From Phaeocystidibacter luteus (lineage in GTDB: Bacteria; Bacteroidota; Bacteroidia; Flavobacteriales; Schleiferiaceae), in assembly GCF_008933115.1 (NCBI RefSeq), contig NZ_WBVO01000013.1, positions 1 through 64,000 on the forward strand: 64,000 nt of DNA, in the 5' to 3' direction. The notes under the pieces were generated by a model. That model worked only from the letters and a program-made list of their open reading frames with translations. It was not told where the DNA came from and ran no database searches. Shown one piece after another: positions 1-64,000 of this stretch. The position numbers and the translations under genes are program-made. Position 1 is the stretch's first letter. Every line of letters begins with the position of its first letter.

Positions 1-20
1 GAATAACTATCTTCGCCCCC

Positions 21-1883
21 GTGATAAAAACACTCACATTCACTGCCCTAGCCTTACTCGCAAGCTTTTCACTCAAAGCTCAGCAAGATTCTATTCCCAG
101 CGATTCCGCTCGCGTAGTGCCTACCGACACCCTTACCTTCGAAGAGGCTTACTCCGCACTCAATTATCGCAATTGGGACGATCTATCCTATCGCCCCATC
201 GACAGCCTTCTAGAAGTTGGCGGTCACTGGACTCTAAACGAATGGACCCGGGATCTCTACGGACAGTTATCATGGGCCAACCTCGCAACACCTCTAACTT
301 TCCTCGTTTATCAACCCAACGAAGAAATTGGTGTACGCCCTGGATTTCAATCGTACTTTAATGGCTGGACAAGAGCTAAAGAACTTCGCTTCTACGATGT
401 GAAAGCTCCCCTTAGCGGTATTCGATACCTAAGTGGATACCAACGCGGACAACTCTTCGGTGGCTATTTCGCAGTGAATGCAAACGAACGGTTCAATATC
501 TTTTTTGATTACGAACGCGCCTCCGCTCGCGGCGATTACTTTAGTCAAGATAACCTATACGATCGCATTAACGCTTCAACACATTACCGCACCAAAAACA
601 ACAAGTACGCGATTCAAGCCGCAACTACCTGGAATCTAAACAGAGGCAGAGAGAGCGGAGGTATCACTGATCTCGACGGTTTCTCAAATCCCGATTCACT
701 CATCTCCGATCGTGAACTTGTCAACGTACGTTACTACAACTCATTTTTCAAAGCTCGCCGACTCGATTTAGCTGTGTCACAAACCTATTTGCCTTTCGCC
801 GATTCAACCGAAGCAAAGGGTATTGGCCTCTATCACGAAGGAGATCTAGATCTCGGTAATCGAACTTTTACCTCTACTGATTCCATTCTTGGCAACTACT
901 TCATCGATTCTACAATGACGATGGATAGTACACATTACGTCACCACGAATCAAGAACTCGGGCTAGTGTTCCGCTCAGGCCTTAAGTCGTTCACCTACGT
1001 AAAAGCAGGATTGGGCTATCAGTACGGTAGATTGAGCAATCCGTATACAGAGCGAACCGAAGGTTCCGTATTCGTGTCCGGGGAGCTTCGCGGAGATGCC
1101 GAAAAGTTCGACTGGATGGCTCGAGGTAAGCTCTTCGTTGGAGGAACTCAAAATGGTTCCTTCGATGCACATGGCCAGATTTCCTTTGACATTTATGACT
1201 TTGGTTTTGTTGGATTTGCCACATTCCAACAGCAAGCCCCAAGTCTTCAAAGTGAAGAGTGGTACGCCAACGATTTCATTTGGTCCAACGACTTTCAGTC
1301 TACGTTCTACCAAAAGCTCGGGGGACGCCTCAATTATGAAAAGTATGCTAGCTTCAGCCTCAACCTACAAAACTGGAGCCGACCTATATACTACGATTAT
1401 ACCTCCTTACCGGCTCAATTAGATGGAACGATGCAGCTCATTCAAGCCGAACTCGATCTGCAAATTCCACTTACCAGCTGGTTGACGGCAACTTCTCGCA
1501 CCACGCTCCAACTCACATCGGCATCACAGGATATTTTCAGATTGCCTACTTGGGTAAATCGCTCCGGGTTGTTCGGTGAATGGGAAGTTTTCGATGGCGC
1601 CCTCAAAGCGTATACAGGCTTTGAGGCCATCACGTATTCAAGTTACCGAGCCAATAGATACAACCCGGTGACGGGCGTGTTCTTCCTACATGATGACCTT
1701 CCTATCGGTGGCTTTGTATACGTGAATGCAATTGCCGGCTTCCGAATTGGAACGGCGCAGATTTATATATTGGCGGAGAATGTTGGCGAAGGCCTATTCA
1801 ATAGAGCTTATTACGCCGCTCCTTACTACCCAATGGCCGATCGAACCATCCATTTAGGTATCCGCTGGCGCTTCTTTAATTAA
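21..1883 (+). CDS. putative outer-membrane porin
   Basis: This 620-residue protein has a signal peptide (start MIKTLTFTALALLASFSLKA, cleavage near residues 20-21) followed by a long region rich in alternating Tyr/Phe/Arg and short turns. That pattern, and the C-terminal aromatic ending WRFFN, fit an outer-membrane beta-barrel. It resembles the 'putative porin' family common in Bacteroidota; the transported substrate is unknown. The start is a GTG at 21. The frame stays open to the window edge, but the signal peptide begins exactly at this codon, so I prefer it. The gene ends convergently with its neighbour, the two stop codons sharing the bases TTAA at 1880-1883. Confidence 0.75.
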   Translation: MIKTLTFTALALLASFSLKAQQDSIPSDSARVVPTDTLTFEEAYSALNYRNWDDLSYRPIDSLLEVGGHWTLNEWTRDLYGQLSWANLATPLTFLVYQPNEEIGVRPGFQSYFNGWTRAKELRFYDVKAPLSGIRYLSGYQRGQLFGGYFAVNANERFNIFFDYERASARGDYFSQDNLYDRINASTHYRTKNNKYAIQAATTWNLNRGRESGGITDLDGFSNPDSLISDRELVNVRYYNSFFKARRLDLAVSQTYLPFADSTEAKGIGLYHEGDLDLGNRTFTSTDSILGNYFIDSTMTMDSTHYVTTNQELGLVFRSGLKSFTYVKAGLGYQYGRLSNPYTERTEGSVFVSGELRGDAEKFDWMARGKLFVGGTQNGSFDAHGQISFDIYDFGFVGFATFQQQAPSLQSEEWYANDFIWSNDFQSTFYQKLGGRLNYEKYASFSLNLQNWSRPIYYDYTSLPAQLDGTMQLIQAELDLQIPLTSWLTATSRTTLQLTSASQDIFRLPTWVNRSGLFGEWEVFDGALKAYTGFEAITYSSYRANRYNPVTGVFFLHDDLPIGGFVYVNAIAGFRIGTAQIYILAENVGEGLFNRAYYAAPYYPMADRTIHLGIRWRFFN

Positions 1884-3136
1884 GTCTTCTGCTTTTGCTT
1901 GCGAGCAGCCGGGAACAAGATGTTGTTCAATATGAGTCGGTAACCCGGCGAATTCGGATGTAGCTCTAATTCAGTTGGAGGGTCGCCAACACGGTGGGTG
2001 TAGTCTTCTGGATCATGACCCCCATAAAAGGTCCATTGCCCTCTTCCAAGTTCGCCATGAATGTATCGTGCCTCATTGTCCGCTCTATTCTGCCCCATAA
2101 TCAGCACATCTGGCTTAATCAAGTCCTTGTCGTATGCTGTGGTTTGCCCCATGAAGCCAGCAATAACGCGCGTGTGATTTTGACAAAGCATTGATGGAAT
2201 CACATCCCATTTGGCCGAATATTCGAAGAGCGTGAAGAAATCATTTTCGGCATCAATCCTTCTTCGATTCGTCATATCGATGTTAGAGAATTCATACTCA
2301 TTCGGATTCTGACTCAATCTGAAATCTTCAAATGCCAAGGTTCGGCTAAAATCGATTCGGCCCTGGTAGCCGGGATCTGAAGGGTCACCATCAAACATTG
2401 GCTCACAGATGTCAACGCCTTCGGCAGATAGTGCTATGTCGTAACTGTCCGTCGCAGAGCACATGGCAAATAGAAATCCACCTCCCGCAACGTATTCCTT
2501 TATTCTGAGCGCTACAGCAAGTTTGAGTTCACTCACCTTATCGAATCCGAGCCTTCTCGCCTCAGATTCCATTTCGAGCTTTTGCTCAATATACCAGGCT
2601 GCAGTTCTAAAACTGCTGTAGAATTTTCCATACTGACCCGTGAAATCTTCATGGTGTAGGTGAAGCCAATCGTACTTGGTGAGCTCGTCGTTGAGAACCT
2701 CTTCATCATAAATGATATCGTAAGGAATCTCAGCATAAGTAAGAACGAGGGTAACAGCATCATCCCAAGGTTGATTTCCCTCTGGAGAGTAAACCGCAAT
2801 TTTTGGAGCTTTCTCCAACTTTACAGCTTCCATGTTTACTGAAGGGCTGGCAATCTGAGCAAGGAGTCCATCCGCTTCACCATCGGTTATAGTTTCGAAT
2901 GTCACTCCGCGGATGGTACATTCTCTAGTGAGGCCCTCGAATGAGGGAATCATGAAACTGCCTCCTTCATAATTCAATAGCCATTGTACTTCGCTTCCGC
3001 GCGCCAGCGACCAATAGGCAATTCCATATGATTTTAGGTGGTCGCGCTGACCTTCTTCCGACATAGGGATGAGTACCCAATCGGCGAATGATGAAAAACT
3101 GAGTACTGAAAGTAGAAGGATGAGTTTAGAACGCAT
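1880..3136 (-). CDS. secreted 'asparagine synthetase B'-like protein of unknown function
   Basis: The protein of 418 residues begins MRSKLILLLSVLSFSSFA, a signal peptide, so it is exported. In flavobacteria, proteins of this type beside dnaB are commonly labelled 'asparagine synthetase B', but I see no N-terminal catalytic Cys of a glutamine amidotransferase and no AsnB ATP-pyrophosphatase domain. The middle part (for example DWLHLHHEDF and GGGFLFAMCSA) reads more like a glutamine-amidotransferase-like alpha/beta fold. The frame opens upstream to 3190, but the Met at 3136 fits the signal peptide. That start overlaps the dnaB 3' end by 11 bp, so the two genes are probably cotranscribed. The function is unknown. 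Confidence 0.7.
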   Translation of the reverse strand: MRSKLILLLSVLSFSSFADWVLIPMSEEGQRDHLKSYGIAYWSLARGSEVQWLLNYEGGSFMIPSFEGLTRECTIRGVTFETITDGEADGLLAQIASPSVNMEAVKLEKAPKIAVYSPEGNQPWDDAVTLVLTYAEIPYDIIYDEEVLNDELTKYDWLHLHHEDFTGQYGKFYSSFRTAAWYIEQKLEMESEARRLGFDKVSELKLAVALRIKEYVAGGGFLFAMCSATDSYDIALSAEGVDICEPMFDGDPSDPGYQGRIDFSRTLAFEDFRLSQNPNEYEFSNIDMTNRRRIDAENDFFTLFEYSAKWDVIPSMLCQNHTRVIAGFMGQTTAYDKDLIKPDVLIMGQNRADNEARYIHGELGRGQWTFYGGHDPEDYTHRVGDPPTELELHPNSPGYRLILNNILFPAARKQKQKT

Positions 3137-4640
3137 CCGTAGGGTCTGGAGCAGAGAAGTCACCTCCGAAATAATCTCCCGATTCTTCATCAGAATTCAT
3201 TTTTGATTCAATGAGCGAAGGCTCTAAAGGCCCACCCATATCGTCAAGGTCGGAGAATTTCGCCATATGGCCTTCAAATTTCAACCTAACATTTTCCAAA
3301 CTACCGTTACGGTGCTTGGCAATGATGAATTCACCTTGAGCTTCGCATGGGCTTCCATCATCGTCCCACTCGGTAATTCCGTAGTATTCTGGACGATAGA
3401 TGAATGATACGATATCGGCATCTTGCTCAATCGCTCCTGATTCACGAAGGTCGGATAGAAGTGGACGCTTGCTACCTCCACGTGTTTCAACGGCACGACT
3501 TAACTGAGAAAGCGCGATAACTGGAACACTTAGTTCCTTCGCAATACTCTTCAAGGAACGTGAAATAGTGGAAATTTCTTGCTCACGGTTGCCGCTTGAT
3601 TTACCACCTCCTGCGGTCATCAACTGCAAGTAGTCGATTACGATGATGCCAACATTGTGTTGGGCAACCAGACGGCGACATTTTGCGCGCATGTCGAATA
3701 CCGAAAGGGCTGGCGTGTCATCGATGAAAATTGGAGCATCTTCCAAGTTCTTTACCTTGGCCAAAAGCTGCTGCCACTCGTGATCGTCGAGGTTTCCTTT
3801 ACGCAGTTTCTCGGATGAAAGTCCGGTTTCGCTGGAAATCAAACGCGTAATCAACTGAACGGAGCTCATCTCCAAAGAGAACACAGCTACGGCAGTGTTG
3901 TGATCAATAGCCATGTTTCTGGCCATGGATAAAACGAATGCGGTTTTACCCATACCAGGACGAGCCGCGATAATGATCAAGTCAGAACGCTGCCATCCCG
4001 AAGTAACTCGGTCGACCTGCGTGAAGCCAGAAGGAATACCAGAAAGTCCTTCCTTTTTGCTGATTTCCTCGATTCGAGCAATAGCTTGATGAATAAGGTC
4101 TTGAGAGGACTCGTAGTTCTTCTTCAAGTTGCCTTGAGCCACATTAAAGAGACTCTGTTCAGCTTTGTCGAGAAGGTCTAGTACATCTGCACTCTCGTCG
4201 AATGCATCACTGATGATTTCGCTAGAAATACGAATCAGTTCACGTTGAATGTGCTTTTGCACAATGATGCGCGCATGGTATTCAATGTGAGCGGAAGACG
4301 ATACACGCTGACTCAAATGCACGAGGTAGTACTCGCCTCCAACAGTTTCTAGGAAACCTTGCTTTCGGAGGTCCTGAGAAACGGTTAGAATGTCGATTGC
4401 TTCGGAGCGTCCGAATAGATCGTGAATCGACTGATAGATCTTCTTGTGTGCGTCTTTGTAGAAAGCATCCGGACTGAGAATGTCAATCACCTGGTTGAGT
4501 GCACTATTGTCGATAAGCAATGCACCAAGCACTGCTTCTTCGAGCTCAAGTGCTTGTGGTGGAACACGTCCTTGCTCCAGTTGAACGACTGGATTGTTGG
4601 ACTTTTTCCTCGGCTTTGGATTGTTTTCTGGCTGATTCAT
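3126..4640 (-). CDS. dnaB: replicative DNA helicase DnaB
   Basis: This hexameric 5'-3' helicase unwinds DNA at the replication fork and loads primase. The protein has 504 residues, normal for the family. The N-terminal DnaB domain covers about residues 22-125 and the RecA-like ATPase domain begins near 195, with Walker A ARPGMGKT at 226-233 and the Walker B region VIDYLQLM. There is no intein and no frameshift. A promoter lies directly upstream (-7 box at 4648-4655), and the downstream secreted-protein gene overlaps its end by 11 bp. Confidence 0.98.
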   Translation of the reverse strand: MNQPENNPKPRKKSNNPVVQLEQGRVPPQALELEEAVLGALLIDNSALNQVIDILSPDAFYKDAHKKIYQSIHDLFGRSEAIDILTVSQDLRKQGFLETVGGEYYLVHLSQRVSSSAHIEYHARIIVQKHIQRELIRISSEIISDAFDESADVLDLLDKAEQSLFNVAQGNLKKNYESSQDLIHQAIARIEEISKKEGLSGIPSGFTQVDRVTSGWQRSDLIIIAARPGMGKTAFVLSMARNMAIDHNTAVAVFSLEMSSVQLITRLISSETGLSSEKLRKGNLDDHEWQQLLAKVKNLEDAPIFIDDTPALSVFDMRAKCRRLVAQHNVGIIVIDYLQLMTAGGGKSSGNREQEISTISRSLKSIAKELSVPVIALSQLSRAVETRGGSKRPLLSDLRESGAIEQDADIVSFIYRPEYYGITEWDDDGSPCEAQGEFIIAKHRNGSLENVRLKFEGHMAKFSDLDDMGGPLEPSLIESKMNSDEESGDYFGGDFSAPDPTDAF

Positions 4641-4647
4641 AGACTTT

Positions 4648-4676
4648 CAAAAGTACGAATAACACGATGCGCAAAA
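4648..4676 (-). promoter_or_regulatory. dnaB promoter, Bacteroidota type
   Basis: On the minus strand, TACTTTTG (4648-4655) matches the -7 consensus TAnnTTTG, and TTTTG at 4672-4676 fits the -33 element with a spacer of 16 bp. Only 7 nt separate the -7 box from the dnaB ATG, so the predicted transcript has almost no 5' leader. Confidence 0.7.
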
Positions 4677-4782
4677 CACGCAAACGGACCTAGTTTTTAA
4701 CGATTTCACTTCTATTGAAATTACCCCGTAATCAACATGTTACGATGGTTCAATTGAAGTGTTTGGGTCCTAAATACACTTA

Positions 4783-4821
4783 CTGACACGGCGATTGACA
4801 GACTGTCGGTACACCTGTCAG
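4783..4821. promoter_or_regulatory. cluster of CTGACA/TGTCRG half-sites
   Basis: Three related half-sites sit within 39 bp: CTGACA at 4783-4788, the odd palindrome GACAG-A-CTGTC at 4797-4807 running into TGTCGG (4804-4809), and TGTCAG at 4816-4821. A similar CTGACA-N13-TGTCGG pair lies upstream of lon at 41249-41273. This could be an operator or an activator site; no regulator can be named from the sequence. Confidence 0.35.
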
Positions 4822-4826
4822 AAACC

Positions 4827-4856
4827 AAAAAGCCGCCGAAGATTCCGGCGGCTTTT
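4827..4856 (-). terminator. terminator after accA (possibly bidirectional)
   Basis: A 7-bp GC stem, GCCGCCG (4832-4838) with CGGCGGC (4846-4852), and a 7-nt loop are flanked by an A-run (4827-4831) and a T-run (4853-4856). On the minus strand this gives a U-tract after the stem, 20 bp beyond the accA stop. It separates accA from dnaB. Confidence 0.85.
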
Positions 4857-4876
4857 CGGATATGTGAATGAGCGAC

Positions 4877-5830
4877 TTATTCGCTGTATACACCCATTTG
4901 ACTGAACTTCTCTACGCGCTTGTCGATGAGCTTGTCGGTATCGACACTTTTCAACTTTGCGTACTGTTTAGAAATCTCTTCCTTCACAGTTTCGTAGATC
5001 GCTTCTGGGTCGTTGTGTGCTCCACCTAGTGGCTCTTTGATGATGCCGTCGATGAGTTTATTCTTGAGCATATCTTGAGCGGTGAGCTTCAATGCAGAAG
5101 CAGCCTGCTCTTTGAAATCCCATGATCTCCATAAGATTGAAGAACAACTTTCTGGAGAGATTACAGAGTACCATGTATTCTCTAGCATAAGCACTTTATC
5201 TCCAACACCAATTCCCAATGCGCCACCAGAAGCACCTTCGCCAATGATGATGCAGATGATTGGCACACGGAGGCGAGCCATTTCGAAGATGTTGCGAGCA
5301 ATTGCCTCACCTTGACCTCTTTCTTCGGCTTCCAAACCAGGGAACGCCCCCGGAGTGTCGATGAGAGCAACAACTGGTCGATTGAATTTCTCGGCCATTT
5401 TCATCAAGCGCAGTGCCTTTCTATATCCTTCTGGATTTGGCATACCGAAATTACGGTACTGACGCATTTTAGTGTTGATTCCCTTCTGCTGGCCGATGAA
5501 CATATAGGATTCACCGTTTATCTCACCCCAGCCACCAACCATGGCCTTGTCGTCTTTTACACCTCTATCTCCGTGAAGCTCAATGAAGTTTCCTTCAGTC
5601 ATCGCTTCGATGTAGGCAAGGGTATAGGGTCTTTGTGGGTGACGTGAAAGTTGAACTCTTTGCCATGGAGTTAAGTTCTTGGCTATTTCCTTGCGCGTTT
5701 GCACAATTCTCTTCTCGAGCTCTTTGATGCTCTTAGCCATGTCCGTGTTTGTCTCTTGCTCGAGTCCACGGGCTTTTACAAGCTGTTCTTCCAGCTCCTG
5801 AATGGGAGTTTCGAAGTCTAGATAGTCCAT
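4877..5830 (-). CDS. accA: acetyl-CoA carboxylase carboxyltransferase subunit alpha
   Basis: AccA, with AccD, transfers the carboxyl group from carboxybiotin to acetyl-CoA in the first committed step of fatty-acid synthesis. The protein has 317 residues, the usual length. It shows an N-terminal helical coiled segment (residues 1-45), the crotonase-like carboxyltransferase core with the glycine-rich [12 protein letters not shown] loop, and the conserved segment [14 protein letters not shown]. It is the last gene of the tgt, LptF/G, EamA, accA run and is followed by a clear terminator. A biotin ligase, which would charge the partner carrier protein, lies far away at 50863. Confidence 0.97.
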
Positions 5831-5869
5831 TGTAATGACTTTGTTAGGGGGTGCAAATTACAAATATCC

Positions 5870-6778
5870 CTATTGTTGTTGCGCTAATTTGCGCTTACGT
5901 TTTCTCTTCAACCAGCCGTTCGTAACTACTGCGGCCAGGATTATCAAAGTGCCAAAGTAAAATTCTTTCGACATCTTCTCCTCATCTCCGAGTATTAAAT
6001 ATGCCGCCAAGATGCCGTAAACTGGCTCCAAATTGATGGTGAGCACCACCGTAAATGGACTCAAGTGGCGCATCACTTCTACAGATTGAATGAAAGCATA
6101 GGCCGTGGCGAGAATCCCCAAGAGCATGAGATAGCCTACGTCTGGTAATGTGGGAACTATAGATTCGACGGTTCTGTCACTAAAGAGAATGGTGGCTGTC
6201 AAGAACAGAGCGACAAGTGCCCATCCCCCAAAGAGTTCGTGAACGGTGATGACGGCCGAGCTTTCCTTCTTAACCAATAGTCCGTTGATAACAGAGAATG
6301 AGGCGGAAAGAAAGGCTGAAATTAAGGCGACGATAATACCTGTGGCGTAATCGTTTTCACTCCAGAAGATGGTTGATACACCAATGATCACCGCAACCCC
6401 AAGGAGTATTTCCGACCAGGCTACTTTCCTCTTGAAAAAGATGGGTTCTAAGATGGAAACGAATAAAGCCGCAGAGCCCATGCATGCCAAGGTGATGCTG
6501 ACATTTGAGATTTTTATGGCATGGAAGAATGTTATCCAATGCAGTGCGATTACCCCGCCCGCTGCATAGAGTTTGTAGCGCATTGCACCTTTAACCGCGG
6601 TGGAGGTCTTCTTATACTTTAAGAAAATGTAGATAGCTACAACCGCTATGAACATGCGATGAGCCACAAGAGGGATTGCATCCAAGGAAATCAGATCACC
6701 CAGGATGGCAGTGAAACCCCAAAGGAAAACCACAAAGTGGAGCTTCAGCTGGCTGCGAACATCATCACTTTGGTGCAA
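5870..6778 (-). CDS. EamA/DMT-family membrane transporter
   Basis: The 302-residue protein has about ten hydrophobic helices in two homologous halves, the layout of the drug/metabolite transporter superfamily (two EamA domains). The C-terminus is a basic cytoplasmic tail. The first Met lies inside the end of the upstream LptF/G-type gene (14-bp overlap), and 39 bp separate it from accA, so it belongs to that operon. The substrate cannot be told from the sequence. Confidence 0.9.
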   Translation of the reverse strand: MHQSDDVRSQLKLHFVVFLWGFTAILGDLISLDAIPLVAHRMFIAVVAIYIFLKYKKTSTAVKGAMRYKLYAAGGVIALHWITFFHAIKISNVSITLACMGSAALFVSILEPIFFKRKVAWSEILLGVAVIIGVSTIFWSENDYATGIIVALISAFLSASFSVINGLLVKKESSAVITVHELFGGWALVALFLTATILFSDRTVESIVPTLPDVGYLMLLGILATAYAFIQSVEVMRHLSPFTVVLTINLEPVYGILAAYLILGDEEKMSKEFYFGTLIILAAVVTNGWLKRKRKRKLAQQQ

Positions 6779-7844
6779 TGCGGAATGTATAAAGGCCTAA
6801 TAAGGCGAATACTATGTTGGGAGTCCATACCGCGAGTATAGGCGATACGGTTCCATTTACAGATAGGGCCGTGCTGACTTCCATGAAGAAGATATAAATC
6901 ATCACCAACACCAACCCTACGGCTATGTTTATCCCAAGTCCGCCTCTTCGCTTCCTGGAGCTAATAGACACTCCAATCAGAACCAAAATGAAGCTTGAAA
7001 AAGGATAGGCCGTTCGATTGTGAAGCTCGATTTCGTGCTCACTCAGCAGCTCCGAACCTCTAATTTTCTCCTTCTCGATAAACTCTATGAGCTTAGGTGT
7101 GGTCATCATTTGGGTGACCGATAGTTCCGGCACGATGTCATTGGCCCCAAAAACAAACGTAGTGTCCATTCTTCGACCTGCCCTCAACCGTTCGGTGCCG
7201 TCGGGGGAAATCTCCCTAATCCGCCAGTTGTCCAAACGCCAAGTGTTTTGAATGGAGTCGAACCGCAAATAGTCTACGGATAGTTTTGAAACGAGCGTGT
7301 TGTTCTCGTAAACGTCGTAGCTGAAGTCATAGCCGGTGTGTCTATCTGGACTAAAACTTCTAAAGTATACAATGTGGCCGGGTTCGACCTGGCGAAATAG
7401 CTCTTGAGTTTTTCGGTTATCTCTAACCTTGGTGTACTTCGCCTCAAAATTGAGTCGGTCGATATTGGTCTGCGGTATCAGATAATGGTTGACTGCAGAG
7501 CTGAGGAGGAAAATGAAAAAAGCTCCAACAAAGTAGGGAAGTGTAAATCGCGCAAAGCTTCTTCCTCCTGTAAGAATCGGAACGATTTCCGTATTATTCG
7601 CCAGCTTAGAGGTGAAGTATATCGTAGCGAGGAATAAGATTAATGCACTGAAGAGGTTCCCGTAGAAGACAATGAAGTTGGCGTAGTAATCGAAGACTAT
7701 TTCCTCAAGTGTGGCGCCGTTAGTCGTGAAATCATCAAGCTTCTCTGAGATGTCAATTACTACTGCAATGAGCATCAACAGCACAAAGAACAAAGTGAAT
7801 GTCCCCAGAAATTTCTTCAGGATGTATAAATCTATCTTTTTCAA
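6765..7844 (-). CDS. LptF/LptG-type lipopolysaccharide-export permease
   Basis: This is a member of the YjgP/YjgQ (LptF/LptG) family, which with LptB drives LPS from the inner membrane to the Lpt bridge. The 359 residues show N-terminal membrane helices (ILKKFLGTFTLFFVLLM start, then further helices to about residue 120), a periplasmic beta-jellyroll-like middle, and three C-terminal helices beginning near FSSFILVLIGVSI. The gene begins at the base next to the tgt stop (7844/7845), which indicates tight coupling. LptF and LptG cannot be told apart from this sequence. Confidence 0.92.
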   Translation of the reverse strand: MKKIDLYILKKFLGTFTLFFVLLMLIAVVIDISEKLDDFTTNGATLEEIVFDYYANFIVFYGNLFSALILFLATIYFTSKLANNTEIVPILTGGRSFARFTLPYFVGAFFIFLLSSAVNHYLIPQTNIDRLNFEAKYTKVRDNRKTQELFRQVEPGHIVYFRSFSPDRHTGYDFSYDVYENNTLVSKLSVDYLRFDSIQNTWRLDNWRIREISPDGTERLRAGRRMDTTFVFGANDIVPELSVTQMMTTPKLIEFIEKEKIRGSELLSEHEIELHNRTAYPFSSFILVLIGVSISSRKRRGGLGINIAVGLVLVMIYIFFMEVSTALSVNGTVSPILAVWTPNIVFALLGLYTFRIAPK

Positions 7845-8975
7845 TTAAAGACGATTTTGAAGTTTAGGAACCATGACGTTCTTCCATTCTGCAAAGGTGC
7901 CTTCCTGGATTTTTTGTCTGGCCTGCTTCACTAACCACAAATAGAACCTCAAATTGTGCAAAGAGGCGATTTGGCGACCCAAATATTCATTTGCTTGAAA
8001 CAAGTGGCGAACGTACGCCTTCGAATAGATGGAATCCACGAAGCTATCGCCATTTGGGTCAAGTGGACTAAAATCCTTGGCCCATTTCGCATTCTTGATG
8101 TTCATGATGCCTTCGGAAGTAAAGATCTGACCATTGCGTCCGTTTCTGGCGGGCATCACGCAATCAAACATATCTACTCCCAATGCAATATTCTCCAGAA
8201 TGTTCGCTGGAGTACCAACGCCCATTAAATATCGCGGTTTGTCTTTTGGAAGAATATCACAAACGAGCTCGCTCATTTCATACATATCCTCATGGGGCTC
8301 ACCTACGCTCAACCCACCAATAGCGTAGCCTTCTCTGTCGGTTTGCGCTATGTATTCGGCCGACTGTTTTCTGAGTTCCGGATATACAGAGCCCTGAACG
8401 ATAGGGAAGAGCGTTTGATCATATCCGTAAAGTGGATCGGTTTCATCAAACCTGCGGATGCATCGATCTAACCAACGATGCGTTCTATCCATCGCCTCTT
8501 TGGCGTACTGTACATCACATGGATAAGGTGTGCACTCGTCAAAAGCCATAATGATATCGGCCCCAATCTGACGCTGAACGTCCATCACATTCTCCGGAGT
8601 AAAGAGATGTGTGGAGCCATCAATATGTGATTTGAACTTTACACCTTGCTCGGTAATCTTACTGATGTCATCTAGGGAATACACCTGAAATCCACCACTA
8701 TCGGTGAGAATAGGGCGTTCCCAATTCATGAACTTGTGCAAGCCACCCGCCGCTTGTAGGGTTTCAGTACCTGGACGTAGGTAAAGGTGATATGTGTTTC
8801 CGAGTATGATTTCGGCTTTCACATCATTCACCAACTCGGGTTGATGGACGGCTTTGACAGAGGCCACTGTGCCTACGGGCATGAAAATCGGAGTTTCGAT
8901 TTCACCGTGGGCGGTGGTCAATTTTCCGGCTCTCGCCTTAGATTGCTTGTCGGTCGCTTGCAGTTCAAACTTCAT
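7845..8975 (-). CDS. tgt: tRNA-guanine(34) transglycosylase (queuine tRNA-ribosyltransferase)
   Basis: Tgt exchanges guanine for preQ1 at position 34 of GUN-anticodon tRNAs. The frame opens at 9158, but the family N-terminus starts at the Met at 8975 (MKFELQATD), giving 376 residues, and a promoter lies between the two positions. Asp92 in TDSGGFQVYS is the general acid/base residue, and Asp271 in MFDCVMPARNGRNG is the expected nucleophile. The zinc site is unusual: the CxCxxC positions 309, 311 and 314 are Gly, Ser and Asp, while His340 remains. It leads the operon with the LptF/G permease, EamA and accA. Confidence 0.96.
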   Translation of the reverse strand: MKFELQATDKQSKARAGKLTTAHGEIETPIFMPVGTVASVKAVHQPELVNDVKAEIILGNTYHLYLRPGTETLQAAGGLHKFMNWERPILTDSGGFQVYSLDDISKITEQGVKFKSHIDGSTHLFTPENVMDVQRQIGADIIMAFDECTPYPCDVQYAKEAMDRTHRWLDRCIRRFDETDPLYGYDQTLFPIVQGSVYPELRKQSAEYIAQTDREGYAIGGLSVGEPHEDMYEMSELVCDILPKDKPRYLMGVGTPANILENIALGVDMFDCVMPARNGRNGQIFTSEGIMNIKNAKWAKDFSPLDPNGDSFVDSIYSKAYVRHLFQANEYLGRQIASLHNLRFYLWLVKQARQKIQEGTFAEWKNVMVPKLQNRL

Positions 8976-8979
8976 CGGG

Positions 8980-9007
8980 CAAAAATAGGGCAAATTTCTA
9001 CGAGCAA
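8980..9007 (-). promoter_or_regulatory. tgt promoter
   Basis: On the minus strand, TATTTTTG (8980-8987) matches TAnnTTTG, and TTG at 9005-9007 lies 17 bp upstream as the -33 element. Only 4 nt (8976-8979) separate the box from the tgt ATG, which predicts a leaderless mRNA. Confidence 0.7.
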
Positions 9008-9030
9008 CGTGCAGCTGAACGCTACCTTTG
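8994..9030 (+). promoter_or_regulatory. promoter of the glycosyltransferase-rsmG operon
   Basis: TACCTTTG (9023-9030) is a perfect -7 box 11 nt before the ATG at 9042. ATTTC (8994-8998) is a plausible but imperfect -33 element at a spacing of 24 bp. It overlaps the oppositely oriented tgt promoter within a 66-bp intergenic region. Confidence 0.6.
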
Positions 9031-9041
9031 CGCCTCAACCT

Positions 9042-10166
9042 ATGGATACGAATCTGATCTTTTTTAGTCTCTTCGCAGTCGTTGCCGCAATACAATTCCT
9101 GTACTGGGTAGTTGTGTTCTCTCGATTCGCTTTTAAAAAGCCACATGAGTCTCAACAAGCGGACCTACTACCCCCGGTTAGCGTGGTAGTTGTTGGACGA
9201 AATGAAGCGGAGAATTTCAAGAAGAACTTGCCCGCCATTTTGAATCAAGATTACCCGAGATTTGAGGTGGTTGCCGTGAATGATCAGAGTAGCGACGAGT
9301 CTGAGGATGTTATAGAGAAGCTACAACTTGAGTATCCTAATCTAAAACTTGTGAAGGTTCCAGAGAACGATAAGTTCTGGAATGGGAAGAAGTTCGGATT
9401 AGCCTTGGGTATTAAGGCTACAGAGCACGAACATCTTTTGCTCACGGATGCAGATTGCTATCCCAGCTCACCCGATTGGATAAAAGAGATGATTTCTGGA
9501 TTCATGGGAGGCAAGGAGTTGGTATTGGGATATGGTGATGTGGAGAAGACAGGAGGATTCATCAATGCTCTTTCGCGGTTTGAAACCATGCAAACTGCGC
9601 TGCAGTACTTCGCCTGGTCTTTTTGGGGGATGACATACATGGGTGTGGGGAGAAACCTCGCCTATCGGAAGAGTCTATGGTTTGAGCAGAACGGCTTCAT
9701 CAAACACATACATATTCCTAGTGGTGATGATGACTTGTTTGTGAATGCTGCTGCGAAGGTCGGTAAGGTTGGACGCGTGGCTAAGAATACGGCCCATACC
9801 ATTACTGAAAGTAAGACGACCTGGAAGAATTGGATAAAGCAGAAGCGCAGACATTTTAGCACCTCCAGCTTATACAAACCACACCAACTCGTCCTGTTGG
9901 GTACTTTTGGCTCTTCGATGTTAGCATTTTGGCCAGCATTCATTTTGGCACTGATTTTCACCGATGGAACGCTGCAGCACCTGGTGTTGGGCTTGGCTGG
10001 ATTGCGATTGATTTATCAGTACACCATAGGATTCATGGCCTCTAGGTTTTTCGGTCACAAAGATGTGGTCGCACTCTGGCCGATTTATGAATTGATCTGG
10101 GTGCTCTCTGGGATGTATCTTCACTTGGTAAATGCATGGAAAGGCAAACCAAAAGGATGGAAGTGA
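9042..10166 (+). CDS. family 2 glycosyltransferase, membrane-anchored
   Basis: The 374-residue protein starts with a membrane helix (NLIFFSLFAVVAAIQFLYWV). It has a GT-A fold with SVVVVGRNEAENF and the metal-binding LTDADCYPS, then SGDDDLFVN and an R/K-rich QKRRHF segment like the QxxRW site of processive GT2 enzymes, followed by C-terminal membrane helices. It probably extends a cell-envelope polysaccharide or glycolipid; donor and acceptor are unknown. The frame opens further upstream (8787), but that part is antisense to tgt. The ATG at 9042 follows a clear promoter. Its TGA overlaps the rsmG ATG by one base. Confidence 0.85.
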   Translation: MDTNLIFFSLFAVVAAIQFLYWVVVFSRFAFKKPHESQQADLLPPVSVVVVGRNEAENFKKNLPAILNQDYPRFEVVAVNDQSSDESEDVIEKLQLEYPNLKLVKVPENDKFWNGKKFGLALGIKATEHEHLLLTDADCYPSSPDWIKEMISGFMGGKELVLGYGDVEKTGGFINALSRFETMQTALQYFAWSFWGMTYMGVGRNLAYRKSLWFEQNGFIKHIHIPSGDDDLFVNAAAKVGKVGRVAKNTAHTITESKTTWKNWIKQKRRHFSTSSLYKPHQLVLLGTFGSSMLAFWPAFILALIFTDGTLQHLVLGLAGLRLIYQYTIGFMASRFFGHKDVVALWPIYELIWVLSGMYLHLVNAWKGKPKGWK

Positions 10167-10792
10167 TGAATGTGGATTTGATTTTTGAGAATTTCCCAGA
10201 TCTATCTGACAAACAAAAGGATCAGTTTACCAGGTTGTTGCCGTTGTACGAAGAGTGGAACAGCCAAATCAATGTGATTAGTCGCAAAGACATGGATTCG
10301 TTTTATGAGCGACATGTACTGCACAGCATGGCCATCGCAAAAACGATTCAGTTTAAGCCTAAAACCAGAATTCTTGACGTAGGAACAGGAGGTGGGTTTC
10401 CTGGTATTCCGCTAGCCATACTTTTTCCGCAGGTTGAGTTTGTTTTGGTAGATAGTATTGGCAAGAAAATCAAGGTGGTCAATGAGGTGGCTGAGGCTCT
10501 TGGATTGGAAAATGTGACGGGAATTCACGGCAGAGCAGAAAAGGTGAAACCTGGGTTTGACTTCGTCGTGTCGAGAGCGGTTACACGCATGTCGCCTTTC
10601 TATAATTGGATTAAGCGCCACTTCAATCCAAAGTCATTCAACGACTTGAAGAATGGGATTCTCTATTTAAAAGGGGGTGACCTAAAAGAAGAATTGGCCG
10701 AGTTTCCAAAAGCGAAACTGCAGCCAATTCAAGCGTATTTTGAAGGGGAATTCTTCGAAACGAAGTTTGTCGTTTACATTCCAGTGGGTTAG
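10166..10792 (+). CDS. rsmG: 16S rRNA (guanine527-N7)-methyltransferase RsmG
   Basis: RsmG (GidB) methylates G527 of 16S rRNA using S-adenosylmethionine. The 208-residue protein carries the SAM-binding motif ILDVGTGGGFPGIPLAI and the conserved VVSRAV segment. I take the ATG at 10166, which overlaps the glycosyltransferase stop (TGATG), over a Met 10 codons upstream, because the family begins near this point. It ends convergently with a T9SS cargo gene, the stop codons sharing TTAG at 10789-10792. Confidence 0.95.
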   Translation: MNVDLIFENFPDLSDKQKDQFTRLLPLYEEWNSQINVISRKDMDSFYERHVLHSMAIAKTIQFKPKTRILDVGTGGGFPGIPLAILFPQVEFVLVDSIGKKIKVVNEVAEALGLENVTGIHGRAEKVKPGFDFVVSRAVTRMSPFYNWIKRHFNPKSFNDLKNGILYLKGGDLKEELAEFPKAKLQPIQAYFEGEFFETKFVVYIPVG

Positions 10793-11799
10793 TGCTTAAC
10801 CCATCTCTGTACTCCCACAATTCCATCTTTAGATTGTAGCCTAATCAGGTACACTCCTACGGGGAGAGTGCTTACGTTGAGTACAAATCTTTCCGATCGA
10901 ATTTTTCCTTTTTGCAGGATGCGTCCAGACATATCCGTGATATGGTATTCGACTTTCCTAGCTTCGCTCAACTCAACGGTAAGGTTTTCTGTAGTAGGAT
11001 TTGGGTAGATGGCGAATTCGAACTCTGGTTTGAACTCAGGTACAGAAATCCCGTGGCAGTTGTCGATGCAGATGTTGTCTACGTATCCCGACATCCTTCT
11101 TGTATGCCAACCATGTGGATTGTTTCCTACTTGGATGTAGCTTGCATTATTTGGGACGATGTGGGTTGTGGTCACATATCCATCAGTAGCGGTATCTCCT
11201 GTACGCGCATTGATGGCGGTAACACGGTAATTCACAGAGTCAATGCGCTCCAGATAGCATGTGTACGTTTCGTTGAGAACCAAATCACCGTCATTGCCAA
11301 CCGTGTAGTAGACGGCGGTTTCATTGACGTTAGTGACAAGCACTGTCGCGAAGCCACTAGAATTTCCACCACCAACAACGAGACCAACGAAGTCGTTTTG
11401 AACGTAATCTAGGTTCATATCGCGAGTGAGCATTCCGTTATTTTCGGAGAAGGCGAACAAGAAGTGACTCAAGCGCTTAGTGGGGTCGGTTGTGCCCATG
11501 GCGGTTACTCGAACATCGGCGGATGCTTTCCAATACGAACAAAGTGCTATTGGAAGAGGCTTGTAGATTCGTATGTCGTTGGTATAGTTAGGTGCATCGT
11601 AAAAGCTTATCGCTTTTGATGGGCTATAGGTACTATCGAAAGCAATTCTCGGGTTCGAAGGAGTCGGAGAATCAATCATGTTCCACGATGTTAGGTCTCC
11701 TTGAAAATCCTCATTGAAATCACATGATCCAGTGGGTTGTGGGGTCTGGGCAAATGTGATGAAAGATGAGAATATGAGAGCAAAAGTGAGAGTGCGCAT
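10789..11799 (-). CDS. secreted protein with type IX sorting domain
   Basis: The 336-residue protein begins with a signal peptide (MRTLTFALIFSSFITFAQ). A lectin-like or carbohydrate-binding-like beta-sandwich region follows, which I cannot assign firmly. The C-terminal 75 residues are a T9SS type A sorting domain: FAIYPNPTTENLTVEL, DMSGRILQ, LPVGVYLIRL and a basic end. It should be exported by the T9SS and anchored or released at the cell surface. No catalytic motif is visible. It stands alone, with no clear promoter match. Confidence 0.82.
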   Translation of the reverse strand: MRTLTFALIFSSFITFAQTPQPTGSCDFNEDFQGDLTSWNMIDSPTPSNPRIAFDSTYSPSKAISFYDAPNYTNDIRIYKPLPIALCSYWKASADVRVTAMGTTDPTKRLSHFLFAFSENNGMLTRDMNLDYVQNDFVGLVVGGGNSSGFATVLVTNVNETAVYYTVGNDGDLVLNETYTCYLERIDSVNYRVTAINARTGDTATDGYVTTTHIVPNNASYIQVGNNPHGWHTRRMSGYVDNICIDNCHGISVPEFKPEFEFAIYPNPTTENLTVELSEARKVEYHITDMSGRILQKGKIRSERFVLNVSTLPVGVYLIRLQSKDGIVGVQRWVKH

Positions 11800-11844
11800 A
11801 TTCTTTGAATTTGAAGCTAAGTTATTAAAAATTAACGAGATAAC

Positions 11845-11877
11845 AAAAAAGCCCCCGTATTGCGTACGGAGGCTTTT
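11845..11877 (-). terminator. terminator after pruA
   Basis: An A-rich side (from 11845) leads into GCCCCCGTA, loop TTGCG and TACGGAGGC, followed by TTTT. The stem contains one mismatch. It lies about 20 bp past the pruA stop and, read on the minus strand, ends in a U-run. Confidence 0.8.
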
Positions 11878-11898
11878 GTTATGCTTGGATAATTATAC

Positions 11899-13524
11899 CT
11901 ATCCCATAAATGGATATTCGTAGCTCTTAGGCGGTACGAAGTTTTCCTTGATGTTTCTAGGAGAAACCCAACGAAGTAGGTTGAGGTAACTACCTGCTTT
12001 ATCGTTCGTTCCCGATCCACGAGCACCACCGAATGGCTGCTGACCTACAACTGCGCCAGTTGGCTTGTCGTTGATGTAGAAGTTACCCGCTGCATTTTCG
12101 AGCATCTTGGTTCCTTGCTCAATCGCGTAACGATCTTGAGAGAAGATTGCACCTGTTAGTGCGTATTCTCCGGTTTCGTCTACAAGCTTAAGGGTTTCTT
12201 CCCACTCGTTTTCTGGGTATTCGAATACGGTGATAACTGGACCGAAGATCTCTTCGCACATGGTGCGGAATTTCGGATTGGTTGTTTTCACAATCGTAGG
12301 CTCAATGAAGTAACCTTCGCTCTTGTCGTAGTTTCCACCTACAAGAATTTCAGCATCATCTTGTTCCTTGATATAATCGATGTAGCTGGCAATCTTATCG
12401 AAAGCGCGTTCATCGATAACCGCAGTGATGAAGTTCTCGAAATTCTCCGGGGATCCCATCTTGAAGGTCTTCACCATTTCCACAGCCTTGTCGAGAATCT
12501 CAGTACAAGTGTTAGATGGCAAGTATGCTCTTGAGGCGGCAGAACACTTCTGACCTTGGAATTCAAATGCTCCACGTGCAATCGCTACAGCAACTTCTTG
12601 AGTTGGCGCAGTGCGGTGAGCAACGATGAAGTCTTTACCTCCCGTTTCACCTACAATGCGTGGGTATGATCTGTACTTTTCGATGTTCGCACCGATTGTT
12701 TTCCAAAGGTGACGGAACACGCCAGTAGATCCTGTAAAGTGCAGACCTGCAAACTCTGGGTGGTTGAATACTACGTCGCCTGCGTCTGGACCGTCAGCAA
12801 ACACGAGGTTGATTACTCCGGCTGGAACACCAGCTTCGCGGAATACTTCCATAACCACGTGAGCCGAATAAATCTGGCTATCTGCCGGCTTCCAAACTGC
12901 AACGTTGCCCATAAGTGCGGGAGCAGCAGGAAGGTTACCCGCAATGGCGGTAAAGTTGAATGGAGTAATGGCAAATACAAATCCTTCTAGTGGACGGTAC
13001 TCTAGGCGGTTCCAGATACCTTCCGACGATTCAGGTTGATTGTCGTAAATCTCCGTCATGTACTGAACGTTGAAACGGAGGAAGTCAGCCAACTCACATG
13101 CTGCATCGATTTCAGCTTGGAAAGCATTTTTCGATTGAGCGAGCATAGTAGCTGCATTGATGCGCGCACGGAACGGACCTGCAATCAAGTCAGCCGCTTT
13201 GAGGAATACAGATGCTCTGTGCTCCCAGCTCAAATTAGCCCATTTGGTACGAGCTCTAAGTGCAGCATCAACCGCATCTTGAACGTGCTTTGAAGTACCT
13301 CTGTGGTACGTGCCAATTTGTGTTTTCAATTCGTGAGGAGGGAAAAGTGGAAGAACGTTATCGGTTCTAACTTCTTTTCCGTCTATAAACATTGGAATGT
13401 CAGTCACCTGTGATTTCATCTTGCGATAGGTGCTGAGCAACTCTTCTCTTTCTGGTGTTCCTGGAGCGTAGCTGTTAATTGGTTCGTTAACAGCAAGTGG
13501 AACTTGATAAATTCCTTTTGGCAT
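11899..13524 (-). CDS. pruA: L-glutamate gamma-semialdehyde dehydrogenase (delta-1-pyrroline-5-carboxylate dehydrogenase)
   Basis: PruA oxidises glutamate semialdehyde/P5C to glutamate in proline breakdown, with NAD. The 541-residue form is the stand-alone, non-PutA type. Motifs include the catalytic Cys in FQGQKCSAASRAY, the general-base Glu in VGETGGKDF and the cofactor segment TPFNFTAIAGN. The frame opens at 13596, but the family N-terminus MPKGIYQVPLAVNEP begins at 13524. A -7 box (CAAAAATA on the plus strand, 13553-13560) lies 28 nt upstream. No proline dehydrogenase gene is in the window. Confidence 0.96.
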   Translation of the reverse strand: MPKGIYQVPLAVNEPINSYAPGTPEREELLSTYRKMKSQVTDIPMFIDGKEVRTDNVLPLFPPHELKTQIGTYHRGTSKHVQDAVDAALRARTKWANLSWEHRASVFLKAADLIAGPFRARINAATMLAQSKNAFQAEIDAACELADFLRFNVQYMTEIYDNQPESSEGIWNRLEYRPLEGFVFAITPFNFTAIAGNLPAAPALMGNVAVWKPADSQIYSAHVVMEVFREAGVPAGVINLVFADGPDAGDVVFNHPEFAGLHFTGSTGVFRHLWKTIGANIEKYRSYPRIVGETGGKDFIVAHRTAPTQEVAVAIARGAFEFQGQKCSAASRAYLPSNTCTEILDKAVEMVKTFKMGSPENFENFITAVIDERAFDKIASYIDYIKEQDDAEILVGGNYDKSEGYFIEPTIVKTTNPKFRTMCEEIFGPVITVFEYPENEWEETLKLVDETGEYALTGAIFSQDRYAIEQGTKMLENAAGNFYINDKPTGAVVGQQPFGGARGSGTNDKAGSYLNLLRWVSPRNIKENFVPPKSYEYPFMG

Positions 13525-13670
13525 TTTCGGAATCGTTTTTTGGGTTCGAGCACAAAAATAGCCAATAGGGTTTGGAATACCTGAGATATAGGTCACACTT
13601 TGGGTTGTACCTAGGCCGCTGTTAAACAGAAGATTGAATGAGGATATTTACGGATTGATTCTGCAGCAGC

Positions 13671-14315
13671 TCAGCTCATGTCTTTTGGGTGCGTCACCTC
13701 ATGAAGTAGCTCGCGAACCTTGCCCTTCCTGCTCAGTCGAATCGCCGTAAGTTGCTGGCCTGTCCACGCTCCGGTATCGATGCACCACGAGTTTGAAACT
13801 TCGTTGAAGGTGGGTTCACCTTTAGTCTGAAGGATGTGTCCATGCACTTGCAGTTTATTCACATTCTTCAGTGCTCCCCGATTGTGAAGCACCCCTCTGC
13901 GAGCATTAGCTCCGAAAGGATCTTTAGAGAAGGGACTAATTCCAGCGTGTGTGATGAGTACGTATGGATTCTCCCATTTCAAGGGTCGATTTGAGAACCA
14001 CCCTGCGGCCTTTCGCAGGTCGATATCTCGCTTCAAAAAGTCCTTCTTACAAGCCTCTATGGCTCGGTCGCTGCCCTTTCTGCGGTGGAATTGGATGAAT
14101 CGATGTTCGTGATTCCCCTTTAGGAAGAACACTTGATACGGGTATTCCCGCTCCAATTCTTGTGCGTACAAATAGGCTTTGCCAGAATTCTTTCCCTTGT
14201 TGATGAGGTCGCCAACTTGAACGAGAAACTCACGGCTGGGGTCCCAGTGCTTTTCTACCAACGCCTTAAAGGTGTGGTAGCAGCCGTGGACATCTCCAAC
14301 CGCTAGTACGTCCAT
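13671..14315 (-). CDS. calcineurin-like metallophosphoesterase (PP2A/ApaH-like)
   Basis: The 214-residue protein has the full metallophosphoesterase set: GDVHGC (7-12), GDLINKG, KGNHEH, THAG and VHGH. This points to a dinuclear metal site and a Ser/Thr phosphatase or diadenosine-tetraphosphatase-like activity. The sequence does not settle the substrate. It starts 20 bp after the dnaN stop on the same strand, so the two are probably cotranscribed. Confidence 0.9.
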   Translation of the reverse strand: MDVLAVGDVHGCYHTFKALVEKHWDPSREFLVQVGDLINKGKNSGKAYLYAQELEREYPYQVFFLKGNHEHRFIQFHRRKGSDRAIEACKKDFLKRDIDLRKAAGWFSNRPLKWENPYVLITHAGISPFSKDPFGANARRGVLHNRGALKNVNKLQVHGHILQTKGEPTFNEVSNSWCIDTGAWTGQQLTAIRLSRKGKVRELLHEVTHPKDMS

Positions 14316-14335
14316 GTTGGATTACGCTTTAGGCA

Positions 14336-15457
14336 TTAAGCATTAAGCATCACCGGCATTACGAGCATGAGGAGGTCTTCACCCTCATCAAGACCGTCAC
14401 TTGGAATAAGCAAGCCAGCGCGATTCGGTGCGCTCAATTCAACGCGAACTGAATCAGATTCAAGGTTATTCAGCATTTCGAGGAGGAAACGGCTGTTAAA
14501 GCCAATCTCCATATCCGATCCGTCGTAATCGCAAGTGAGACGTTCTACCGCCTTGTTGCTGAAATCGAGGTCTTCCGCTGAAACGGTCAACTCCGTACCG
14601 GCAATCTTTAAGCGAATCTGATGTGTAGTCTTGTTCGAGAAGATGGATACACGTTTCACCGAGCTCAAGAATCCAGAGCGGTCGATTAACATGCGATTCG
14701 GGTTGTCCTTAGGAATTACAGCTTCGTAATTTGGATACTTTCCGTCAATCAAGCGGCAAGTCATTACGATGTTGTCGTATTCGAAACGAGCGTTTGTTTC
14801 GTTGTAGAAAATCTTCACGTCTCCATCTGTGCCCGTAAGGCTGGTACGAAGAAGAGTGAGTGGTTTACGTGGCATGATGAACTCCGCCGTATTTGGTGTA
14901 GTCAAATCTGTTCTGCGGTAGCGAACCAATTTGTGTGCATCTGTGGCCACAAAAGTGAGGCTATCGGATGCGAATTGGAAGAACACGCCAGACATAACCG
15001 GACGTAGGTCGTCGTTTCCAGCAGCGAAGATGGTTTTTGTGATTGCGTTGCCAAGCACATCACCTGGAACGGTAGCCTCAGAGGCATCTTCGAGTTCGGG
15101 AAGCTGTGGGAACTCATCACCCTCAACGAAGGCGAGTGAGTACTTACCGAAATCGCTGCTTACTTCTACATTGTGTGACTTATCGTCAAGTGTAAAGGTG
15201 AGCGGTTGCTCTGGGAAAGTTTTGAGTGTATCGAGTAGAATCTTGGCTGGTACAGCAGCAAGACCTTCGGATTCCGTTTCAACAGCCAGCGTAGTGCTCA
15301 TGGTTGTTTCAAGGTCGGAAGCCGAAACCTTCAATGAGTTTGGACTTAGTTCAAAGAGGAAATTATCCAGAATTGGCAAGGTGTTATTATTGTTGATTAC
15401 ACCGCCAATAGCTTGCAGTTCACGTAGTAGGGTTCCGCTGGATACAATAAATTTCAT
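14336..15457 (-). CDS. dnaN: DNA polymerase III beta subunit (sliding clamp)
   Basis: DnaN forms the dimeric ring that tethers the replicative polymerase. At 373 residues it has the three repeated clamp domains and ends in a typical clamp C-terminus (LLMLVMPVMLNA, with the family's usual PVR-like end replaced). The start MKFIVSSGTLLREL is the family start. A -7 box (TATATTTG on the minus strand, 15497-15504) lies 39 nt upstream. No dnaA lies beside it, as is usual in Bacteroidota. Confidence 0.97.
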   Translation of the reverse strand: MKFIVSSGTLLRELQAIGGVINNNNTLPILDNFLFELSPNSLKVSASDLETTMSTTLAVETESEGLAAVPAKILLDTLKTFPEQPLTFTLDDKSHNVEVSSDFGKYSLAFVEGDEFPQLPELEDASEATVPGDVLGNAITKTIFAAGNDDLRPVMSGVFFQFASDSLTFVATDAHKLVRYRRTDLTTPNTAEFIMPRKPLTLLRTSLTGTDGDVKIFYNETNARFEYDNIVMTCRLIDGKYPNYEAVIPKDNPNRMLIDRSGFLSSVKRVSIFSNKTTHQIRLKIAGTELTVSAEDLDFSNKAVERLTCDYDGSDMEIGFNSRFLLEMLNNLESDSVRVELSAPNRAGLLIPSDGLDEGEDLLMLVMPVMLNA

Positions 15458-15496
15458 GAGGCTAATTGTTTGAGACGAATCTCATTTCGTCAAAAG

Positions 15497-15504
15497 CAAA
15501 TATA
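15497..15504 (-). promoter_or_regulatory. dnaN -7 box
   Basis: TATATTTG on the minus strand is a perfect match to TAnnTTTG, giving a leader of roughly 30-35 nt. I see no convincing -33 element at the expected distance. Confidence 0.5.
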
Positions 15505-15563
15505 CTTTTTCATAGGTGCACATCTCATTGTCAACATGAAAATTGCTAACAAGAGATTCACAA

Positions 15564-16577
15564 TCAGAGGATGAAGTATTCTTTGGTCTTTAAGATGTTT
15601 TCGAAGGCATAGGTTTGAATCACAACAAATCGACCATCACTGAGGTAAGCGTAGAATCTATCCGGATCCCAAAGCATCAAATTGCCAAGGTCGTCATAGG
15701 TGTCTGGTTCCGCTCTGATGTGGAATGCCGAAAGCTTGATTTCTTCACCGTCGAATTTCTTTGCATTCAATTCAAAAACAGGAATTGAGCTTGTGATGCT
15801 GTCCATCTTCGTATAGGCTTTCTCACCTTCAATAATGGCACCTTCAAACTTCAGCGTTCGCAAAGAGCCTAAGTAATATCGGGTGTGTTGTGAGGCATAT
15901 GGCTCGATAGGGTTGTCATTGGCATCGAAAACCGACAATGCACCCTCTTCCGTTTGTTCTATTCTGAACCCTTCCTGCGGGATGAGCTCGTAGTTCATGG
16001 TCACCGTTTGGATATCCTTGTCGTCCCAACCAAAGATGATTCGGCTTCTCCATAGGTCTTCTCTCACAAAGAAGCGGGAGGAGAGGTAGCCATTGAAAGA
16101 TGGAATGTGCATGGCGTACGGCTGAGTGCCATCGCGCTTCATCATGTACGTGCCCAACATGTCGTTTTGGTCCGTTCCTACGATAAAATCATGCACCAAT
16201 TCATCGCCTTTGTACACTTTTACGAACTTCCCGTAGCCGGCCATTCGACGAAGAACCGTCTGTTTTGCAGTTTCTGCCGGGAAGTTTCTTAGCTCGATAT
16301 TGTGGAAGGTTTCTAGAAGTACATCCACAGCATCTGGACGAGCCCGGTGCTCACCGTTTACCATCCAACCTCCATCAACTCTTTCCAAAACAACGGAGTC
16401 TGGCTCCCGGGTGGCAATAATGATCTTGGTAACGGCGGCCGTATCTTCAATAGAGAAGTCATACTCGATATCGCCGTTCAACGTCGTATCAGAGTCGAAA
16501 TTTTGAGTGGCAATAAACACACCTACTGCAGCGAGTAGGAGGATGAGGATGAGATTTATTCTTTGCTTCTTATTCAT
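15564..16577 (-). CDS. DUF4340 domain protein, partner of the GldF-GldG transporter
   Basis: The 337-residue protein has one N-terminal membrane helix (INLILILLLAAVGVFIATQ) and then a periplasmic region matching the DUF4340 type, which often follows GldG-like genes. I take the Met at 16577 (MNKKQRINL) over the longer frame from 16673, because it makes a 4-bp ATGA overlap with the gldFG stop and precedes the membrane helix. The coupling suggests an accessory subunit of that ABC system. No enzymatic motif is visible. Confidence 0.82.
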   Translation of the reverse strand: MNKKQRINLILILLLAAVGVFIATQNFDSDTTLNGDIEYDFSIEDTAAVTKIIIATREPDSVVLERVDGGWMVNGEHRARPDAVDVLLETFHNIELRNFPAETAKQTVLRRMAGYGKFVKVYKGDELVHDFIVGTDQNDMLGTYMMKRDGTQPYAMHIPSFNGYLSSRFFVREDLWRSRIIFGWDDKDIQTVTMNYELIPQEGFRIEQTEEGALSVFDANDNPIEPYASQHTRYYLGSLRTLKFEGAIIEGEKAYTKMDSITSSIPVFELNAKKFDGEEIKLSAFHIRAEPDTYDDLGNLMLWDPDRFYAYLSDGRFVVIQTYAFENILKTKEYFIL

Positions 16578-19024
16578 GCTTTCTTCGCGTATTTTCTTTT
16601 GCGATTCCAAGTATATCCTAATCCAAACAGGATGATGAAAAGTATAGGTGCTGCCGTATTCAGTATCACCCATTTTGTTCTAGAGCTATCGATCTTAGCC
16701 TTGTTCAAGAGACGGATTTTAAGCTCTCTCGATCGAACATCGATCAATCCGGAATCATCCAACATGTAATCGACGGCGTTGAGAATGAAATCGCCATTCC
16801 CATATTGTGCACCGGTAAATTGATCATAACCTAGTTTGAGCGGTGCCCCGCGTTCCATAACCGACGGTGGTGCAACCAAGTTCAATTGATTCCGGATAAT
16901 GTCTCCATCAGCAATAACGATTTGTTGTGTCCATCGGCTGGTATCACGAAGCGTTATTCCGGCTGCCTCCAAAGATTTAGGAACAAGTCGGTTGCGGTAA
17001 ATCGATTCAAACTTACCCTCAAGTAGCACACCGGCAGTGAGATACTGACGATTGAACTGTTCCGGATACTTGTCCGAATAAAGATCTCGTAAGCTCACAA
17101 TCCCCGGAACTTCTTGCGCCTTGCTGTATTCAGAACTTACCAGCAACTGTGTCTTTCTAACCGATGGGGAATAGATGGTGTCAATTGTTCCAGCAAAGTC
17201 TAGCTTAATGGCGTTGAGGTCCTTTGTGATAGGGTGGTCAACACGCGGCATCATCAACGGGAAGTACGGCCATTTGCGAACGTCTCTCGCGTCGTTTACT
17301 CCGGCTGACACGAAGTCTTGGAGCAGAACCGAGTTAACACGAACACCATATCTGAAGAGCATATCGCCTATGTTCAAGGCGTCATACTGAGGTAGGGCCA
17401 TAAATTCACTGGCTCGACTCAACGAGTCCATATCTGCAGCAACGGGGTCAATTAACCACATGACCTTTCCGCCATTCATGATGTATTGATCCAGGAAGAA
17501 TTTGTCAAGTTCACTGAATGGAACTTCAGGCTTAGCTACAATCAACAAGTCGAAACGGTTGATCCTGCGGAGTTGCTCCACAATGCTCACTTCTCCTGTA
17601 ATACTGTCAACCGCAAACTCTCTTATGTTGAATCGGTCGAGTCGATACGAGCCCGAAAGTTGCGCTGCAATACTCGCCACGTGCTTTCTGCCCAACTCGC
17701 CATTTCCTTCGGTGAAGCCGATAAGCGGACGGTCGATAACAACCAACCTTCTGAGCGTAGAAGCAAGCGTATATTCCAGGTCTTGAATAGAACGGTTAAC
17801 CTGAGCTGCAGGCGGAATGCCATACTGACTTTGAAGGAGGTTGACCGCAGTCTCTTTGTCTTGATATCCCGCAATAGCACCCGGGAAAACTTCTCTTTGC
17901 GAACGACCTTCGCGGTTGTCGGAAGTGACTATTGTGGGTGCTAAGCCGCGAGATTGTAGGAGTTGAACGAGTTGGTCTCTATCCTCTCGCTCATTTGGGT
18001 CGATGAATTGATACTCGATGTAGCCATTGTAAGCTCTGAATTCATCGAGCATTTGCTGTGTCTCTTTCTGAAGACGTTTCAGATCGGTCTCTAGTTCACC
18101 GTCAAGGTACACCGTGAACAACATCGGATCTTGAACTTGGTCAAGTAAGTCAATTGTCGATTGGCTCAAGGTATAACGCTGCTCTGCAGTAAGGTCAACT
18201 CTGTAAAAGCTGAACGATCCGGCGATGTTGATGACAACTACGAGTGTCGAGATTAGTCCGAATTGAATGAAGTCGGCACTTCGTGATTTTTTATCCCACT
18301 TTCTTGATTGAATCACCAAACGGGCCATGGCCCCGAAGAAGATGATAAGGCCGACGAAATAGAGCACGTCTCTGGAATCGACGACACCTCTAGAGATGCT
18401 GAGGTAGTGTTCATTGATGCCGAGGTTGTAGATGAGAAGGTCGGCATCGCCGAAGAAGTCGAGCTCTGCAATCTGATCAAAACCGAAGTAGAAGATGAAG
18501 GAAAGCAGTGCTCCGAGGATGAAGCTGGCGATTTGATTATCGGTTGTAGAGGAAGCGAAAAGACCGATTGCCACGTAGGCAGCGCCCAAGAAGAACAAGC
18601 CGATGTAGCTTCCCATGGCCGCTCCTGAATCAATGTTTCCAACCGGATCCCCTAACTGGTGAATGGTGAAGTAATAAAGAATCGTAGGTAGTAAGCTGAA
18701 CAGTACGAGCGACAAGGCGGCGAAATATTTTGCTGCGATGATTTGAAGCTCGGTCAGCGGTTTTGTCAGCAAGAACTCCATGGTTCCTGTCTTCTTCTCA
18801 TCCGCGAACATGCGCATCGTAATGGCGGGAATGAGGAACATGAAAACCCATGGAGAGATGGAGAAGAGACCATCAATCGAGGCATAGCCACTGTCCAACA
18901 AATTGAAATTCCCCTCAATAATCCAAAGGAAGAGGCTATTGAAAGCGAGGAAAACGATGATAACCAGGTATCCGATTATCGAATTGAAGAAGGAGCGAAT
19001 CTCCTTGCTAAACAAACTCATCAT
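16574..19024 (-). CDS. gldFG: fused GldF-GldG ABC transporter protein
   Basis: The first 245 residues resemble GldF, the permease of the gliding-associated GldAFG ABC transporter: SKEIRSFFNSIIGYL start, the LIPAITMRMFADEKKTGTME loop and six membrane helices. The rest resembles GldG: a helix at about 252-272, then FYRVDLTAEQRYTLS, a periplasmic auxiliary domain and a C-terminal helix at about 787-806. In Flavobacterium johnsoniae these are two adjacent genes. Here one frame of 816 codons runs through. The gene starts ATGATG (19024 or 19021) overlapping the ABM gene, and overlaps the DUF4340 gene by ATGA. The ATPase GldA is not in the window. Confidence 0.88.
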   Translation of the reverse strand: MMSLFSKEIRSFFNSIIGYLVIIVFLAFNSLFLWIIEGNFNLLDSGYASIDGLFSISPWVFMFLIPAITMRMFADEKKTGTMEFLLTKPLTELQIIAAKYFAALSLVLFSLLPTILYYFTIHQLGDPVGNIDSGAAMGSYIGLFFLGAAYVAIGLFASSTTDNQIASFILGALLSFIFYFGFDQIAELDFFGDADLLIYNLGINEHYLSISRGVVDSRDVLYFVGLIIFFGAMARLVIQSRKWDKKSRSADFIQFGLISTLVVVINIAGSFSFYRVDLTAEQRYTLSQSTIDLLDQVQDPMLFTVYLDGELETDLKRLQKETQQMLDEFRAYNGYIEYQFIDPNEREDRDQLVQLLQSRGLAPTIVTSDNREGRSQREVFPGAIAGYQDKETAVNLLQSQYGIPPAAQVNRSIQDLEYTLASTLRRLVVIDRPLIGFTEGNGELGRKHVASIAAQLSGSYRLDRFNIREFAVDSITGEVSIVEQLRRINRFDLLIVAKPEVPFSELDKFFLDQYIMNGGKVMWLIDPVAADMDSLSRASEFMALPQYDALNIGDMLFRYGVRVNSVLLQDFVSAGVNDARDVRKWPYFPLMMPRVDHPITKDLNAIKLDFAGTIDTIYSPSVRKTQLLVSSEYSKAQEVPGIVSLRDLYSDKYPEQFNRQYLTAGVLLEGKFESIYRNRLVPKSLEAAGITLRDTSRWTQQIVIADGDIIRNQLNLVAPPSVMERGAPLKLGYDQFTGAQYGNGDFILNAVDYMLDDSGLIDVRSRELKIRLLNKAKIDSSRTKWVILNTAAPILFIILFGLGYTWNRKRKYAKKA

Positions 19025-19317
19025 GGCAACTTCACTTGTGGTTCAACACTCCATGCTTGAGGGCGGTCGGCGAAAAGAGCTTTGGTCTTGCTCCAAACGT
19101 CGGCGAACAAATCGCTATGTCGGTAGGCTTCGAGGCGGTCGGTATGCGTCCAATGACTGTAGGTGAAGAATATTTCGGGTGTGTCGATATCTTGCCAGAG
19201 CTCAAGGTATTCGCAGCCTTCAAACCCACGAATGAGTTCTTTTCGGCTGTCAAACAAAGCTTTGAACGTATCGATTTCCTCCGTTCTAAAATGCATCTTC
19301 ACTACGCGTGTAATCAT
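19021..19317 (-). CDS. ABM-domain protein (putative quinol monooxygenase family)
   Basis: This 98-residue protein looks like a ferredoxin-like dimeric alpha-beta barrel of the antibiotic-biosynthesis-monooxygenase family: VVKMHFRTEEIDTF, GCEYLELWQD, FFTYSHW. Such proteins include small cofactor-free monooxygenases and haem-degrading enzymes, but many have no known activity. It overlaps both neighbours by 4 bp, between the SAM-hydrolase-family gene and gldFG, so translation of the operon is probably coupled. Confidence 0.8.
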   Translation of the reverse strand: MITRVVKMHFRTEEIDTFKALFDSRKELIRGFEGCEYLELWQDIDTPEIFFTYSHWTHTDRLEAYRHSDLFADVWSKTKALFADRPQAWSVEPQVKLP

Positions 19318-20111
19318 TCAAGCTCGATAAATATGTTACTGTTCACTTGCAGTCCGAGCAAGCTACAGGCACTATTGATGTGTTTTCCGCCAGGTTTTTG
19401 AACGGCTACCTCGAGGTAGCCATCGCTGTTGTACACGCAAAAGAGTTCACCTTCCGTTGGGCCCTCGAAGTAAGAATCTACAATTCGAGTGATTCTCTTA
19501 TTCCGCGCGATGACGGTAATCTTTTTGTTTCCACAATTTTCTACCACCCATTTGCGAGTGATATTGGTAACGAGGTTGCCAAAGGTATCGATATGTAGCA
19601 CATGGGCAATGACCTCATTTCCTTCTGGCTTCAAAGTAGGTCTCGACGGTGTCAAGGCTTCAGCGTTCTTCGCTTCTTGCCCAAGAACCGAGCTCTTTCC
19701 TCCCCGAGATAGATGTCCAGCTACACGTGTGTAAACCGTATGCGGATCCTTCGCATCTTCCGAATTCCGCATATCGATGGCTGTTAGCCTATCGATTTTA
19801 GAACCAGAAGCAATGAGTGGAATGATGCCATTGTCCGGAGCCAAAAAGTAGTGACCCTCAATTTCTCCTAGCAAATAAGGCTTTCCCTTTTCTTGTTGAG
19901 CATCCACTAAAACGAAGTGTATAGAACCTTCGGGATAATGGCGGTAGGTCCGACTTATCAGATAAGCTGCCTGCATTGAATTGTAGGGTGAAACCGCATG
20001 GGAAATGTCTACAACCCTAGCATCGGGAATCTCTTTCCACAGGTCGCCCTTCAATGCCGCCACATCGTGGTCGATAATTCCATAGTCGGATGTGAGTGTA
20101 ATAATGCTCAT
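19314..20111 (-). CDS. SAM hydroxide adenosyltransferase family protein (DUF62)
   Basis: Members of this family hydrolyse S-adenosylmethionine to adenosine and methionine; relatives are the fluorinase and chlorinase. The 265 residues show the family N-terminus IITLTSDYGIIDHDVAALKG with the conserved Asp, DISHAVSPYN, the central FLAPDNGIIPL and the C-terminal domain with HIDTFGNLVTNI. The frame extends to 20195, but the Met at 20111 is the family start. A -7 box lies at 20166-20173. It is the first gene of the run ending in gldFG and DUF4340. Confidence 0.9.
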   Translation of the reverse strand: MSIITLTSDYGIIDHDVAALKGDLWKEIPDARVVDISHAVSPYNSMQAAYLISRTYRHYPEGSIHFVLVDAQQEKGKPYLLGEIEGHYFLAPDNGIIPLIASGSKIDRLTAIDMRNSEDAKDPHTVYTRVAGHLSRGGKSSVLGQEAKNAEALTPSRPTLKPEGNEVIAHVLHIDTFGNLVTNITRKWVVENCGNKKITVIARNKRITRIVDSYFEGPTEGELFCVYNSDGYLEVAVQKPGGKHINSACSLLGLQVNSNIFIELE

Positions 20112-20165
20112 AAATCGCTTAGGGACAGCAGGCAAATTGCGGGAGATTCCGTTATTTTGTGACTT

Positions 20166-20173
20166 CAAAAGTA
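20166..20173 (-). promoter_or_regulatory. -7 box of the DUF62-ABM-gldFG-DUF4340 operon
   Basis: TACTTTTG on the minus strand matches TAnnTTTG 54 nt before the start codon. No strong -33 element is visible at the usual spacing. Confidence 0.45.
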
Positions 20174-20215
20174 CGAATTGAAGCGGTTCGTACATAACGC
20201 AAACTTCTACTGCAT

Positions 20216-21166
20216 TTGACCGAAAAAACAGTTCTTCTCGAAGACACTAACCCTCAGGAATTTTACGGGGCGAATAATCGCTATTTCAACTTGTTGAAGA
20301 GTTTTTATCCCAAGCTGAAGATTACGGCACGTGGCGATAAAATCAAGATCAATGGAGATGAATCTATTATTGAACAGTTCGAAGAAAAGCTAAATCTCAT
20401 CCTACTTCACCTTCAGCGATACAACTCGATTACCGAAAACCAAATCGAGCGTATTGTTATGGAAGACGGTAGAGAAGTGGCTAAAACGTATGCGGCTGTT
20501 GACGATGTACTCGTGCATGGTTCCGGTGGTAAGTTGATCAAAGCTCGCACCCTCAATCAAAAGAAGATGGTGCAGGCAATCGACGAGAACGACATGCTCT
20601 TCGCTATTGGTCCGGCAGGTACAGGTAAAACCTATACAGGTGTCGCCCTCGCAGTACGCGCACTGAAGAACAAGGAAGTTCGCCGAATTATTCTCACACG
20701 CCCTGCTGTTGAAGCTGGAGAAAACCTCGGTTTCCTGCCAGGCGACATGAAGGAGAAGTTAGATCCATACATGCAACCGCTGTACGATGCATTGCACGAT
20801 ATGATTCCACACGAGAAGCTTCAATACTACATCGAATCACGCGTGATTGAAATTGCACCGCTCGCCTTTATGAGAGGTAGAACGCTCGACCATGCCTTTG
20901 TGATTTTAGATGAAGCCCAGAATACCACGCATGCCCAAATGAAGATGTTCCTAACCCGTATGGGCAGGAGCGCTAAGTTCATTGTGACTGGCGATGCAAC
21001 GCAAATCGACTTGCCTCGAAATCAAGGTTCCGGACTTAAAGAAGCATTGCGCATTCTCGGAAAAGTTGAGGGAATTTCAGTTGTGAAGTTGGACGATAAA
21101 GATGTGATTCGTCACCCATTGGTGAAGGATATCATTCACGCATACGATAAAGAAGAGAAGAAATAA
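20216..21166 (+). CDS. phoH: PhoH family ATPase
   Basis: The 316-residue PhoH-like protein carries an N-terminal nucleic-acid-binding region and a P-loop ATPase with Walker A GPAGTGKT and Walker [10 protein letters not shown]. It is probably an RNA helicase-like factor in RNA processing. No ATG fits: the in-frame stop upstream is at 20195-20197, and the N-terminus [17 protein letters not shown], which matches family starts, begins at TTG 20216. I therefore call a TTG start. Its stop overlaps the purC ATG (TAATG). Confidence 0.93.
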
Positions 21167-22116
21167 TGAACGCTCTAGACCGCTCTGAATTTAATTTTAC
21201 TGGACAAACAGATGTGTACCATGGAAAGGTACGCGACGTTTACTCCATTGGTGAAGATGTACTCGTGATGGTTGCGAGCGATCGAATTTCTGCCTTCGAT
21301 GTTGTATTGCCAAAGGGCATTCCCTTTAAAGGTCAGGTCCTAAACCAGATTGCCGAGCACTTCTTGGATGCCACTAGCGACATCGTTCCGAATTGGAAGA
21401 TGGTTGTGCCAGACCCCGTTGTGACTATCGGTAAGAAAGCAACTCCGTTTAAAGTTGAGATGGTTATTCGCGGCTACCTAAGCGGACACGCATGGAGAAC
21501 CTACCGCGATGGGAAAAGAGAGCTCTGCGGAGTGACAATGCCAGATGGACTTCGCGAGAATGACGCTTTTCCTCAGCCGATTATCACGCCTACCACAAAG
21601 GCAGATCAAGGTCTGCACGACGAAGATATTTCACGCGAAGAGATTTTGAAACAAGGTATAGTTGACGAGGCTGACTACATCAAGCTAGAAGAATACACGC
21701 GTGCATTGTTCCAAAGAGGACAAGAAATGGCAAACGAACGCGGATTGATTTTGGTTGATACCAAATACGAGTTCGGAAAGCTTGAAGATGGCACTATTGT
21801 ACTGATTGACGAGATTCACACACCAGATTCTTCGCGCTATTTCTACCTAGAAGGGTATGAAGCGCGACAGGATAACGGCGAAGCTCAAAAGCAACTTTCG
21901 AAGGAATTCGTTCGCCAATGGCTAATCGAAAATGGCTTCCAAGGAAAAGAGGGGCAATCCGTGCCTGAAATGACCGAAGAATACGTTCAATCGGTAAGCG
22001 AACGCTACCGCGAGTTATACGAGAAAGTAACTGGCAAGAGTTTTGTACCTGGAGATTTATCTAATTTAGTCGGAAGAATCTCACAAAACGTAGAATCCGC
22101 TCTTAAGAATCTGTAA
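21166..22116 (+). CDS. purC: phosphoribosylaminoimidazole-succinocarboxamide synthase
   Basis: PurC joins aspartate to CAIR in purine synthesis, using ATP. The 316-residue protein has [39 protein letters not shown] and [12 protein letters not shown]. The length is that of the longer PurC type. It is coupled to phoH by the TAATG overlap and followed after 2 bp by a barrel protein. The next purine gene in the window, purL, is far away at 63639. Confidence 0.97.
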
Positions 22117-22118
22117 CT

Positions 22119-22727
22119 ATGTTTCGCTTACCACGCCAAATTTTCATTCTCGCATTCGTCGCTCTTTCATGTGGAGCACAAGCTCAATTTGATTTCGGAA
22201 TCAAAGGGGGATTGAACTCTTCAACCATCACCTTTGATAATTTAGAGGAGAACTCTACCATAGAAGATCTCGCCGGAAATAATGAGTTCGGGTATCACGC
22301 AGGAGTTTACATCCGCGTAAAAATTCTCGGTCTCTATATTCAGCCCGAGTTCCTTTACTCTAATTTGAACAGCCAAATTGAGGTTCAGAAGAAGAACGGC
22401 GAGACAGGATCTCAAGATTTCACCCTTTCGAGATTTGACGTTCCAGTCAACGTAGGCGTGAAATTCGGACCTGCATCCATCTTTGGTGGCCCCGTAATGA
22501 GTTACAACTTAAACCATCCTTCGGAGATCTTAGATATCGATTACAAGGGTGGTACGCTTGGTTTTCAGGCCGGGCTTGGACTCACTTTTGGCAACTTCAT
22601 CATGGACCTCAAGTACGAAGGGTCTTTCCAGAGTTTGGCCGAAGAGGTAGTGATTGATGGTCAGACTTACGAAGTTGACTCACGCACGGGTCAGTTTATC
22701 CTTAGCTTGGGATACGCCCTATTCTAG
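22119..22727 (+). CDS. outer-membrane beta-barrel protein (PorT-like family)
   Basis: The 202-residue protein has a signal peptide (FRLPRQIFILAFVALSCGAQAQ) and a pattern of glycine-rich amphipathic strands (FDFGIKGGLNSSTITF, FGYHAGVYIRVKI, PVNVGVKFGPASIFGGP). This is typical of the eight-stranded OMP_b-brl_2/PorT-like barrels of Bacteroidota. No specific role can be given. It follows purC by 2 bp and ends 5 bp from the convergent exonuclease gene. Confidence 0.8.
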   Translation: MFRLPRQIFILAFVALSCGAQAQFDFGIKGGLNSSTITFDNLEENSTIEDLAGNNEFGYHAGVYIRVKILGLYIQPEFLYSNLNSQIEVQKKNGETGSQDFTLSRFDVPVNVGVKFGPASIFGGPVMSYNLNHPSEILDIDYKGGTLGFQAGLGLTFGNFIMDLKYEGSFQSLAEEVVIDGQTYEVDSRTGQFILSLGYALF

Positions 22728-22732
22728 ATTTC

Positions 22733-24070
22733 TTAATACGTGCGAATTTCGCTGAACTTACCTTTTCGGTAGTGCTCGTAAACGAGACTGCTGAGGTAAG
22801 ACGACGATGCAATGGAGGTCATCGCACGCTTCACCGTGTCGATGTCTGAAAGCTGATACTCTAGATCGAAGTATCCATATCCTCGAAGCTTTCCATCTTC
22901 CCAAACCACAACCGATTTCTCACCCGTTTTTCGACCCTGGTCAATCAGCAAGGCATTCGTGAATGGCAAGGCAGTTCTCCAAACCCTCTTTTTTACGGAA
23001 AGCGCTTTGATTTTCTTGGGCTCAAGGTGTTCGTTATACGCGGCTTGCATCCTGTCGAGCTGCCTCGAAAGTGCAACATCCTTTGGGTTGATATCGAAGT
23101 TGCGACAGAACTTTCCCGCTATTTCGATGCCCACGTTTTCATCTGAAACATGAATGACGGGCTGCTCCTTTTTTACCTTTTGAACGCGGACTTGACGAAC
23201 GGTTTTGTCATCATCAGAATCCATAAAAAGGCCAAAGGAAAGTGTGTACTTGTCGGTGCGTTTGTTCAACGCAGGGGAGAGCTTCTTCAGCTCGAGGTGC
23301 TCGGTGATGAGCGCAATTAATTCTGAACCGGTGGGCTCAATATGAATGGAGTCTGCATCCGCCTGAAGCTGAAGCGCTCTTTCATTCGTAGCCAAAAAGT
23401 GGCGATCGATTTTATTGCGAAGATTGTTGCTTTGTCCGATATAAATCACCTCACCCGCACGGTTGTGGATATAGTACAAACCGGTAGTGTTGTAAAGCTT
23501 GGAGGTAAGATCTGAAAAGTCGTGGTCTGGGGTTGTGTCCTGACGATTTCGAGCAATCTTTTCGATCTTTTTCTCTGTATCCTTATCCAATAGAATGGAC
23601 AGCAACTTCACGGTTGCGCGGGCATCGCCATCGGCACGGTGGCGGTTGGTATTCAAGATGCCAAGCGCTTCGCAAAGGGTCTCTAGTCCGTATGCTTTTA
23701 GACCTGGGATGAGTCGTTGGGCATGTGTGATTGTGTCGAGTGTTCTGCGCTGGTAATCGTAACCTAAGCGAGCGAATTCCTCTTGAATAACCCGGTAGTC
23801 GAAATTCACGTTGTGGGCCACGAATACGGCATCTTCGGTCACTTCCACGATGCGCTTTGCAATTTCGTGGAACTTAGGTGCTCTGCGAACCATCTTTGGG
23901 TTGATTCCCGTGAGCTTCTGAACGTAAGGCTGAATCGGTCCTTCTGGGTTTACAAGCGAAATGAACTGATCGATAATCTCACCATCTTCATATTTGAAAA
24001 TGGCCACCTCGATTACACGTTCTTCGCCGAACTTCCCTCCCGAAGTTTCAATATCAATTACCGCATACAT
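22733..24070 (-). CDS. DEDDh exonuclease fused to a GIY-YIG endonuclease domain
   Basis: Residues 1-165 form a DnaQ-like 3'-5' exonuclease: VIDIETSGG (Asp, Glu), AHNVNFDYRV and HRADGDARAT. Residues about 195-280 form a GIY-YIG domain: GLYYIHNRAGEVIYIGQSNN with Arg in LRNKIDRHF and a later Glu. The whole resembles the epsilon/UvrC-Cho-like fusions found in several bacterial phyla, with a likely role in DNA repair. It is 445 residues long and intact. A perfect -7 box lies 5 nt upstream of its ATG. Confidence 0.92.
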   Translation of the reverse strand: MYAVIDIETSGGKFGEERVIEVAIFKYEDGEIIDQFISLVNPEGPIQPYVQKLTGINPKMVRRAPKFHEIAKRIVEVTEDAVFVAHNVNFDYRVIQEEFARLGYDYQRRTLDTITHAQRLIPGLKAYGLETLCEALGILNTNRHRADGDARATVKLLSILLDKDTEKKIEKIARNRQDTTPDHDFSDLTSKLYNTTGLYYIHNRAGEVIYIGQSNNLRNKIDRHFLATNERALQLQADADSIHIEPTGSELIALITEHLELKKLSPALNKRTDKYTLSFGLFMDSDDDKTVRQVRVQKVKKEQPVIHVSDENVGIEIAGKFCRNFDINPKDVALSRQLDRMQAAYNEHLEPKKIKALSVKKRVWRTALPFTNALLIDQGRKTGEKSVVVWEDGKLRGYGYFDLEYQLSDIDTVKRAMTSIASSSYLSSLVYEHYRKGKFSEIRTY

Positions 24071-24075
24071 GGCCC

Positions 24076-24083
24076 CAAAGGTA
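24076..24083 (-). promoter_or_regulatory. -7 box of the exonuclease/GIY-YIG gene
   Basis: TACCTTTG on the minus strand matches TAnnTTTG, with only 5 nt (24071-24075) before the ATG. The -33 element is not clear. Confidence 0.6.
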
Positions 24084-24244
24084 AGCGTTTGAACTTGGCT
24101 TACACGGTTAATTAGTTATCGCCCGATTTAATTTATCCTTAATCTAAATGCAAAGATTTGAGCTTATCTTCAAGGTTGCCTAATCGTCATCCTCTATATG
24201 AGTTTAGTTTAGATTATTGGGCGTCTTCGAGTTATCTCTCTCCT

Positions 24245-24877
24245 ATGAAAAGAACCCTTATTACAACCCTAGCGCTACTTGCTTTTGCGGTGTGTTTTGG
24301 ACAAAATTCAGCGCATGACCCTGGTGTGAGTCCAACTCGCTTGGGTGTGGCAATCAACTTGAGCGACTTTGCGCTGTATGATTTCAATACGCAAGTACTC
24401 TACAGGCCTACGTCTAAATTTGGTGTAATGGCCTACTTCGCGCATGGGAATGCCCGCAACACGAAGGAACCGTCTCCTTCCATGGAAGAGTTTCGCTACG
24501 AATTTGGCCCCCGGTGGTATGTGTCTAGCGAGAATTTGATTTTCGTGCAGGCGACCTTTTCGTATGTCGACGCTAACTTTTGGACGGAAAGTGAAGGATG
24601 GGAATTGGTGAACAGAAACGGATCTAACTACTACACCATAGCATCGAGAAGTAACCGAGATGATATTTTTCAGACGGGACTGAATTTGTCGCTTGGGTCG
24701 AGCTTTAAGGTATATAGGTTTGTCTACATGGAAATAGCCGCAACCTATGGGTACAGGTGGTCATCCGTTTCACAAGAATGGAAAACCGAGTTCGATGGTT
24801 ACAGCGGTGTGAATTATGCTGGGTATAGCGGACCTTTGTTCCGCCTGCAATTATTAATGGGAATCAACCTGCTTTAG
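24245..24877 (+). CDS. predicted outer-membrane beta-barrel protein
   Basis: The 210-residue protein begins MKRTLITTLALLAFAVCFGQ, a signal peptide. The rest has alternating aromatic strands (FGVMAYFAHGNARN, RYEFGPRWYV, FVYMEIAATYGYRW) and ends in a short hydrophobic strand, as in small outer-membrane barrels. I do not recognise a family. The frame opens at 24158, but the signal peptide fixes the start at 24245. Its stop and that of yggS overlap by TTAG. Confidence 0.7.
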   Translation: MKRTLITTLALLAFAVCFGQNSAHDPGVSPTRLGVAINLSDFALYDFNTQVLYRPTSKFGVMAYFAHGNARNTKEPSPSMEEFRYEFGPRWYVSSENLIFVQATFSYVDANFWTESEGWELVNRNGSNYYTIASRSNRDDIFQTGLNLSLGSSFKVYRFVYMEIAATYGYRWSSVSQEWKTEFDGYSGVNYAGYSGPLFRLQLLMGINLL

Positions 24878-25542
24878 GCGTCGTAGTTCCTTGCTCCGAA
24901 AATAGCGCTGCCCACTCTCACCATGTTGGAGCCAGCATCAATGGCCAAGGAGTAATCACCGCTCATTCCCATTGATAGCGTGTCGAAGGCCTCTCCAAAC
25001 GACTTTGAGATCTTGTCGAACAGCGATTTTAGCGTGTTGAATTCCCTCGTGATTTGTCCTTTGTCATCCGTGAAAGTGGCCATACCCATCAATCCGCGAA
25101 TGCGAACATTGGGGTACTCTTGCCATCGACCAGATTCAATCAGCTCGAGGAGCTCGGCTTCATCAAAACCAAATTTGCTCGATTCTTCGGCGATATGAAC
25201 CTGAAGCAGCACGTCTATCGTTCTGTCGTTTTTGGCTGCTTCTTTATTCACCATTTTTAGCACTTTCTCGCGGTCGCAACCGTGGATGAGGTGCACGAAA
25301 GGAGCCATGTGCTTAATCTTATTCGTCTGAACGTGACCAATCATGTGCCAGTGAATGTCCTTGGGCAGGGCTTCCCACTTGTCAACCATCTCTTGCACCT
25401 TGTTCTCACCAAAGTGACGTTGGCCAGCATCGTACGCTTCTTGAATGTCGGCGCTTGGTTTGGTTTTAGAAACCGCTACCAGGGTAACATCGGAAGGGAG
25501 TTCCGATAGAATGCTTTGGAGATTGTTGGCGATGTTGCTCAT
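24874..25542 (-). CDS. YggS family pyridoxal-phosphate homeostasis protein
   Basis: The 222-residue single-domain protein has the alanine-racemase-like barrel fold that binds PLP. The PLP lysine is in TLVAVSKTKP; further motifs are FGENKVQEM, HMIGHVQTNK and LSMGMSGDYSLAI. It has no racemase activity in characterised relatives and keeps vitamin B6 and amino-acid pools balanced. It lies 23 bp downstream of the DUF1015 gene on the same strand, probably in the same transcript. Confidence 0.95.
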   Translation of the reverse strand: MSNIANNLQSILSELPSDVTLVAVSKTKPSADIQEAYDAGQRHFGENKVQEMVDKWEALPKDIHWHMIGHVQTNKIKHMAPFVHLIHGCDREKVLKMVNKEAAKNDRTIDVLLQVHIAEESSKFGFDEAELLELIESGRWQEYPNVRIRGLMGMATFTDDKGQITREFNTLKSLFDKISKSFGEAFDTLSMGMSGDYSLAIDAGSNMVRVGSAIFGARNYDA

Positions 25543-25565
25543 ATCCGTGTAACGATTAGAGGGCT

Positions 25566-26795
25566 CTATCGTTCAAAGAGTTCGTAAATGGTAAGTCCGC
25601 TTCGAAGCTTTGGTTCGATGTAAGTACTCTTAGGCGGCATAATGAGGGATGCATTAGCCACGTCCTTGAGTTGTTCGGCGGAAACTGCATAAAGGGCGAA
25701 TCCCACTTCGTATTGGTTGCTGTTTACGGCTTTCTCAATGGCCTCGCATCCTTTGTCGCCAGGCAGGAAATCCACGCGCGGGTCTGCGCGCAAGTCTTTG
25801 ATGTGAAGTATGTGGTCAAGTACGTTTCTCGATAGAATTTCTGCATCTAGTGAGGCTACGGGATCTTCTGGAGAAAAGCTGCCTGGTTTAGCAGTAAGTG
25901 TTTTCCAAGAACCGTCGATGTACATCCCAATCTCGTGCAAGCGATCCGGATGGTAGGTGTCGCCTTCCCATTCGGACACGATGAAGTTGTCCTCAAGTTT
26001 CTTCAAGAACTCGTCATGTGGCATCCCTAGATCTTTCACCAAACGGTGGAAACCGTGAATGTGAATGCTGTTTTCCGGAATCAGGTAAGCCATGAAGTGA
26101 TCGAAGGCACCTGATTTTCCTTCCTCAGTGAGATGCTGTGCAAGCAAGGCGGATGAAGCGCTACGGTGGTGCCCGTCGGCGATGTAGATCTTCTCCATTT
26201 GACCGAAAGCCGAACTAATAACTGCACAATCTTCGGCAGAGTCTATCTTCCACAAGTAGTGCGAAACGCGGTCGGTGGTGGTGAATTCGAACTCTGGACG
26301 TGTGTCCATGGCTTTGCCGATGATGGTGTTCACGTCTCCGTTTTCTGGATACATGAGAAGCACGGGCTCGGCGTTGAATCCTGTGGTGTTGAGGTATTCT
26401 TTGAACATTTCCTCGCGCTGGGTGAGGGTGTGTTCGTGGACCAGAATACGGCCGTCGAGATAATCTTTAACAGAAACCGCAGCTATAATACCGGTGAAAA
26501 CGTGTGAATGGGTGCGTTGTTGGTAGAGGTAAAAAGAGGCCTCATCATCTTTGATGAAAATTCCTTCGCGTTCAAACTGCTCGAACTTCTGACGAACGAG
26601 ATCATATTTTTCGCGGCCTTCGCTTTTCACGGCGGCATCCGTATCGGGATGAATTACGTGAAGAAAGGTGTAAGGGTTGTTCTCGAGCTTTTCGCAGAGC
26701 TGTTCATCGGAATAGCTGACATACGATCTACTCGCTACGAGACTAACCACGTCGCGCTTTGGTCGAACCGCGCGAAAGGGTGCAACTTTAATCAT
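25566..26795 (-). CDS. DUF1015 family protein
   Basis: At 409 residues this matches the DUF1015 family (start IKVAPFRAVRPKRD; FLHVIHPD; IYIADGHHRSASSALL; AEQLKDVANASLIMPPKSTY). The family often lies beside serA and serC and is thought to be linked to serine metabolism, but I infer this only from context. Here a 5.7-kb block lies between it and serA. The promoter is clear (26815-26844). Confidence 0.9.
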   Translation of the reverse strand: MIKVAPFRAVRPKRDVVSLVASRSYVSYSDEQLCEKLENNPYTFLHVIHPDTDAAVKSEGREKYDLVRQKFEQFEREGIFIKDDEASFYLYQQRTHSHVFTGIIAAVSVKDYLDGRILVHEHTLTQREEMFKEYLNTTGFNAEPVLLMYPENGDVNTIIGKAMDTRPEFEFTTTDRVSHYLWKIDSAEDCAVISSAFGQMEKIYIADGHHRSASSALLAQHLTEEGKSGAFDHFMAYLIPENSIHIHGFHRLVKDLGMPHDEFLKKLEDNFIVSEWEGDTYHPDRLHEIGMYIDGSWKTLTAKPGSFSPEDPVASLDAEILSRNVLDHILHIKDLRADPRVDFLPGDKGCEAIEKAVNSNQYEVGFALYAVSAEQLKDVANASLIMPPKSTYIEPKLRSGLTIYELFER

Positions 26796-26814
26796 CTGAA
26801 TTGAGCCTTTGGAG

Positions 26815-26844
26815 CAAAGATAGCGCAGTGTTGTGCTAATCCAA
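26815..26844 (-). promoter_or_regulatory. DUF1015-yggS promoter
   Basis: On the minus strand, TATCTTTG (26815-26822) is a perfect -7 box, and TTGG (about 26841-26844) lies 18-19 bp upstream as the -33 element. The distance from the -7 box to the ATG is 19 nt. This is one of the best two-part promoters in the window. Confidence 0.75.
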
Positions 26845-26858
26845 GAACCTCGAGCGAC

Positions 26859-27470
26859 TCATTGTTCACCTGAATCGGAAGTAGATGCTTCTATTGCATC
26901 CATACAGGTGTCATACATCGAGATATACTTCGCACTTTCACTTGCAATGAATTCTTCTTCCCACGGTGCTCCACAATCGCTTCGAACCTGGTAATCGATG
27001 AGTTTTCTGTCTCTGAAAATAGCTAGGATGTGGTCCTCCTTGGAGTCTTCCAGAGAGAATTCATCTGCGGTGATTGGCGCATTGTATTTTGTATGTGTCT
27101 CTTCCAAAGAAAAGAGTTCACCGTTCTTAACGTAGAACGAGATGTGTGCTTGGTGCGAACAACCGTAAAGGCTAACATCTATCTTGACTATCTCCCCATT
27201 CTCTCTGTATACATGCAATTCACCTCCCTCGGTACTGAGTTGAGGGAAATCGATGTAGGTGGAATCTAAGTCTGAGGCATTGATTCTTTCAACCTCATTG
27301 TCTATTGGTTCTCTGAGCTTCGCCTTGTTGGAGGCGTACTCCGACATACCTATCGCATCGATACTGTCTTTTACTTCTTGAGTAGCCTCGCGCCACGACT
27401 CATCTGTTTGTGCAAGTGTCCACGTAGAAGCACACGCTAGGGTGATGAATATGCAATACAGTCTTCTCAT
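26859..27470 (-). CDS. secreted protein of unknown function
   Basis: The 203-residue protein has a signal peptide (MRRLYCIFITLACASTWTLAQ) and an acidic mature part with four Cys residues after the signal region. I recognise no domain. It overlaps the upstream membrane-protein gene by 4 bp (ATGA at 27467-27470), so the two are probably translated together and may act in the same place. It belongs to a run of small poorly known genes. Confidence 0.6.
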   Translation of the reverse strand: MRRLYCIFITLACASTWTLAQTDESWREATQEVKDSIDAIGMSEYASNKAKLREPIDNEVERINASDLDSTYIDFPQLSTEGGELHVYRENGEIVKIDVSLYGCSHQAHISFYVKNGELFSLEETHTKYNAPITADEFSLEDSKEDHILAIFRDRKLIDYQVRSDCGAPWEEEFIASESAKYISMYDTCMDAIEASTSDSGEQ

Positions 27471-27970
27471 GTGTTCAAGCCGTATTTGTTGTCAAGCTGG
27501 TCTATTACATCTTGCATAAATAACTCATCCTGGGTGAGCACGGTGTGCCATTCTCTTTCGGCGTCGCCAAATTGTAAATAGCCAAGTTCCATTTTGTCAC
27601 TTTGATCGAGCATGGGTTTTGATACTTTAATCTCTGTAACGGGTATAAAATGGCAGTAGAGCGTGCTTGAATCGAATTCTTCAGGTTTGGATTTGAAGTA
27701 TCTATAATTAGCTTGATACGTGAGGTTTTCACCAAGTGTGAGCACTTCGGCACCATACGTATTCCAAAGAAAATGCCGAATCATATATCTGAACAGAACA
27801 GCAAGAATGGCCATCAAAAACAGATAGCCAGCATGAAATCTTTCGTTAAATACAAGTGGAGAAATCAGAATGGCGAGGATTCCAAGAATACAACCTAACG
27901 AAATCAGGAACAGTATGGCCCTTCCAAGGAAAGGTGTCTTTCGCGTGTTTATTCTGATTTGATGATGCAT
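27467..27970 (-). CDS. small membrane protein of unknown function
   Basis: The 167-residue protein has two closely spaced helices near the N-terminus (AILFLISLGCILGILAILI and HAGYLFLMAILAVLFRYMI), then a soluble C-terminal half. The layout recalls bacterial PH-like or YcxB-like membrane proteins, but the resemblance is only general. It couples by an ATGA overlap to the secreted protein downstream. Confidence 0.6.
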   Translation of the reverse strand: MHHQIRINTRKTPFLGRAILFLISLGCILGILAILISPLVFNERFHAGYLFLMAILAVLFRYMIRHFLWNTYGAEVLTLGENLTYQANYRYFKSKPEEFDSSTLYCHFIPVTEIKVSKPMLDQSDKMELGYLQFGDAEREWHTVLTQDELFMQDVIDQLDNKYGLNT

Positions 27971-27987
27971 AGAGAGCGAGACTAGAA

Positions 27988-28422
27988 TTATACACTTTCA
28001 ACCCATTCCTTCAACTTCCTCAAATGGGTCTCCGATTGTTTTCTAAACATTCCTTTAAAGAAGAACGACATGATGATCATTGCGCCGCCGAACTTGAAGT
28101 AGTTGTTCGTAGTTACAAGCGTTTTGCCGTTGTCGTTTTCCGTGAATTCTGTTTCCACTTCGTTGTATCCTGCCGGACTTTCATACCCGAACTTGATGCT
28201 GTCAGGTAGATTTTCCTCCAGAATCGTTTCATGGATGAGCATTTCGCGATTCTTGTGCTTAAAGTAGAAGTCCGTTTTAGCCCCAACTTTTCCTTTTTCG
28301 CCAGAGATGAATTCCATCTTCTGGAATCCGTCCATCCAATTCTTGATTCCATCCGGGTCTTGGAACATTTCAACAACGGTTCCTCTAGGCTTGTCGATGG
28401 TGATGAAACAGGAATAACGCAT
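27988..28422 (-). CDS. SRPBCC-fold (START-like) protein
   Basis: The 144-residue protein matches the SRPBCC/polyketide-cyclase type: RYSCFITIDKPRGTVVEMFQD start, DGIKNWMDGFQKMEF, and a closing helix with FKGMFRKQSETHLRKL. Such proteins bind hydrophobic ligands in a deep pocket. The frame begins at 28446, inside the upstream gene; I prefer the Met at 28422, which matches the fold start and leaves a 10-bp gap. The ligand is unknown. Confidence 0.75.
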   Translation of the reverse strand: MRYSCFITIDKPRGTVVEMFQDPDGIKNWMDGFQKMEFISGEKGKVGAKTDFYFKHKNREMLIHETILEENLPDSIKFGYESPAGYNEVETEFTENDNGKTLVTTNNYFKFGGAMIIMSFFFKGMFRKQSETHLRKLKEWVESV

Positions 28423-28432
28423 AGGGGGTGGG

Positions 28433-28984
28433 TTAGATGTTTTCAAACAGTTGCAACAAACTCTTATTCTCTGATTCTGCTGCGAACTGTTTCAATTTAC
28501 TCAATATCAATGATTCGCGAATGGCTCCGATGAGTTCAGCTCCCTCGGTATCCTTTCGAATAGAATCATAATCGGTCTGAACTTGATCTATTTCTCCCTC
28601 TACCTCCAATACGAGCTTCTCCATCTTGAAAATGAGCACCTCAATCTCTTGTGGAGGAACAGCCTTCGAATCTCCAACGAGCGTCTGATTTTTAGCCGTA
28701 AGTGCTCTTTCCAATGAATTGGCGATAGTCGGGTTTTCGAGTTCCGATACCAGGTTGGTCAATTCATTGTTCGGCTCAAGCAAACTGTGAATTCGCGCGA
28801 ACACATCTTTCTGCATGGCCACTTGTAGCATGCCGAAGAGTCTTCCGGTCTTCATGTTCATCACCTGAATGTGCTCAGTGTTCATGTACATAGCCTTGTA
28901 TTCCGACCATGTGTAGAGTAGAAGGGAATATTCGCGTTTGACATTCGCGAAGCGTTCGCTTTTAGAGAGCGATGAATCTGACAT
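28433..28984 (-). CDS. helical protein of unknown function
   Basis: The 183-residue protein is rich in Glu, Lys and Leu and is predicted mostly helical. The part from residue 25 to 75 (LYTWSEYKAMYMNTEH, GMLQVAMQKDVFARIHSLLEP) loosely recalls AbiU2-like HEPN proteins, but the RX4-6H motif of active HEPN RNases is absent, so I do not claim that function. It lies within a co-oriented group of small genes with 8-17 bp gaps. Confidence 0.55.
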   Translation of the reverse strand: MSDSSLSKSERFANVKREYSLLLYTWSEYKAMYMNTEHIQVMNMKTGRLFGMLQVAMQKDVFARIHSLLEPNNELTNLVSELENPTIANSLERALTAKNQTLVGDSKAVPPQEIEVLIFKMEKLVLEVEGEIDQVQTDYDSIRKDTEGAELIGAIRESLILSKLKQFAAESENKSLLQLFENI

Positions 28985-28993
28985 ACAATTGAT

Positions 28994-29329
28994 TTACTTG
29001 GGTTCGAGGCTCATGACATAGGCATGGCTCTCTTTGAGCAGCTCTACAATTCGATCTGGAGTGCTAAATAGCGCTTCAGGAATGAGGATGTAACCCTTCA
29101 TTACTGCTCCGTAGGATCGATAATAGGTCGTATTGAACTCTTGCATGTAGGATTCCTGAACGTCTTTGCTAAAGCGGATTCCTAATTCGGCATCCTTATT
29201 CAGTAAAGAGAACATGTATCCGTTGGTTGAGGTGTAAGGCATCGTTTTGCCCAACCGCTTGAAATCAACACATTGAGCTACGAGTTCATCGTAACGAGCG
29301 AGGTTCAGTTGCCAGAGTTCCTTGTCCAT
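28994..29329 (-). CDS. small TfoX/YjbR-like protein
   Basis: The 111-residue protein resembles TfoX-N or YjbR-like small alpha-beta proteins: GYMFSLLNKDAELGIRFSKD, KGYILIPEALF and an ending SHAYVMSLEPK. This resemblance is by eye and could be wrong. The family has regulatory members linked to competence and many of unknown role. It sits 9 bp upstream of the helical protein gene, on the same strand. Confidence 0.5.
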   Translation of the reverse strand: MDKELWQLNLARYDELVAQCVDFKRLGKTMPYTSTNGYMFSLLNKDAELGIRFSKDVQESYMQEFNTTYYRSYGAVMKGYILIPEALFSTPDRIVELLKESHAYVMSLEPK

Positions 29330-29362
29330 TCTCGAGAGTTTCGGTCAAGGTAAGAACTCTGA

Positions 29363-30193
29363 CTATTCTACACAGCCTTGCTTCATTTTTTCCCAGTCTA
29401 TTTCTGGGGTCATTTCGAGTTTGCCAATCACGTGGGCATTGACCTGTTGGTTGAATACCATCCAATTGATTCCCATGATTTCTTCAAAACGTGACATGTC
29501 CGCTTGCCAAAGTTCTCGGAGCTTATCAATCCCATATTCTTCTCTGATATACTGAATGTAATATGCGGCCTGATGGTAACCGATAATCTCGTCGAGATGA
29601 TAGAAATAGGTGCCGACAAATTCTTGCGGATCATACAAATGGCCGTGCTCGAGCATGAACCGGTAGATTTCCTCAATAGAGTGTCCGTTGCACGACCCTT
29701 GTGCGTAAGTCGCGAGTCCTTCATTCATCCAAGTCAGGTTTCCTTGTGGATATCCCCATGAGGTACAAGAAACCATGTGCATCATTTCGTGTACGATTGG
29801 TGGGCGAGTCACCGCATCGGATGAATCGCTTTCTTCATCGGTGTAGGCTGCCATATGGAGCTGTTTAGTGAACGCATTTGCCGTTCCAGAAGCTCCCATT
29901 CCGGTCCGATCCTTCATCTCATCCCTAGAGGAAACGAAATATACTTTGATGAACTCGTTGTAGTCATCGAGTTCGATGAGCTTCGCATTCTCAATTTTAG
30001 CCTGAATTACTTCTTCTACAAATCGATCTCGCTCTTGTGAGGCCCATCCATCGGTTGGAAATTCGAAGTGCATGTTGGCGGTGTCTTTCACCAGAATCGT
30101 TTGGGTGTTCCACGTGCCGTAATCGGAGGTAGGTTCTTTTGAATCCGTGCACGAGATGAGGGAAATGGTGAGGAGGAATAGAGTTAGGCGCAT
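29363..30193 (-). CDS. zinc-metallopeptidase-like lipoprotein (HExxH gluzincin)
   Basis: The 276-residue protein has a lipoprotein signal (RLTLFLLTISLISC, Cys15 as lipidation site). It carries the zinc motif VHEMMH followed 19 residues after the second His by WMNEGLATY, whose Glu would be the third ligand, as in gluzincin and peptidase-MA-like enzymes. It is probably anchored in a membrane facing the periplasm or surface. I chose the Met at 30193 because the lipobox follows it; the frame opens at 30220. The substrate is unknown. Confidence 0.78.
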   Translation of the reverse strand: MRLTLFLLTISLISCTDSKEPTSDYGTWNTQTILVKDTANMHFEFPTDGWASQERDRFVEEVIQAKIENAKLIELDDYNEFIKVYFVSSRDEMKDRTGMGASGTANAFTKQLHMAAYTDEESDSSDAVTRPPIVHEMMHMVSCTSWGYPQGNLTWMNEGLATYAQGSCNGHSIEEIYRFMLEHGHLYDPQEFVGTYFYHLDEIIGYHQAAYYIQYIREEYGIDKLRELWQADMSRFEEIMGINWMVFNQQVNAHVIGKLEMTPEIDWEKMKQGCVE

Positions 30194-30259
30194 GACATTG
30201 AGATGTTTGAATGCCACCAAACTAGGAATAAATGAAGGTGTGACCTGTTAAAGAAATGC

Positions 30260-32506
30260 TTAACCTTTAATCCAATTCTGAAGTTCAGATACCAAAGTGG
30301 ATAGCACAAGTGGCTTTTTGAGGTACGCATTCATACCCGCTTCCAGGCATCTTTCTTTTTCTCCTTCAAGTGTTTCAGCCGTAAGCGCAATGATTGGAGA
30401 ATCGATATTGGCTTCCACCTCCCGGATTTTTCGAGCTGCATCATACCCGCTTAACTTGGGCATTTGAATGTCCATCAAAGTCAGGTCTGGCTGAAGAGCT
30501 GCGAATTGCTCAACTGCGGCCTCACCATCTGCAGCTTCGAAAATCAACGCGCTCGGTAGAAGTTTCGTGAGCATTGTCTTGGCCAGAATTCTATTGGTAC
30601 GGTTGTCGTCAACAATTAGAATTTTATGCTCCTGGTAGGATAGGACATTGTTTGCACTTGGGACTTCAGCCTTTTTGATCGTTGTATTTTCATCTGCAAG
30701 CAGAGCTAAAAGCTTAAATAACCTACTTGAAGTAATGGGCTTGTTCAATGCTTTTGATATACCTAGCTCCGAATATCGAGGTGAAATTTCATCGTCCGTG
30801 CTAAGGCTGTGCAACAGTATGATTTTCAACCGCTCTTGGTCATAACCGAGCTCGCCGCGGACCTTCTCAATAAATTCAAGTCCATTCATGTACGGCATGT
30901 GAAAGTCGGAAATGACTAAATCCGTTTTGTTTTTCGATAAAAAGTCCAACGCACTCATGCCGTCGTAGCAGGAAGTTGAATCAATGTTTTGTAGGCGCAA
31001 CATTTCTTCGAGAATCTCGCAATTCTTGTGGTTGTCATCTACAATTAAGATGTGCTTGTATTTACTCAGAAGCGAGGATTCTTCCGAGGTCGTCATGCCC
31101 ACGTCCTCTCCTGTCGCGTTTAATGTGAAGTAGAACGTACTTCCTTCTCCCACGGTGCTTGTCAATTCAAGCTGCGAGTTCATCAAGTTTAGCAGGCTAT
31201 TTGAAATAGATAATCCAAGTCCTGTTCCGCCGAATTTTCTAGTAGTAGAAGCATCTTCCTGCGAGAATGCTTCGAAGATTTTTTTCTGTTTACTCGGATT
31301 GATTCCAATTCCCGTGTCTTGAACAGAGAAGAGAATTTCATATTGATTCTCATTCGTCGATACCACCTTAACCTCAAGGAAGATGTGACCCTTTTCGGTG
31401 AATTTCACTGCATTTCCCATCAAATTGATGAGAACCTGGCGAAGTCTAATGGGATCTACATAAAGGTAGTTTGGAAGGTCCGTACTCTGTCTCAAGAGCA
31501 ATTCAATGTTCTTTTCATTGGTCTTGAATCGGACAATGTCCACAATTTGTTGACACAAAGCAGAGATGTCAGTTTTCTCGAGCGACAGCTCCAGCTTGCC
31601 TGCTTCAATTTTCGAGAAATCGAGAATGTCGTTCAGCAAGTCGAGTAGGGAGTCGGCAGATTGACTGACGTATTCGAGGTATTGCTTTTGATTCGGATCG
31701 AGGTCTGACTTTAGCACGATATCGCTGAAGCCAATCACACTGTTCAAAGGGGTGCGAATCTCGTGGCTCATGTTCGCCAAGAAGTTTGACTTGGCTTCGC
31801 TTGCGGCTTCGGCGGCGATTTTTGCTTTGCCCAATTCTTCGTTTTTGGAAGTGAGGGCGGTGATGAACTTCCTTATTCGGCGGGTAGTTGGAAGAAAAAT
31901 CAGGATTGCTTCGAGCACGAGAATGGTGAGAGAAAACAGGAGTAGGTAGAGCTCCGCCGACTTCATTCCCAGTACTTTGGCAGAGGCCTCGCTTTCGTAT
32001 TGTTTTACAATTCCATTCATGCGAGGCAGAAATTGAGCTTCTTGGTTCAAGAGCATATCGATGAGCATAGGAGCTTCATCGTCAGCAACCTCTTGATTGA
32101 GTAGTTTTTCGACCACTAACTTCATGCCTTGATAGGAAGGTTGAAGCTCGTTGTACAAAAGCACTACTTCTGGAGAGTTGTAATCGTTGGGTATACCTAG
32201 GCTGTCGTTTCCCGACATCAAAGCCTCATGCGCGTAGGTCCATTCGGCATAATCCATTTCCAACTGAAAGGTGTTGGAAGTGGAGGAAGATGAATCACGA
32301 CGGTTTAGAAGAAGGAGGGCGTCCTTCGCTATCTTCTGACTGAGCATTCGTTGTCGACCTGCGAGGTTTATCACCACTGCATCTGAGCGCTGGGATTCGA
32401 CCGAATTACCAATAATGAAATAACTGGTGAGAATCGAAGAAGCGATGAGTAGCAGGGCAATAACGTAACGGCCTGCCAGGCTGCGAATGAATTGGTGGTC
32501 CGTCAT
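30260..32506 (-). CDS. hybrid sensor histidine kinase with two receiver domains
   Basis: The 748-residue protein has a membrane helix at 13-32, a periplasmic helical sensor region with the PilJ/NarX-like P-box motif NLAGRQRMLSQKIAK (47-61), and a second helix at about 186-205. The HisKA domain follows, with the phosphorylated His248 in NMSHEIRTPLN, then a HATPase (DTGIGI, FGGTGLGLSIS). Two receiver domains follow, each with a phospho-acceptor Asp (VISDFHMP and LMDIQMP). No Hpt domain or partner regulator is next to it. A serA terminator precedes it. It may sense a small anion such as nitrate, which is an inference from the P-box only. Confidence 0.92.
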   Translation of the reverse strand: MTDHQFIRSLAGRYVIALLLIASSILTSYFIIGNSVESQRSDAVVINLAGRQRMLSQKIAKDALLLLNRRDSSSSTSNTFQLEMDYAEWTYAHEALMSGNDSLGIPNDYNSPEVVLLYNELQPSYQGMKLVVEKLLNQEVADDEAPMLIDMLLNQEAQFLPRMNGIVKQYESEASAKVLGMKSAELYLLLFSLTILVLEAILIFLPTTRRIRKFITALTSKNEELGKAKIAAEAASEAKSNFLANMSHEIRTPLNSVIGFSDIVLKSDLDPNQKQYLEYVSQSADSLLDLLNDILDFSKIEAGKLELSLEKTDISALCQQIVDIVRFKTNEKNIELLLRQSTDLPNYLYVDPIRLRQVLINLMGNAVKFTEKGHIFLEVKVVSTNENQYEILFSVQDTGIGINPSKQKKIFEAFSQEDASTTRKFGGTGLGLSISNSLLNLMNSQLELTSTVGEGSTFYFTLNATGEDVGMTTSEESSLLSKYKHILIVDDNHKNCEILEEMLRLQNIDSTSCYDGMSALDFLSKNKTDLVISDFHMPYMNGLEFIEKVRGELGYDQERLKIILLHSLSTDDEISPRYSELGISKALNKPITSSRLFKLLALLADENTTIKKAEVPSANNVLSYQEHKILIVDDNRTNRILAKTMLTKLLPSALIFEAADGEAAVEQFAALQPDLTLMDIQMPKLSGYDAARKIREVEANIDSPIIALTAETLEGEKERCLEAGMNAYLKKPLVLSTLVSELQNWIKG

Positions 32507-32554
32507 GCGATGCTCAAGTTAAAAAAACCTGAAATTGAATAGGTTAATTCAGAA

Positions 32555-32587
32555 ATAAAAAAGGCGTGGAGATATTCCCCACGCCTT
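32555..32587 (-). terminator. terminator after serA
   Basis: A 9-bp perfect stem, AAGGCGTGG (32561-32569) with CCACGCCTT (32579-32587), and an A-rich run to its left give a U-tract on the minus strand. It lies about 35 bp beyond the serA stop and isolates the kinase gene. Confidence 0.85.
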
Positions 32588-32621
32588 ATATACGGTTCTA
32601 AAACCAGTATGGATTATTCGC

Positions 32622-33575
32622 TTAAGCTGGAACGCTTTCGTTGATGATATCAGCGATTTCCATTCCAATGCGGTCTTGCGCTTCTACAGTGGCGGCGCCA
32701 ATGTGCGGGCTCAAGCTCACGTAGCGGTTCATTAGAACTTGCATGGCAGGGTTTGGCTCATTTACAAACACGTCAAGTGCCGCGCCTGCAATGTGACCAT
32801 CTTCCAAAGCTGCAAGAAGTGCAACCTCGTCAATGGTGCCACCACGAGCAGTATTCACGATGTATGAACCCTTCTTCATCTTTTTCAATTCCGCTTCGCC
32901 GATGATGGTTTTACCAGCACCGCTCACGTGAAGTGAAACGAAGTCGCTCTTTGCAAGTAGCTCGTCCATCGACAAATTTTCGATGCTATAATCGATGCTT
33001 GCACCGTTCGCGAAGGTCAATGTGATGTCAACATTCTCCCCGTTGCGGTCGTGGCAAATAACATTCATGCCAACACCAACGGCCATTTTAGCCAAGGCCT
33101 GACCGATACGTCCGCATCCGATGATGCCGATCGTTTTTCCGCTTAGCTCAGAACCTTTTCCGTAGGCTTTTTTCAAATCCTTGAACTTGGTTTCGCCTTC
33201 GAGTGGCATTTGACGGTTGCTGTCGTGAAGGAAGCGAACCATGCCCCACAAGTGAGCCATTACCAATTCGGCAACGCTTTGAGAAGAGGAAGCAGGTGTG
33301 TTGAACACGTTGATGCCTTTTTCACGGGCGTATTCTACATCGATATTATCCATTCCTACGCCGCCTCGACCAATCATTTTAAGATTTGGACAAGCGTCGA
33401 TGATGTCCTTACGAATCTTCGTTGCGCTGCGCACGAGAACTACGTCAACGTTGTTTTCAGCGATGTAATTGGCCAATTGTTCTTGAGCAACTTTTGTTTC
33501 GAGCACTTCGTGACCCGCTGCTTCAAGAGCTTCTTTACCGTTGGCTGCAATTCCGTCGTTTGCTAGAATCTTCAT
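32622..33575 (-). CDS. serA: D-3-phosphoglycerate dehydrogenase, short type
   Basis: SerA oxidises 3-phosphoglycerate to 3-phosphohydroxypyruvate, the first step of serine synthesis. At 317 residues it lacks the C-terminal ACT domain that gives serine feedback in longer forms. The NAD site GIIGCGRIGQALAKMA, the family segment GRGGVGMDNID and the catalytic His in LSPHIGAAT are present. It follows serC by 18 bp and ends in a terminator, forming a two-gene serine operon. Confidence 0.93.
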   Translation of the reverse strand: MKILANDGIAANGKEALEAAGHEVLETKVAQEQLANYIAENNVDVVLVRSATKIRKDIIDACPNLKMIGRGGVGMDNIDVEYAREKGINVFNTPASSSQSVAELVMAHLWGMVRFLHDSNRQMPLEGETKFKDLKKAYGKGSELSGKTIGIIGCGRIGQALAKMAVGVGMNVICHDRNGENVDITLTFANGASIDYSIENLSMDELLAKSDFVSLHVSGAGKTIIGEAELKKMKKGSYIVNTARGGTIDEVALLAALEDGHIAGAALDVFVNEPNPAMQVLMNRYVSLSPHIGAATVEAQDRIGMEIADIINESVPA

Positions 33576-33593
33576 GTTTCGGTTTTTCTCGAT

Positions 33594-34664
33594 TTATGCT
33601 TTGCGCTCTAGTTCGCGCATGATTTCTAATAGGGCTTCCACACTAGAAAGTGGAAGTGCATTGTACATGGAAGCGCGGTAACCACCTACAGATCGGTGTC
33701 CGTTCAATCCGTTGATTCCGCCTTCTTTCAACATGTTGTCGAAGCTCTCTTTGTGAGCCGATTCATCGTTCAACAAGAAGCAAGCGTTCATATACGAGCG
33801 ATCTTCAACTGCGGCTGTTCCCGCGAATAACGGGTTGCGGTCAATCTCTCCGTAAAGCAACTCTGCTTTTTGGTTGTTGATGTTTTCGATCCAGTCAATT
33901 CCACCGTTTTCTTTCAACCAACGAAGGGTAAGCATGCTGGTGTAGATGGCAAATACCGGTGGGGTATTGAACATTGACTCCTTCGCAATGTGGGTGTTGT
34001 AGTCCAACATGGTAGGAATCTTACGACCCGTTTTGCCAAGGATTTCATCCTTAACCACAACGAGCGTGGTTCCAGCAGGTCCCATGTTTTTCTGAGCACC
34101 AGCATAAATGAGGTCGAACTGAGAAAAGTCGAGGTTACGGCTGAAAATATCGGATGACATATCACAAACGTTCAAGCAATTCACTTTCGGGAAGCTCTTC
34201 ATTTGTGTGCCATAAATGGTGTTGTTTGAGGTAGAGTGGAAGTAATCTGCGTCAGCAGGAACCTCATACCCTTTTGGAATGTAACTGAAATTCTTATCAG
34301 AAGAATTGCCAACTACAGTCACATCACCGAAAGCTTCCGCTTCTTGACGAGCTTTCTTTGCCCACGTTCCCGTCTCGAGGTAGGCTGCCTTTCCCCCTTC
34401 TTTCATGAGGTTGTAAGGAACCATGAGGAATTCAAGGCTTGCGCCACCTTGTAGGAACAATACGCTGTAACCTTCAGGAAGGCCCATCAATTCTTTCACC
34501 AACGCCATGGCCTCATCCATAACAGCAACAACGTTCTTAGAACGGTGACTGATTTCGATAAGAGACAGGTTGAGGTCGTCGAAGTTGAGAATAGCTTCTG
34601 AAGCTTGCTTAAGGACAGATTCCGGTAGGATACACGGACCTGCAGAGAAGTTGTGTTTCTTCAT
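33594..34664 (-). CDS. serC: phosphoserine aminotransferase
   Basis: SerC turns 3-phosphohydroxypyruvate and glutamate into phosphoserine. The 356 residues carry HNFSAGPCILP, LFLQGGASLEF, the PLP-lysine segment DLIYAGAQKNMGPAG and GHRSVGGYRASMYNALP. A -7 box (TACTTTTG on the minus strand, 34694-34701) stands 29 nt upstream of the ATG. It leads the serC-serA pair. Confidence 0.97.
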   Translation of the reverse strand: MKKHNFSAGPCILPESVLKQASEAILNFDDLNLSLIEISHRSKNVVAVMDEAMALVKELMGLPEGYSVLFLQGGASLEFLMVPYNLMKEGGKAAYLETGTWAKKARQEAEAFGDVTVVGNSSDKNFSYIPKGYEVPADADYFHSTSNNTIYGTQMKSFPKVNCLNVCDMSSDIFSRNLDFSQFDLIYAGAQKNMGPAGTTLVVVKDEILGKTGRKIPTMLDYNTHIAKESMFNTPPVFAIYTSMLTLRWLKENGGIDWIENINNQKAELLYGEIDRNPLFAGTAAVEDRSYMNACFLLNDESAHKESFDNMLKEGGINGLNGHRSVGGYRASMYNALPLSSVEALLEIMRELERKA

Positions 34665-34693
34665 GACAAATTTGGTTGCCTGTTTAGCTGTTG

Positions 34694-34701
34694 CAAAAGT
34701 A
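34694..34701 (-). promoter_or_regulatory. serC-serA -7 box
   Basis: TACTTTTG on the minus strand matches TAnnTTTG, 29 nt before the serC ATG. The -33 element is not clear. Confidence 0.5.
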
Positions 34702-34753
34702 GCAATTTGAAGACGGCTAGCAGGTTAACCGAACGTGAAATAAAAAAAGGGGA

Positions 34754-35650
34754 TTATTGCCGACGAGGACCTAAGTCTGTGGGCACGTTTGAGTCTGGCG
34801 GAAGCGTTTCCATTTCATTTTCAAACTGGATGCCTTCTTCCAAATGCCAGTTTTCGTCTTCCCATCGCAAACCATCATAGGTGAAGTCAGGTCCGTATGA
34901 TATGTACAGCCCTTTCTGGGCGGCGTCTGGCGGGGCAACATGATCCATGATGATGCCTTTGAAATTGGAATCCCACTGCATCATGGCGCCGTACTCTGCA
35001 GAATAGTACATCATGAGTCGGTAAGGCGGCATGCTGTTTTCAAAGTCGTTGAACGTCCCAACTTTGAACGATTTAGAACCGAACCTTACGAGTCCGTCGG
35101 TGAAGGTGACGGCGTCAATAAATTTCATTTGAAGCTGGGCAGATTCTGATCTGTACCCTAGCAGGAAATACACGGTTTGGTCGTCTTTCTCTTGTTCTAT
35201 AATGTCGTAGTACAAACCACCAAACCACTGAGTTGGTGGAAGTAGGCGAAAGGTGAGCGCTCTGCCGCCCATGGCATTGTCGATTAGTTCAATGTGCTTG
35301 TACTCTTCGCCACCGTCATAAATGAGGTACCCGTGGTGAGCATAGGTGAGGTTCCGTTGCGGAACCATGAAAGTGAAGAGTCGAAGGTGCTCGTCGGGCG
35401 ATTGGAGAATCGACATGTTTGAAACACCGTCGAATGTAAAGTTCATCGCTTCGGGATAGGAGCAAATTTCGTCAAGCGCATCGATGAACTTCTGTGCGGC
35501 CTCATTGCGCTCTTCCTGTGTGGGGAGCATTCTGCTGTTCTGACCCTCCTCTTTGAGAATTGGCAGAAGGGCATTGTACACGCTGTCGGCCTCTTGGGCC
35601 CACAGTGAGATAGTCAATACCGAAAGCAATAGGGTGGAGTATAATCTCAT
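34754..35650 (-). CDS. secreted protein of unknown function
   Basis: The 298-residue protein has a signal peptide (MRLYSTLLLSVLTISLWAQ) and a mature part with many aromatic residues and repeated short strands (LRLFTFMVPQRNLTYAHHGYLIYDGG, GLYYDIIEQEKDDQ). No catalytic motif is visible. Homologues of such exported proteins are common in Bacteroidota without known role. It lies between ferredoxin and serC on the same strand. Confidence 0.65.
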   Translation of the reverse strand: MRLYSTLLLSVLTISLWAQEADSVYNALLPILKEEGQNSRMLPTQEERNEAAQKFIDALDEICSYPEAMNFTFDGVSNMSILQSPDEHLRLFTFMVPQRNLTYAHHGYLIYDGGEEYKHIELIDNAMGGRALTFRLLPPTQWFGGLYYDIIEQEKDDQTVYFLLGYRSESAQLQMKFIDAVTFTDGLVRFGSKSFKVGTFNDFENSMPPYRLMMYYSAEYGAMMQWDSNFKGIIMDHVAPPDAAQKGLYISYGPDFTYDGLRWEDENWHLEEGIQFENEMETLPPDSNVPTDLGPRRQ

Positions 35651-35687
35651 GATGGCTACAACGCAAGTACTACGCCAGAAGTATAAA

Positions 35688-35740
35688 CCGAGACGCCGCT
35701 TAGTGCAAGCTGAGAGGATACGTCTCAGGCGACGCCTCGG
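35688..35740 (-). terminator. nested hairpin after ferredoxin
   Basis: A 12-bp outer stem (35688-35699 with 35729-35740) encloses a 6-bp inner hairpin (CTGAGA/TCTCAG). The outer stem has two mismatches on the plus strand, but in the minus-strand RNA both become G-U pairs. So the structure belongs to the minus-strand transcript, 6 bp past the ferredoxin stop. The downstream tail is only weakly U-rich, so it may be a terminator or a stabilising 3' end. Confidence 0.55.
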
Positions 35741-35746
35741 AATTTT

Positions 35747-37179
<1,433 letters not shown>

Positions 37180-37186
<7 letters not shown>

Positions 37187-38667
37187 CGTTCGTATGCGCC
37201 GACGTCGGGATTGTTCACCCGACTGACCTTGACGATATCGTTGGGCACACCTTGAGCGATGGTTGGATTCGCCACGTCTAATGCCGGCGAAATGCTGTCG
37301 AGCTGATAATTCTGATTTTGAAAATCCTCGAAGCGCGGATCGGTGTCAAGGGTGCAATTCGTAAACAGATTCTGATCCTCTCGATCAAATGCATTGTCGA
37401 TTGGGTTTTCTTCTAGTCGTATAAAGCAATCGACGAATTGAAAGTTCAAATCGGCCGCATTGTCTAGGCCCACACCGAATTCTACTCTTCTGTTTCCGTA
37501 AACGATGGTGTTCTCGAATTGGGCACTTTCAATGTCGCGTACAAACCTAGTACCCGGACTTGTTTCAAAATAATTGAAGAGCCCAATAGATGGAGTACTT
37601 CTTCCGCCAACGGAGTAATTCGCGAAAGTGCAATGGATGAAGTCGTAATTGCCGCCAAGCGCATAAAGCCCATATACTCCGCTGTTCCCAACCACTACAT
37701 TACGGGCTTGAACGTTGGCATAGCCGCCATAAATTCCCACTCGGCTTGAGTTGAGGACCTGAGCATTTTCTACCAGAAGATTCGGTGCCGCGGCAGTTGT
37801 ACTGTCTACCCGTAAAGCTGTAGTAGCATTTTTTATAATGGTGTTCCGAATCACGTTTCCAGTGCTTCCGCTTTGAATAAAGATACCTCCCAGAATTCCG
37901 CCCCACTGCCCTGGAACATTCTCGTAGAAAGGTTCGAGTCTATCCCCTTGAACGACGATGGGGTCGCTATCAATATTTCCGAGATCGCCACCATCCATGA
38001 GTAATTGTCCGCCCCCAGTAACCCATAAGCCACTTTGAGAATGAAAGTGAAGTTCCACACCGGGCTGGACATTCAGAACGCAACCACTATCTACAACGGC
38101 ATATCCATAAACTACGTGTGGCTTATCAGCGGCCCAGGTAGAGTTGCAATCGAGAACTGAATATGGAATTCGGATGTCGGGGAACGGTTCGGGCTGTGGG
38201 ATGACTAGCACATTGGTGGGATAATAGAAATGTGCGTCGCGAGCTAGGGTTACAAGATCAACATCTTGAATGTTGCCCAGTGTATTAAAGATGATAGAAT
38301 CGGTGTAGAGAATTTCGTTAGACAGGCCAACATCGGCAGTAACTTCGATTCGTATGGTGATGCTGTCCTTTGCGAGAAGTTCAACATCGGTGATGTTCTT
38401 TGTTGGAGTACCGTTGACGTTCAGTCGGTAATAGCTTGCATTGCCTCTGCCAAGTGAAATGCGATCGATGTAGACATCTTCATTGGTAGGGTTGAACACG
38501 CGAAGTGTTCGGGTGGATGACCCTACCTGGGTGAATACGGTGTCGAGAAAGATAGTGTCGGCCGAGAAACGTAAGTCAACACTCTGGCGCACAAAGTCTT
38601 GTTCTTTGCGGCAGGAGCCGAGGAATATCATCCCGAGGATGAAAAGGGGTAAGAGTAGTCTTTTCAC
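37180..38667 (-). CDS. lipoprotein with right-handed beta-helix repeats
   Basis: The 495-residue protein has a lipoprotein signal (LLPLFILGMIFLGSC, Cys19). An N-terminal beta-sandwich-like part follows, and from about residue 180 a run of parallel-beta-helix turns (GGQLLMDGGDLG, NVIRNTIIKNATTALRV, SRVGIYGGYANVQARNVVVGN). Such surface lipoproteins may bind or cut polysaccharides, but no active site is visible. The start codon is GTG at 38667, which places the lipobox correctly and lies 5 nt from a perfect -7 box. Confidence 0.82.
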
Positions 38668-38672
38668 GTTGT

Positions 38673-38680
38673 CAAAGATA
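38673..38680 (-). promoter_or_regulatory. -7 box of the beta-helix lipoprotein gene
   Basis: TATCTTTG on the minus strand lies only 5 nt (38668-38672) before the GTG start codon, so the mRNA should be leaderless or nearly so. Confidence 0.6.
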
Positions 38681-38800
38681 AGTAAGCGCGGTACAGGAGG
38701 CTAACTCGAAATGGTGAAAGAAATTATGCAGACCTTTGCGGGAGTCGAATAACTTGCATGCCAGACACTTGGGAGAAGCATAATCTTCAATTCAAATGTA

Positions 38801-38830
38801 TTGGTATTAAAGAAATTTGAATTAATTTTG
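38801..38830 (+). promoter_or_regulatory. rpmE promoter
   Basis: TTGG (38801-38804) as the -33 element and TAATTTTG (38823-38830) as a perfect -7 box are 18 bp apart. This gives a leader of about 55 nt before the rpmE ATG, unusually long next to the very short leaders of several neighbours. Confidence 0.75.
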
Positions 38831-38891
38831 CCGTCCGCTTTCGGAAATAAATGGGATTGGGGCCAAAACCTCAGTCATAAAGAATAGAAAA

Positions 38892-39143
38892 ATGAAACAA
38901 GGAATTCACCCAGAGAACTATCGTATGGTTTGCTTCAAGGACATGGGTACTGAAGATTACTTCATCACTCGTTCTTGCGCGAACACGAAAGACACTATCG
39001 AAATTGAAGGAACAGAGTATCCTTTGGTGAAGATGGAAATTTCTGCTTACTCACACCCATTCTACACTGGTAAGGTGAAGATGATCGACACCGCAGGTCG
39101 TGTGGACAAGTTCCGCAACCGATACGCGAAGTTCAAGAAGTAA
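38892..39143 (+). CDS. rpmE: 50S ribosomal protein L31, type B
   Basis: The 83-residue L31 starts [20 protein letters not shown] and ends in the family motif [21 protein letters not shown]. The zinc-binding CxxC pair of type A L31 is missing, and the length is that of the type B, zinc-independent form. A strong terminator follows directly. It is the last gene before the repeat region. Confidence 0.96.
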
Positions 39144-39168
39144 GCGAATTTCACTTACAGCATATGAG

Positions 39169-39199
39169 AATCCCGACGGAAACGTTGGGATTTTTTTTT
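39169..39199 (+). terminator. rpmE terminator
   Basis: The stem AATCCCGACG (39169-39178), loop GAAA and CGTTGGGATT (39183-39192), with one G-U pair, is followed by T through 39199. It is a classic intrinsic terminator 26 bp past the rpmE stop. Confidence 0.93.
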
Positions 39200-39241
39200 G
39201 GATGGAGGGAGGACCTCACACAGAGACACGGAGGGCACGGA

Positions 39242-39550
39242 GGTCTCTCGCGGAGAAAAGGAGCTGTACGTGGTGGAGAGAGTTCGCAGGGGATGTGCGT
39301 GGTGGGTTTCTCCCGCCGGTGGTCGAGCAAGCCGCAAAACCGCAACATTAAAATCATCGGAGTGCGTATAAATCGCAAAACAGACTTGGGATTGCCTACA
39401 TGTGTTATGAAATGGATAGCTGCACGAGAATCCATGATGACAGGCATGTTGCTTTAGCGCATGCCGGGCGTGGGACGAGGGTTTTAATCCCGCCGCCAAT
39501 CCCCGGAGGGGATAATTCTATTAGCCTCGTGGCTTTAGCCCGAGGTTGAA
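39242..39550. repeat. repeat copy A with four REP-like hairpins
   Basis: The right half carries small palindromes in a row: GGCATG/CATGCC with a GC-TTTA-GC loop (39443-39465), GGG/CCC around TTTTAAT (39479-39491), ATCCCC-GGA-GGGGAT (39499-39513), and CCTCG-T-GGC-TTTA-GCC-CGAGG (39525-39545). TTTA loops recur. The layout resembles REP/BIME-type elements mobilised by RAYT transposases, but none is present here. Confidence 0.75.
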
Positions 39551-39562
39551 TGAGCGCACGGT

Positions 39563-39869
39563 GGTCTCTCGCAGAGATGAAGAGGAGTACGTGGTGGAGA
39601 GAGTTCGCAGGGGATGTGCGTGGTGGGTTTCTCCCGCCGGTGGTCGAGCAAGCCGCAAAACCGCAACATTAAAATCATCGGAGTGCGTATAAATCGCAAA
39701 ACAGACGTAGGGATTGCCTACATGTGTTATGAAATGGATAGCTGCACGAGAATCCATAATGACAGGCATGTTGCTTTAGCGCATGCCGGGCGTGGGACGA
39801 GGGTTTTAATCCCGCCGCCAATCCCCGGAGGGGATAATTCTATAAGCCTCTTGGCTTTAGCCCGAGATT
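39563..39869. repeat. repeat copy B
   Basis: This copy is a direct repeat of 39242-39550 at an offset of 321-322 bp. A stretch of about 115 bp is identical, and the rest differs at only a few positions, including one inserted G. The hairpins of copy A are kept except that the last has a weakened outer stem. The near identity suggests a recent tandem duplication. Confidence 0.85.
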
Positions 39870-39889
39870 AATTAGGGGTATGTGGTCTT

Positions 39890-39990
39890 GTGTCATGAAA
39901 TGGATAGCTGCACGAAAATCCATAATGATAAGCACGGTGCTTTAGCGCGTGCCGGGCATTGGATCGGATGGGGGTTATAATCCCTCCGCC
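39890..39990. repeat. diverged partial repeat copy C
   Basis: This copy lines up with the middle of copies A and B (ATGAAATGGATAGCTGCACG is shared) but has many changes. The hairpin at 39932-39952 is GCACG-GT-GC-TTTA-GC-G-CGTGC where A and B have GCATG and CATGC. One T-A pair has become C-G on both sides while the GC-TTTA-GC core is unchanged. Confidence 0.7.
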
Positions 39991-40032
39991 TGAAGGGCAT
40001 GAAAGCCTATGTTTTATTCGCATTCAATCCCG

Positions 40033-40040
40033 TAACTTTA
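40033..40040 (+). promoter_or_regulatory. weak promoter of the GlmU-like gene
   Basis: TAACTTTA fits TAnnTTTG at seven of eight positions, 26 nt before the ATG at 40067. No clear -33 element is present, so this is tentative. Confidence 0.35.
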
Positions 40041-40066
40041 TCCCGAACAACTAACGATAGCGTCCT

Positions 40067-41248
40067 ATGAACCTCATTCTGTTCGACGGTCCCGAAAGAA
40101 ATCAATTGCTTCCACTAACCTTTACTCGTCCCGTTGCGGATATGAGAGTGGGTATTCTAACCATCAAGGAAAAGTGGGAGAAGAGGCTAGAGGCGAAGGC
40201 TTCATACATGACGCAGTCGTATTTGTCATCCCTATTCCCAGTTCATTTAGCGAACAATAACCTCCTGGTCAACGGATCGGTTTGTCCAGATATGAGGTTG
40301 CTCGCCAAAGTGATCGAGCTGAAGGAAGGTGAAGGTCTGTTTTCTGGTGACGTTCTAATCGCCGCCTATCTTGAAAAAGGTCGTGTTGCCGATGTCCTTT
40401 CACCTGAGAATCTCACACGAATCGAATACTCCCAGCCCATTACGCAAATGGCGAAACCTTGGGATATTTTTTCCAAGAATGGCAGTGAGCTCGAACGCGA
40501 TTTCAATTTCCTCACAGAAGGGCGTACCTCCGCAGAGATTTCATCTACCAATACGGTCATTGGCGACAAAGTCTTTCTCGAGCCAGGTGCTAAGGTTGAA
40601 GCGTCCGTTCTAAATTCTACATCAGGCCCAATTTACATCGGCAAAGAAGCAGAAGTGATGGAAGGATCTTTAGTGAGAGGCGGACTAGCGCTCTGCGAGC
40701 ATGCCACCCTCAAACTCGGCGCAAAGATTTATGGTCCAACCACAATCGGTCCTCATTCCAAAGTTGGCGGCGAAGTAAGCAACTCCGTCATCTTTGGTTA
40801 TTCGAACAAAGGTCATGATGGATTCCTCGGTAACTCTGTTCTAGGAGAATGGTGTAATCTAGGTGCTGATACCAACAATAGCAATCTCAAGAATAACTAT
40901 GATGAGGTAAAGCTGTGGAACTATGGACGCGGCGGCTTCGATAAAACCGGTCTGCAATTCTGCGGACTCATCATGGGTGATCATAGCAAGTGTGGCATTA
41001 ATACCATGTTCAACACCGGAACTGTGGTAGGTGTAAGCGCGAACATTTTCGGCAGCGGATTCCCAAGAAACTTCGTTCCTAGTTTCGCTTGGGGCGGAGC
41101 CTCTGGTTTTATGGAGTATCGAGTTGATAAAGCCATGGAAACCATGAAACTCGTTATGGCCAGAAGAAACAAAGCCCTCACCGAAGAGTGGCAGGTGGTC
41201 ATTGAACACATCTACAACGAAACAGCTCAGTATCGCAATTTCAAATAA
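40067..41248 (+). CDS. GlmU-like putative sugar nucleotidyltransferase
   Basis: The 393-residue protein has an N-terminal region of the putative sugar-nucleotidyltransferase type (LILFDGPERNQLLPLTFTRPVADMRVG). The C-terminal half is a left-handed beta-helix of hexapeptide repeats (about residues 165-330). The classic pyrophosphorylase signature GxGTRM is missing, so it is not a standard GlmU. It is probably an enzyme of nucleotide-sugar or cell-wall precursor metabolism, activity unproven. Confidence 0.85.
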   Translation: MNLILFDGPERNQLLPLTFTRPVADMRVGILTIKEKWEKRLEAKASYMTQSYLSSLFPVHLANNNLLVNGSVCPDMRLLAKVIELKEGEGLFSGDVLIAAYLEKGRVADVLSPENLTRIEYSQPITQMAKPWDIFSKNGSELERDFNFLTEGRTSAEISSTNTVIGDKVFLEPGAKVEASVLNSTSGPIYIGKEAEVMEGSLVRGGLALCEHATLKLGAKIYGPTTIGPHSKVGGEVSNSVIFGYSNKGHDGFLGNSVLGEWCNLGADTNNSNLKNNYDEVKLWNYGRGGFDKTGLQFCGLIMGDHSKCGINTMFNTGTVVGVSANIFGSGFPRNFVPSFAWGGASGFMEYRVDKAMETMKLVMARRNKALTEEWQVVIEHIYNETAQYRNFK

Positions 41249-41311
41249 CTGACACCCTTCTGCAGGTTGTCGGACATTATTGCAGTCGCCCACCCTTGGC
41301 ACGTAGCTTGA
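41249..41311 (+). promoter_or_regulatory. putative sigma-54-like promoter and inverted repeat upstream of lon
   Basis: TTGGCACG-N4-TTGA (41296-41311) matches the sigma-54 consensus TGGCAYR-N4-TTGC except for the last C. It lies about 22 bp after CTGACA-N13-TGTCGG (41249-41273), an inverted repeat that could bind a regulator. A second, sigma-A-type candidate is TTG (41349-41351), 19 bp, TCAATTTG (41371-41378). Stress control of lon is plausible but not shown. Confidence 0.4.
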
Positions 41312-41411
41312 CCTACTAGTGTCCACCGCGATAATCGACGGTGTTCAATTGATTTCAGCATTCGCTGCTGTCAATTTGACCTAAAGACAAAAACGCGCAA
41401 GCGACACGATA

Positions 41412-43880
41412 ATGGAAAAATTTTCACTTTCAAGCCTGCTGTCTCAAGAGACCGAATTCATTCCTCTTGTGACCAACGAAGCAGAGAACGAAATAAACGA
41501 GCAGGAAATTCCGACCGAAATTCCAATCCTGCCACTCAGAAATACCGTACTCTTTCCTGGAGTTGTAAGTCCAATTACAGCCGGACGTGACAAATCAATT
41601 CGGCTCATTGAGGACGTTCAAGCTACACCAGACAAGCTCGTTGGGGTGGTGGCACAACGCGATGTAGACACCGAGAATCCGGGTTTTGGCGATATGTACG
41701 AAGTAGGCACACTCGCTAAGATTGTTCGCAGTTTCAAGATGCCCGATGGAAACACCACCATCATTATTCAAGGGAAACGCAGATTTCGTATCACTGAAAT
41801 CATTGCATCCGAACCCTACCACAAGGCTAAGATTGAGTTGATTCCAGAGGAAAAGCCAGTGGAAGACGATACCGTTTTTACGGGTCAAATCGATTCGATC
41901 AAGGAGCTTGCAAATCGCATTATTGAGGAATCGCCACAGATTCCTACCGAGGCTCAAGGGGCCCTAAAGAATATCACAAGCGATACTTTCCTATTGCATT
42001 TCATCGCCTCAAATATGTCGATGGAAGTTGAAGGGAAACAGAATCTCCTTGAAACCAACAGCCTTCGTCAGCGTGCCAAGATTGTTCTCGAACAGCTTAC
42101 ACGCGAGCTCCAAATTTTGGAAGTGAAGAACGAGATTCAAACCAAAGTTCGTTCTGAATTTGACCAGCAACAGCGGGAGTATTTCCTTCAGCAACAAATG
42201 AGAACGATCCAGGAGGAACTGGGAGGAAATTCTATCGAGGCCGAAATTGAAGAGATGCGTAACCGCGCCTCCGAAAAGCAATGGGATGCTAAGACAGGCG
42301 AGCATTTCGAGAAGGAACTCACCAAGCTCCAGCGCTTGAATCCTCAAGTTCCAGAATACAGCATCCAAAGAAATTACTTGGAGTTACTCCTGGATCTACC
42401 TTGGAACGAATTCTCTAAAGATAATTTTGACCTGAAGAGAGCGCGAAAGATTCTCGATCGCGACCATTATGGTTTGGATGAGGTCAAAGAACGAATCATT
42501 GAGTATCTCGCCGTTCTCAAGCTTAAGAACGACATGAAGAGCCCAATCCTTTGTCTTTATGGCCCTCCGGGAGTCGGAAAGACGAGCCTTGGAAAAAGTG
42601 TTGCCGAAGCATTGGGTAGAGAATACATCCGAATTTCGCTTGGAGGTCTGCGCGATGAGGCTGAAATCCGTGGACACCGAAAAACATACATCGGCGCTAT
42701 GCCAGGCCGCATCATCCAGAGTTTGAAGAAGGCTGGAACTTCGAATCCTGTTTTTGTTCTGGATGAAATCGATAAGCTCACTTATGGAGGCCAGGGCGAT
42801 CCAAGCTCAGCCATGCTCGAAGTTTTGGATCCAGAGCAGAACAGTGCTTTCTACGATAACTTCGTAGAGCTGGGATATGATTTGAGCAAGGTGCTCTTCA
42901 TAGCTACGGCAAATAACTTGGGTTCAATTCAACCTGCGCTTCGCGATAGGATGGAGATTATCGATATCACCGGATACACCCAAGAGGAGAAAGTCGAAAT
43001 CGGAAAGCAACACCTTTGGCCAAAGCTTTTACGTGAGCACGGGTTGAAGAAAACTCAGGCGGTTGTTGGTAAGCGCGAGCTCTCGACCGTAATTGAATCG
43101 TACACACGTGAATCGGGTGTTAGAGGCCTCGAAAAGCAATTGGCGCGGTTGATCCGTCACGCCGCGAAGTCGATTGCCATGGAGGAGGAATACAGCCCCA
43201 AAGTGACGAAGGAGACCATTCGTGAAATCCTGAAGGCTCCGCGCTTTACACACGACAGATATCAAGGGAACGATGTTGCAGGAGTGGTAACCGGATTGGC
43301 GTGGACGCCGGTTGGAGGGGACATTCTTTTCATCGAAAGTTCTCTCCACCGAGGTAATGGAAAGACTACCATTACAGGAAACCTTGGTGATGTGATGAAG
43401 GAGTCAGCAACCATTGCGCTCGCTTACCTCAAGTCACATTCCGAAGAGTTTGGAATTCCATTTGAGGCCTTCAAGTATTGGGATATCAATATTCACGTTC
43501 CGGAAGGAGCTGTTCCGAAAGACGGTCCATCTGCCGGAATTACCATCCTCACAGCCCTTGCGAGCTTGTTTACTCAGCGAAGAGTCAAGGCAAGATTGGC
43601 GATGACGGGTGAGATTACGCTTCGAGGCAAAGTGTTGCCAGTAGGCGGAATCAAGGAGAAGATCCTCGCTGCAAAGCGTGCGGAGATCAAGGAGATCATT
43701 CTTTGTGAGCAGAACAGAAAGGATATTGAGGAGATCAATGCCGATTACATCAAGGGTATGACCTTCCATTATGTAGATACGATGAGCCAAGTAGTTGAAC
43801 TGAGTTTGACGAATCAAAAACCGAAGCATAATATTCAGCTTGTGCCGGAAGAGAAGAAGACTGCAAAGACCGCCCAATAA
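41412..43880 (+). CDS. lon: ATP-dependent protease La (Lon)
   Basis: Lon is a cytoplasmic AAA+ protease that removes misfolded and regulatory proteins. The 822 residues hold the N-terminal LON domain ([15 protein letters not shown] near residue 37), an ATPase with Walker [10 protein letters not shown] and [10 protein letters not shown], and the C-terminal protease domain. The catalytic Ser is in [11 protein letters not shown] and the Lys in [14 protein letters not shown]. The length is typical. The gene is followed directly by a terminator that overlaps its stop, then porQ and cmk. Confidence 0.98.
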
Positions 43881-43902
43881 AACGGGCGGTCTTCCGTTTT
43901 TT
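43866..43902 (+). terminator. lon terminator overlapping its stop codon
   Basis: A perfect 10-bp stem, AAGACCGCCC (43866-43875) with GGGCGGTCTT (43884-43893), has an 8-nt loop that includes the stop codon TAA (43878-43880). A T-run ends at 43902. The left arm codes for the last residues of Lon. It should cut lon off from porQ. Confidence 0.9.
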
Positions 43903-43927
43903 GGTTGGAAAAAACTACCTTCCTCTC

Positions 43928-44965
43928 ATGTTTACAAGGCTCAGGATTTTAACCTCTTCCTTTATTCTATTGCTTGCCACGAGCGCATTTGCGCAAGTTG
44001 GCGGGAACTCCACGTACGCGTTTTTGAATCTTACTACAGCTGCTCGGCCAGCCTCTTTGGCTCAAGCCGGACTGGCTTCGGTAGAAGGGGATATTCAATT
44101 CGTTTGGTTGAATCCTGCGCTGTTGCGCGAAGAGCACCGCAAACAGATCGGTTTTAGCTACGTAAATATCCCAGGAAGTATAAATTCCGCTGAAGCTGCC
44201 TACGGCTTTGGCTACGGTGAGAAGCACAACATTATGGTTGGCTTCAGGTATTTGGACTACGGTTCGTTTCAGGCGACCGATATCGCCGGAAACCCACTGG
44301 GCACCTTTAGAGCTTCTGACCAGTTGTTGAACGGCGCATATTCGTATTCCCTCGATTCCAATTGGCAGTTCGGAGCAAGTTTCAAACTCATTAACTCGGT
44401 GTACGAGAGCTACACGAGCTTTGGTGTAGCCACAGATTTGGCGGCAGTCTACCAAATCCCTAAACAGCGTTTCGCGTTTGCATTTATCGCCAAGAACATC
44501 GGATTTCAACTGGCGAGCTATGCTGGAGAAAGGGAGTCATTGCCCTTCGAGCTCCAGTTCGCTGTTTCAAATAGATTTAAACACTTGCCATTCAGATGGA
44601 CGATTCAATTGGAGAATCTCCAGCGATGGGATCTCACGTATTTTGACCCCAATGCGGTAAACCGAGATCCAATTACGGGACAGAGCACCTACGAAGAACC
44701 GACCTTTGGCGATATGCTCTTGAGACACCTTTCGGTTTCGGGAGACTTGTCGTTGGGTAAGCGATTGAATTTTCAGATCGGATACAGTTTTAGAAGAAGG
44801 GCGGAGATGACCATACCAAGCCGTCGCACTTCTGCAGGGCTTACCTTTGGGTTGGGATTGAAACTTTCGAAATTCCATTTGAACTACGGTAACCAATACA
44901 TACACGTTTCAGGCAGAATGCATCACATTGGGGTGACTGTTGACCTGCACGACTTCGGATCTTAA
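43928..44965 (+). CDS. porQ: type IX secretion system protein PorQ
   Basis: PorQ is an outer-membrane beta-barrel needed for the T9SS, where it works with PorU, PorV and PorZ in cargo attachment. The 345-residue protein begins with a signal peptide (LRILTSSFILLLATSAFAQ), then GGNSTYAFLNLTTAARPASLAQAG, the typical PorV/PorQ start. The frame opens at 43901, inside the lon terminator; I use the Met at 43928. It lies 2 bp upstream of cmk. Two T9SS cargo proteins occur in the window (10789 and 55610). Confidence 0.88.
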   Translation: MFTRLRILTSSFILLLATSAFAQVGGNSTYAFLNLTTAARPASLAQAGLASVEGDIQFVWLNPALLREEHRKQIGFSYVNIPGSINSAEAAYGFGYGEKHNIMVGFRYLDYGSFQATDIAGNPLGTFRASDQLLNGAYSYSLDSNWQFGASFKLINSVYESYTSFGVATDLAAVYQIPKQRFAFAFIAKNIGFQLASYAGERESLPFELQFAVSNRFKHLPFRWTIQLENLQRWDLTYFDPNAVNRDPITGQSTYEEPTFGDMLLRHLSVSGDLSLGKRLNFQIGYSFRRRAEMTIPSRRTSAGLTFGLGLKLSKFHLNYGNQYIHVSGRMHHIGVTVDLHDFGS

Positions 44966-44967
44966 TC

Positions 44968-45666
44968 ATGAGTGGAAAGAACCTAACCATAGCTATCGAT
45001 GGGCATTCCTCTACCGGAAAGAGCACACTAGCTAAGGGCCTCGCAAAGCATTTCGGATTTATTTATGTGGATACAGGCGCGATGTACCGTGCAATTACCC
45101 TAGCCGCATTGCGAAAGGGTTTGCTTTCTGACCCTGAAAGATTTGGAAAAGATGCTAGCGAAGTAGAGCAATTGTTGAAAGAGACAACGATTTCCTTTTA
45201 CCGCGATGCGCATGGCGCGAATCGAACCAAGTTGAACGGAAGCGATGTGGAAGATGAAATTCGTGCCATGGAGGTGTCTTCTCGCGTGAGCTATGTGAGT
45301 GCGGTTAGTGCCATACGAAAGGCGCTAGTAGACCAACAGAGACGAATGTCGGAAGGAGAGAGCGTCGTTATGGATGGAAGAGACATCGGTACAGTTGTGT
45401 TTCCTAATGCCGATCTCAAAATATTTATGTCAGCCAGCAACGAAGTTCGAGCACAGCGCCGATTTGAGGAGCTGACTTCTAAAGGAAAAAAGGTGACGTT
45501 TGAAGAGGTGCTAGAAAACCTCACAGAGCGCGATCGAATTGACAGCAGCCGGGCCGACAGTCCCTTAGTCATGGCCGAAGATGCCGTTCTGCTTGATAAC
45601 TCAAGCATGAGTCAAGCAGAGCAATTTGAATTGGCGAAAAGTTGGATTGAAGCTCTCGTAAAGTAA
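44968..45666 (+). CDS. cmk: (d)CMP kinase
   Basis: Cmk phosphorylates CMP and dCMP. The 232 residues show the P-loop AIDGHSSTGKSTLAKGLA, the YVDTGAMYRAIT segment and SVVMDGRDIGTVVFPNA with the substrate-binding Arg. The gene directly follows porQ (2 bp), an order also seen in other Flavobacteriales, and its stop abuts that of the convergent acyl-CoA-binding-protein gene (TAATTA). Confidence 0.96.
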   Translation: MSGKNLTIAIDGHSSTGKSTLAKGLAKHFGFIYVDTGAMYRAITLAALRKGLLSDPERFGKDASEVEQLLKETTISFYRDAHGANRTKLNGSDVEDEIRAMEVSSRVSYVSAVSAIRKALVDQQRRMSEGESVVMDGRDIGTVVFPNADLKIFMSASNEVRAQRRFEELTSKGKKVTFEEVLENLTERDRIDSSRADSPLVMAEDAVLLDNSSMSQAEQFELAKSWIEALVK

Positions 45667-45969
45667 TTACGATTGAGCGCTTTGGCGAGCGGTTGCAGTC
45701 TCTTCAGTTTCCATGTGTAATTCCTTGATGTAAGAAATGTACTTGCGCATGGCTTCCTCGCGAGTCATACCGCGAAGACGCTTCCACTGATCGTGCATGA
45801 AAGTGCGAACAATGTCCGAATTGGATGTAGGTCGATCTTGAGTGTTATCTCCTTCCGTAGCCTGCTTGAAATATCCGTAAGCGATAAGCATACGATCAGG
45901 AGCCTGCTTGGGCATAGATCGTCCTAATTCGACATATTTCTTGAATTCGTGATTCAAGGTTTCATCCAT
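45667..45969 (-). CDS. acyl-CoA-binding protein (ACBP)
   Basis: The 100-residue protein matches the small four-helix ACBP family: LNHEFKKYVELGRSMPKQA, LIAYGYFKQATEGD, RPTSNSDIVRTFMHDQWKRL and GMTREEAMRKYISYIKEL. ACBPs bind and carry acyl-CoA esters in the cytoplasm. The Met at 45969 (MDETLNHEF) is the family start rather than the one 7 codons earlier. It lies downstream of psd on the same strand, beside phospholipid genes. A -7 box stands 18 nt upstream. Confidence 0.9.
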   Translation of the reverse strand: MDETLNHEFKKYVELGRSMPKQAPDRMLIAYGYFKQATEGDNTQDRPTSNSDIVRTFMHDQWKRLRGMTREEAMRKYISYIKELHMETEETATARQSAQS

Positions 45970-45987
45970 ATTAACTCGGATTTTGAA

Positions 45988-45995
45988 CAAAAATA
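45988..45995 (-). promoter_or_regulatory. -7 box of the ACBP gene
   Basis: TATTTTTG on the minus strand matches TAnnTTTG, 18 nt before the ATG. I see no -33 element, so confidence is limited. Confidence 0.45.
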
Positions 45996-46061
45996 AGCAA
46001 AAACAGCTCGCTCTCGAAAAGGCACTGCCATCCTGCTATTAACAGACATATCAACAGAAAG

Positions 46062-46715
46062 TTACAATTCGGCCAGAATTGTTTCTCCACCTACGGGTCT
46101 GTCATCAATATTTACGAGAACCTTAGCCGAAAGGGGCAACAAGATGTCTACTCTTGAGCCGAAGCGAATGAAGCCTGATTCTTGTCCCGTCTTTACCACC
46201 TGCTTAGGCTGCGCGTAATTAATAATGCGTCGAGCTACAGCTCCAGCGATTTGTCGATGCATTACCTGCTCGCCGTTTGCTGTTTCAACTACAACCGTGG
46301 TTCTTTCATTAAGTGTGCTTGACTTTGGGTGCCAAGCCACGAGAAATGCACCTGGGTGATGTTTAGAATAAACCACTTTTCCGCCAATCGGGTAACGGTT
46401 CACGTGTACGTTGAGGGGCGACATGAAGATGGAAACTTGGATTCTCTTGTCGTTAAAGAATTCGGCTTCCTCAACTTCTTGGATTGCTACCACTTTTCCG
46501 TCGGCTGGGCAAATAAGTTGATTCGCCTCCACATTTGTATAGCGGTTTGGATCTCGGAAGAAGTACACCATGAATCCATAAAGCACAATGGAAGCGAGTA
46601 CTAAGCCGCTTAAAATGTACTCGTGCAGGCCGATAAAGCTCAGGAGAACATTAAGTGCTGTAAGAATGAGCAAGGCTACAAAGAGTGGTTTCTTTCCTTC
46701 TCTATGGAGTTTCAT
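46062..46715 (-). CDS. psd: phosphatidylserine decarboxylase family protein
   Basis: Psd makes phosphatidylethanolamine with a pyruvoyl group formed by self-cleavage. The 217-residue short form has two N-terminal helices (PLFVALLILTALNVLLSFIG and a second), PADGKVVAI, FMSPLNVHVNRYP and the cleavage site FIRFGSRVD, where cutting before Ser makes the pyruvoyl subunit. The Met at 46715 (MKLHREGKK) clears the cdsA end by 10 bp; the frame extends further upstream. It is part of the rsfS-ftsH-LUD-cdsA-psd run. Confidence 0.94.
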   Translation of the reverse strand: MKLHREGKKPLFVALLILTALNVLLSFIGLHEYILSGLVLASIVLYGFMVYFFRDPNRYTNVEANQLICPADGKVVAIQEVEEAEFFNDKRIQVSIFMSPLNVHVNRYPIGGKVVYSKHHPGAFLVAWHPKSSTLNERTTVVVETANGEQVMHRQIAGAVARRIINYAQPKQVVKTGQESGFIRFGSRVDILLPLSAKVLVNIDDRPVGGETILAEL

Positions 46716-46725
46716 AGGATGTGTT

Positions 46726-47529
46726 TTAAAGGATGGACAAATATAGCCAAGCCAATGGTGCGACGAACAGGAAGCTATCGATTCTATCCAACAATCCTCC
46801 ATGGCCAGGTATAAGGTTGCCAGAATCCTTCACACCAGCCGATCGCTTTAGGGAACTTTCAAAAAGATCGCCAATGGTGCCGCCAATGGAGGCAATCATC
46901 GCTAAAATGAGCCATTCGTTTAAGTTGAGTGTGCTACTGCTGTATTCACTTAATAGGTATCCCCCCAGCAAGGCGAAGGCTATGCCGCCAAGCATCCCTT
47001 CGATACTCTTTTTGGGCGAAAGTCGCTTCGAAAGGGAGTGCCTGCCGAGCTTTCGGCCTACCAAGTACGCGAAGGTGTCGTTGGTCCAAATGAGAATGAA
47101 AATTCCCAAAAGTGGCAAGTAATCGAAGCTACCACTATACACGGCTATTTCTGGTCCGAGAGAAAGTGGAATGCCCAAGTAAAAGGCGGCAATAAGACTG
47201 GTGCCCAACCCTTGTGCCGAATGCTCGGAGCCTTTTGTGAAGACGTGTTCCATCAAGAGTCCGGCTATACCCAGAATGAGTATGGTAGGGAGATGATCGC
47301 CTTCACCAAAGAATTTCCAAGTACTATTTGCCCACATGGCTAAAGGCAGGAGAAGTGCGGTCCAGTAGATTTTGAATTTCTTTCTAAACATGCCGCGATA
47401 CTCGGCGAAGCCAAGAACGATGAATAGGCCGAAAAGTCCAAAAGATAATTTGGGGTTGATGCTAGTGGCACCGATAATCACCAAGACGTATATCGCCCCG
47501 AAGATTCCTCGCTTTATCAATTCACTCAT
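46726..47529 (-). CDS. cdsA: phosphatidate cytidylyltransferase
   Basis: CdsA makes CDP-diacylglycerol, the precursor of membrane phospholipids, at the inner membrane. The 267-residue protein has about eight helices and the family signature near the C-terminus (IGDLFESSLKRSAGVKDSG then GHGGLLDRIDS). It overlaps the LUD gene by 4 bp upstream and lies just before psd, the enzyme two steps later. Confidence 0.96.
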   Translation of the reverse strand: MSELIKRGIFGAIYVLVIIGATSINPKLSFGLFGLFIVLGFAEYRGMFRKKFKIYWTALLLPLAMWANSTWKFFGEGDHLPTILILGIAGLLMEHVFTKGSEHSAQGLGTSLIAAFYLGIPLSLGPEIAVYSGSFDYLPLLGIFILIWTNDTFAYLVGRKLGRHSLSKRLSPKKSIEGMLGGIAFALLGGYLLSEYSSSTLNLNEWLILAMIASIGGTIGDLFESSLKRSAGVKDSGNLIPGHGGLLDRIDSFLFVAPLAWLYLSIL

Positions 47530-48164
47530 TGGAGGTCGTCTTCAATCAACAAGAGGTATAAGGTTCGATTCTTATTTGGGTCTGCCGATGCTTGACGAAC
47601 AGACTCTGATTGTGAACCTTTGAGCGTGGTGATTTGATTAGGGCGATTGTTTCTGTAGGTGTTGTTGATGCGACTCATGCCTGAGCTGAGGCTGTCTACA
47701 ATCTGGCTTGTTCTAGCTAGAATGATATGCGTTTCTGGAAGTTCGGAAATCTTGTAGATGCTCAATTGATGGTCGGTAATCATAATACCACCGTTGAAGG
47801 CTACAAGTGCCTCGCAGGTAGTTGCCACACCATCGCAAATTGATGCCTTCTCAACTTCGATGGTGAGACCGTTTTTTTTGAGCGGGGTATTCACATTTTC
47901 TTCTGGAACGTAGAGACGTTGAAGCTGGCTTTCCATGCAAATCTTTTGCACGTTGATGATGGCCTCGTCAAAACTTTCACAATACAAAAAGTGCCCACCG
48001 TTTTGCGTAAACGTTTGTACGAATCGCAAATCGATGGGCTCTTCCTCTTTAGGAGCATACGGACTCTTGGCTTCCGGAGTCTCATCCTCGCGGCTGTCGT
48101 CGGGCTTGCCGCTCAACACCGACAAAAACTTACCGAACAATCCCGGTTTGCCTTTTTGCGCCAT
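47526..48164 (-). CDS. LUD domain protein (LutC/YkgG-like)
   Basis: The 212-residue protein matches the LUD domain (SICDGVATTCEALVAFNGGIMITD and LPETHIILARTSQIVDSL). LutC relatives take part in lactate use, but this stand-alone copy near ftsH and cdsA in Bacteroidota has no proven role. The extra N-terminal segment (about 70 residues) is rich in Pro and acidic residues. It overlaps cdsA by ATGA. It is 67 bp downstream of ftsH. Confidence 0.85.
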   Translation of the reverse strand: MAQKGKPGLFGKFLSVLSGKPDDSREDETPEAKSPYAPKEEEPIDLRFVQTFTQNGGHFLYCESFDEAIINVQKICMESQLQRLYVPEENVNTPLKKNGLTIEVEKASICDGVATTCEALVAFNGGIMITDHQLSIYKISELPETHIILARTSQIVDSLSSGMSRINNTYRNNRPNQITTLKGSQSESVRQASADPNKNRTLYLLLIEDDLQ

Positions 48165-48231
48165 AGATTCTGTGCTACCTTAATTCAAAGATGTAGCACA
48201 AAGTACCCAAAAACTCAGAATTTGTGAAAGC

Positions 48232-50412
48232 TTATGATTGCGAACTTTCAACATCCCCCTGTGAGGAATTCTGATCTCGAGTCAATTTTGGCATGTCATC
48301 CTTCTTCTCCGCACTCTTTTCTTCGGTAGGAGTACCGTTAGAGCTGGTGCTATTCTTCTGATCGTCAGACTTTTCTTCAGCCGAAACTTTAGCTTGTTCA
48401 ATTCTAGAAGCTCTATCTAGCCATGGACGCTTTCCGAAAATCTTTTCTAGATTTTCTTTGAAGATCACTTCCTTTTCGAGCAAGGTTTCTGCCAATTCGG
48501 TCAGCTTGTCCTTGTTTTCGCTAAGAAGTTGAACCGCTCTTTCGTACTGCGCTTCAATAATGGTTCTGATTTCTTCGTCAATCGCCTGGGCAGTTTGCTC
48601 GCTATACGGCTTGTCGAAGGTGAATTCATTCTGACCAGTGCTGTCGTAGTACGTAACGTTACCTACACGCTTATTCAAACCGTAAACGGTAACCATTGCA
48701 CGGGCTTGTTTGGTCACCTTTTCGAGGTCACTCAAAGCACCTGTGCTAATTCTCCCGAAAATCACTTCTTCAGCGGCTCTACCGCCTAATGCAGCGGCCA
48801 TCTCGTCGAACATTTGCTCGGCCGTTGTAATCTGTCTCTCTTCAGGCAGGTACCAAGCGGCACCAAGACTTCTTCCTCTTGGAACGATAGTTACCTTCAC
48901 GAGAGGGGAGGCGTGTTCGAGTAGCCAGCTTACAGTGGCGTGTCCAGCCTCGTGGTAAGCAATTACTTCTTTTTCCTCTGGTGTGATGATTTTTGACTTC
49001 TTCTCGAGTCCACCAACGATACGGTCGATGGCATCTAGGAAGTCTTGTTTCTCAATTTCGCTCTTGTTCTTGCGAGCGGCAACCAGCGCAGATTCGTTAC
49101 AAACATTGGCGATGTCGGCACCAGAGAAACCTGGCGTCTGACGTGCCATCAAATCCACGTCGATATCGTTGGACACCTTGAGGCCCTTCATGTGAACTTT
49201 GAAGATTTCTCTTCGCTCGTTCAATTCTGGAAGGTCAACGTAAATCAGACGGTCAAATCGACCTGCACGCATCAAAGCTCGGTCGAGGATATCTGCACGG
49301 TTCGTGGCACCCATCACGATTACGTGTTCGTTGGTACCGAACCCATCCATCTCTGTGAGGAGTTGGTTGAGGGTATTTTCACGTTCGTCGTTACCGCCAG
49401 AGAAATTCGATTTTCCACGCGCTCTACCGATGGCGTCAATCTCATCAATGAAGATGATACATGGCGATTTTTCTTTGGCTTGGCGGAAGAGGTCTCTTAC
49501 ACGAGAAGCACCTACACCTACGAACATCTCAACGAAGTCAGAACCGCTCAAGCTGAAGAATGGCACCTTTGCTTCGCCAGCAACGGCCTTAGCAAGAAGG
49601 GTTTTACCTGTTCCCGGAGGTCCTGAAAGCAATACACCTCTCGGAATTTTACCGCCGAGGTTACTGTATTTCTGAGGGTTTTTGAGGAAGTCTACAATCT
49701 CGAGAACTTCTTCTTTAGCACCTTCCATTCCCGCCACATTTTCAAATGTCACGCGGACCTTGGTGTCCTTGTCGTAGATCTGTGCTTTCGATTTTCCGAT
49801 GTTGAAAATCTGCGAACCTGGACCGCCAGCTCCACCGCCCATTCGGCGCATGAGGAATAGCCAGATTCCAACAAAGATCAATACTGGGAGAATGATCGTA
49901 AAGATGGTTCCCCAGTGGTTTTCTTGTCTTTCGTATTCAACGGTGAGCACACCGTATTCCTCCTTTACATCAGGATTCTCTTCGTAAAAACGCTGGAGGT
50001 AGTTGTCAAAGGTCTCCGCCGGCATTTCGAAAGAATAATGAGGACCTGGGTTGAGGTCTCCAGTAAAGGATTGATCCTTCACGTCTTCGAACTGCTCGTC
50101 GTTGTTGAGGGCTTCTTTGGTGATGTAGACCTGAATATCATTCTCATTGATGATTTTGAGGTGGTCTACCTTCCCTTCTTCAACCCAAGTAAAAAGCTTG
50201 GTGATGTTGATGCTTGAAGCCTGGCCGTTGGATCCTCCCATGAAGTTGATCACAAGAAGTACGAGCAAAATTGATGCGTACAGCCAATAAGGATTGAATT
50301 TGCGGCGAGGGTCTCCTCCGCCTTTTGGAGGTCGATTTCCTCCCTTTTCGTTTTTCTTGGAAAACTGCTCCTTGAGCTTTTCCATTTGACGCTTGTCGTC
50401 TTGTTGACTCAT
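48232..50412 (-). CDS. ftsH: ATP-dependent zinc metalloprotease FtsH
   Basis: FtsH is a membrane-bound AAA+ protease that removes misassembled membrane proteins and regulates lipid balance. From the Met at 50412 the protein has 726 residues: helices at 41-58 and 168-188 around a periplasmic domain, Walker A GPPGTGKT at 264-271, the second region of homology, and the zinc motif HEAGH at 487-491. The tail after residue 690 is Ser-, Lys- and Glu-rich and disordered. The start lies 2 bp from the rsfS stop. Confidence 0.98.
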   Translation of the reverse strand: MSQQDDKRQMEKLKEQFSKKNEKGGNRPPKGGGDPRRKFNPYWLYASILLVLLVINFMGGSNGQASSINITKLFTWVEEGKVDHLKIINENDIQVYITKEALNNDEQFEDVKDQSFTGDLNPGPHYSFEMPAETFDNYLQRFYEENPDVKEEYGVLTVEYERQENHWGTIFTIILPVLIFVGIWLFLMRRMGGGAGGPGSQIFNIGKSKAQIYDKDTKVRVTFENVAGMEGAKEEVLEIVDFLKNPQKYSNLGGKIPRGVLLSGPPGTGKTLLAKAVAGEAKVPFFSLSGSDFVEMFVGVGASRVRDLFRQAKEKSPCIIFIDEIDAIGRARGKSNFSGGNDERENTLNQLLTEMDGFGTNEHVIVMGATNRADILDRALMRAGRFDRLIYVDLPELNERREIFKVHMKGLKVSNDIDVDLMARQTPGFSGADIANVCNESALVAARKNKSEIEKQDFLDAIDRIVGGLEKKSKIITPEEKEVIAYHEAGHATVSWLLEHASPLVKVTIVPRGRSLGAAWYLPEERQITTAEQMFDEMAAALGGRAAEEVIFGRISTGALSDLEKVTKQARAMVTVYGLNKRVGNVTYYDSTGQNEFTFDKPYSEQTAQAIDEEIRTIIEAQYERAVQLLSENKDKLTELAETLLEKEVIFKENLEKIFGKRPWLDRASRIEQAKVSAEEKSDDQKNSTSSNGTPTEEKSAEKKDDMPKLTRDQNSSQGDVESSQS

Positions 50413-50413
50413 T

Positions 50414-50782
50414 CTAGTATTCAGTTTCGAGGTGATGAATTTTCGCATCGCCCCATAGACTTTCTAAATCGTAAAACTCTCTGGAATCTTGTTGGAACAC
50501 GTGCACTACAGCATTCACATAATCCATCAACACCCATTCTGAGCGGTCAGCACCTTCCACGTGCCATGGTTTGTCACCAAGTTCTTCGCGAACTCGCTTC
50601 TCAACTGCTTCAGAAATTGATTTTACTTGGGTGGTAGAGTTTCCGGTAGTTATAACAAAGTAATCGCACACAGAGTTCTCCAATTCTGTCAAGTCCATAA
50701 TCGTAATGTCCTTGCCCTTATTGTCTTGGATGCCTTCTAGGATTTCTTTGATCAGCGCTGGAAACGTTGGCTGGTCTTGCAT
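50414..50782 (-). CDS. rsfS: ribosome silencing factor RsfS
   Basis: RsfS binds L14 and blocks joining of the ribosomal subunits when nutrients are low. The 122-residue protein has the family segments ITIMDLTELENSVCDYFVITTGNS and WVLMDYVNAVVHVFQ. The Met at 50782 (MQDQPTFPAL) follows a -7 box by 19 nt; an earlier TTG is less likely. It leads the operon with ftsH, LUD, cdsA and psd. Confidence 0.94.
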   Translation of the reverse strand: MQDQPTFPALIKEILEGIQDNKGKDITIMDLTELENSVCDYFVITTGNSTTQVKSISEAVEKRVREELGDKPWHVEGADRSEWVLMDYVNAVVHVFQQDSREFYDLESLWGDAKIHHLETEY

Positions 50783-50801
50783 GCAGGTGTTTTTTCTCAA
50801 T

Positions 50802-50828
50802 CAAAATTAGTGATTTCAATTACGCAAA
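50802..50828 (-). promoter_or_regulatory. rsfS-ftsH operon promoter
   Basis: TAATTTTG on the minus strand (50802-50809) is a perfect -7 box, with TTTG on the minus strand (50825-50828) 15 bp upstream as a possible -33 element. It shares an 80-bp intergenic region with the birA promoter. Confidence 0.6.
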
Positions 50829-50849
50829 CAGAGTGCCACGCAATGCATT

Positions 50850-50857
50850 TATCTTTG
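50850..50857 (+). promoter_or_regulatory. birA -7 box
   Basis: TATCTTTG matches TAnnTTTG, 5 nt (50858-50862) before the ATG. The predicted start site is next to or at the start codon. The -33 element is unclear. Confidence 0.6.
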
Positions 50858-50862
50858 CTGTC

Positions 50863-51597
50863 ATGCATAAACCCGTGTTTCACTTTCATCATTTCGACAG
50901 TGTAGACTCAACTAACTCGTTGTTGTCTAAGTATTTAGATGAGGTTTCACCGTCGAATTGGACCGTCTTTTCGGCTGACAGTCAGCAAAATGGAAGAGGG
51001 CAAATGGGGACAACATGGCAGGATGAACCCGGAGCTAATGCGCTCATGTCCATTTTAACACCTCCCATTTCATGGCCGGCCCAACGGATGTTCGATATAA
51101 ACATGGCGGTGAGCCTAGGTATTCATCGAGCTCTTGATTTTATTCTGCCCATCCAACTAAAGTGGCCCAACGATTTGTACTTCAATGGCTCGAAGCTCGG
51201 AGGGGTCTTAATCGAACCTTCACTCCGCGGTGCATACGCTCAAAGGGTAATTGTGGGCATAGGAATCAACGTGCATCAATCGAAATGGGAGAGTGGGGTG
51301 CGCGCAACGTCAATAGCACTCAACAAACCAAACGTGCCACCAGTCGAGGAGCTCCGCAAGCGCATAGCCGAAAACGTAGCCCAATCAATTCAAGTGCTGC
51401 TTGACACAGGAAAAGTGGATAAGCAACAATACCTCGAACACTGCTTGGGATATCAGACAATGCAAAGGTATTCCTCTAATCAAACCGAGTTTGAAGCCAA
51501 ATTCGTCGATGTAGATGAAAGAGGTAGACAAGTTCTTCTGTTGCCAAGTGGCGAGAAGAAAGTGTTTGATTTAAAAGAGGTAAAGCTGGTGCTTTAG
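50863..51597 (+). CDS. birA: biotin-[acetyl-CoA-carboxylase] ligase
   Basis: BirA attaches biotin to the carrier protein of acetyl-CoA carboxylase. The 244-residue form lacks the N-terminal DNA-binding domain of the repressor type. The motifs are DSTNSLLSKYL, SADSQQNGRGQMGTTW (adenylate-binding loop), LKWPNDLYFNGSKLGGVLIE and VIVGIGINVHQ. The ATG at 50863 fits the promoter. Its stop overlaps that of the convergent gene (TTAG). Confidence 0.95.
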   Translation: MHKPVFHFHHFDSVDSTNSLLSKYLDEVSPSNWTVFSADSQQNGRGQMGTTWQDEPGANALMSILTPPISWPAQRMFDINMAVSLGIHRALDFILPIQLKWPNDLYFNGSKLGGVLIEPSLRGAYAQRVIVGIGINVHQSKWESGVRATSIALNKPNVPPVEELRKRIAENVAQSIQVLLDTGKVDKQQYLEHCLGYQTMQRYSSNQTEFEAKFVDVDERGRQVLLLPSGEKKVFDLKEVKLVL

Positions 51598-51986
51598 AGC
51601 TTTTCGAGTTGATCGCTCAACTTGCCCAAGAAGTTGGTCAATGGCTTTGTCACCATCATTTTCAACATCGGGTTGAAGTCACCACGGAAGTTCAAGCGCG
51701 CTTTGGTTTGGTCGCCATTGGCTTCCAAGTTTCCAACTAGCTCGAAGCTCAACTTGTCACTTGCAGATTTCAGAACAATACTGTTCGGTGCGTTGAGTTC
51801 TGCCACCTTCATTTTTACGGCTGGAACACCTTTCAATTCAAAGAGAAACCAATCCTCACCAGCCTCGAATGATTTCACATCCTCTGGCATAATGTCTTTG
51901 AAGTTTGCAGGCACACTCAAGTGATTGAATACGTCCTCTTGCTTCTTGTTGATAACAACTTCTCTTCCTTCAATTTGCGTATTCAT
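51594..51986 (-). CDS. SRPBCC-fold protein
   Basis: The 130-residue protein has the SRPBCC/START-like pattern: EVVINKKQEDVFNHLSVPANF, FELVGNLEANGDQTKARLNFRGD and a long C-terminal helix with FLGKLSDQLEKL. A ligand-binding pocket is likely, ligand unknown. It follows pyrE by 6 bp on the same strand, a pairing I have seen in other Flavobacteriales. Confidence 0.75.
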   Translation of the reverse strand: MNTQIEGREVVINKKQEDVFNHLSVPANFKDIMPEDVKSFEAGEDWFLFELKGVPAVKMKVAELNAPNSIVLKSASDKLSFELVGNLEANGDQTKARLNFRGDFNPMLKMMVTKPLTNFLGKLSDQLEKL

Positions 51987-51992
51987 CTGTGC

Positions 51993-52634
51993 TTATTTAT
52001 TCCATTCAGAAGGGTTTACCCTCCATTTATTCAAGGTCATTTCTTGTGACTTGTCTACATAACCACCTTCGACTGCTTTGAGAATTAGATGGTCGTAATT
52101 GCTAAGAGTGACAAGCTGGCAGTTCGCTTTTTCGAATGCTTCTTCAGACACATCAAAGCCATAGGTGAAAATGGCTCCCATGCCCAGGACTCTCGCTCCA
52201 GCGTCGCGTAGCGCGTCTACCGCTTGAAGTGAGCTCATGCCTGTAGAAACAAGGTCTTCAATAACTACAACATTGGCGCCTTCTGGAAGGTGACCTTCAA
52301 TTAGATTCTGACGGCCATGCTCCTTCGCCTTGCTTCGAACATACACGAAAGGAAGTCCCAATTGTTCGGCCACCAATGCTCCTACGGCAATCGCTCCAGT
52401 TGCAACTCCGGCAATTACATCAGCTGAAGGGTAGTGCTCCTCAATGAGCTCTGCCATCGAGCTTCGAATGTAATTTCGAATCGCTGGATAGGACAAACTT
52501 AGACGGTTGTCGCAGTAAATTGGTGAATTCCACCCTGAAGCCCATGTAAAAGGTTGCTCAGGTTGAAGTTTGATTGCCTTAATTTGCAGTAGAAATTCTG
52601 CCGTCTTTTCGGCAGTGTCAGCATTGAATACCAT
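51993..52634 (-). CDS. pyrE: orotate phosphoribosyltransferase
   Basis: PyrE makes orotidine monophosphate from orotate and PRPP. The 213-residue protein has ADVIAGVATGAIAVGALVAEQL, YVRSKAKEHGRQNLIEG and the PRPP-binding loop VVVIEDLVSTGMSSLQAVDAL. I start at the Met at 52634 (MVFNADTAEKT). A perfect -7 box lies 4 nt upstream, and the NUDIX start codon lies inside that box. Confidence 0.95.
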   Translation of the reverse strand: MVFNADTAEKTAEFLLQIKAIKLQPEQPFTWASGWNSPIYCDNRLSLSYPAIRNYIRSSMAELIEEHYPSADVIAGVATGAIAVGALVAEQLGLPFVYVRSKAKEHGRQNLIEGHLPEGANVVVIEDLVSTGMSSLQAVDALRDAGARVLGMGAIFTYGFDVSEEAFEKANCQLVTLSNYDHLILKAVEGGYVDKSQEMTLNKWRVNPSEWNK

Positions 52635-52638
52635 GCCG

Positions 52639-52646
52639 CAAATGTA
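52639..52646 (-). promoter_or_regulatory. pyrE -7 box overlapping the NUDIX start codon
   Basis: TACATTTG on the minus strand (52639-52646) matches TAnnTTTG, 4 nt (52635-52638) before the pyrE ATG. The NUDIX ATG (52642-52644) lies inside it. No good -33 element is visible. Confidence 0.55.
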
Positions 52647-53253
52647 CACGATTTTCATCAACGATTTAACCCTTCACATCACGAAGAATGCTCCCGCCGT
52701 GGGCACCGTAAAGACCATCGAAGGGGATAAGCGTATCTGGTTGGACGCCAATTGGAAAGAGCTTTCAAATAAAGCGAAGAATGATCGGGTGTACATCGTA
52801 ACGGATGACCCAGACGAACTGTGGAACCTCATTTCAAACCGATACAAGTTGATCGAAGCGGCCGGTGGACTCGTTACGAACAGCCATGGCGAGATACTTT
52901 TCATTGAACGACTAGGTAAGTGGGACTTGCCAAAAGGAAAACTCGAAGAAGGAGAAGATGTGCGAGAGTGCGCATTGAGAGAAGTAGAGGAAGAGTGTGG
53001 CATTACCGGTCACACCATTGTAGAGGATCTGCCGAACACCTACCATACATATAAGGTTGGAGATGTTCCTGTGCTAAAACGCACCTATTGGTATTGGATG
53101 CGTATTGATGGTCAGCCTGAGCTCACTCCACAAACCGAGGAGGATATTACTAAGACCGTGTGGTTGAAAGAAAAGGACTGGAATATGGTAGAGAAGAATA
53201 CCTATCCATCCATCAAGTCGCTACTTGAAACGTACCGCTTTAGGTACAAATAG
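52642..53253 (+). CDS. NUDIX hydrolase domain protein
   Basis: The 203-residue protein has the Nudix box at about residues 94-116 (GKLEEGEDVRECALREVEEECG), the catalytic helix that cuts nucleoside diphosphate-linked compounds. An N-terminal region of about 60 residues precedes it and is typical of the Bacteroidota NUDIX proteins beside pyrE. The start is the ATG at 52642 (MYTIFINDL); an ATG at 52633 would overlap the pyrE start. The last 33 bp overlap the convergent coaD coding sequence. Substrate unknown. Confidence 0.88.
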   Translation: MYTIFINDLTLHITKNAPAVGTVKTIEGDKRIWLDANWKELSNKAKNDRVYIVTDDPDELWNLISNRYKLIEAAGGLVTNSHGEILFIERLGKWDLPKGKLEEGEDVRECALREVEEECGITGHTIVEDLPNTYHTYKVGDVPVLKRTYWYWMRIDGQPELTPQTEEDITKTVWLKEKDWNMVEKNTYPSIKSLLETYRFRYK

Positions 53254-53682
53254 GGTGTAATCGCCTCCATTTCGGTAAACATCCCGAACGATGCTGGATG
53301 AGATGTAGGCATACCTCGCTGAAGTAAGCAGGAAGACCGTTTCCATATCTGGACTCATTTCTCTATTGGCCTGGGCGATGGCCTTTTCAAATTCGAAATC
53401 GGCCGGATTCCGCAAACCGCGAAGCAAGAAATTGGCGCCGAGATCTTCTGCAAATTTAACCGTCAGGCCGTCGTATGATTGCACTTCAATTTTCGATTCA
53501 CCTTCAAAGGTATCCTCGATGAATTTCATGCGTTCTTCGAGGCTAAACATGTACTTCTTGTTGGCATTTTGTCCAACGGCTACAATGATTTTGTCAAAGA
53601 GCGGTAGTGCCCGACTAATGATGTTCTCATGACCACGCGTAATGGGATCGAAGGAGCCGGGAAAGAGTGCAATACGTGCCAT
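53221..53682 (-). CDS. coaD: phosphopantetheine adenylyltransferase
   Basis: CoaD joins ATP and 4'-phosphopantetheine to dephospho-CoA in coenzyme A synthesis. The 153 residues hold FPGSFDPITRGHENII (HxGH-type nucleotide site), GLRNPADFEFEKAIAQANR and the C-terminal SSSIVRDVYRNGGD. The Met at 53682 (MARIALFPGSFDP) is the family start. The 3' end overlaps the NUDIX 3' end by 33 bp. It lies 4 bp from ddl. Confidence 0.96.
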   Translation of the reverse strand: MARIALFPGSFDPITRGHENIISRALPLFDKIIVAVGQNANKKYMFSLEERMKFIEDTFEGESKIEVQSYDGLTVKFAEDLGANFLLRGLRNPADFEFEKAIAQANREMSPDMETVFLLTSARYAYISSSIVRDVYRNGGDYTLFVPKAVRFK

Positions 53683-53686
53683 GAGG

Positions 53687-54673
53687 TTAGCGTGACTTTG
53701 AAAGTGATTCGACAACGATAAAGGTAAAAAAGTCTTTTAAGGACATGCCCGCCTCCCGAACTTGTTGAGGCACGATGCTCGCCGGTGAAAGTCCTGGAAC
53801 CGTATTTACCTCAATGAGGTATGGAAGTCCCGTGGTCTTCTCAATGATATAATCTACGCGTACTATTCCTTTTAGATGTAGCATCTCGTATACCTTCTTC
53901 GTGGTGTGCGCGATTTCAGATGCAATGGTGTCAGATATTCGGGCAGGAGTGATTTCTTCCGACTCTCCATTGTATTTCGCCTTATAATCGAAAAATGCAT
54001 TCTTGGGAACGATTTCGGTGAGTGGAAGAATGATTACTTCACCGTCTTTCATGAAAGCCCCGCAGCCCACCTCTGTTCCAATGACGCCCTGTTCCACAAT
54101 CACACGATCGTCTTCGCTTCGCGCGTATTCCACCGCGGCATCCAGTTCTCCTGGAGTCTCAACTCGACTCACTCCAAAACTGCTACCAGCGCGTGAAGGT
54201 TTCACAAATACAGGGAAGTTGAGCCTGCGAGTGATGAGGTCGTAATCAGCATTCTGACCCGGGTGGAGGTATACCGAAGGAGCACAACGGATTCCAAAAT
54301 CGCGGAGTACCTGATTGCATTCACCCTTGTTGAAGGTTAGGGCAGCTTCAAACGAATCGCAAGAAGTATGCGGGATACCCATCATCTCCAAGTAACCCTG
54401 TAGCTTTCCATCTTCGCCAGGTGTTCCGTGTACGGCATTAAAGAGACCGTCGAATTGGATAGTACGCCCATTCAATTCGAATGTGAACGTGTTTCTATCG
54501 ATGCGAATCGAATTCTCATCGACAACCGCGAACCATCCCTTCTTCAGGATATGGACGGCATAAACGTCGAAATCCTCAGTGCTTAAATTGTTCAAAACCG
54601 TGGTTCCACTAAGAATGGAGATTTCGAACTCTGAAGAGTAGCCCCCCATCAAAACACCAATAACCTTTTTCAT
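53687..54673 (-). CDS. ddl: D-alanine--D-alanine ligase
   Basis: Ddl makes D-Ala-D-Ala for peptidoglycan. The 328-residue ATP-grasp protein has IGVLMGGYSSEFEISILSG, AVHGTPGEDGKLQGYLEMMG, FVKPSRAGSSFGVSRV and YLIEVNTVPGLSPASI. It is divergent from the PASTA-protein gene, with 118 bp between them. Confidence 0.97.
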   Translation of the reverse strand: MKKVIGVLMGGYSSEFEISILSGTTVLNNLSTEDFDVYAVHILKKGWFAVVDENSIRIDRNTFTFELNGRTIQFDGLFNAVHGTPGEDGKLQGYLEMMGIPHTSCDSFEAALTFNKGECNQVLRDFGIRCAPSVYLHPGQNADYDLITRRLNFPVFVKPSRAGSSFGVSRVETPGELDAAVEYARSEDDRVIVEQGVIGTEVGCGAFMKDGEVIILPLTEIVPKNAFFDYKAKYNGESEEITPARISDTIASEIAHTTKKVYEMLHLKGIVRVDYIIEKTTGLPYLIEVNTVPGLSPASIVPQQVREAGMSLKDFFTFIVVESLSKSR

Positions 54674-54767
54674 TGGAGAAGTCTAGAATTTATACGAATG
54701 TAGCGACAGTTAGAATATCTTCAACTCATCTGACTACATTTCGCTGTTCGGCGTTATCCTATATGTA

Positions 54768-54775
54768 TATCTTTG
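54768..54775 (+). promoter_or_regulatory. promoter of the PASTA-T9SS-RluA operon
   Basis: TATCTTTG (54768-54775) is a perfect -7 box 16 nt before the ATG. TTCG at 54747-54750, 17 bp upstream, is a passable -33 element. Confidence 0.6.
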
Positions 54776-54791
54776 AGGCGATACTACGCTT

Positions 54792-55607
54792 ATGAAACTG
54801 ATTCGATTTCTGAAGAGCAGAACGCTCCTTTTCAATTTGATAGTAATGCTCGTTGTAGCTATTGCGGGCATTTGGGTGTTGAATTCGTGGTTGGATTCAA
54901 TTACCGACCATGGAGAAGTGGTGATTGTGCCTGACCTCCAAGGGAAAACGCTCTCTATGGTTGAGGAAGATTTAGAAGACCTGAATCTCTCCTTTGAAGT
55001 ACTGGATTCTTCTGAATTCTCCAGACGATTCGAGCCAGGTTCCGTAGTTGATCAATATCCGGTTGCCGGCGCAGAAGTAAAGCGCAACCGAACCATCAAA
55101 CTCACGTTGAACCCCATGCACGAACGCAAGCTCGCCTTGCCGGCCATTGTAGATATCCCGAGAGTTGATGCGCAATTCCGACTTGAAAGTAGAGGATTTG
55201 CAGTGGGAGAAGTGAGGTACGTTCCAGATATCGCGAAGGACAACGTTTTGTGGGTTGAATTGGACGGTATGAAGATCAATGACGAAGAGGCTGTTTATTC
55301 AAAGGGTACCGCTTTCGATTTAGTTTGCGGGGCTGGCCTTAGCAACGAGCGAACCTTCGTACCACGTTTGTACAACATGTCGCTCGATTCAGCGGAAAGA
55401 AAACTCAATGGCGTGATGTTGAATATTGGTTCCGTCCTATACGATGAGGACTTGACCGATACAGCGTCTGCCCGTATTTATAAGCAGGTTCCCGGTCCAA
55501 ACCCAGAATTCGTAATTCGCATGGGAGATGGGGTTGACCTTTGGTTGACGAACGACAGTACCAAAATCCCGAAAATGACGTTCCAACCTGACACAACAGT
55601 GAACTAA
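54792..55607 (+). CDS. PASTA-domain membrane protein
   Basis: The 271-residue protein has one N-terminal helix (TLLFNLIVMLVVAIAGIWVL) and three PASTA domains in the periplasm (GEVVIVPDLQGKTLSMVEEDL; a second with VDIPRVDAQFRLESRGF; a third with TFVPRLYNMSLDSAERKL). PASTA domains bind peptidoglycan fragments. There is no kinase domain. Its neighbour ddl is also a cell-wall gene. It is the first gene of a run with the T9SS cargo gene (2-bp gap) and an RluA-type gene. Confidence 0.9.
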   Translation: MKLIRFLKSRTLLFNLIVMLVVAIAGIWVLNSWLDSITDHGEVVIVPDLQGKTLSMVEEDLEDLNLSFEVLDSSEFSRRFEPGSVVDQYPVAGAEVKRNRTIKLTLNPMHERKLALPAIVDIPRVDAQFRLESRGFAVGEVRYVPDIAKDNVLWVELDGMKINDEEAVYSKGTAFDLVCGAGLSNERTFVPRLYNMSLDSAERKLNGVMLNIGSVLYDEDLTDTASARIYKQVPGPNPEFVIRMGDGVDLWLTNDSTKIPKMTFQPDTTVN

Positions 55608-55609
55608 GA

Positions 55610-57397
55610 ATGCGTCTAGCTTTACTTTTTAGCGCTATCCTCTCTTCTTTTTGGGCTATTGCTCAGCAAGAAGTAATCGGTACGCCTATCTCTCGAATTC
55701 AAGAACCATCCATTCAAGCCTTTAAAACAGGCGATACATTAGACTTGCCATTTCGCGACGACTTCAGCGATGAAATGCAGATTCCAAATCCTACACGTTG
55801 GACGGATTTCAAGGTATACGTCAACAATACTTTTCCGGTAGACCAGCGGAGTAGAGGCGTGGCGACATTCGACGGTCTGGATGAAGGTGGAAAGGCTTAC
55901 GATATCACAAAAGAGAATTCCGATACCCTTTGTGATGTGCTCACTTCTCAATATTTGGATTTGTCGGGTACAACATCACCGTATCTGGCTTTTCTGTATC
56001 AAGAAGGAGGATGGGGAGAGCTTCCAGAAGACAATGACAGCCTAGTGGTTGATTTCTGGAATGTCGATTCGGCCCGTTGGGAACGCGTTTGGAGTGTTGA
56101 AGGTGAAATGAAAGAGAGTGGATGGACGTGGGCGTCCATTTCTGCCGACGATCCCAAATGGTTGAAAAACGGTTTTCGTTTTAGAATTGGAAACTACGGT
56201 GCACGAAACGGTGCATTTGATATCTGGAACGTCGATTATCTATCCCTCGAAGAGAACAGAACTCCGGCCGATACCGTAGTCGAAGATCCAGCTATCACCC
56301 AGCCACACCCCGTACTATCGCGAAACTTCAAATTGATTCCTTGGTTCCACTTGAGTACAGGTTCGTTCAGACTTGGTTGGACGATGAAGTACCGCAGAAA
56401 TGGTCCACCACCTCCAGGCGGATGGCCGTTGAACCTAGGGAAGTACAGGGTGTTTCAGGACGGGGCCGAGATCGCAAGCAGAACAAGTGTTCCGGTTATT
56501 ACTAACCTGAACCACAACGTCGAACTCGAGTACATCGTTCCATTCGATCCCACGAACATCGTTATTCCTACCGCACCGATGGAGCTCAGAATTCAAGCGT
56601 GGTACGATGGGGTCGCAGTGGGTGTTCGAAAAAACGATTCTATTTCCTTGGTTCAGCATTTCGACAATGCCTATGCCTTCGACGACGGTAGTGCCGAGCG
56701 TGTATATGGTCTGACCCAAGGCGATAGTTACATGCTCACACAGTTTCAGCCGCTTCTTTCGGATACGCTAAAAGGATTCCAAATCTACTTTGGTCAAGCT
56801 AAGGACGACATCACCAATGAACCCTTTAAGCTAGTTGTTTACTCTTTCGATAACAATGCGCCCGACAATATCATCTACGAAAGCGATAGTCTGTATCTCC
56901 CGCAATACGCCGGAAGAAATAATCAGTTTGTTGCCTACGAACTCGATACACCCGGCATTTACATCAATGGAACGGTTTACATCGGGTTGAAACAATTGAG
57001 CAGTACACCTCTTACAGTTGGATTTGATCGGAACACAGATGGCGATACAACTGTCATCTATGGCGATGGAAACATTTGGTATCCTTCCAATCAACAAGGG
57101 GCTTTGATGATTCGACCGTACTTCAGGTATCATCCAAATGATATTTCTGTTATTGAACCTGAGCCTCAGAATCATTTCAAGTTGTATCCCAACCCTGCGG
57201 AGGATTACATTCAGCTCGACTTTGATGGAGGAAACTCCGCGGAGATTCAGATAGTGGATCTGAACGGTCGTGCAGTTCTTTCAACCCGTGTTCAGGCAAG
57301 GCAACCTATTGACGTTTCGGCCCTGCCGGCAGGCATTTATTTCGTTCGATGGAATAATGGCCAATACATTGAGGTTGAAAAGCTACTTTTGCACTGA
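55610..57397 (+). CDS. secreted protein with type IX sorting domain
   Basis: The 595-residue protein has a signal peptide (RLALLFSAILSSFWAIAQ). A beta-rich middle follows, with MAM-like or galactose-binding-like features (WTDFKVYVNNTFPVDQRS; FRFRIGNYGARNGAFDIWN). The T9SS type A sorting domain is at the C-terminus (FKLYPNPAEDYIQLDF, DLNGRAVLSTRV, LPAGIYFVRW). No active site is visible. It sits between a PASTA protein and a pseudouridine synthase, and its TGA overlaps the next ATG (TGATG). Confidence 0.8.
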   Translation: MRLALLFSAILSSFWAIAQQEVIGTPISRIQEPSIQAFKTGDTLDLPFRDDFSDEMQIPNPTRWTDFKVYVNNTFPVDQRSRGVATFDGLDEGGKAYDITKENSDTLCDVLTSQYLDLSGTTSPYLAFLYQEGGWGELPEDNDSLVVDFWNVDSARWERVWSVEGEMKESGWTWASISADDPKWLKNGFRFRIGNYGARNGAFDIWNVDYLSLEENRTPADTVVEDPAITQPHPVLSRNFKLIPWFHLSTGSFRLGWTMKYRRNGPPPPGGWPLNLGKYRVFQDGAEIASRTSVPVITNLNHNVELEYIVPFDPTNIVIPTAPMELRIQAWYDGVAVGVRKNDSISLVQHFDNAYAFDDGSAERVYGLTQGDSYMLTQFQPLLSDTLKGFQIYFGQAKDDITNEPFKLVVYSFDNNAPDNIIYESDSLYLPQYAGRNNQFVAYELDTPGIYINGTVYIGLKQLSSTPLTVGFDRNTDGDTTVIYGDGNIWYPSNQQGALMIRPYFRYHPNDISVIEPEPQNHFKLYPNPAEDYIQLDFDGGNSAEIQIVDLNGRAVLSTRVQARQPIDVSALPAGIYFVRWNNGQYIEVEKLLLH

Positions 57398-58437
57398 TGG
57401 TAGAAGAAGAAATCACCGATCCTTCGGAAGGCGAGAACGACGATTTATACGAGCATTATCGATTTGAAGCTGACAAAGGTCAGAAGGCACTTCGGGTGGA
57501 TAAGTTCCTGCATAATTTCATGGAAAACACCTCACGGAACCGCATACAGAATGCGGCCGACGAAGGTGCTGTTCACGTGAATGGAACCCCTGTTAAGAGC
57601 AATTACAAGGTAAAGGCGGGTGACATCGTCACTATCGTACTGTCCTTTCCACCTACTCAAATCGAACTCGTTGCCGAGGATATACCGCTCAACGTGGTAC
57701 ATCAAGACGACGATGTGCTGGTGATTCACAAAGAGGCCGGAATGGTTGTGCACCCTGGATACGCAAACTATACCGGAACGCTTGTCAATGCCCTGCTGCA
57801 CCTCTTCGAAAATCTGCCTACGGCCAATGGCGAACGACGCCCAGGGTTGGTGCATCGTTTGGATAAGAATACCTCCGGAATTATGGTTGTAGCCATTACG
57901 GAGTTTGCACTGAATCATCTGGCCAAGCAATTCTTCGATAGAACGACGGACCGCGAGTATGTAGCCATTGTTTGGGGCGAAATTGCCGATGACGAAGGCA
58001 CAATAACTGGCCATATTGGAAGAAGTCTGAAGAACCGCAAGGTAATGACGGTATTCCCAGAAGGAGAATATGGGAAGCACGCGGTGACGCATTATAAAGT
58101 GATCGAAAGGTTGGGCTACGTGACTGTTGTAAGCTGTAAGCTTGAGACTGGTCGGACGCACCAAATTCGCGCCCACTTCCAGTACATTGGACACCCACTT
58201 TTCAACGATCCGGAGTACGGCGGCGATAAAATCTTGAAGGGAACACTCTTTACCAAGTACAAGCAGTTTGTTCAGAACTGTTTCGACGCATGTCCTCGTC
58301 ACGCACTACACGCCAAGCGGTTGGCATTTGATCATCCTACTTCTGGTGAAAGACTCGAGTTCAACAGTGAGATACCGGAAGATATGCAGACGGTAATTGA
58401 GAAATTCCGCGTGTACACGCAGTCACGCCCGGAGTAG
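57397..58437 (+). CDS. RluA-family 23S rRNA pseudouridine synthase
   Basis: The 346-residue protein has an N-terminal S4 RNA-binding domain (RVDKFLHNFMENTSRNRIQNA), then the RluA catalytic core with GLVHRLDKNTSGIMVVA, whose Asp is the nucleophile, and GRTHQIRAHFQYIGHPL. It most resembles RluD, which acts on helix 69 of 23S rRNA, but the exact target is not certain. It is translationally coupled to the T9SS cargo gene by TGATG. Confidence 0.93.
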   Translation: MVEEEITDPSEGENDDLYEHYRFEADKGQKALRVDKFLHNFMENTSRNRIQNAADEGAVHVNGTPVKSNYKVKAGDIVTIVLSFPPTQIELVAEDIPLNVVHQDDDVLVIHKEAGMVVHPGYANYTGTLVNALLHLFENLPTANGERRPGLVHRLDKNTSGIMVVAITEFALNHLAKQFFDRTTDREYVAIVWGEIADDEGTITGHIGRSLKNRKVMTVFPEGEYGKHAVTHYKVIERLGYVTVVSCKLETGRTHQIRAHFQYIGHPLFNDPEYGGDKILKGTLFTKYKQFVQNCFDACPRHALHAKRLAFDHPTSGERLEFNSEIPEDMQTVIEKFRVYTQSRPE

Positions 58438-58490
58438 AATCATTCTGTGATTTGAACTACAATACTCCGTGATGCGTTGTGTATTTTAGT

Positions 58491-59564
58491 ATGGTGAAAA
58501 AGTCTGTAATCATAATCGGAATCTTAGGAACAGGGCTTTGGGCTTGCCAGCCTGATCGCTTCGAGGAGCAACCCGTTGGTCCGGATGTTACCTATATCAC
58601 TTTTCCAACTCCCGATAACTTCCCAGAACCAATTCTACCTGCGGATAACCCGCTAACCGAAGAGGGGGTAAAGTTGGGACGTCACCTTTTTTATGAACCT
58701 CGCCTTTCAGGAGACAACTCTTTAGCTTGTGCGGGATGTCATATCCAAGACCAAGGTTTTGCAGATTTCACGCCCACAAGTGAGGGTATTGACGGCATTA
58801 GTGGTACCAAGAACTCTATGGCCATTTTTAATCTTGCATGGCAAGATAATTTCTTTTGGGACGGACGACGTCAGAGCTTGGAGGCCCAGGCTTTCGATCC
58901 CGTTGTAGATCCAATTGAAATGCACTCTACATGGCCAGAGGCTCTCGATAAATTGAGAGGGGATTCATTGTATCAGAAACTCTTTGAAGAGGCTTTCGGA
59001 GCCAACAGCATAACGCAAGACAATGCCACTAAGGCTATTGCTCAGTTTGAGCGAACCATGATTAGTGCGAATAGCAAGTTCGATCAATGGCAGAGAGGAG
59101 AGTATCAATTCACTCCCGATGAAGCGGAAGGGTACAACATCTTCAACTCAGAAATTGGCGACTGCTTCCATTGTCACGGCGATTTGAACACTGGCAATCA
59201 GTTTGGAGCATTTGGGGCACTTCAATTCTCGAATAACGGTTTGGACTCTGTTCTCGAACCAGGTTCTGGTAGGGAAGCCGTTACGGGAGATTCACTTGAT
59301 AGAGCAAAATTTAAAATCCCATCGCTTAGAAACGTGGAGTATACCTTCCCGTACATGCACGATGGTAGGTTCCAGAATTTGTTCGAAGTGATTGAGTTCT
59401 ACAACATGGGTGGTCATGTGACCTATACAATCGACCCGAACATGAAAGCCGCAGGAGAAGGTCAGAACTGGTCGCAAACGCAGAAAGATCAACTCTTGGC
59501 ATTCTTGAGAACGTTGTCTGATCCAGATTTTGTGACGGATACAGCCTTCTCAGATCCCTTCTAG
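58491..59564 (+). CDS. di-haem cytochrome c peroxidase, lipoprotein
   Basis: The 357-residue protein of the CcpA/MauG family has a lipoprotein signal (IIIGILGTGLWAC). The two haem c sites are CAGCH and CFHCH, followed by the usual conserved regions (KNSMAIFNLAWQDNFFWDGR and YTFPYMHDGRFQNL). It probably reduces hydrogen peroxide in the periplasm or at the outer membrane. The frame opens 4 codons earlier, but the Met at 58491 fits the signal peptide. No clear promoter is seen. Confidence 0.92.
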   Translation: MVKKSVIIIGILGTGLWACQPDRFEEQPVGPDVTYITFPTPDNFPEPILPADNPLTEEGVKLGRHLFYEPRLSGDNSLACAGCHIQDQGFADFTPTSEGIDGISGTKNSMAIFNLAWQDNFFWDGRRQSLEAQAFDPVVDPIEMHSTWPEALDKLRGDSLYQKLFEEAFGANSITQDNATKAIAQFERTMISANSKFDQWQRGEYQFTPDEAEGYNIFNSEIGDCFHCHGDLNTGNQFGAFGALQFSNNGLDSVLEPGSGREAVTGDSLDRAKFKIPSLRNVEYTFPYMHDGRFQNLFEVIEFYNMGGHVTYTIDPNMKAAGEGQNWSQTQKDQLLAFLRTLSDPDFVTDTAFSDPF

Positions 59565-59565
59565 A

Positions 59566-60042
59566 TTACATTTCGTACCATTTCTTCTCAAGTATAACCG
59601 TGCTATCTGGTTCGGAGGATATCGACCAGAAGTTGTCCGATTCTATCCAAAACAAATACCTCAAGCTCGAATCGTAAGAGAAGGCTTCGATAATCAGGGG
59701 CGTTAGCACTCCGCGAGACTCGCCTTGGTAGTACATCTCCATCTCTTGTAGTCTGGAAGCTCTTCCAGCGAACTCTTCAATGTGAATTTCATCTCCGTTA
59801 GGGGTGCCGTATTCAATGGTATGTCGATACATCAAAAATGCCTCTCCCGTTGTGTCGAGATTGAATAGGAAACGTCGTTCTATGCTCTCACAATGCGCGC
59901 ATATTTCGGTGGTCACATACTCGTGTGACAAACCGAGGGAGTAGGGCGCTGGGGAATCGCTGTTTTCGGAACTACCCTGACAAGAAACAAGAATGCCCGC
60001 CGTAGCGAGCACTCTCAAGGGGGATTTAATTCTACTGTTCAT
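59566..60042 (-). CDS. small lipoprotein of unknown function
   Basis: The 158-residue protein has a lipoprotein signal (LRVLATAGILVSC) and a mature part with one CxxC (ICAHCES). I recognise no family. It ends 1 bp from the convergent cytochrome c peroxidase and starts 8 bp downstream of the acyl-CoA synthetase gene on the same strand, so it may be cotranscribed with it. Confidence 0.6.
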   Translation of the reverse strand: MNSRIKSPLRVLATAGILVSCQGSSENSDSPAPYSLGLSHEYVTTEICAHCESIERRFLFNLDTTGEAFLMYRHTIEYGTPNGDEIHIEEFAGRASRLQEMEMYYQGESRGVLTPLIIEAFSYDSSLRYLFWIESDNFWSISSEPDSTVILEKKWYEM

Positions 60043-60050
60043 ACACAGAA

Positions 60051-61832
60051 TTAGGCGTTCGGTTCGTGACCGTATATGTTCTCATAAAGCTTCGCGTACT
60101 TGCGTACAATTGGCTTTCTACGGAGACTCAACTTCGGAGTGAGTTCACCGCCTTCTACGCTCCATGGCTCTGGCGTGAGTTCAAACTTCTTCACTTGTTC
60201 CCACTTGCCATAACGGCTGTTGATTTCATCTATATCTCTGCCGATTCGCTCAATAACGCGATCGTTCTTAATGATTTCGGCCGGACTCGTAAACGCAACG
60301 TCCTTTCGCTTACACCAATCTTCCAAGAATGCGAAGTCTGGTTGCACGAACGCCGCTGGGTGCTTCTCTCCATCACCAATAACGATGATTTGTTCGATGA
60401 AACGCGATTCCTTGAAGGAGTTTTCCATGATTTGTGGAGCGACGTATTTTCCGCCGCTGGTCTTAAACATTTCCTTCTTGCGGTCGGTGATTTTGAGATA
60501 CTGGCCTTCGACCATCTCTCCGATATCTCCGGTGTGGAACCATCCATCCTTATCAATTACTTCGGCGGTCTTTTCAGGCTGATTGTAGTAGCCCATCATG
60601 ACGTTTGGACCTTTGCAAAGGATTTCGCCATCGTCGGCGATTTTAACCTGAACGTTGTTGATAGGTCGACCTACAGTTCCAATGCGAGTTCCGTCATTCA
60701 GTGGACAGTTTACGCTGATAACTGGTGAAGTTTCTGTTAGACCGTATCCTTCTTGAATATTGATGTCGGCTGCGAGGAAAATTCTGGCCAGCTTTGGGTT
60801 TAGGGCTGCAGAGCCTGAAGCAATGGCTTTCACGTTTCCGCCGAGGGCTTCTTGCCACTTGCTAAAGATGAGCTTTCGGGCAATCTTCAATTTGAAATTG
60901 TAGAATCCGCTACGGCCATTGATGGTGTACTTCTCACCAACAGAAACCGCCCAGAAGAAGAGAGCCTTTTTAACACCGGTTAGCTCAGCGCCTTTACCCA
61001 TGATTCGGTCGTAAACCTTTTCGAGTAGACGTGGAACGGCGGTGAAAATGATAGGCTTAACCTCTCTGATGTTATCTCCGATGGTTTCGAGAGATTCGGC
61101 ATAGTAGATAGGTACACTCTTGTAGGCGTACAAATAGATCAACATGCGCTCAAAAATGTGACAGAGTGGGAGGAAGCTGATGGCTCTTCCCTCGATGCCA
61201 ACGGGAAGTCTGTCTTCACTGTCGAGGAAGTTGCTACATATGTTCCAGTGGCTCAACATCACTCCTTTGGGCTTACCCGTTGTGCCAGAGGTGTAGATGA
61301 GCGTAGCAAGGTCTTCCTTCTTCACATTGGCCTTGCGAGTTTCGATTTCCTCGATGTGCGGGTTTGATGCACCGAGCTCGAGGACTTCACTCCAGTTTGG
61401 AATTCCCTCTTCCTCGTCGAAGATGTAAATTTCTTTCAGGTGTGGGCAGCTCGGCTGAACGCGCTTCACCTTTTCGTAGAGTTCTTTATTTGAAACGAAG
61501 CACATCTTTGCTTCGGAATCGTTGAAGATATAGGTGTAGTCTTCCTCAGATGCCGTTGGATACATCGGTACATCGATGGCGCCAGCCTGAAGGATACCGA
61601 TATCCATAATGTTCCATTCGAACCTGTTGTTTGCACTGATGAGGGCAACTTTGTCTTTTGGCTGAATGCCTTTTTCAATAAGTGCCGACGAGATATTGGT
61701 GGCTTTATCTACGTATTCTTGGGTGCTAATCTTAATCCAGTTGCCGTTCACTTTGGTGGCAATAGCGTCCTCAAGAGGCTTGGTAGCTAGCTGGTAATGA
61801 GGGACATCAAATAAACGTTCCGGTTTATTCAT
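60051..61832 (-). CDS. long-chain acyl-CoA synthetase (AMP-forming)
   Basis: The 593-residue protein is an ANL-superfamily enzyme that activates fatty acids through an acyl-AMP. It has LIYTSGTTGKPKGVMLSH (ATP-binding loop), GYGLTETSPVISVN, DGWFHTGDIGEM and the C-terminal Lys region near WEQVKKFELTPEPW. The type is that of FadD15-like long-chain synthetases. It follows the amidohydrolase by 10 bp on the same strand. Substrate length cannot be fixed. Confidence 0.93.
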   Translation of the reverse strand: MNKPERLFDVPHYQLATKPLEDAIATKVNGNWIKISTQEYVDKATNISSALIEKGIQPKDKVALISANNRFEWNIMDIGILQAGAIDVPMYPTASEEDYTYIFNDSEAKMCFVSNKELYEKVKRVQPSCPHLKEIYIFDEEEGIPNWSEVLELGASNPHIEEIETRKANVKKEDLATLIYTSGTTGKPKGVMLSHWNICSNFLDSEDRLPVGIEGRAISFLPLCHIFERMLIYLYAYKSVPIYYAESLETIGDNIREVKPIIFTAVPRLLEKVYDRIMGKGAELTGVKKALFFWAVSVGEKYTINGRSGFYNFKLKIARKLIFSKWQEALGGNVKAIASGSAALNPKLARIFLAADINIQEGYGLTETSPVISVNCPLNDGTRIGTVGRPINNVQVKIADDGEILCKGPNVMMGYYNQPEKTAEVIDKDGWFHTGDIGEMVEGQYLKITDRKKEMFKTSGGKYVAPQIMENSFKESRFIEQIIVIGDGEKHPAAFVQPDFAFLEDWCKRKDVAFTSPAEIIKNDRVIERIGRDIDEINSRYGKWEQVKKFELTPEPWSVEGGELTPKLSLRRKPIVRKYAKLYENIYGHEPNA

Positions 61833-61842
61833 GATGGTTGTT

Positions 61843-63516
61843 TTAATCGTTTTTATAAACTACTTCTCCGTTCACAACGGTGTATAAAACACGTGCACGG
61901 AGTATATCATCTTCAGGGCAACTCAATAGGTCGGTATCTAAAATAGTAAAGTCTGCCCATTTGCCTAACTCAATCGAGCCTTTATCCTCCTCTTCGAAGT
62001 TAGATATGGCAGCCCAGATTGTCATCCCTCGAAGTGCGTCCTCGCGAGAAAGTGCGTTTTCCATCTGAAATCCACCTTCGGGGAAGCCAGCATGGTCCTT
62101 TCTAACAACGGCAGCATAGAATGTGTTTAGCGGATCAATTTCTTCAACCGGAAAATCGGTTCCAAGGGCCACCCATCCTGCAGGATTTAGTAGTTCGCGA
62201 TACGCATAGGCGTTTTTAACGCGTTCAGGTCCGAGTCTCCTTTCAGCCCAATACATATCGCTAGTGGCGTGTGTAGGTTGAATGCTTGGTATGATGTACG
62301 GTTGGTCGAATTTTTCGAAGTCATTTTCAGAAACGACTTGTGCATGCTCGATTCTCCAACGGAAGTCACTTTTTTTAGTTTCTCTGCCTTCGTTGTAGGC
62401 ATTGAAAGTGTCCCAATAAATCTCGAGTAAAAGGTGATTTGCACTATCGCCAATCGCATGCGTGTTCATTTGAAAACCGGCTTCTGCCAATTTTTGAGCG
62501 GATTCGCGAAAGTGGTCTTCTGAACTCAGCATTAGACCGAAATATCCGGGCTCGTCGTGATACGGTTCCCTCAAGCACGCTCCTCGTGAACCCAAAGCGC
62601 CATCTCCGTAAAACTTGAAGCTTCGCACATTCAAACGATCTGTTTGGTAAAAGCCGTTTTCCAGGTAGTGCTCCATCCATCTCGGATCGTCGCTCACCAT
62701 GGCGTAAATCCTCATTTTGAGTTGGTTTGCACGCTGGAGCGAATCGATGAACTCAATCATGGGTTTGCTCAGTCCAGCATCGTCGATGGTCGTCAGCCCC
62801 ACAGCGAAGCAATTTTCTTGGGCCATAAGAAGACCTTCCGCGAGCTGTGCATTTGAAGCCTCAGGTATTTGGAGTAGCTCAGTAGCGTTGTCAATCAACA
62901 CTCCTGTGAGGTATCCGAAGTTTCGAATTACTTCGCCTCCTTCAACAGTAGTCCATGGGCCAATACTATCTAGATCTAGGGCGGCTTGGTTAGCGATTAC
63001 GGCGTGACCGTCGATTCTCGTGAGCACTACAGGAGTGTTTGGAAAAGCAACATTCAGTTTGGTGTTTTTGGGCATGAGTTTGTCGATAGACCAATCATTT
63101 TGATCCCAGCCTCTACCTGTGATATAGGTAATATGCGGATTAGCTTCTGCAAACGCCACAGTACGTTCTACGACCTCTTCCCAACTTTTTGTTCCACGTA
63201 AGTCTACACTCTGAAGTCCCTTGGCATAGCCGACGAAGTGCGCATGTGCGTCAATGAATCCGGCATAGAGGAAGGCACCGTTCAGGTTGAGTGTGTCATC
63301 GCTGTGCCATGGGGTTTGCTCTTGGCGCGACATCCCCACAATTCGTCCATCTGTAACGGCAACCGTGTAATTGGTTACAGTGCTATCTGGGGTTACCAAA
63401 ACGGCGTGGGTGAAAAGTTGATCTACCTGGGTTTTCTCTGGTGAGCTGCAGCTTGAGAATTGGACGGTTAGACCAGCAAGAAAGGCTATAAACAGTGGGC
63501 TTGAAAGACTTTTCAT
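61843..63516 (-). CDS. YtcJ-like amidohydrolase, lipoprotein
   Basis: The 557-residue protein is a metal-dependent amidohydrolase. It has GFIDAHAHFVG (HxH), VLTRIDGHAVIAN, GDGALGSRGACL, NTHAIGDSANHLLLE, RIEHAQVV and a late Asp (LGTDFPVEEIDPL). It begins with a lipoprotein signal (FIAFLAGLTVQFSSC). The frame opens upstream at 63597; the Met at 63516 fits the signal. Substrate is unknown. It leads the run that ends with the acyl-CoA synthetase and the small lipoprotein. Confidence 0.9.
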   Translation of the reverse strand: MKSLSSPLFIAFLAGLTVQFSSCSSPEKTQVDQLFTHAVLVTPDSTVTNYTVAVTDGRIVGMSRQEQTPWHSDDTLNLNGAFLYAGFIDAHAHFVGYAKGLQSVDLRGTKSWEEVVERTVAFAEANPHITYITGRGWDQNDWSIDKLMPKNTKLNVAFPNTPVVLTRIDGHAVIANQAALDLDSIGPWTTVEGGEVIRNFGYLTGVLIDNATELLQIPEASNAQLAEGLLMAQENCFAVGLTTIDDAGLSKPMIEFIDSLQRANQLKMRIYAMVSDDPRWMEHYLENGFYQTDRLNVRSFKFYGDGALGSRGACLREPYHDEPGYFGLMLSSEDHFRESAQKLAEAGFQMNTHAIGDSANHLLLEIYWDTFNAYNEGRETKKSDFRWRIEHAQVVSENDFEKFDQPYIIPSIQPTHATSDMYWAERRLGPERVKNAYAYRELLNPAGWVALGTDFPVEEIDPLNTFYAAVVRKDHAGFPEGGFQMENALSREDALRGMTIWAAISNFEEEDKGSIELGKWADFTILDTDLLSCPEDDILRARVLYTVVNGEVVYKND

Positions 63517-63604
63517 TCTGGGAAGATATAGAATATTGTGACTCAGATTCGGATGTGGATAAACCGATAGGTGGAAACGTGTGGAACATCGCGGCAATAT
63601 GCCT

Positions 63605-63612
63605 ACTTTTGC
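63605..63612 (+). promoter_or_regulatory. purL -7 box
   Basis: TACTTTTG matches TAnnTTTG, 26 nt before the ATG at 63639. The region between the amidohydrolase and purL is 122 bp long and holds both outward starts. No strong -33 element is seen. Confidence 0.5.
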
Positions 63613-63638
63613 AGTCTATTCGTAAAGCACATTGCACA

Positions 63639-64000
63639 TGTCGGTAAGTACCGTAGAAACAACCGTAGACACCGCCGTTGAACTAGGCTTGCTCCCTGAG
63701 GAATTTGACAAGATTTGTGAGATTCTCGGACGTACTCCAAACTATACAGAGCTCAGCATATACTCTGTAATGTGGAGTGAGCACTGCAGTTACAAGAACT
63801 CTATCGTGTGGTTAAAGACTCTTCCAAAGGATGGTCCGCACATGCTCGTTAAAGCGGGTGAAGAGAATGCAGGATTGGTAGATATAGGAGATGGATTGGC
63901 TTGCGCCTTCAAGATTGAATCGCACAACCACCCTTCGGCTATTGAGCCTTATCAAGGTGCCGCTACAGGTGTTGGAGGTATTAACCGCGATATCTTTACA
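63639..64000 (+). CDS. purL: phosphoribosylformylglycinamidine synthase PurL (5' part)
   Basis: The frame starts at 63639 ([20 protein letters not shown]) and runs off the window edge, so only the first 120 codons are seen. The recognisable part has [33 protein letters not shown] with the catalytic His, and the substrate loop [20 protein letters not shown]. This is the small PurL type that works with PurS and PurQ. Truncation is due to the window, not the gene. Confidence 0.9.

Follow-up and report, generated by a model that had tools for sequence, protein, structure and literature searches.

A tandem array of REP-type hairpins in Phaeocystidibacter luteus, with IS200-like Y1 transposases as candidate partners

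A 64,000-nucleotide stretch of the Phaeocystidibacter luteus genome (the window; part of contig C5 in an assembly of 3.21 Mb and 27 contigs) contains a repeat array that is probably, at odds of roughly three in four, a mosaic BIME-like cluster of REP-type hairpins that HuH/Y1 transposases of the IS200-like subclass 1.2, encoded in the same genome, have spread. The proposed system is REP/BIME-like with a transposase of an unexpected class, which, judging from the sequences, would recognize and move the hairpins; that it works like a REPtron is well supported by its anatomy. The array occupies the gap between two genes and is composed of the following features:

38892–39143, + strand: upstream neighbor ORF, which we take to be rpmE2, coding for type B ribosomal protein L31
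39219–40012, no strand assigned: lineage-specific repeat array (ends approximate) between rpmE2 and the downstream gene
39231–39552, + strand: repeat unit A, 322 bp
39443–39465, + strand: hairpin 1 of A, type IV (GGCATG, bulged T, TGC-TTTA-GCG, CATGCC)
39524–39546, + strand: last hairpin of A, type III (GCCTCG, bulged T, GGC-TTTA-GCC, CGAGGT)
39553–39874, + strand: repeat unit B
39765–39787, + strand: hairpin 1 of B, type IV
39846–39868, + strand: last hairpin of B, type III, two stem pairs broken
39889–39990, + strand: unit C, diverged and partial; 75 bp of it (39889–39963) are 88% identical to unit B
39931–39953, + strand: hairpin of C, type I (AGCACG, bulged G, TGC-TTTA-GCG, CGTGCC), first pair broken
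40067–41248, + strand: downstream neighbor ORF of 393 aa, presumably a nucleotidyltransferase-like protein

Tandem Repeats Finder, run on the whole window, reports a single array (39231–39866, period 322, 95% matches). Units A and B are identical at 305 of 323 aligned columns across the tandem pair 39231–39874, and unit C lacks the last (type III) hairpin. The initial annotation had described two near-identical copies and a diverged third, as found here, with a unit length of 306 bp that proves about 16 bp too short; it had also called the gap gene-free, and the interval 39143–40067 indeed holds only short overlapping ORFs of 82–114 aa on both strands. The 8-mer GCTTTAGC, the core of the hairpins, is present six times in the window, five of them within the array, against a chance mean of 1.54, and none of 100 shuffles reaches six. 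The predicted fold of a 150-nt part of unit A is better than that of all 200 shuffles (z −3.2), and for the matching 128 nt of unit C 80 of 200 shuffles fold equally well (z −0.2). Another component of the mosaic unit, CACAGAGRCACRGAGG, lies at 39219–39234 and at 11 other places in the genome, 12 occurrences in all. This repeat, distinct from the others, is found in 6 of 198 genomes of the phylum, P. luteus included, and one of those six carries it as 8-bp units in tandem.

Comparison with related genomes indicates that the array is specific to this lineage. The rpmE2 gene was located in all nine genomes searched (P. luteus included) and adjoins the 393-aa gene in five of the eight others; in the remaining three, the 393-aa gene was not found in the stretch beside rpmE2. 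The gap between the two genes measures 923 bp in P. luteus, 104 and 206 bp in two members of the same genus (G001 and G002, respectively), and 78, 96, and 123 bp in three members of the family. Gaps of 78–206 bp in five genomes are too short to hold the array, and it was therefore inserted in the P. luteus lineage.

The hairpins themselves are dispersed throughout the genome. A genome-wide search, which the initial annotation had proposed, yields 116 BLAST matches to 39231–40000, the array itself counted, and the core GGCTTTAGCC has 70 sites versus 13 for its reversed control. The type I 23-mer, from which the copy C hairpin differs by one mismatch, has 72 copies at no more than two mismatches; its reversed control has none, and none is present at the same threshold in 59 relatives, two of them congeners. 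Hairpin structure was analyzed at 163 GCTTTAGC sites in 36 stretches of the genome, namely the window and 35 others picked because they contain such hairpin matches or a transposase, with the register of the 39443–39465 hairpin fixed for all sites. The shared plan is a paired outer stem, one bulged 5' base, and NGC-TTTA-GCN', in which two G-C pairs close the TTTA loop and usually one more pair lies between the bulge and the core. At 133 of the 163 sites the stem runs for 5 bp or more without interruption, with exactly one extra base in the 5' arm at 132 of these, whereas shuffled flanks give about 17 such stems per set at scattered offsets. Over 123 distinct sites, 85.2% of stem cells are paired in the fixed register, compared with 61.8% (largest value 65.9%) after the 3' arms are re-dealt among sites and 27–44% in nine registers of other asymmetry, and six distinct 6-bp stems pair perfectly. 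These hairpins are mostly extragenic: 131 of 137 strong-stem sites fall outside ORFs of at least 150 aa, whereas of 7000 positions drawn at random from those stretches 4682 fall inside them.

Several features of these dispersed copies vary. Of 65 type I copies, 32 or more have NTAG before the stem, a count taken among the 12 commonest feet, and GTAG is not general. BIMEs and REPINs are characterized by inverted pairs of hairpins; here orientation is direct in the window array and in type I/IV–type III pairs elsewhere in the genome, and inverted in the two transposase-bearing arrays described below. A further family with the stem CCACG/CGTGG forms sets of two or three direct copies 44–45 bp apart at several places (C6:59376–64488, C24:79536–79806, and C1:793804–793849). 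One hairpin, C12:95094–95116, combines a type I 5' arm with a type IV 3' arm and has one broken pair; it may have arisen by recombination between two families. Hairpins are also found near the ends of contigs C1, C2, C7, C21, C23, and C26; the assembly may thus be interrupted where such arrays lie, and the true copy numbers could be higher.

The feature that first drew attention to this locus is a two-sided base pair change, T39447-A39461 in copy A and C39935-G39949 in copy C, and it is present in the sequence as the initial annotation stated. Types I (GGCACG) and IV (GGCATG) differ by exactly this pair, and both occur at many places in the genome. The change between A/B and C is thus best described, from the distribution of the two types, as a difference between two dispersed families rather than as a mutation within the array. 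Uncompensated changes are present alongside it: at the base of the same stem in copy C, A39931 faces C39953, and two more lie in the final, type III hairpin of copy B (C39847/A39867 and T39851/C39863). When hairpins are assigned to the nearest stem at no more than three mismatches, types I, III, and IV comprise 65, 36, and 20 copies, respectively, and among their 71 stem departures 42 break the pair, 17 are one-sided and keep it, and 12 are two-sided and keep it; the last may be members of other families placed in these types. The fold is therefore conserved between families, in keeping with recognition by a protein, and single copies appear to decay after insertion, largely without compensation. 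Such a pattern is the behavior of mobile-element copies and as such is no demonstration of selection on the window array. The earlier proposal that compensation points to selection on the folded structure thus has support between families but not inside them. The two observations that the initial annotation had set against itself, a unit confined to this locus and copies elsewhere that are all uncompensated, are both absent from this genome.

A search with PF01797 reveals three Y1 (IS200-like) transposase genes in the genome:

C1:16766–17110: Y1 transposase gene within an array of inverted hairpins with the stems GGCATG and GGTCA
C11:6444–6785: Y1 transposase gene within an array in which type I hairpins on one strand alternate with ACCTCC hairpins on the other
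C23:163292–163630: Y1 transposase gene surrounded by other repeated hairpins that, by eye, lack the GCTTTAGC core

Two of the three genes thus sit inside GCTTTAGC hairpin arrays, and these, with the many mostly extragenic copies, bear out the REP/BIME nature that had been suspected from the window alone. The hairpins around the C1 gene share their outer stem with copies A and B, and within 1 kb of the C11 gene the type I 23-mer is found three times without a mismatch and five times with one. The C11-array hairpins have CCT or AAT before the stem, unlike most dispersed copies. The end of the C1 transposase ORF falls inside an array hairpin, which supplies its last codons (L064:2640–2670). Around the third gene (C23:160500–166500) the repeats are CCCGGGGTTTCAAACCCCGGG-like and GGCCCCAGCGGGGCC-like, and this gene with its hairpins is perhaps a separate REP system.

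The remark in the initial annotation that no RAYT transposase is near is correct for the window, and the three Y1 genes of the genome are of the IS200 class rather than classical RAYTs. All three proteins exceed the cut-off of the NCBIfam IS200/IS605 transposase model, and the PDB matches of the transposases are IS200-type transposases. Membership in the classical RAYT family was considered and rejected, as the Y..NP motif is absent and the cut-off of 80 for the NCBIfam REP_Tyr_transpos model (NF047646) is missed (33 bits, no match, and 30 bits). The C1 protein has the motif YVKNQRNHH, and the C11 protein has YVRDQWCKH, which deviates from Y---Q--HH. The C11 protein is encoded by one copy at 100% identity; the next protein in the genome is that of C1 (40%), and the best in the relatives is at 35%. 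Compared with genome contigs, it matches 15 loci at 28–39% identity, and its closest named relatives are Bacteroidota. We infer a link between the C11 transposase and the type I hairpins from their co-location in one array and their joint presence in a single genome.

Homologues in other genomes provide evidence that such hairpins accompany these transposases more widely. A profile (A1) built from 12 relatives finds a match in 171 of 395 genomes of the phylum (E 1e-15) and in 12 of 88 genomes of the family (1e-10). Out of a larger total of matches, 130 loci were gathered (search returns, the three P. luteus genes, and 40 picked down the listing regardless of their flanks), and the flanks of the 110 non-duplicate loci were examined. 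Sixty-one loci score at least 160, a dividing line set after the scores had been seen, and 59 remain when the two P. luteus genes in this group are excluded. Among all 8-mers in the ±300-nt flanks of these 59, GCTTTAGC ranks first; it is present beside 49 of them, against a background of 0.12 per 600 nt, and beside only 3 of 44 loci scoring 80–160. Either GCTTTAGC or the TTCA-loop variant GCTTCAGC is present beside 53 of the 59, the variant beside 26. With the profile seeds and P. luteus removed, 41 of 49 high-scoring loci have the core and 8 have no TTTA core. The Y---Q--HH motif is found in 58 of the 59 high-scoring loci and in 42 of the 44 lower ones.

A tree of 108 proteins supports the association independently of the score line: the core label needs 12 changes, compared with a mean of 36.2 when shuffled, and none of 500 shuffles is as low. 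One branch of 54 rows (SH-aLRT 93) includes 48 with the core, and many forks in the tree lack resolution. The C11 and C1 proteins fall outside this main hairpin-bearing branch, on long branches, and one of the six rows beside them (Cyanobacteria, Chloroflexi, and others) has the core. Among 156 flank hairpins outside P. luteus a 5' bulge was called in seven; no general bulge rule emerged for the other genomes, and the one-base rule describes the hairpins of P. luteus. Beside the homologues, the foot AT[TA]G is present upstream in 37 of 103 cases versus 13 of 103 at the mirrored position, and GTAG in 1 of 103.

Dispersed GGCTTTAGCC sites were also counted in 27 genomes with and 31 without a homologue, a grouping of our own in which at most 10 candidates per genome were scored and some homologues may be missed. 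The raw counts differ (medians 22 and 9, p 0.0004; p 0.0007 with P. luteus dropped), whereas no difference appears when sites are taken relative to the reversed control (p 0.23), and the proposal that homologue-bearing genomes carry more dispersed GGCTTTAGCC was dropped. Four genomes (G265, G029, G016, and G018) have many GGCTTTAGCC sites and no C11/C1 homologue detected; here the enzyme may have been lost or missed, or the hairpin may be otherwise used.

Other explanations were weighed against transposase-driven spread. IS200/IS605 ends sit on one strand, whereas 26 of the 35 loci flanked by hairpins left and right have an inverted nearest pair (24 of one arrangement and 2 of the opposite one). 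This argues against the hairpins being the ends of ordinary IS200/IS605 insertion sequences or of small derivatives of these, as do the presence of each of the three transposases as a single gene beside dozens of hairpins and the hairpin arrays that flank genes on both sides. Such an origin is unlikely, even with same-strand hairpins at the other 9 of 35 loci, three proteins above the IS200/IS605 cut-off, and the subterminal hairpins that, in the accessible text of PMC6006769, make up IS200 ends. A role as RNA, in which the hairpins would be terminators or mRNA-stabilizing stem-loops 3' of rpmE2 and other genes under selection on the transcript, would account for the stem covariation between families, the G-T pairs present in the stems, and the position of the array 3' of a gene; the same paper describes effects that known REPs can have on the stability of mRNA and on termination. 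We nevertheless regard it as quite improbable. A T-run hairpin (seen by eye) lies between rpmE2 and the array, an Rfam scan of the window gives no match at the gathering threshold, and the congeners have the gene without the array. Moreover, the hairpins are found in either orientation and surround transposase genes as tandem arrays, and the 42 pair-breaking departures out of 71 do not fit selection on a transcript.

It is extremely unlikely that the array is merely a tandem duplication of intergenic sequence with chance hairpins, or an assembly artefact. Long tandem copies and several arrays at contig ends are what such an origin might leave, but the window array is internal to its contig, the 72 type I copies face none in the control, the 8-mer enrichment recurs in independent genomes, and stem pairing of 85.2% versus 61.8% after re-dealing contradicts it.

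Under the preferred reading of REP-type hairpins spread by their own transposases, the enzyme would recognize the hairpin in the single-stranded state, probably on the template of the lagging strand, by means of the TTTA loop and the bulge, would nick beside the hairpin foot, and would then move or copy the hairpin. Tandem units would multiply by unequal recombination or slippage, and the stem would change with a change of family, together with its transposase. This mechanism would cover the hairpins, and the rest of the 322-bp unit falls outside the explanation.

The proposed system closely resembles the REP/BIME elements with TnpA_REP (RAYT) known as REPtrons in E. coli, Stenotrophomonas, and Marinomonas: these likewise consist of short imperfect palindromes in mosaic arrays, with many mostly extragenic copies, several hairpin families per genome, and a single-copy Y1 transposase gene embedded among such hairpins. 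As expected of REP elements, which are palindromes of about 20–40 nt, the hairpins here are 23-nt palindromes in high copy number, extragenic, and with their own Y1 gene in arrays. The differences are that REPtron enzymes are class 2 with Y..NP, versus Y---Q here, and that no general GTAG foot is present here, where REP elements have a conserved 5' tetranucleotide (GTAG/GTGG). The H. influenzae REP GTAGGGTGGGCTTyAGCCCACC has the same core, GGGC-TTTA/TTCA-GCCC, and its two loop variants are those found beside the homologues here; it differs in belonging to a RAYT of that paper's set and in its GTAG foot (Nunvar 2010, PMC2817692, accessible part). In the same part, these REPs contain GGGCTTTAGCCC and GGGCTTCAGCCC and are also listed with GGGCTTcAGCCC and GGGCTTtAGCCC. 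Compared with IS200/IS605 elements such as IS608 and ISDra2, the proteins are of the same family by sequence and the hairpins likewise have unpaired bases, but here the hairpins are mostly inverted and in arrays, and the transposases are single-copy. The available portion of PMC8266576 reports that, within the TTTA loop, T, T, and A are the bases selected by a TnpA_REP of Marinomonas, that unpaired stem bases are required in the E. coli REP, and that an unpaired T is contacted in IS608.

Among the closest described groups is TnpA_Y1 subclass 1.2, with which the Y---Q--HH motif is shared; the portion available to us describes it as a low-copy group of Bacteroidetes and Cyanobacteria that has no REPs and, in general, no terminal hairpins (Quentin et al. 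2018, PMC6006769). Many members here differ from that description in being flanked by GC-TTYA-GC hairpins. On inspection by eye, seven rows of alignment A1 have a C-terminal extension, which the C11 and C1 proteins lack. In the accessible parts of the papers cited, the partners of REPs are Y1 proteins of class 2 and, rarely, class 3, and a literature search that covered few subscription journals found no link between such hairpins and subclass 1.2.

On balance, we lean somewhat toward a broader reading in which the IS200-like subclass 1.2 Y1 group, across the phylum of the window (Bacteroidota) and in one or more cyanobacterial cases, forms a second line of REP mobilizers beside the class 2 RAYTs, recognizing a GC-TTYA-GC loop, with hairpins that have exploded into BIME-like arrays in some genomes. 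The GC-TTYA-GC hairpin agrees with the loop rule (T, T, any, A) determined for a gammaproteobacterial TnpA_REP. Subclass 1.2 had no known DNA partner in the papers cited, as far as their accessible text goes, and the conserved hairpin offers a testable substrate. If true, this would represent either an extant intermediate linking IS200/IS605 elements to REPtrons or convergence upon a single loop. It bears on the origin of REP systems from elements of the IS200 type and suggests a single loop rule shared by distant enzymes.
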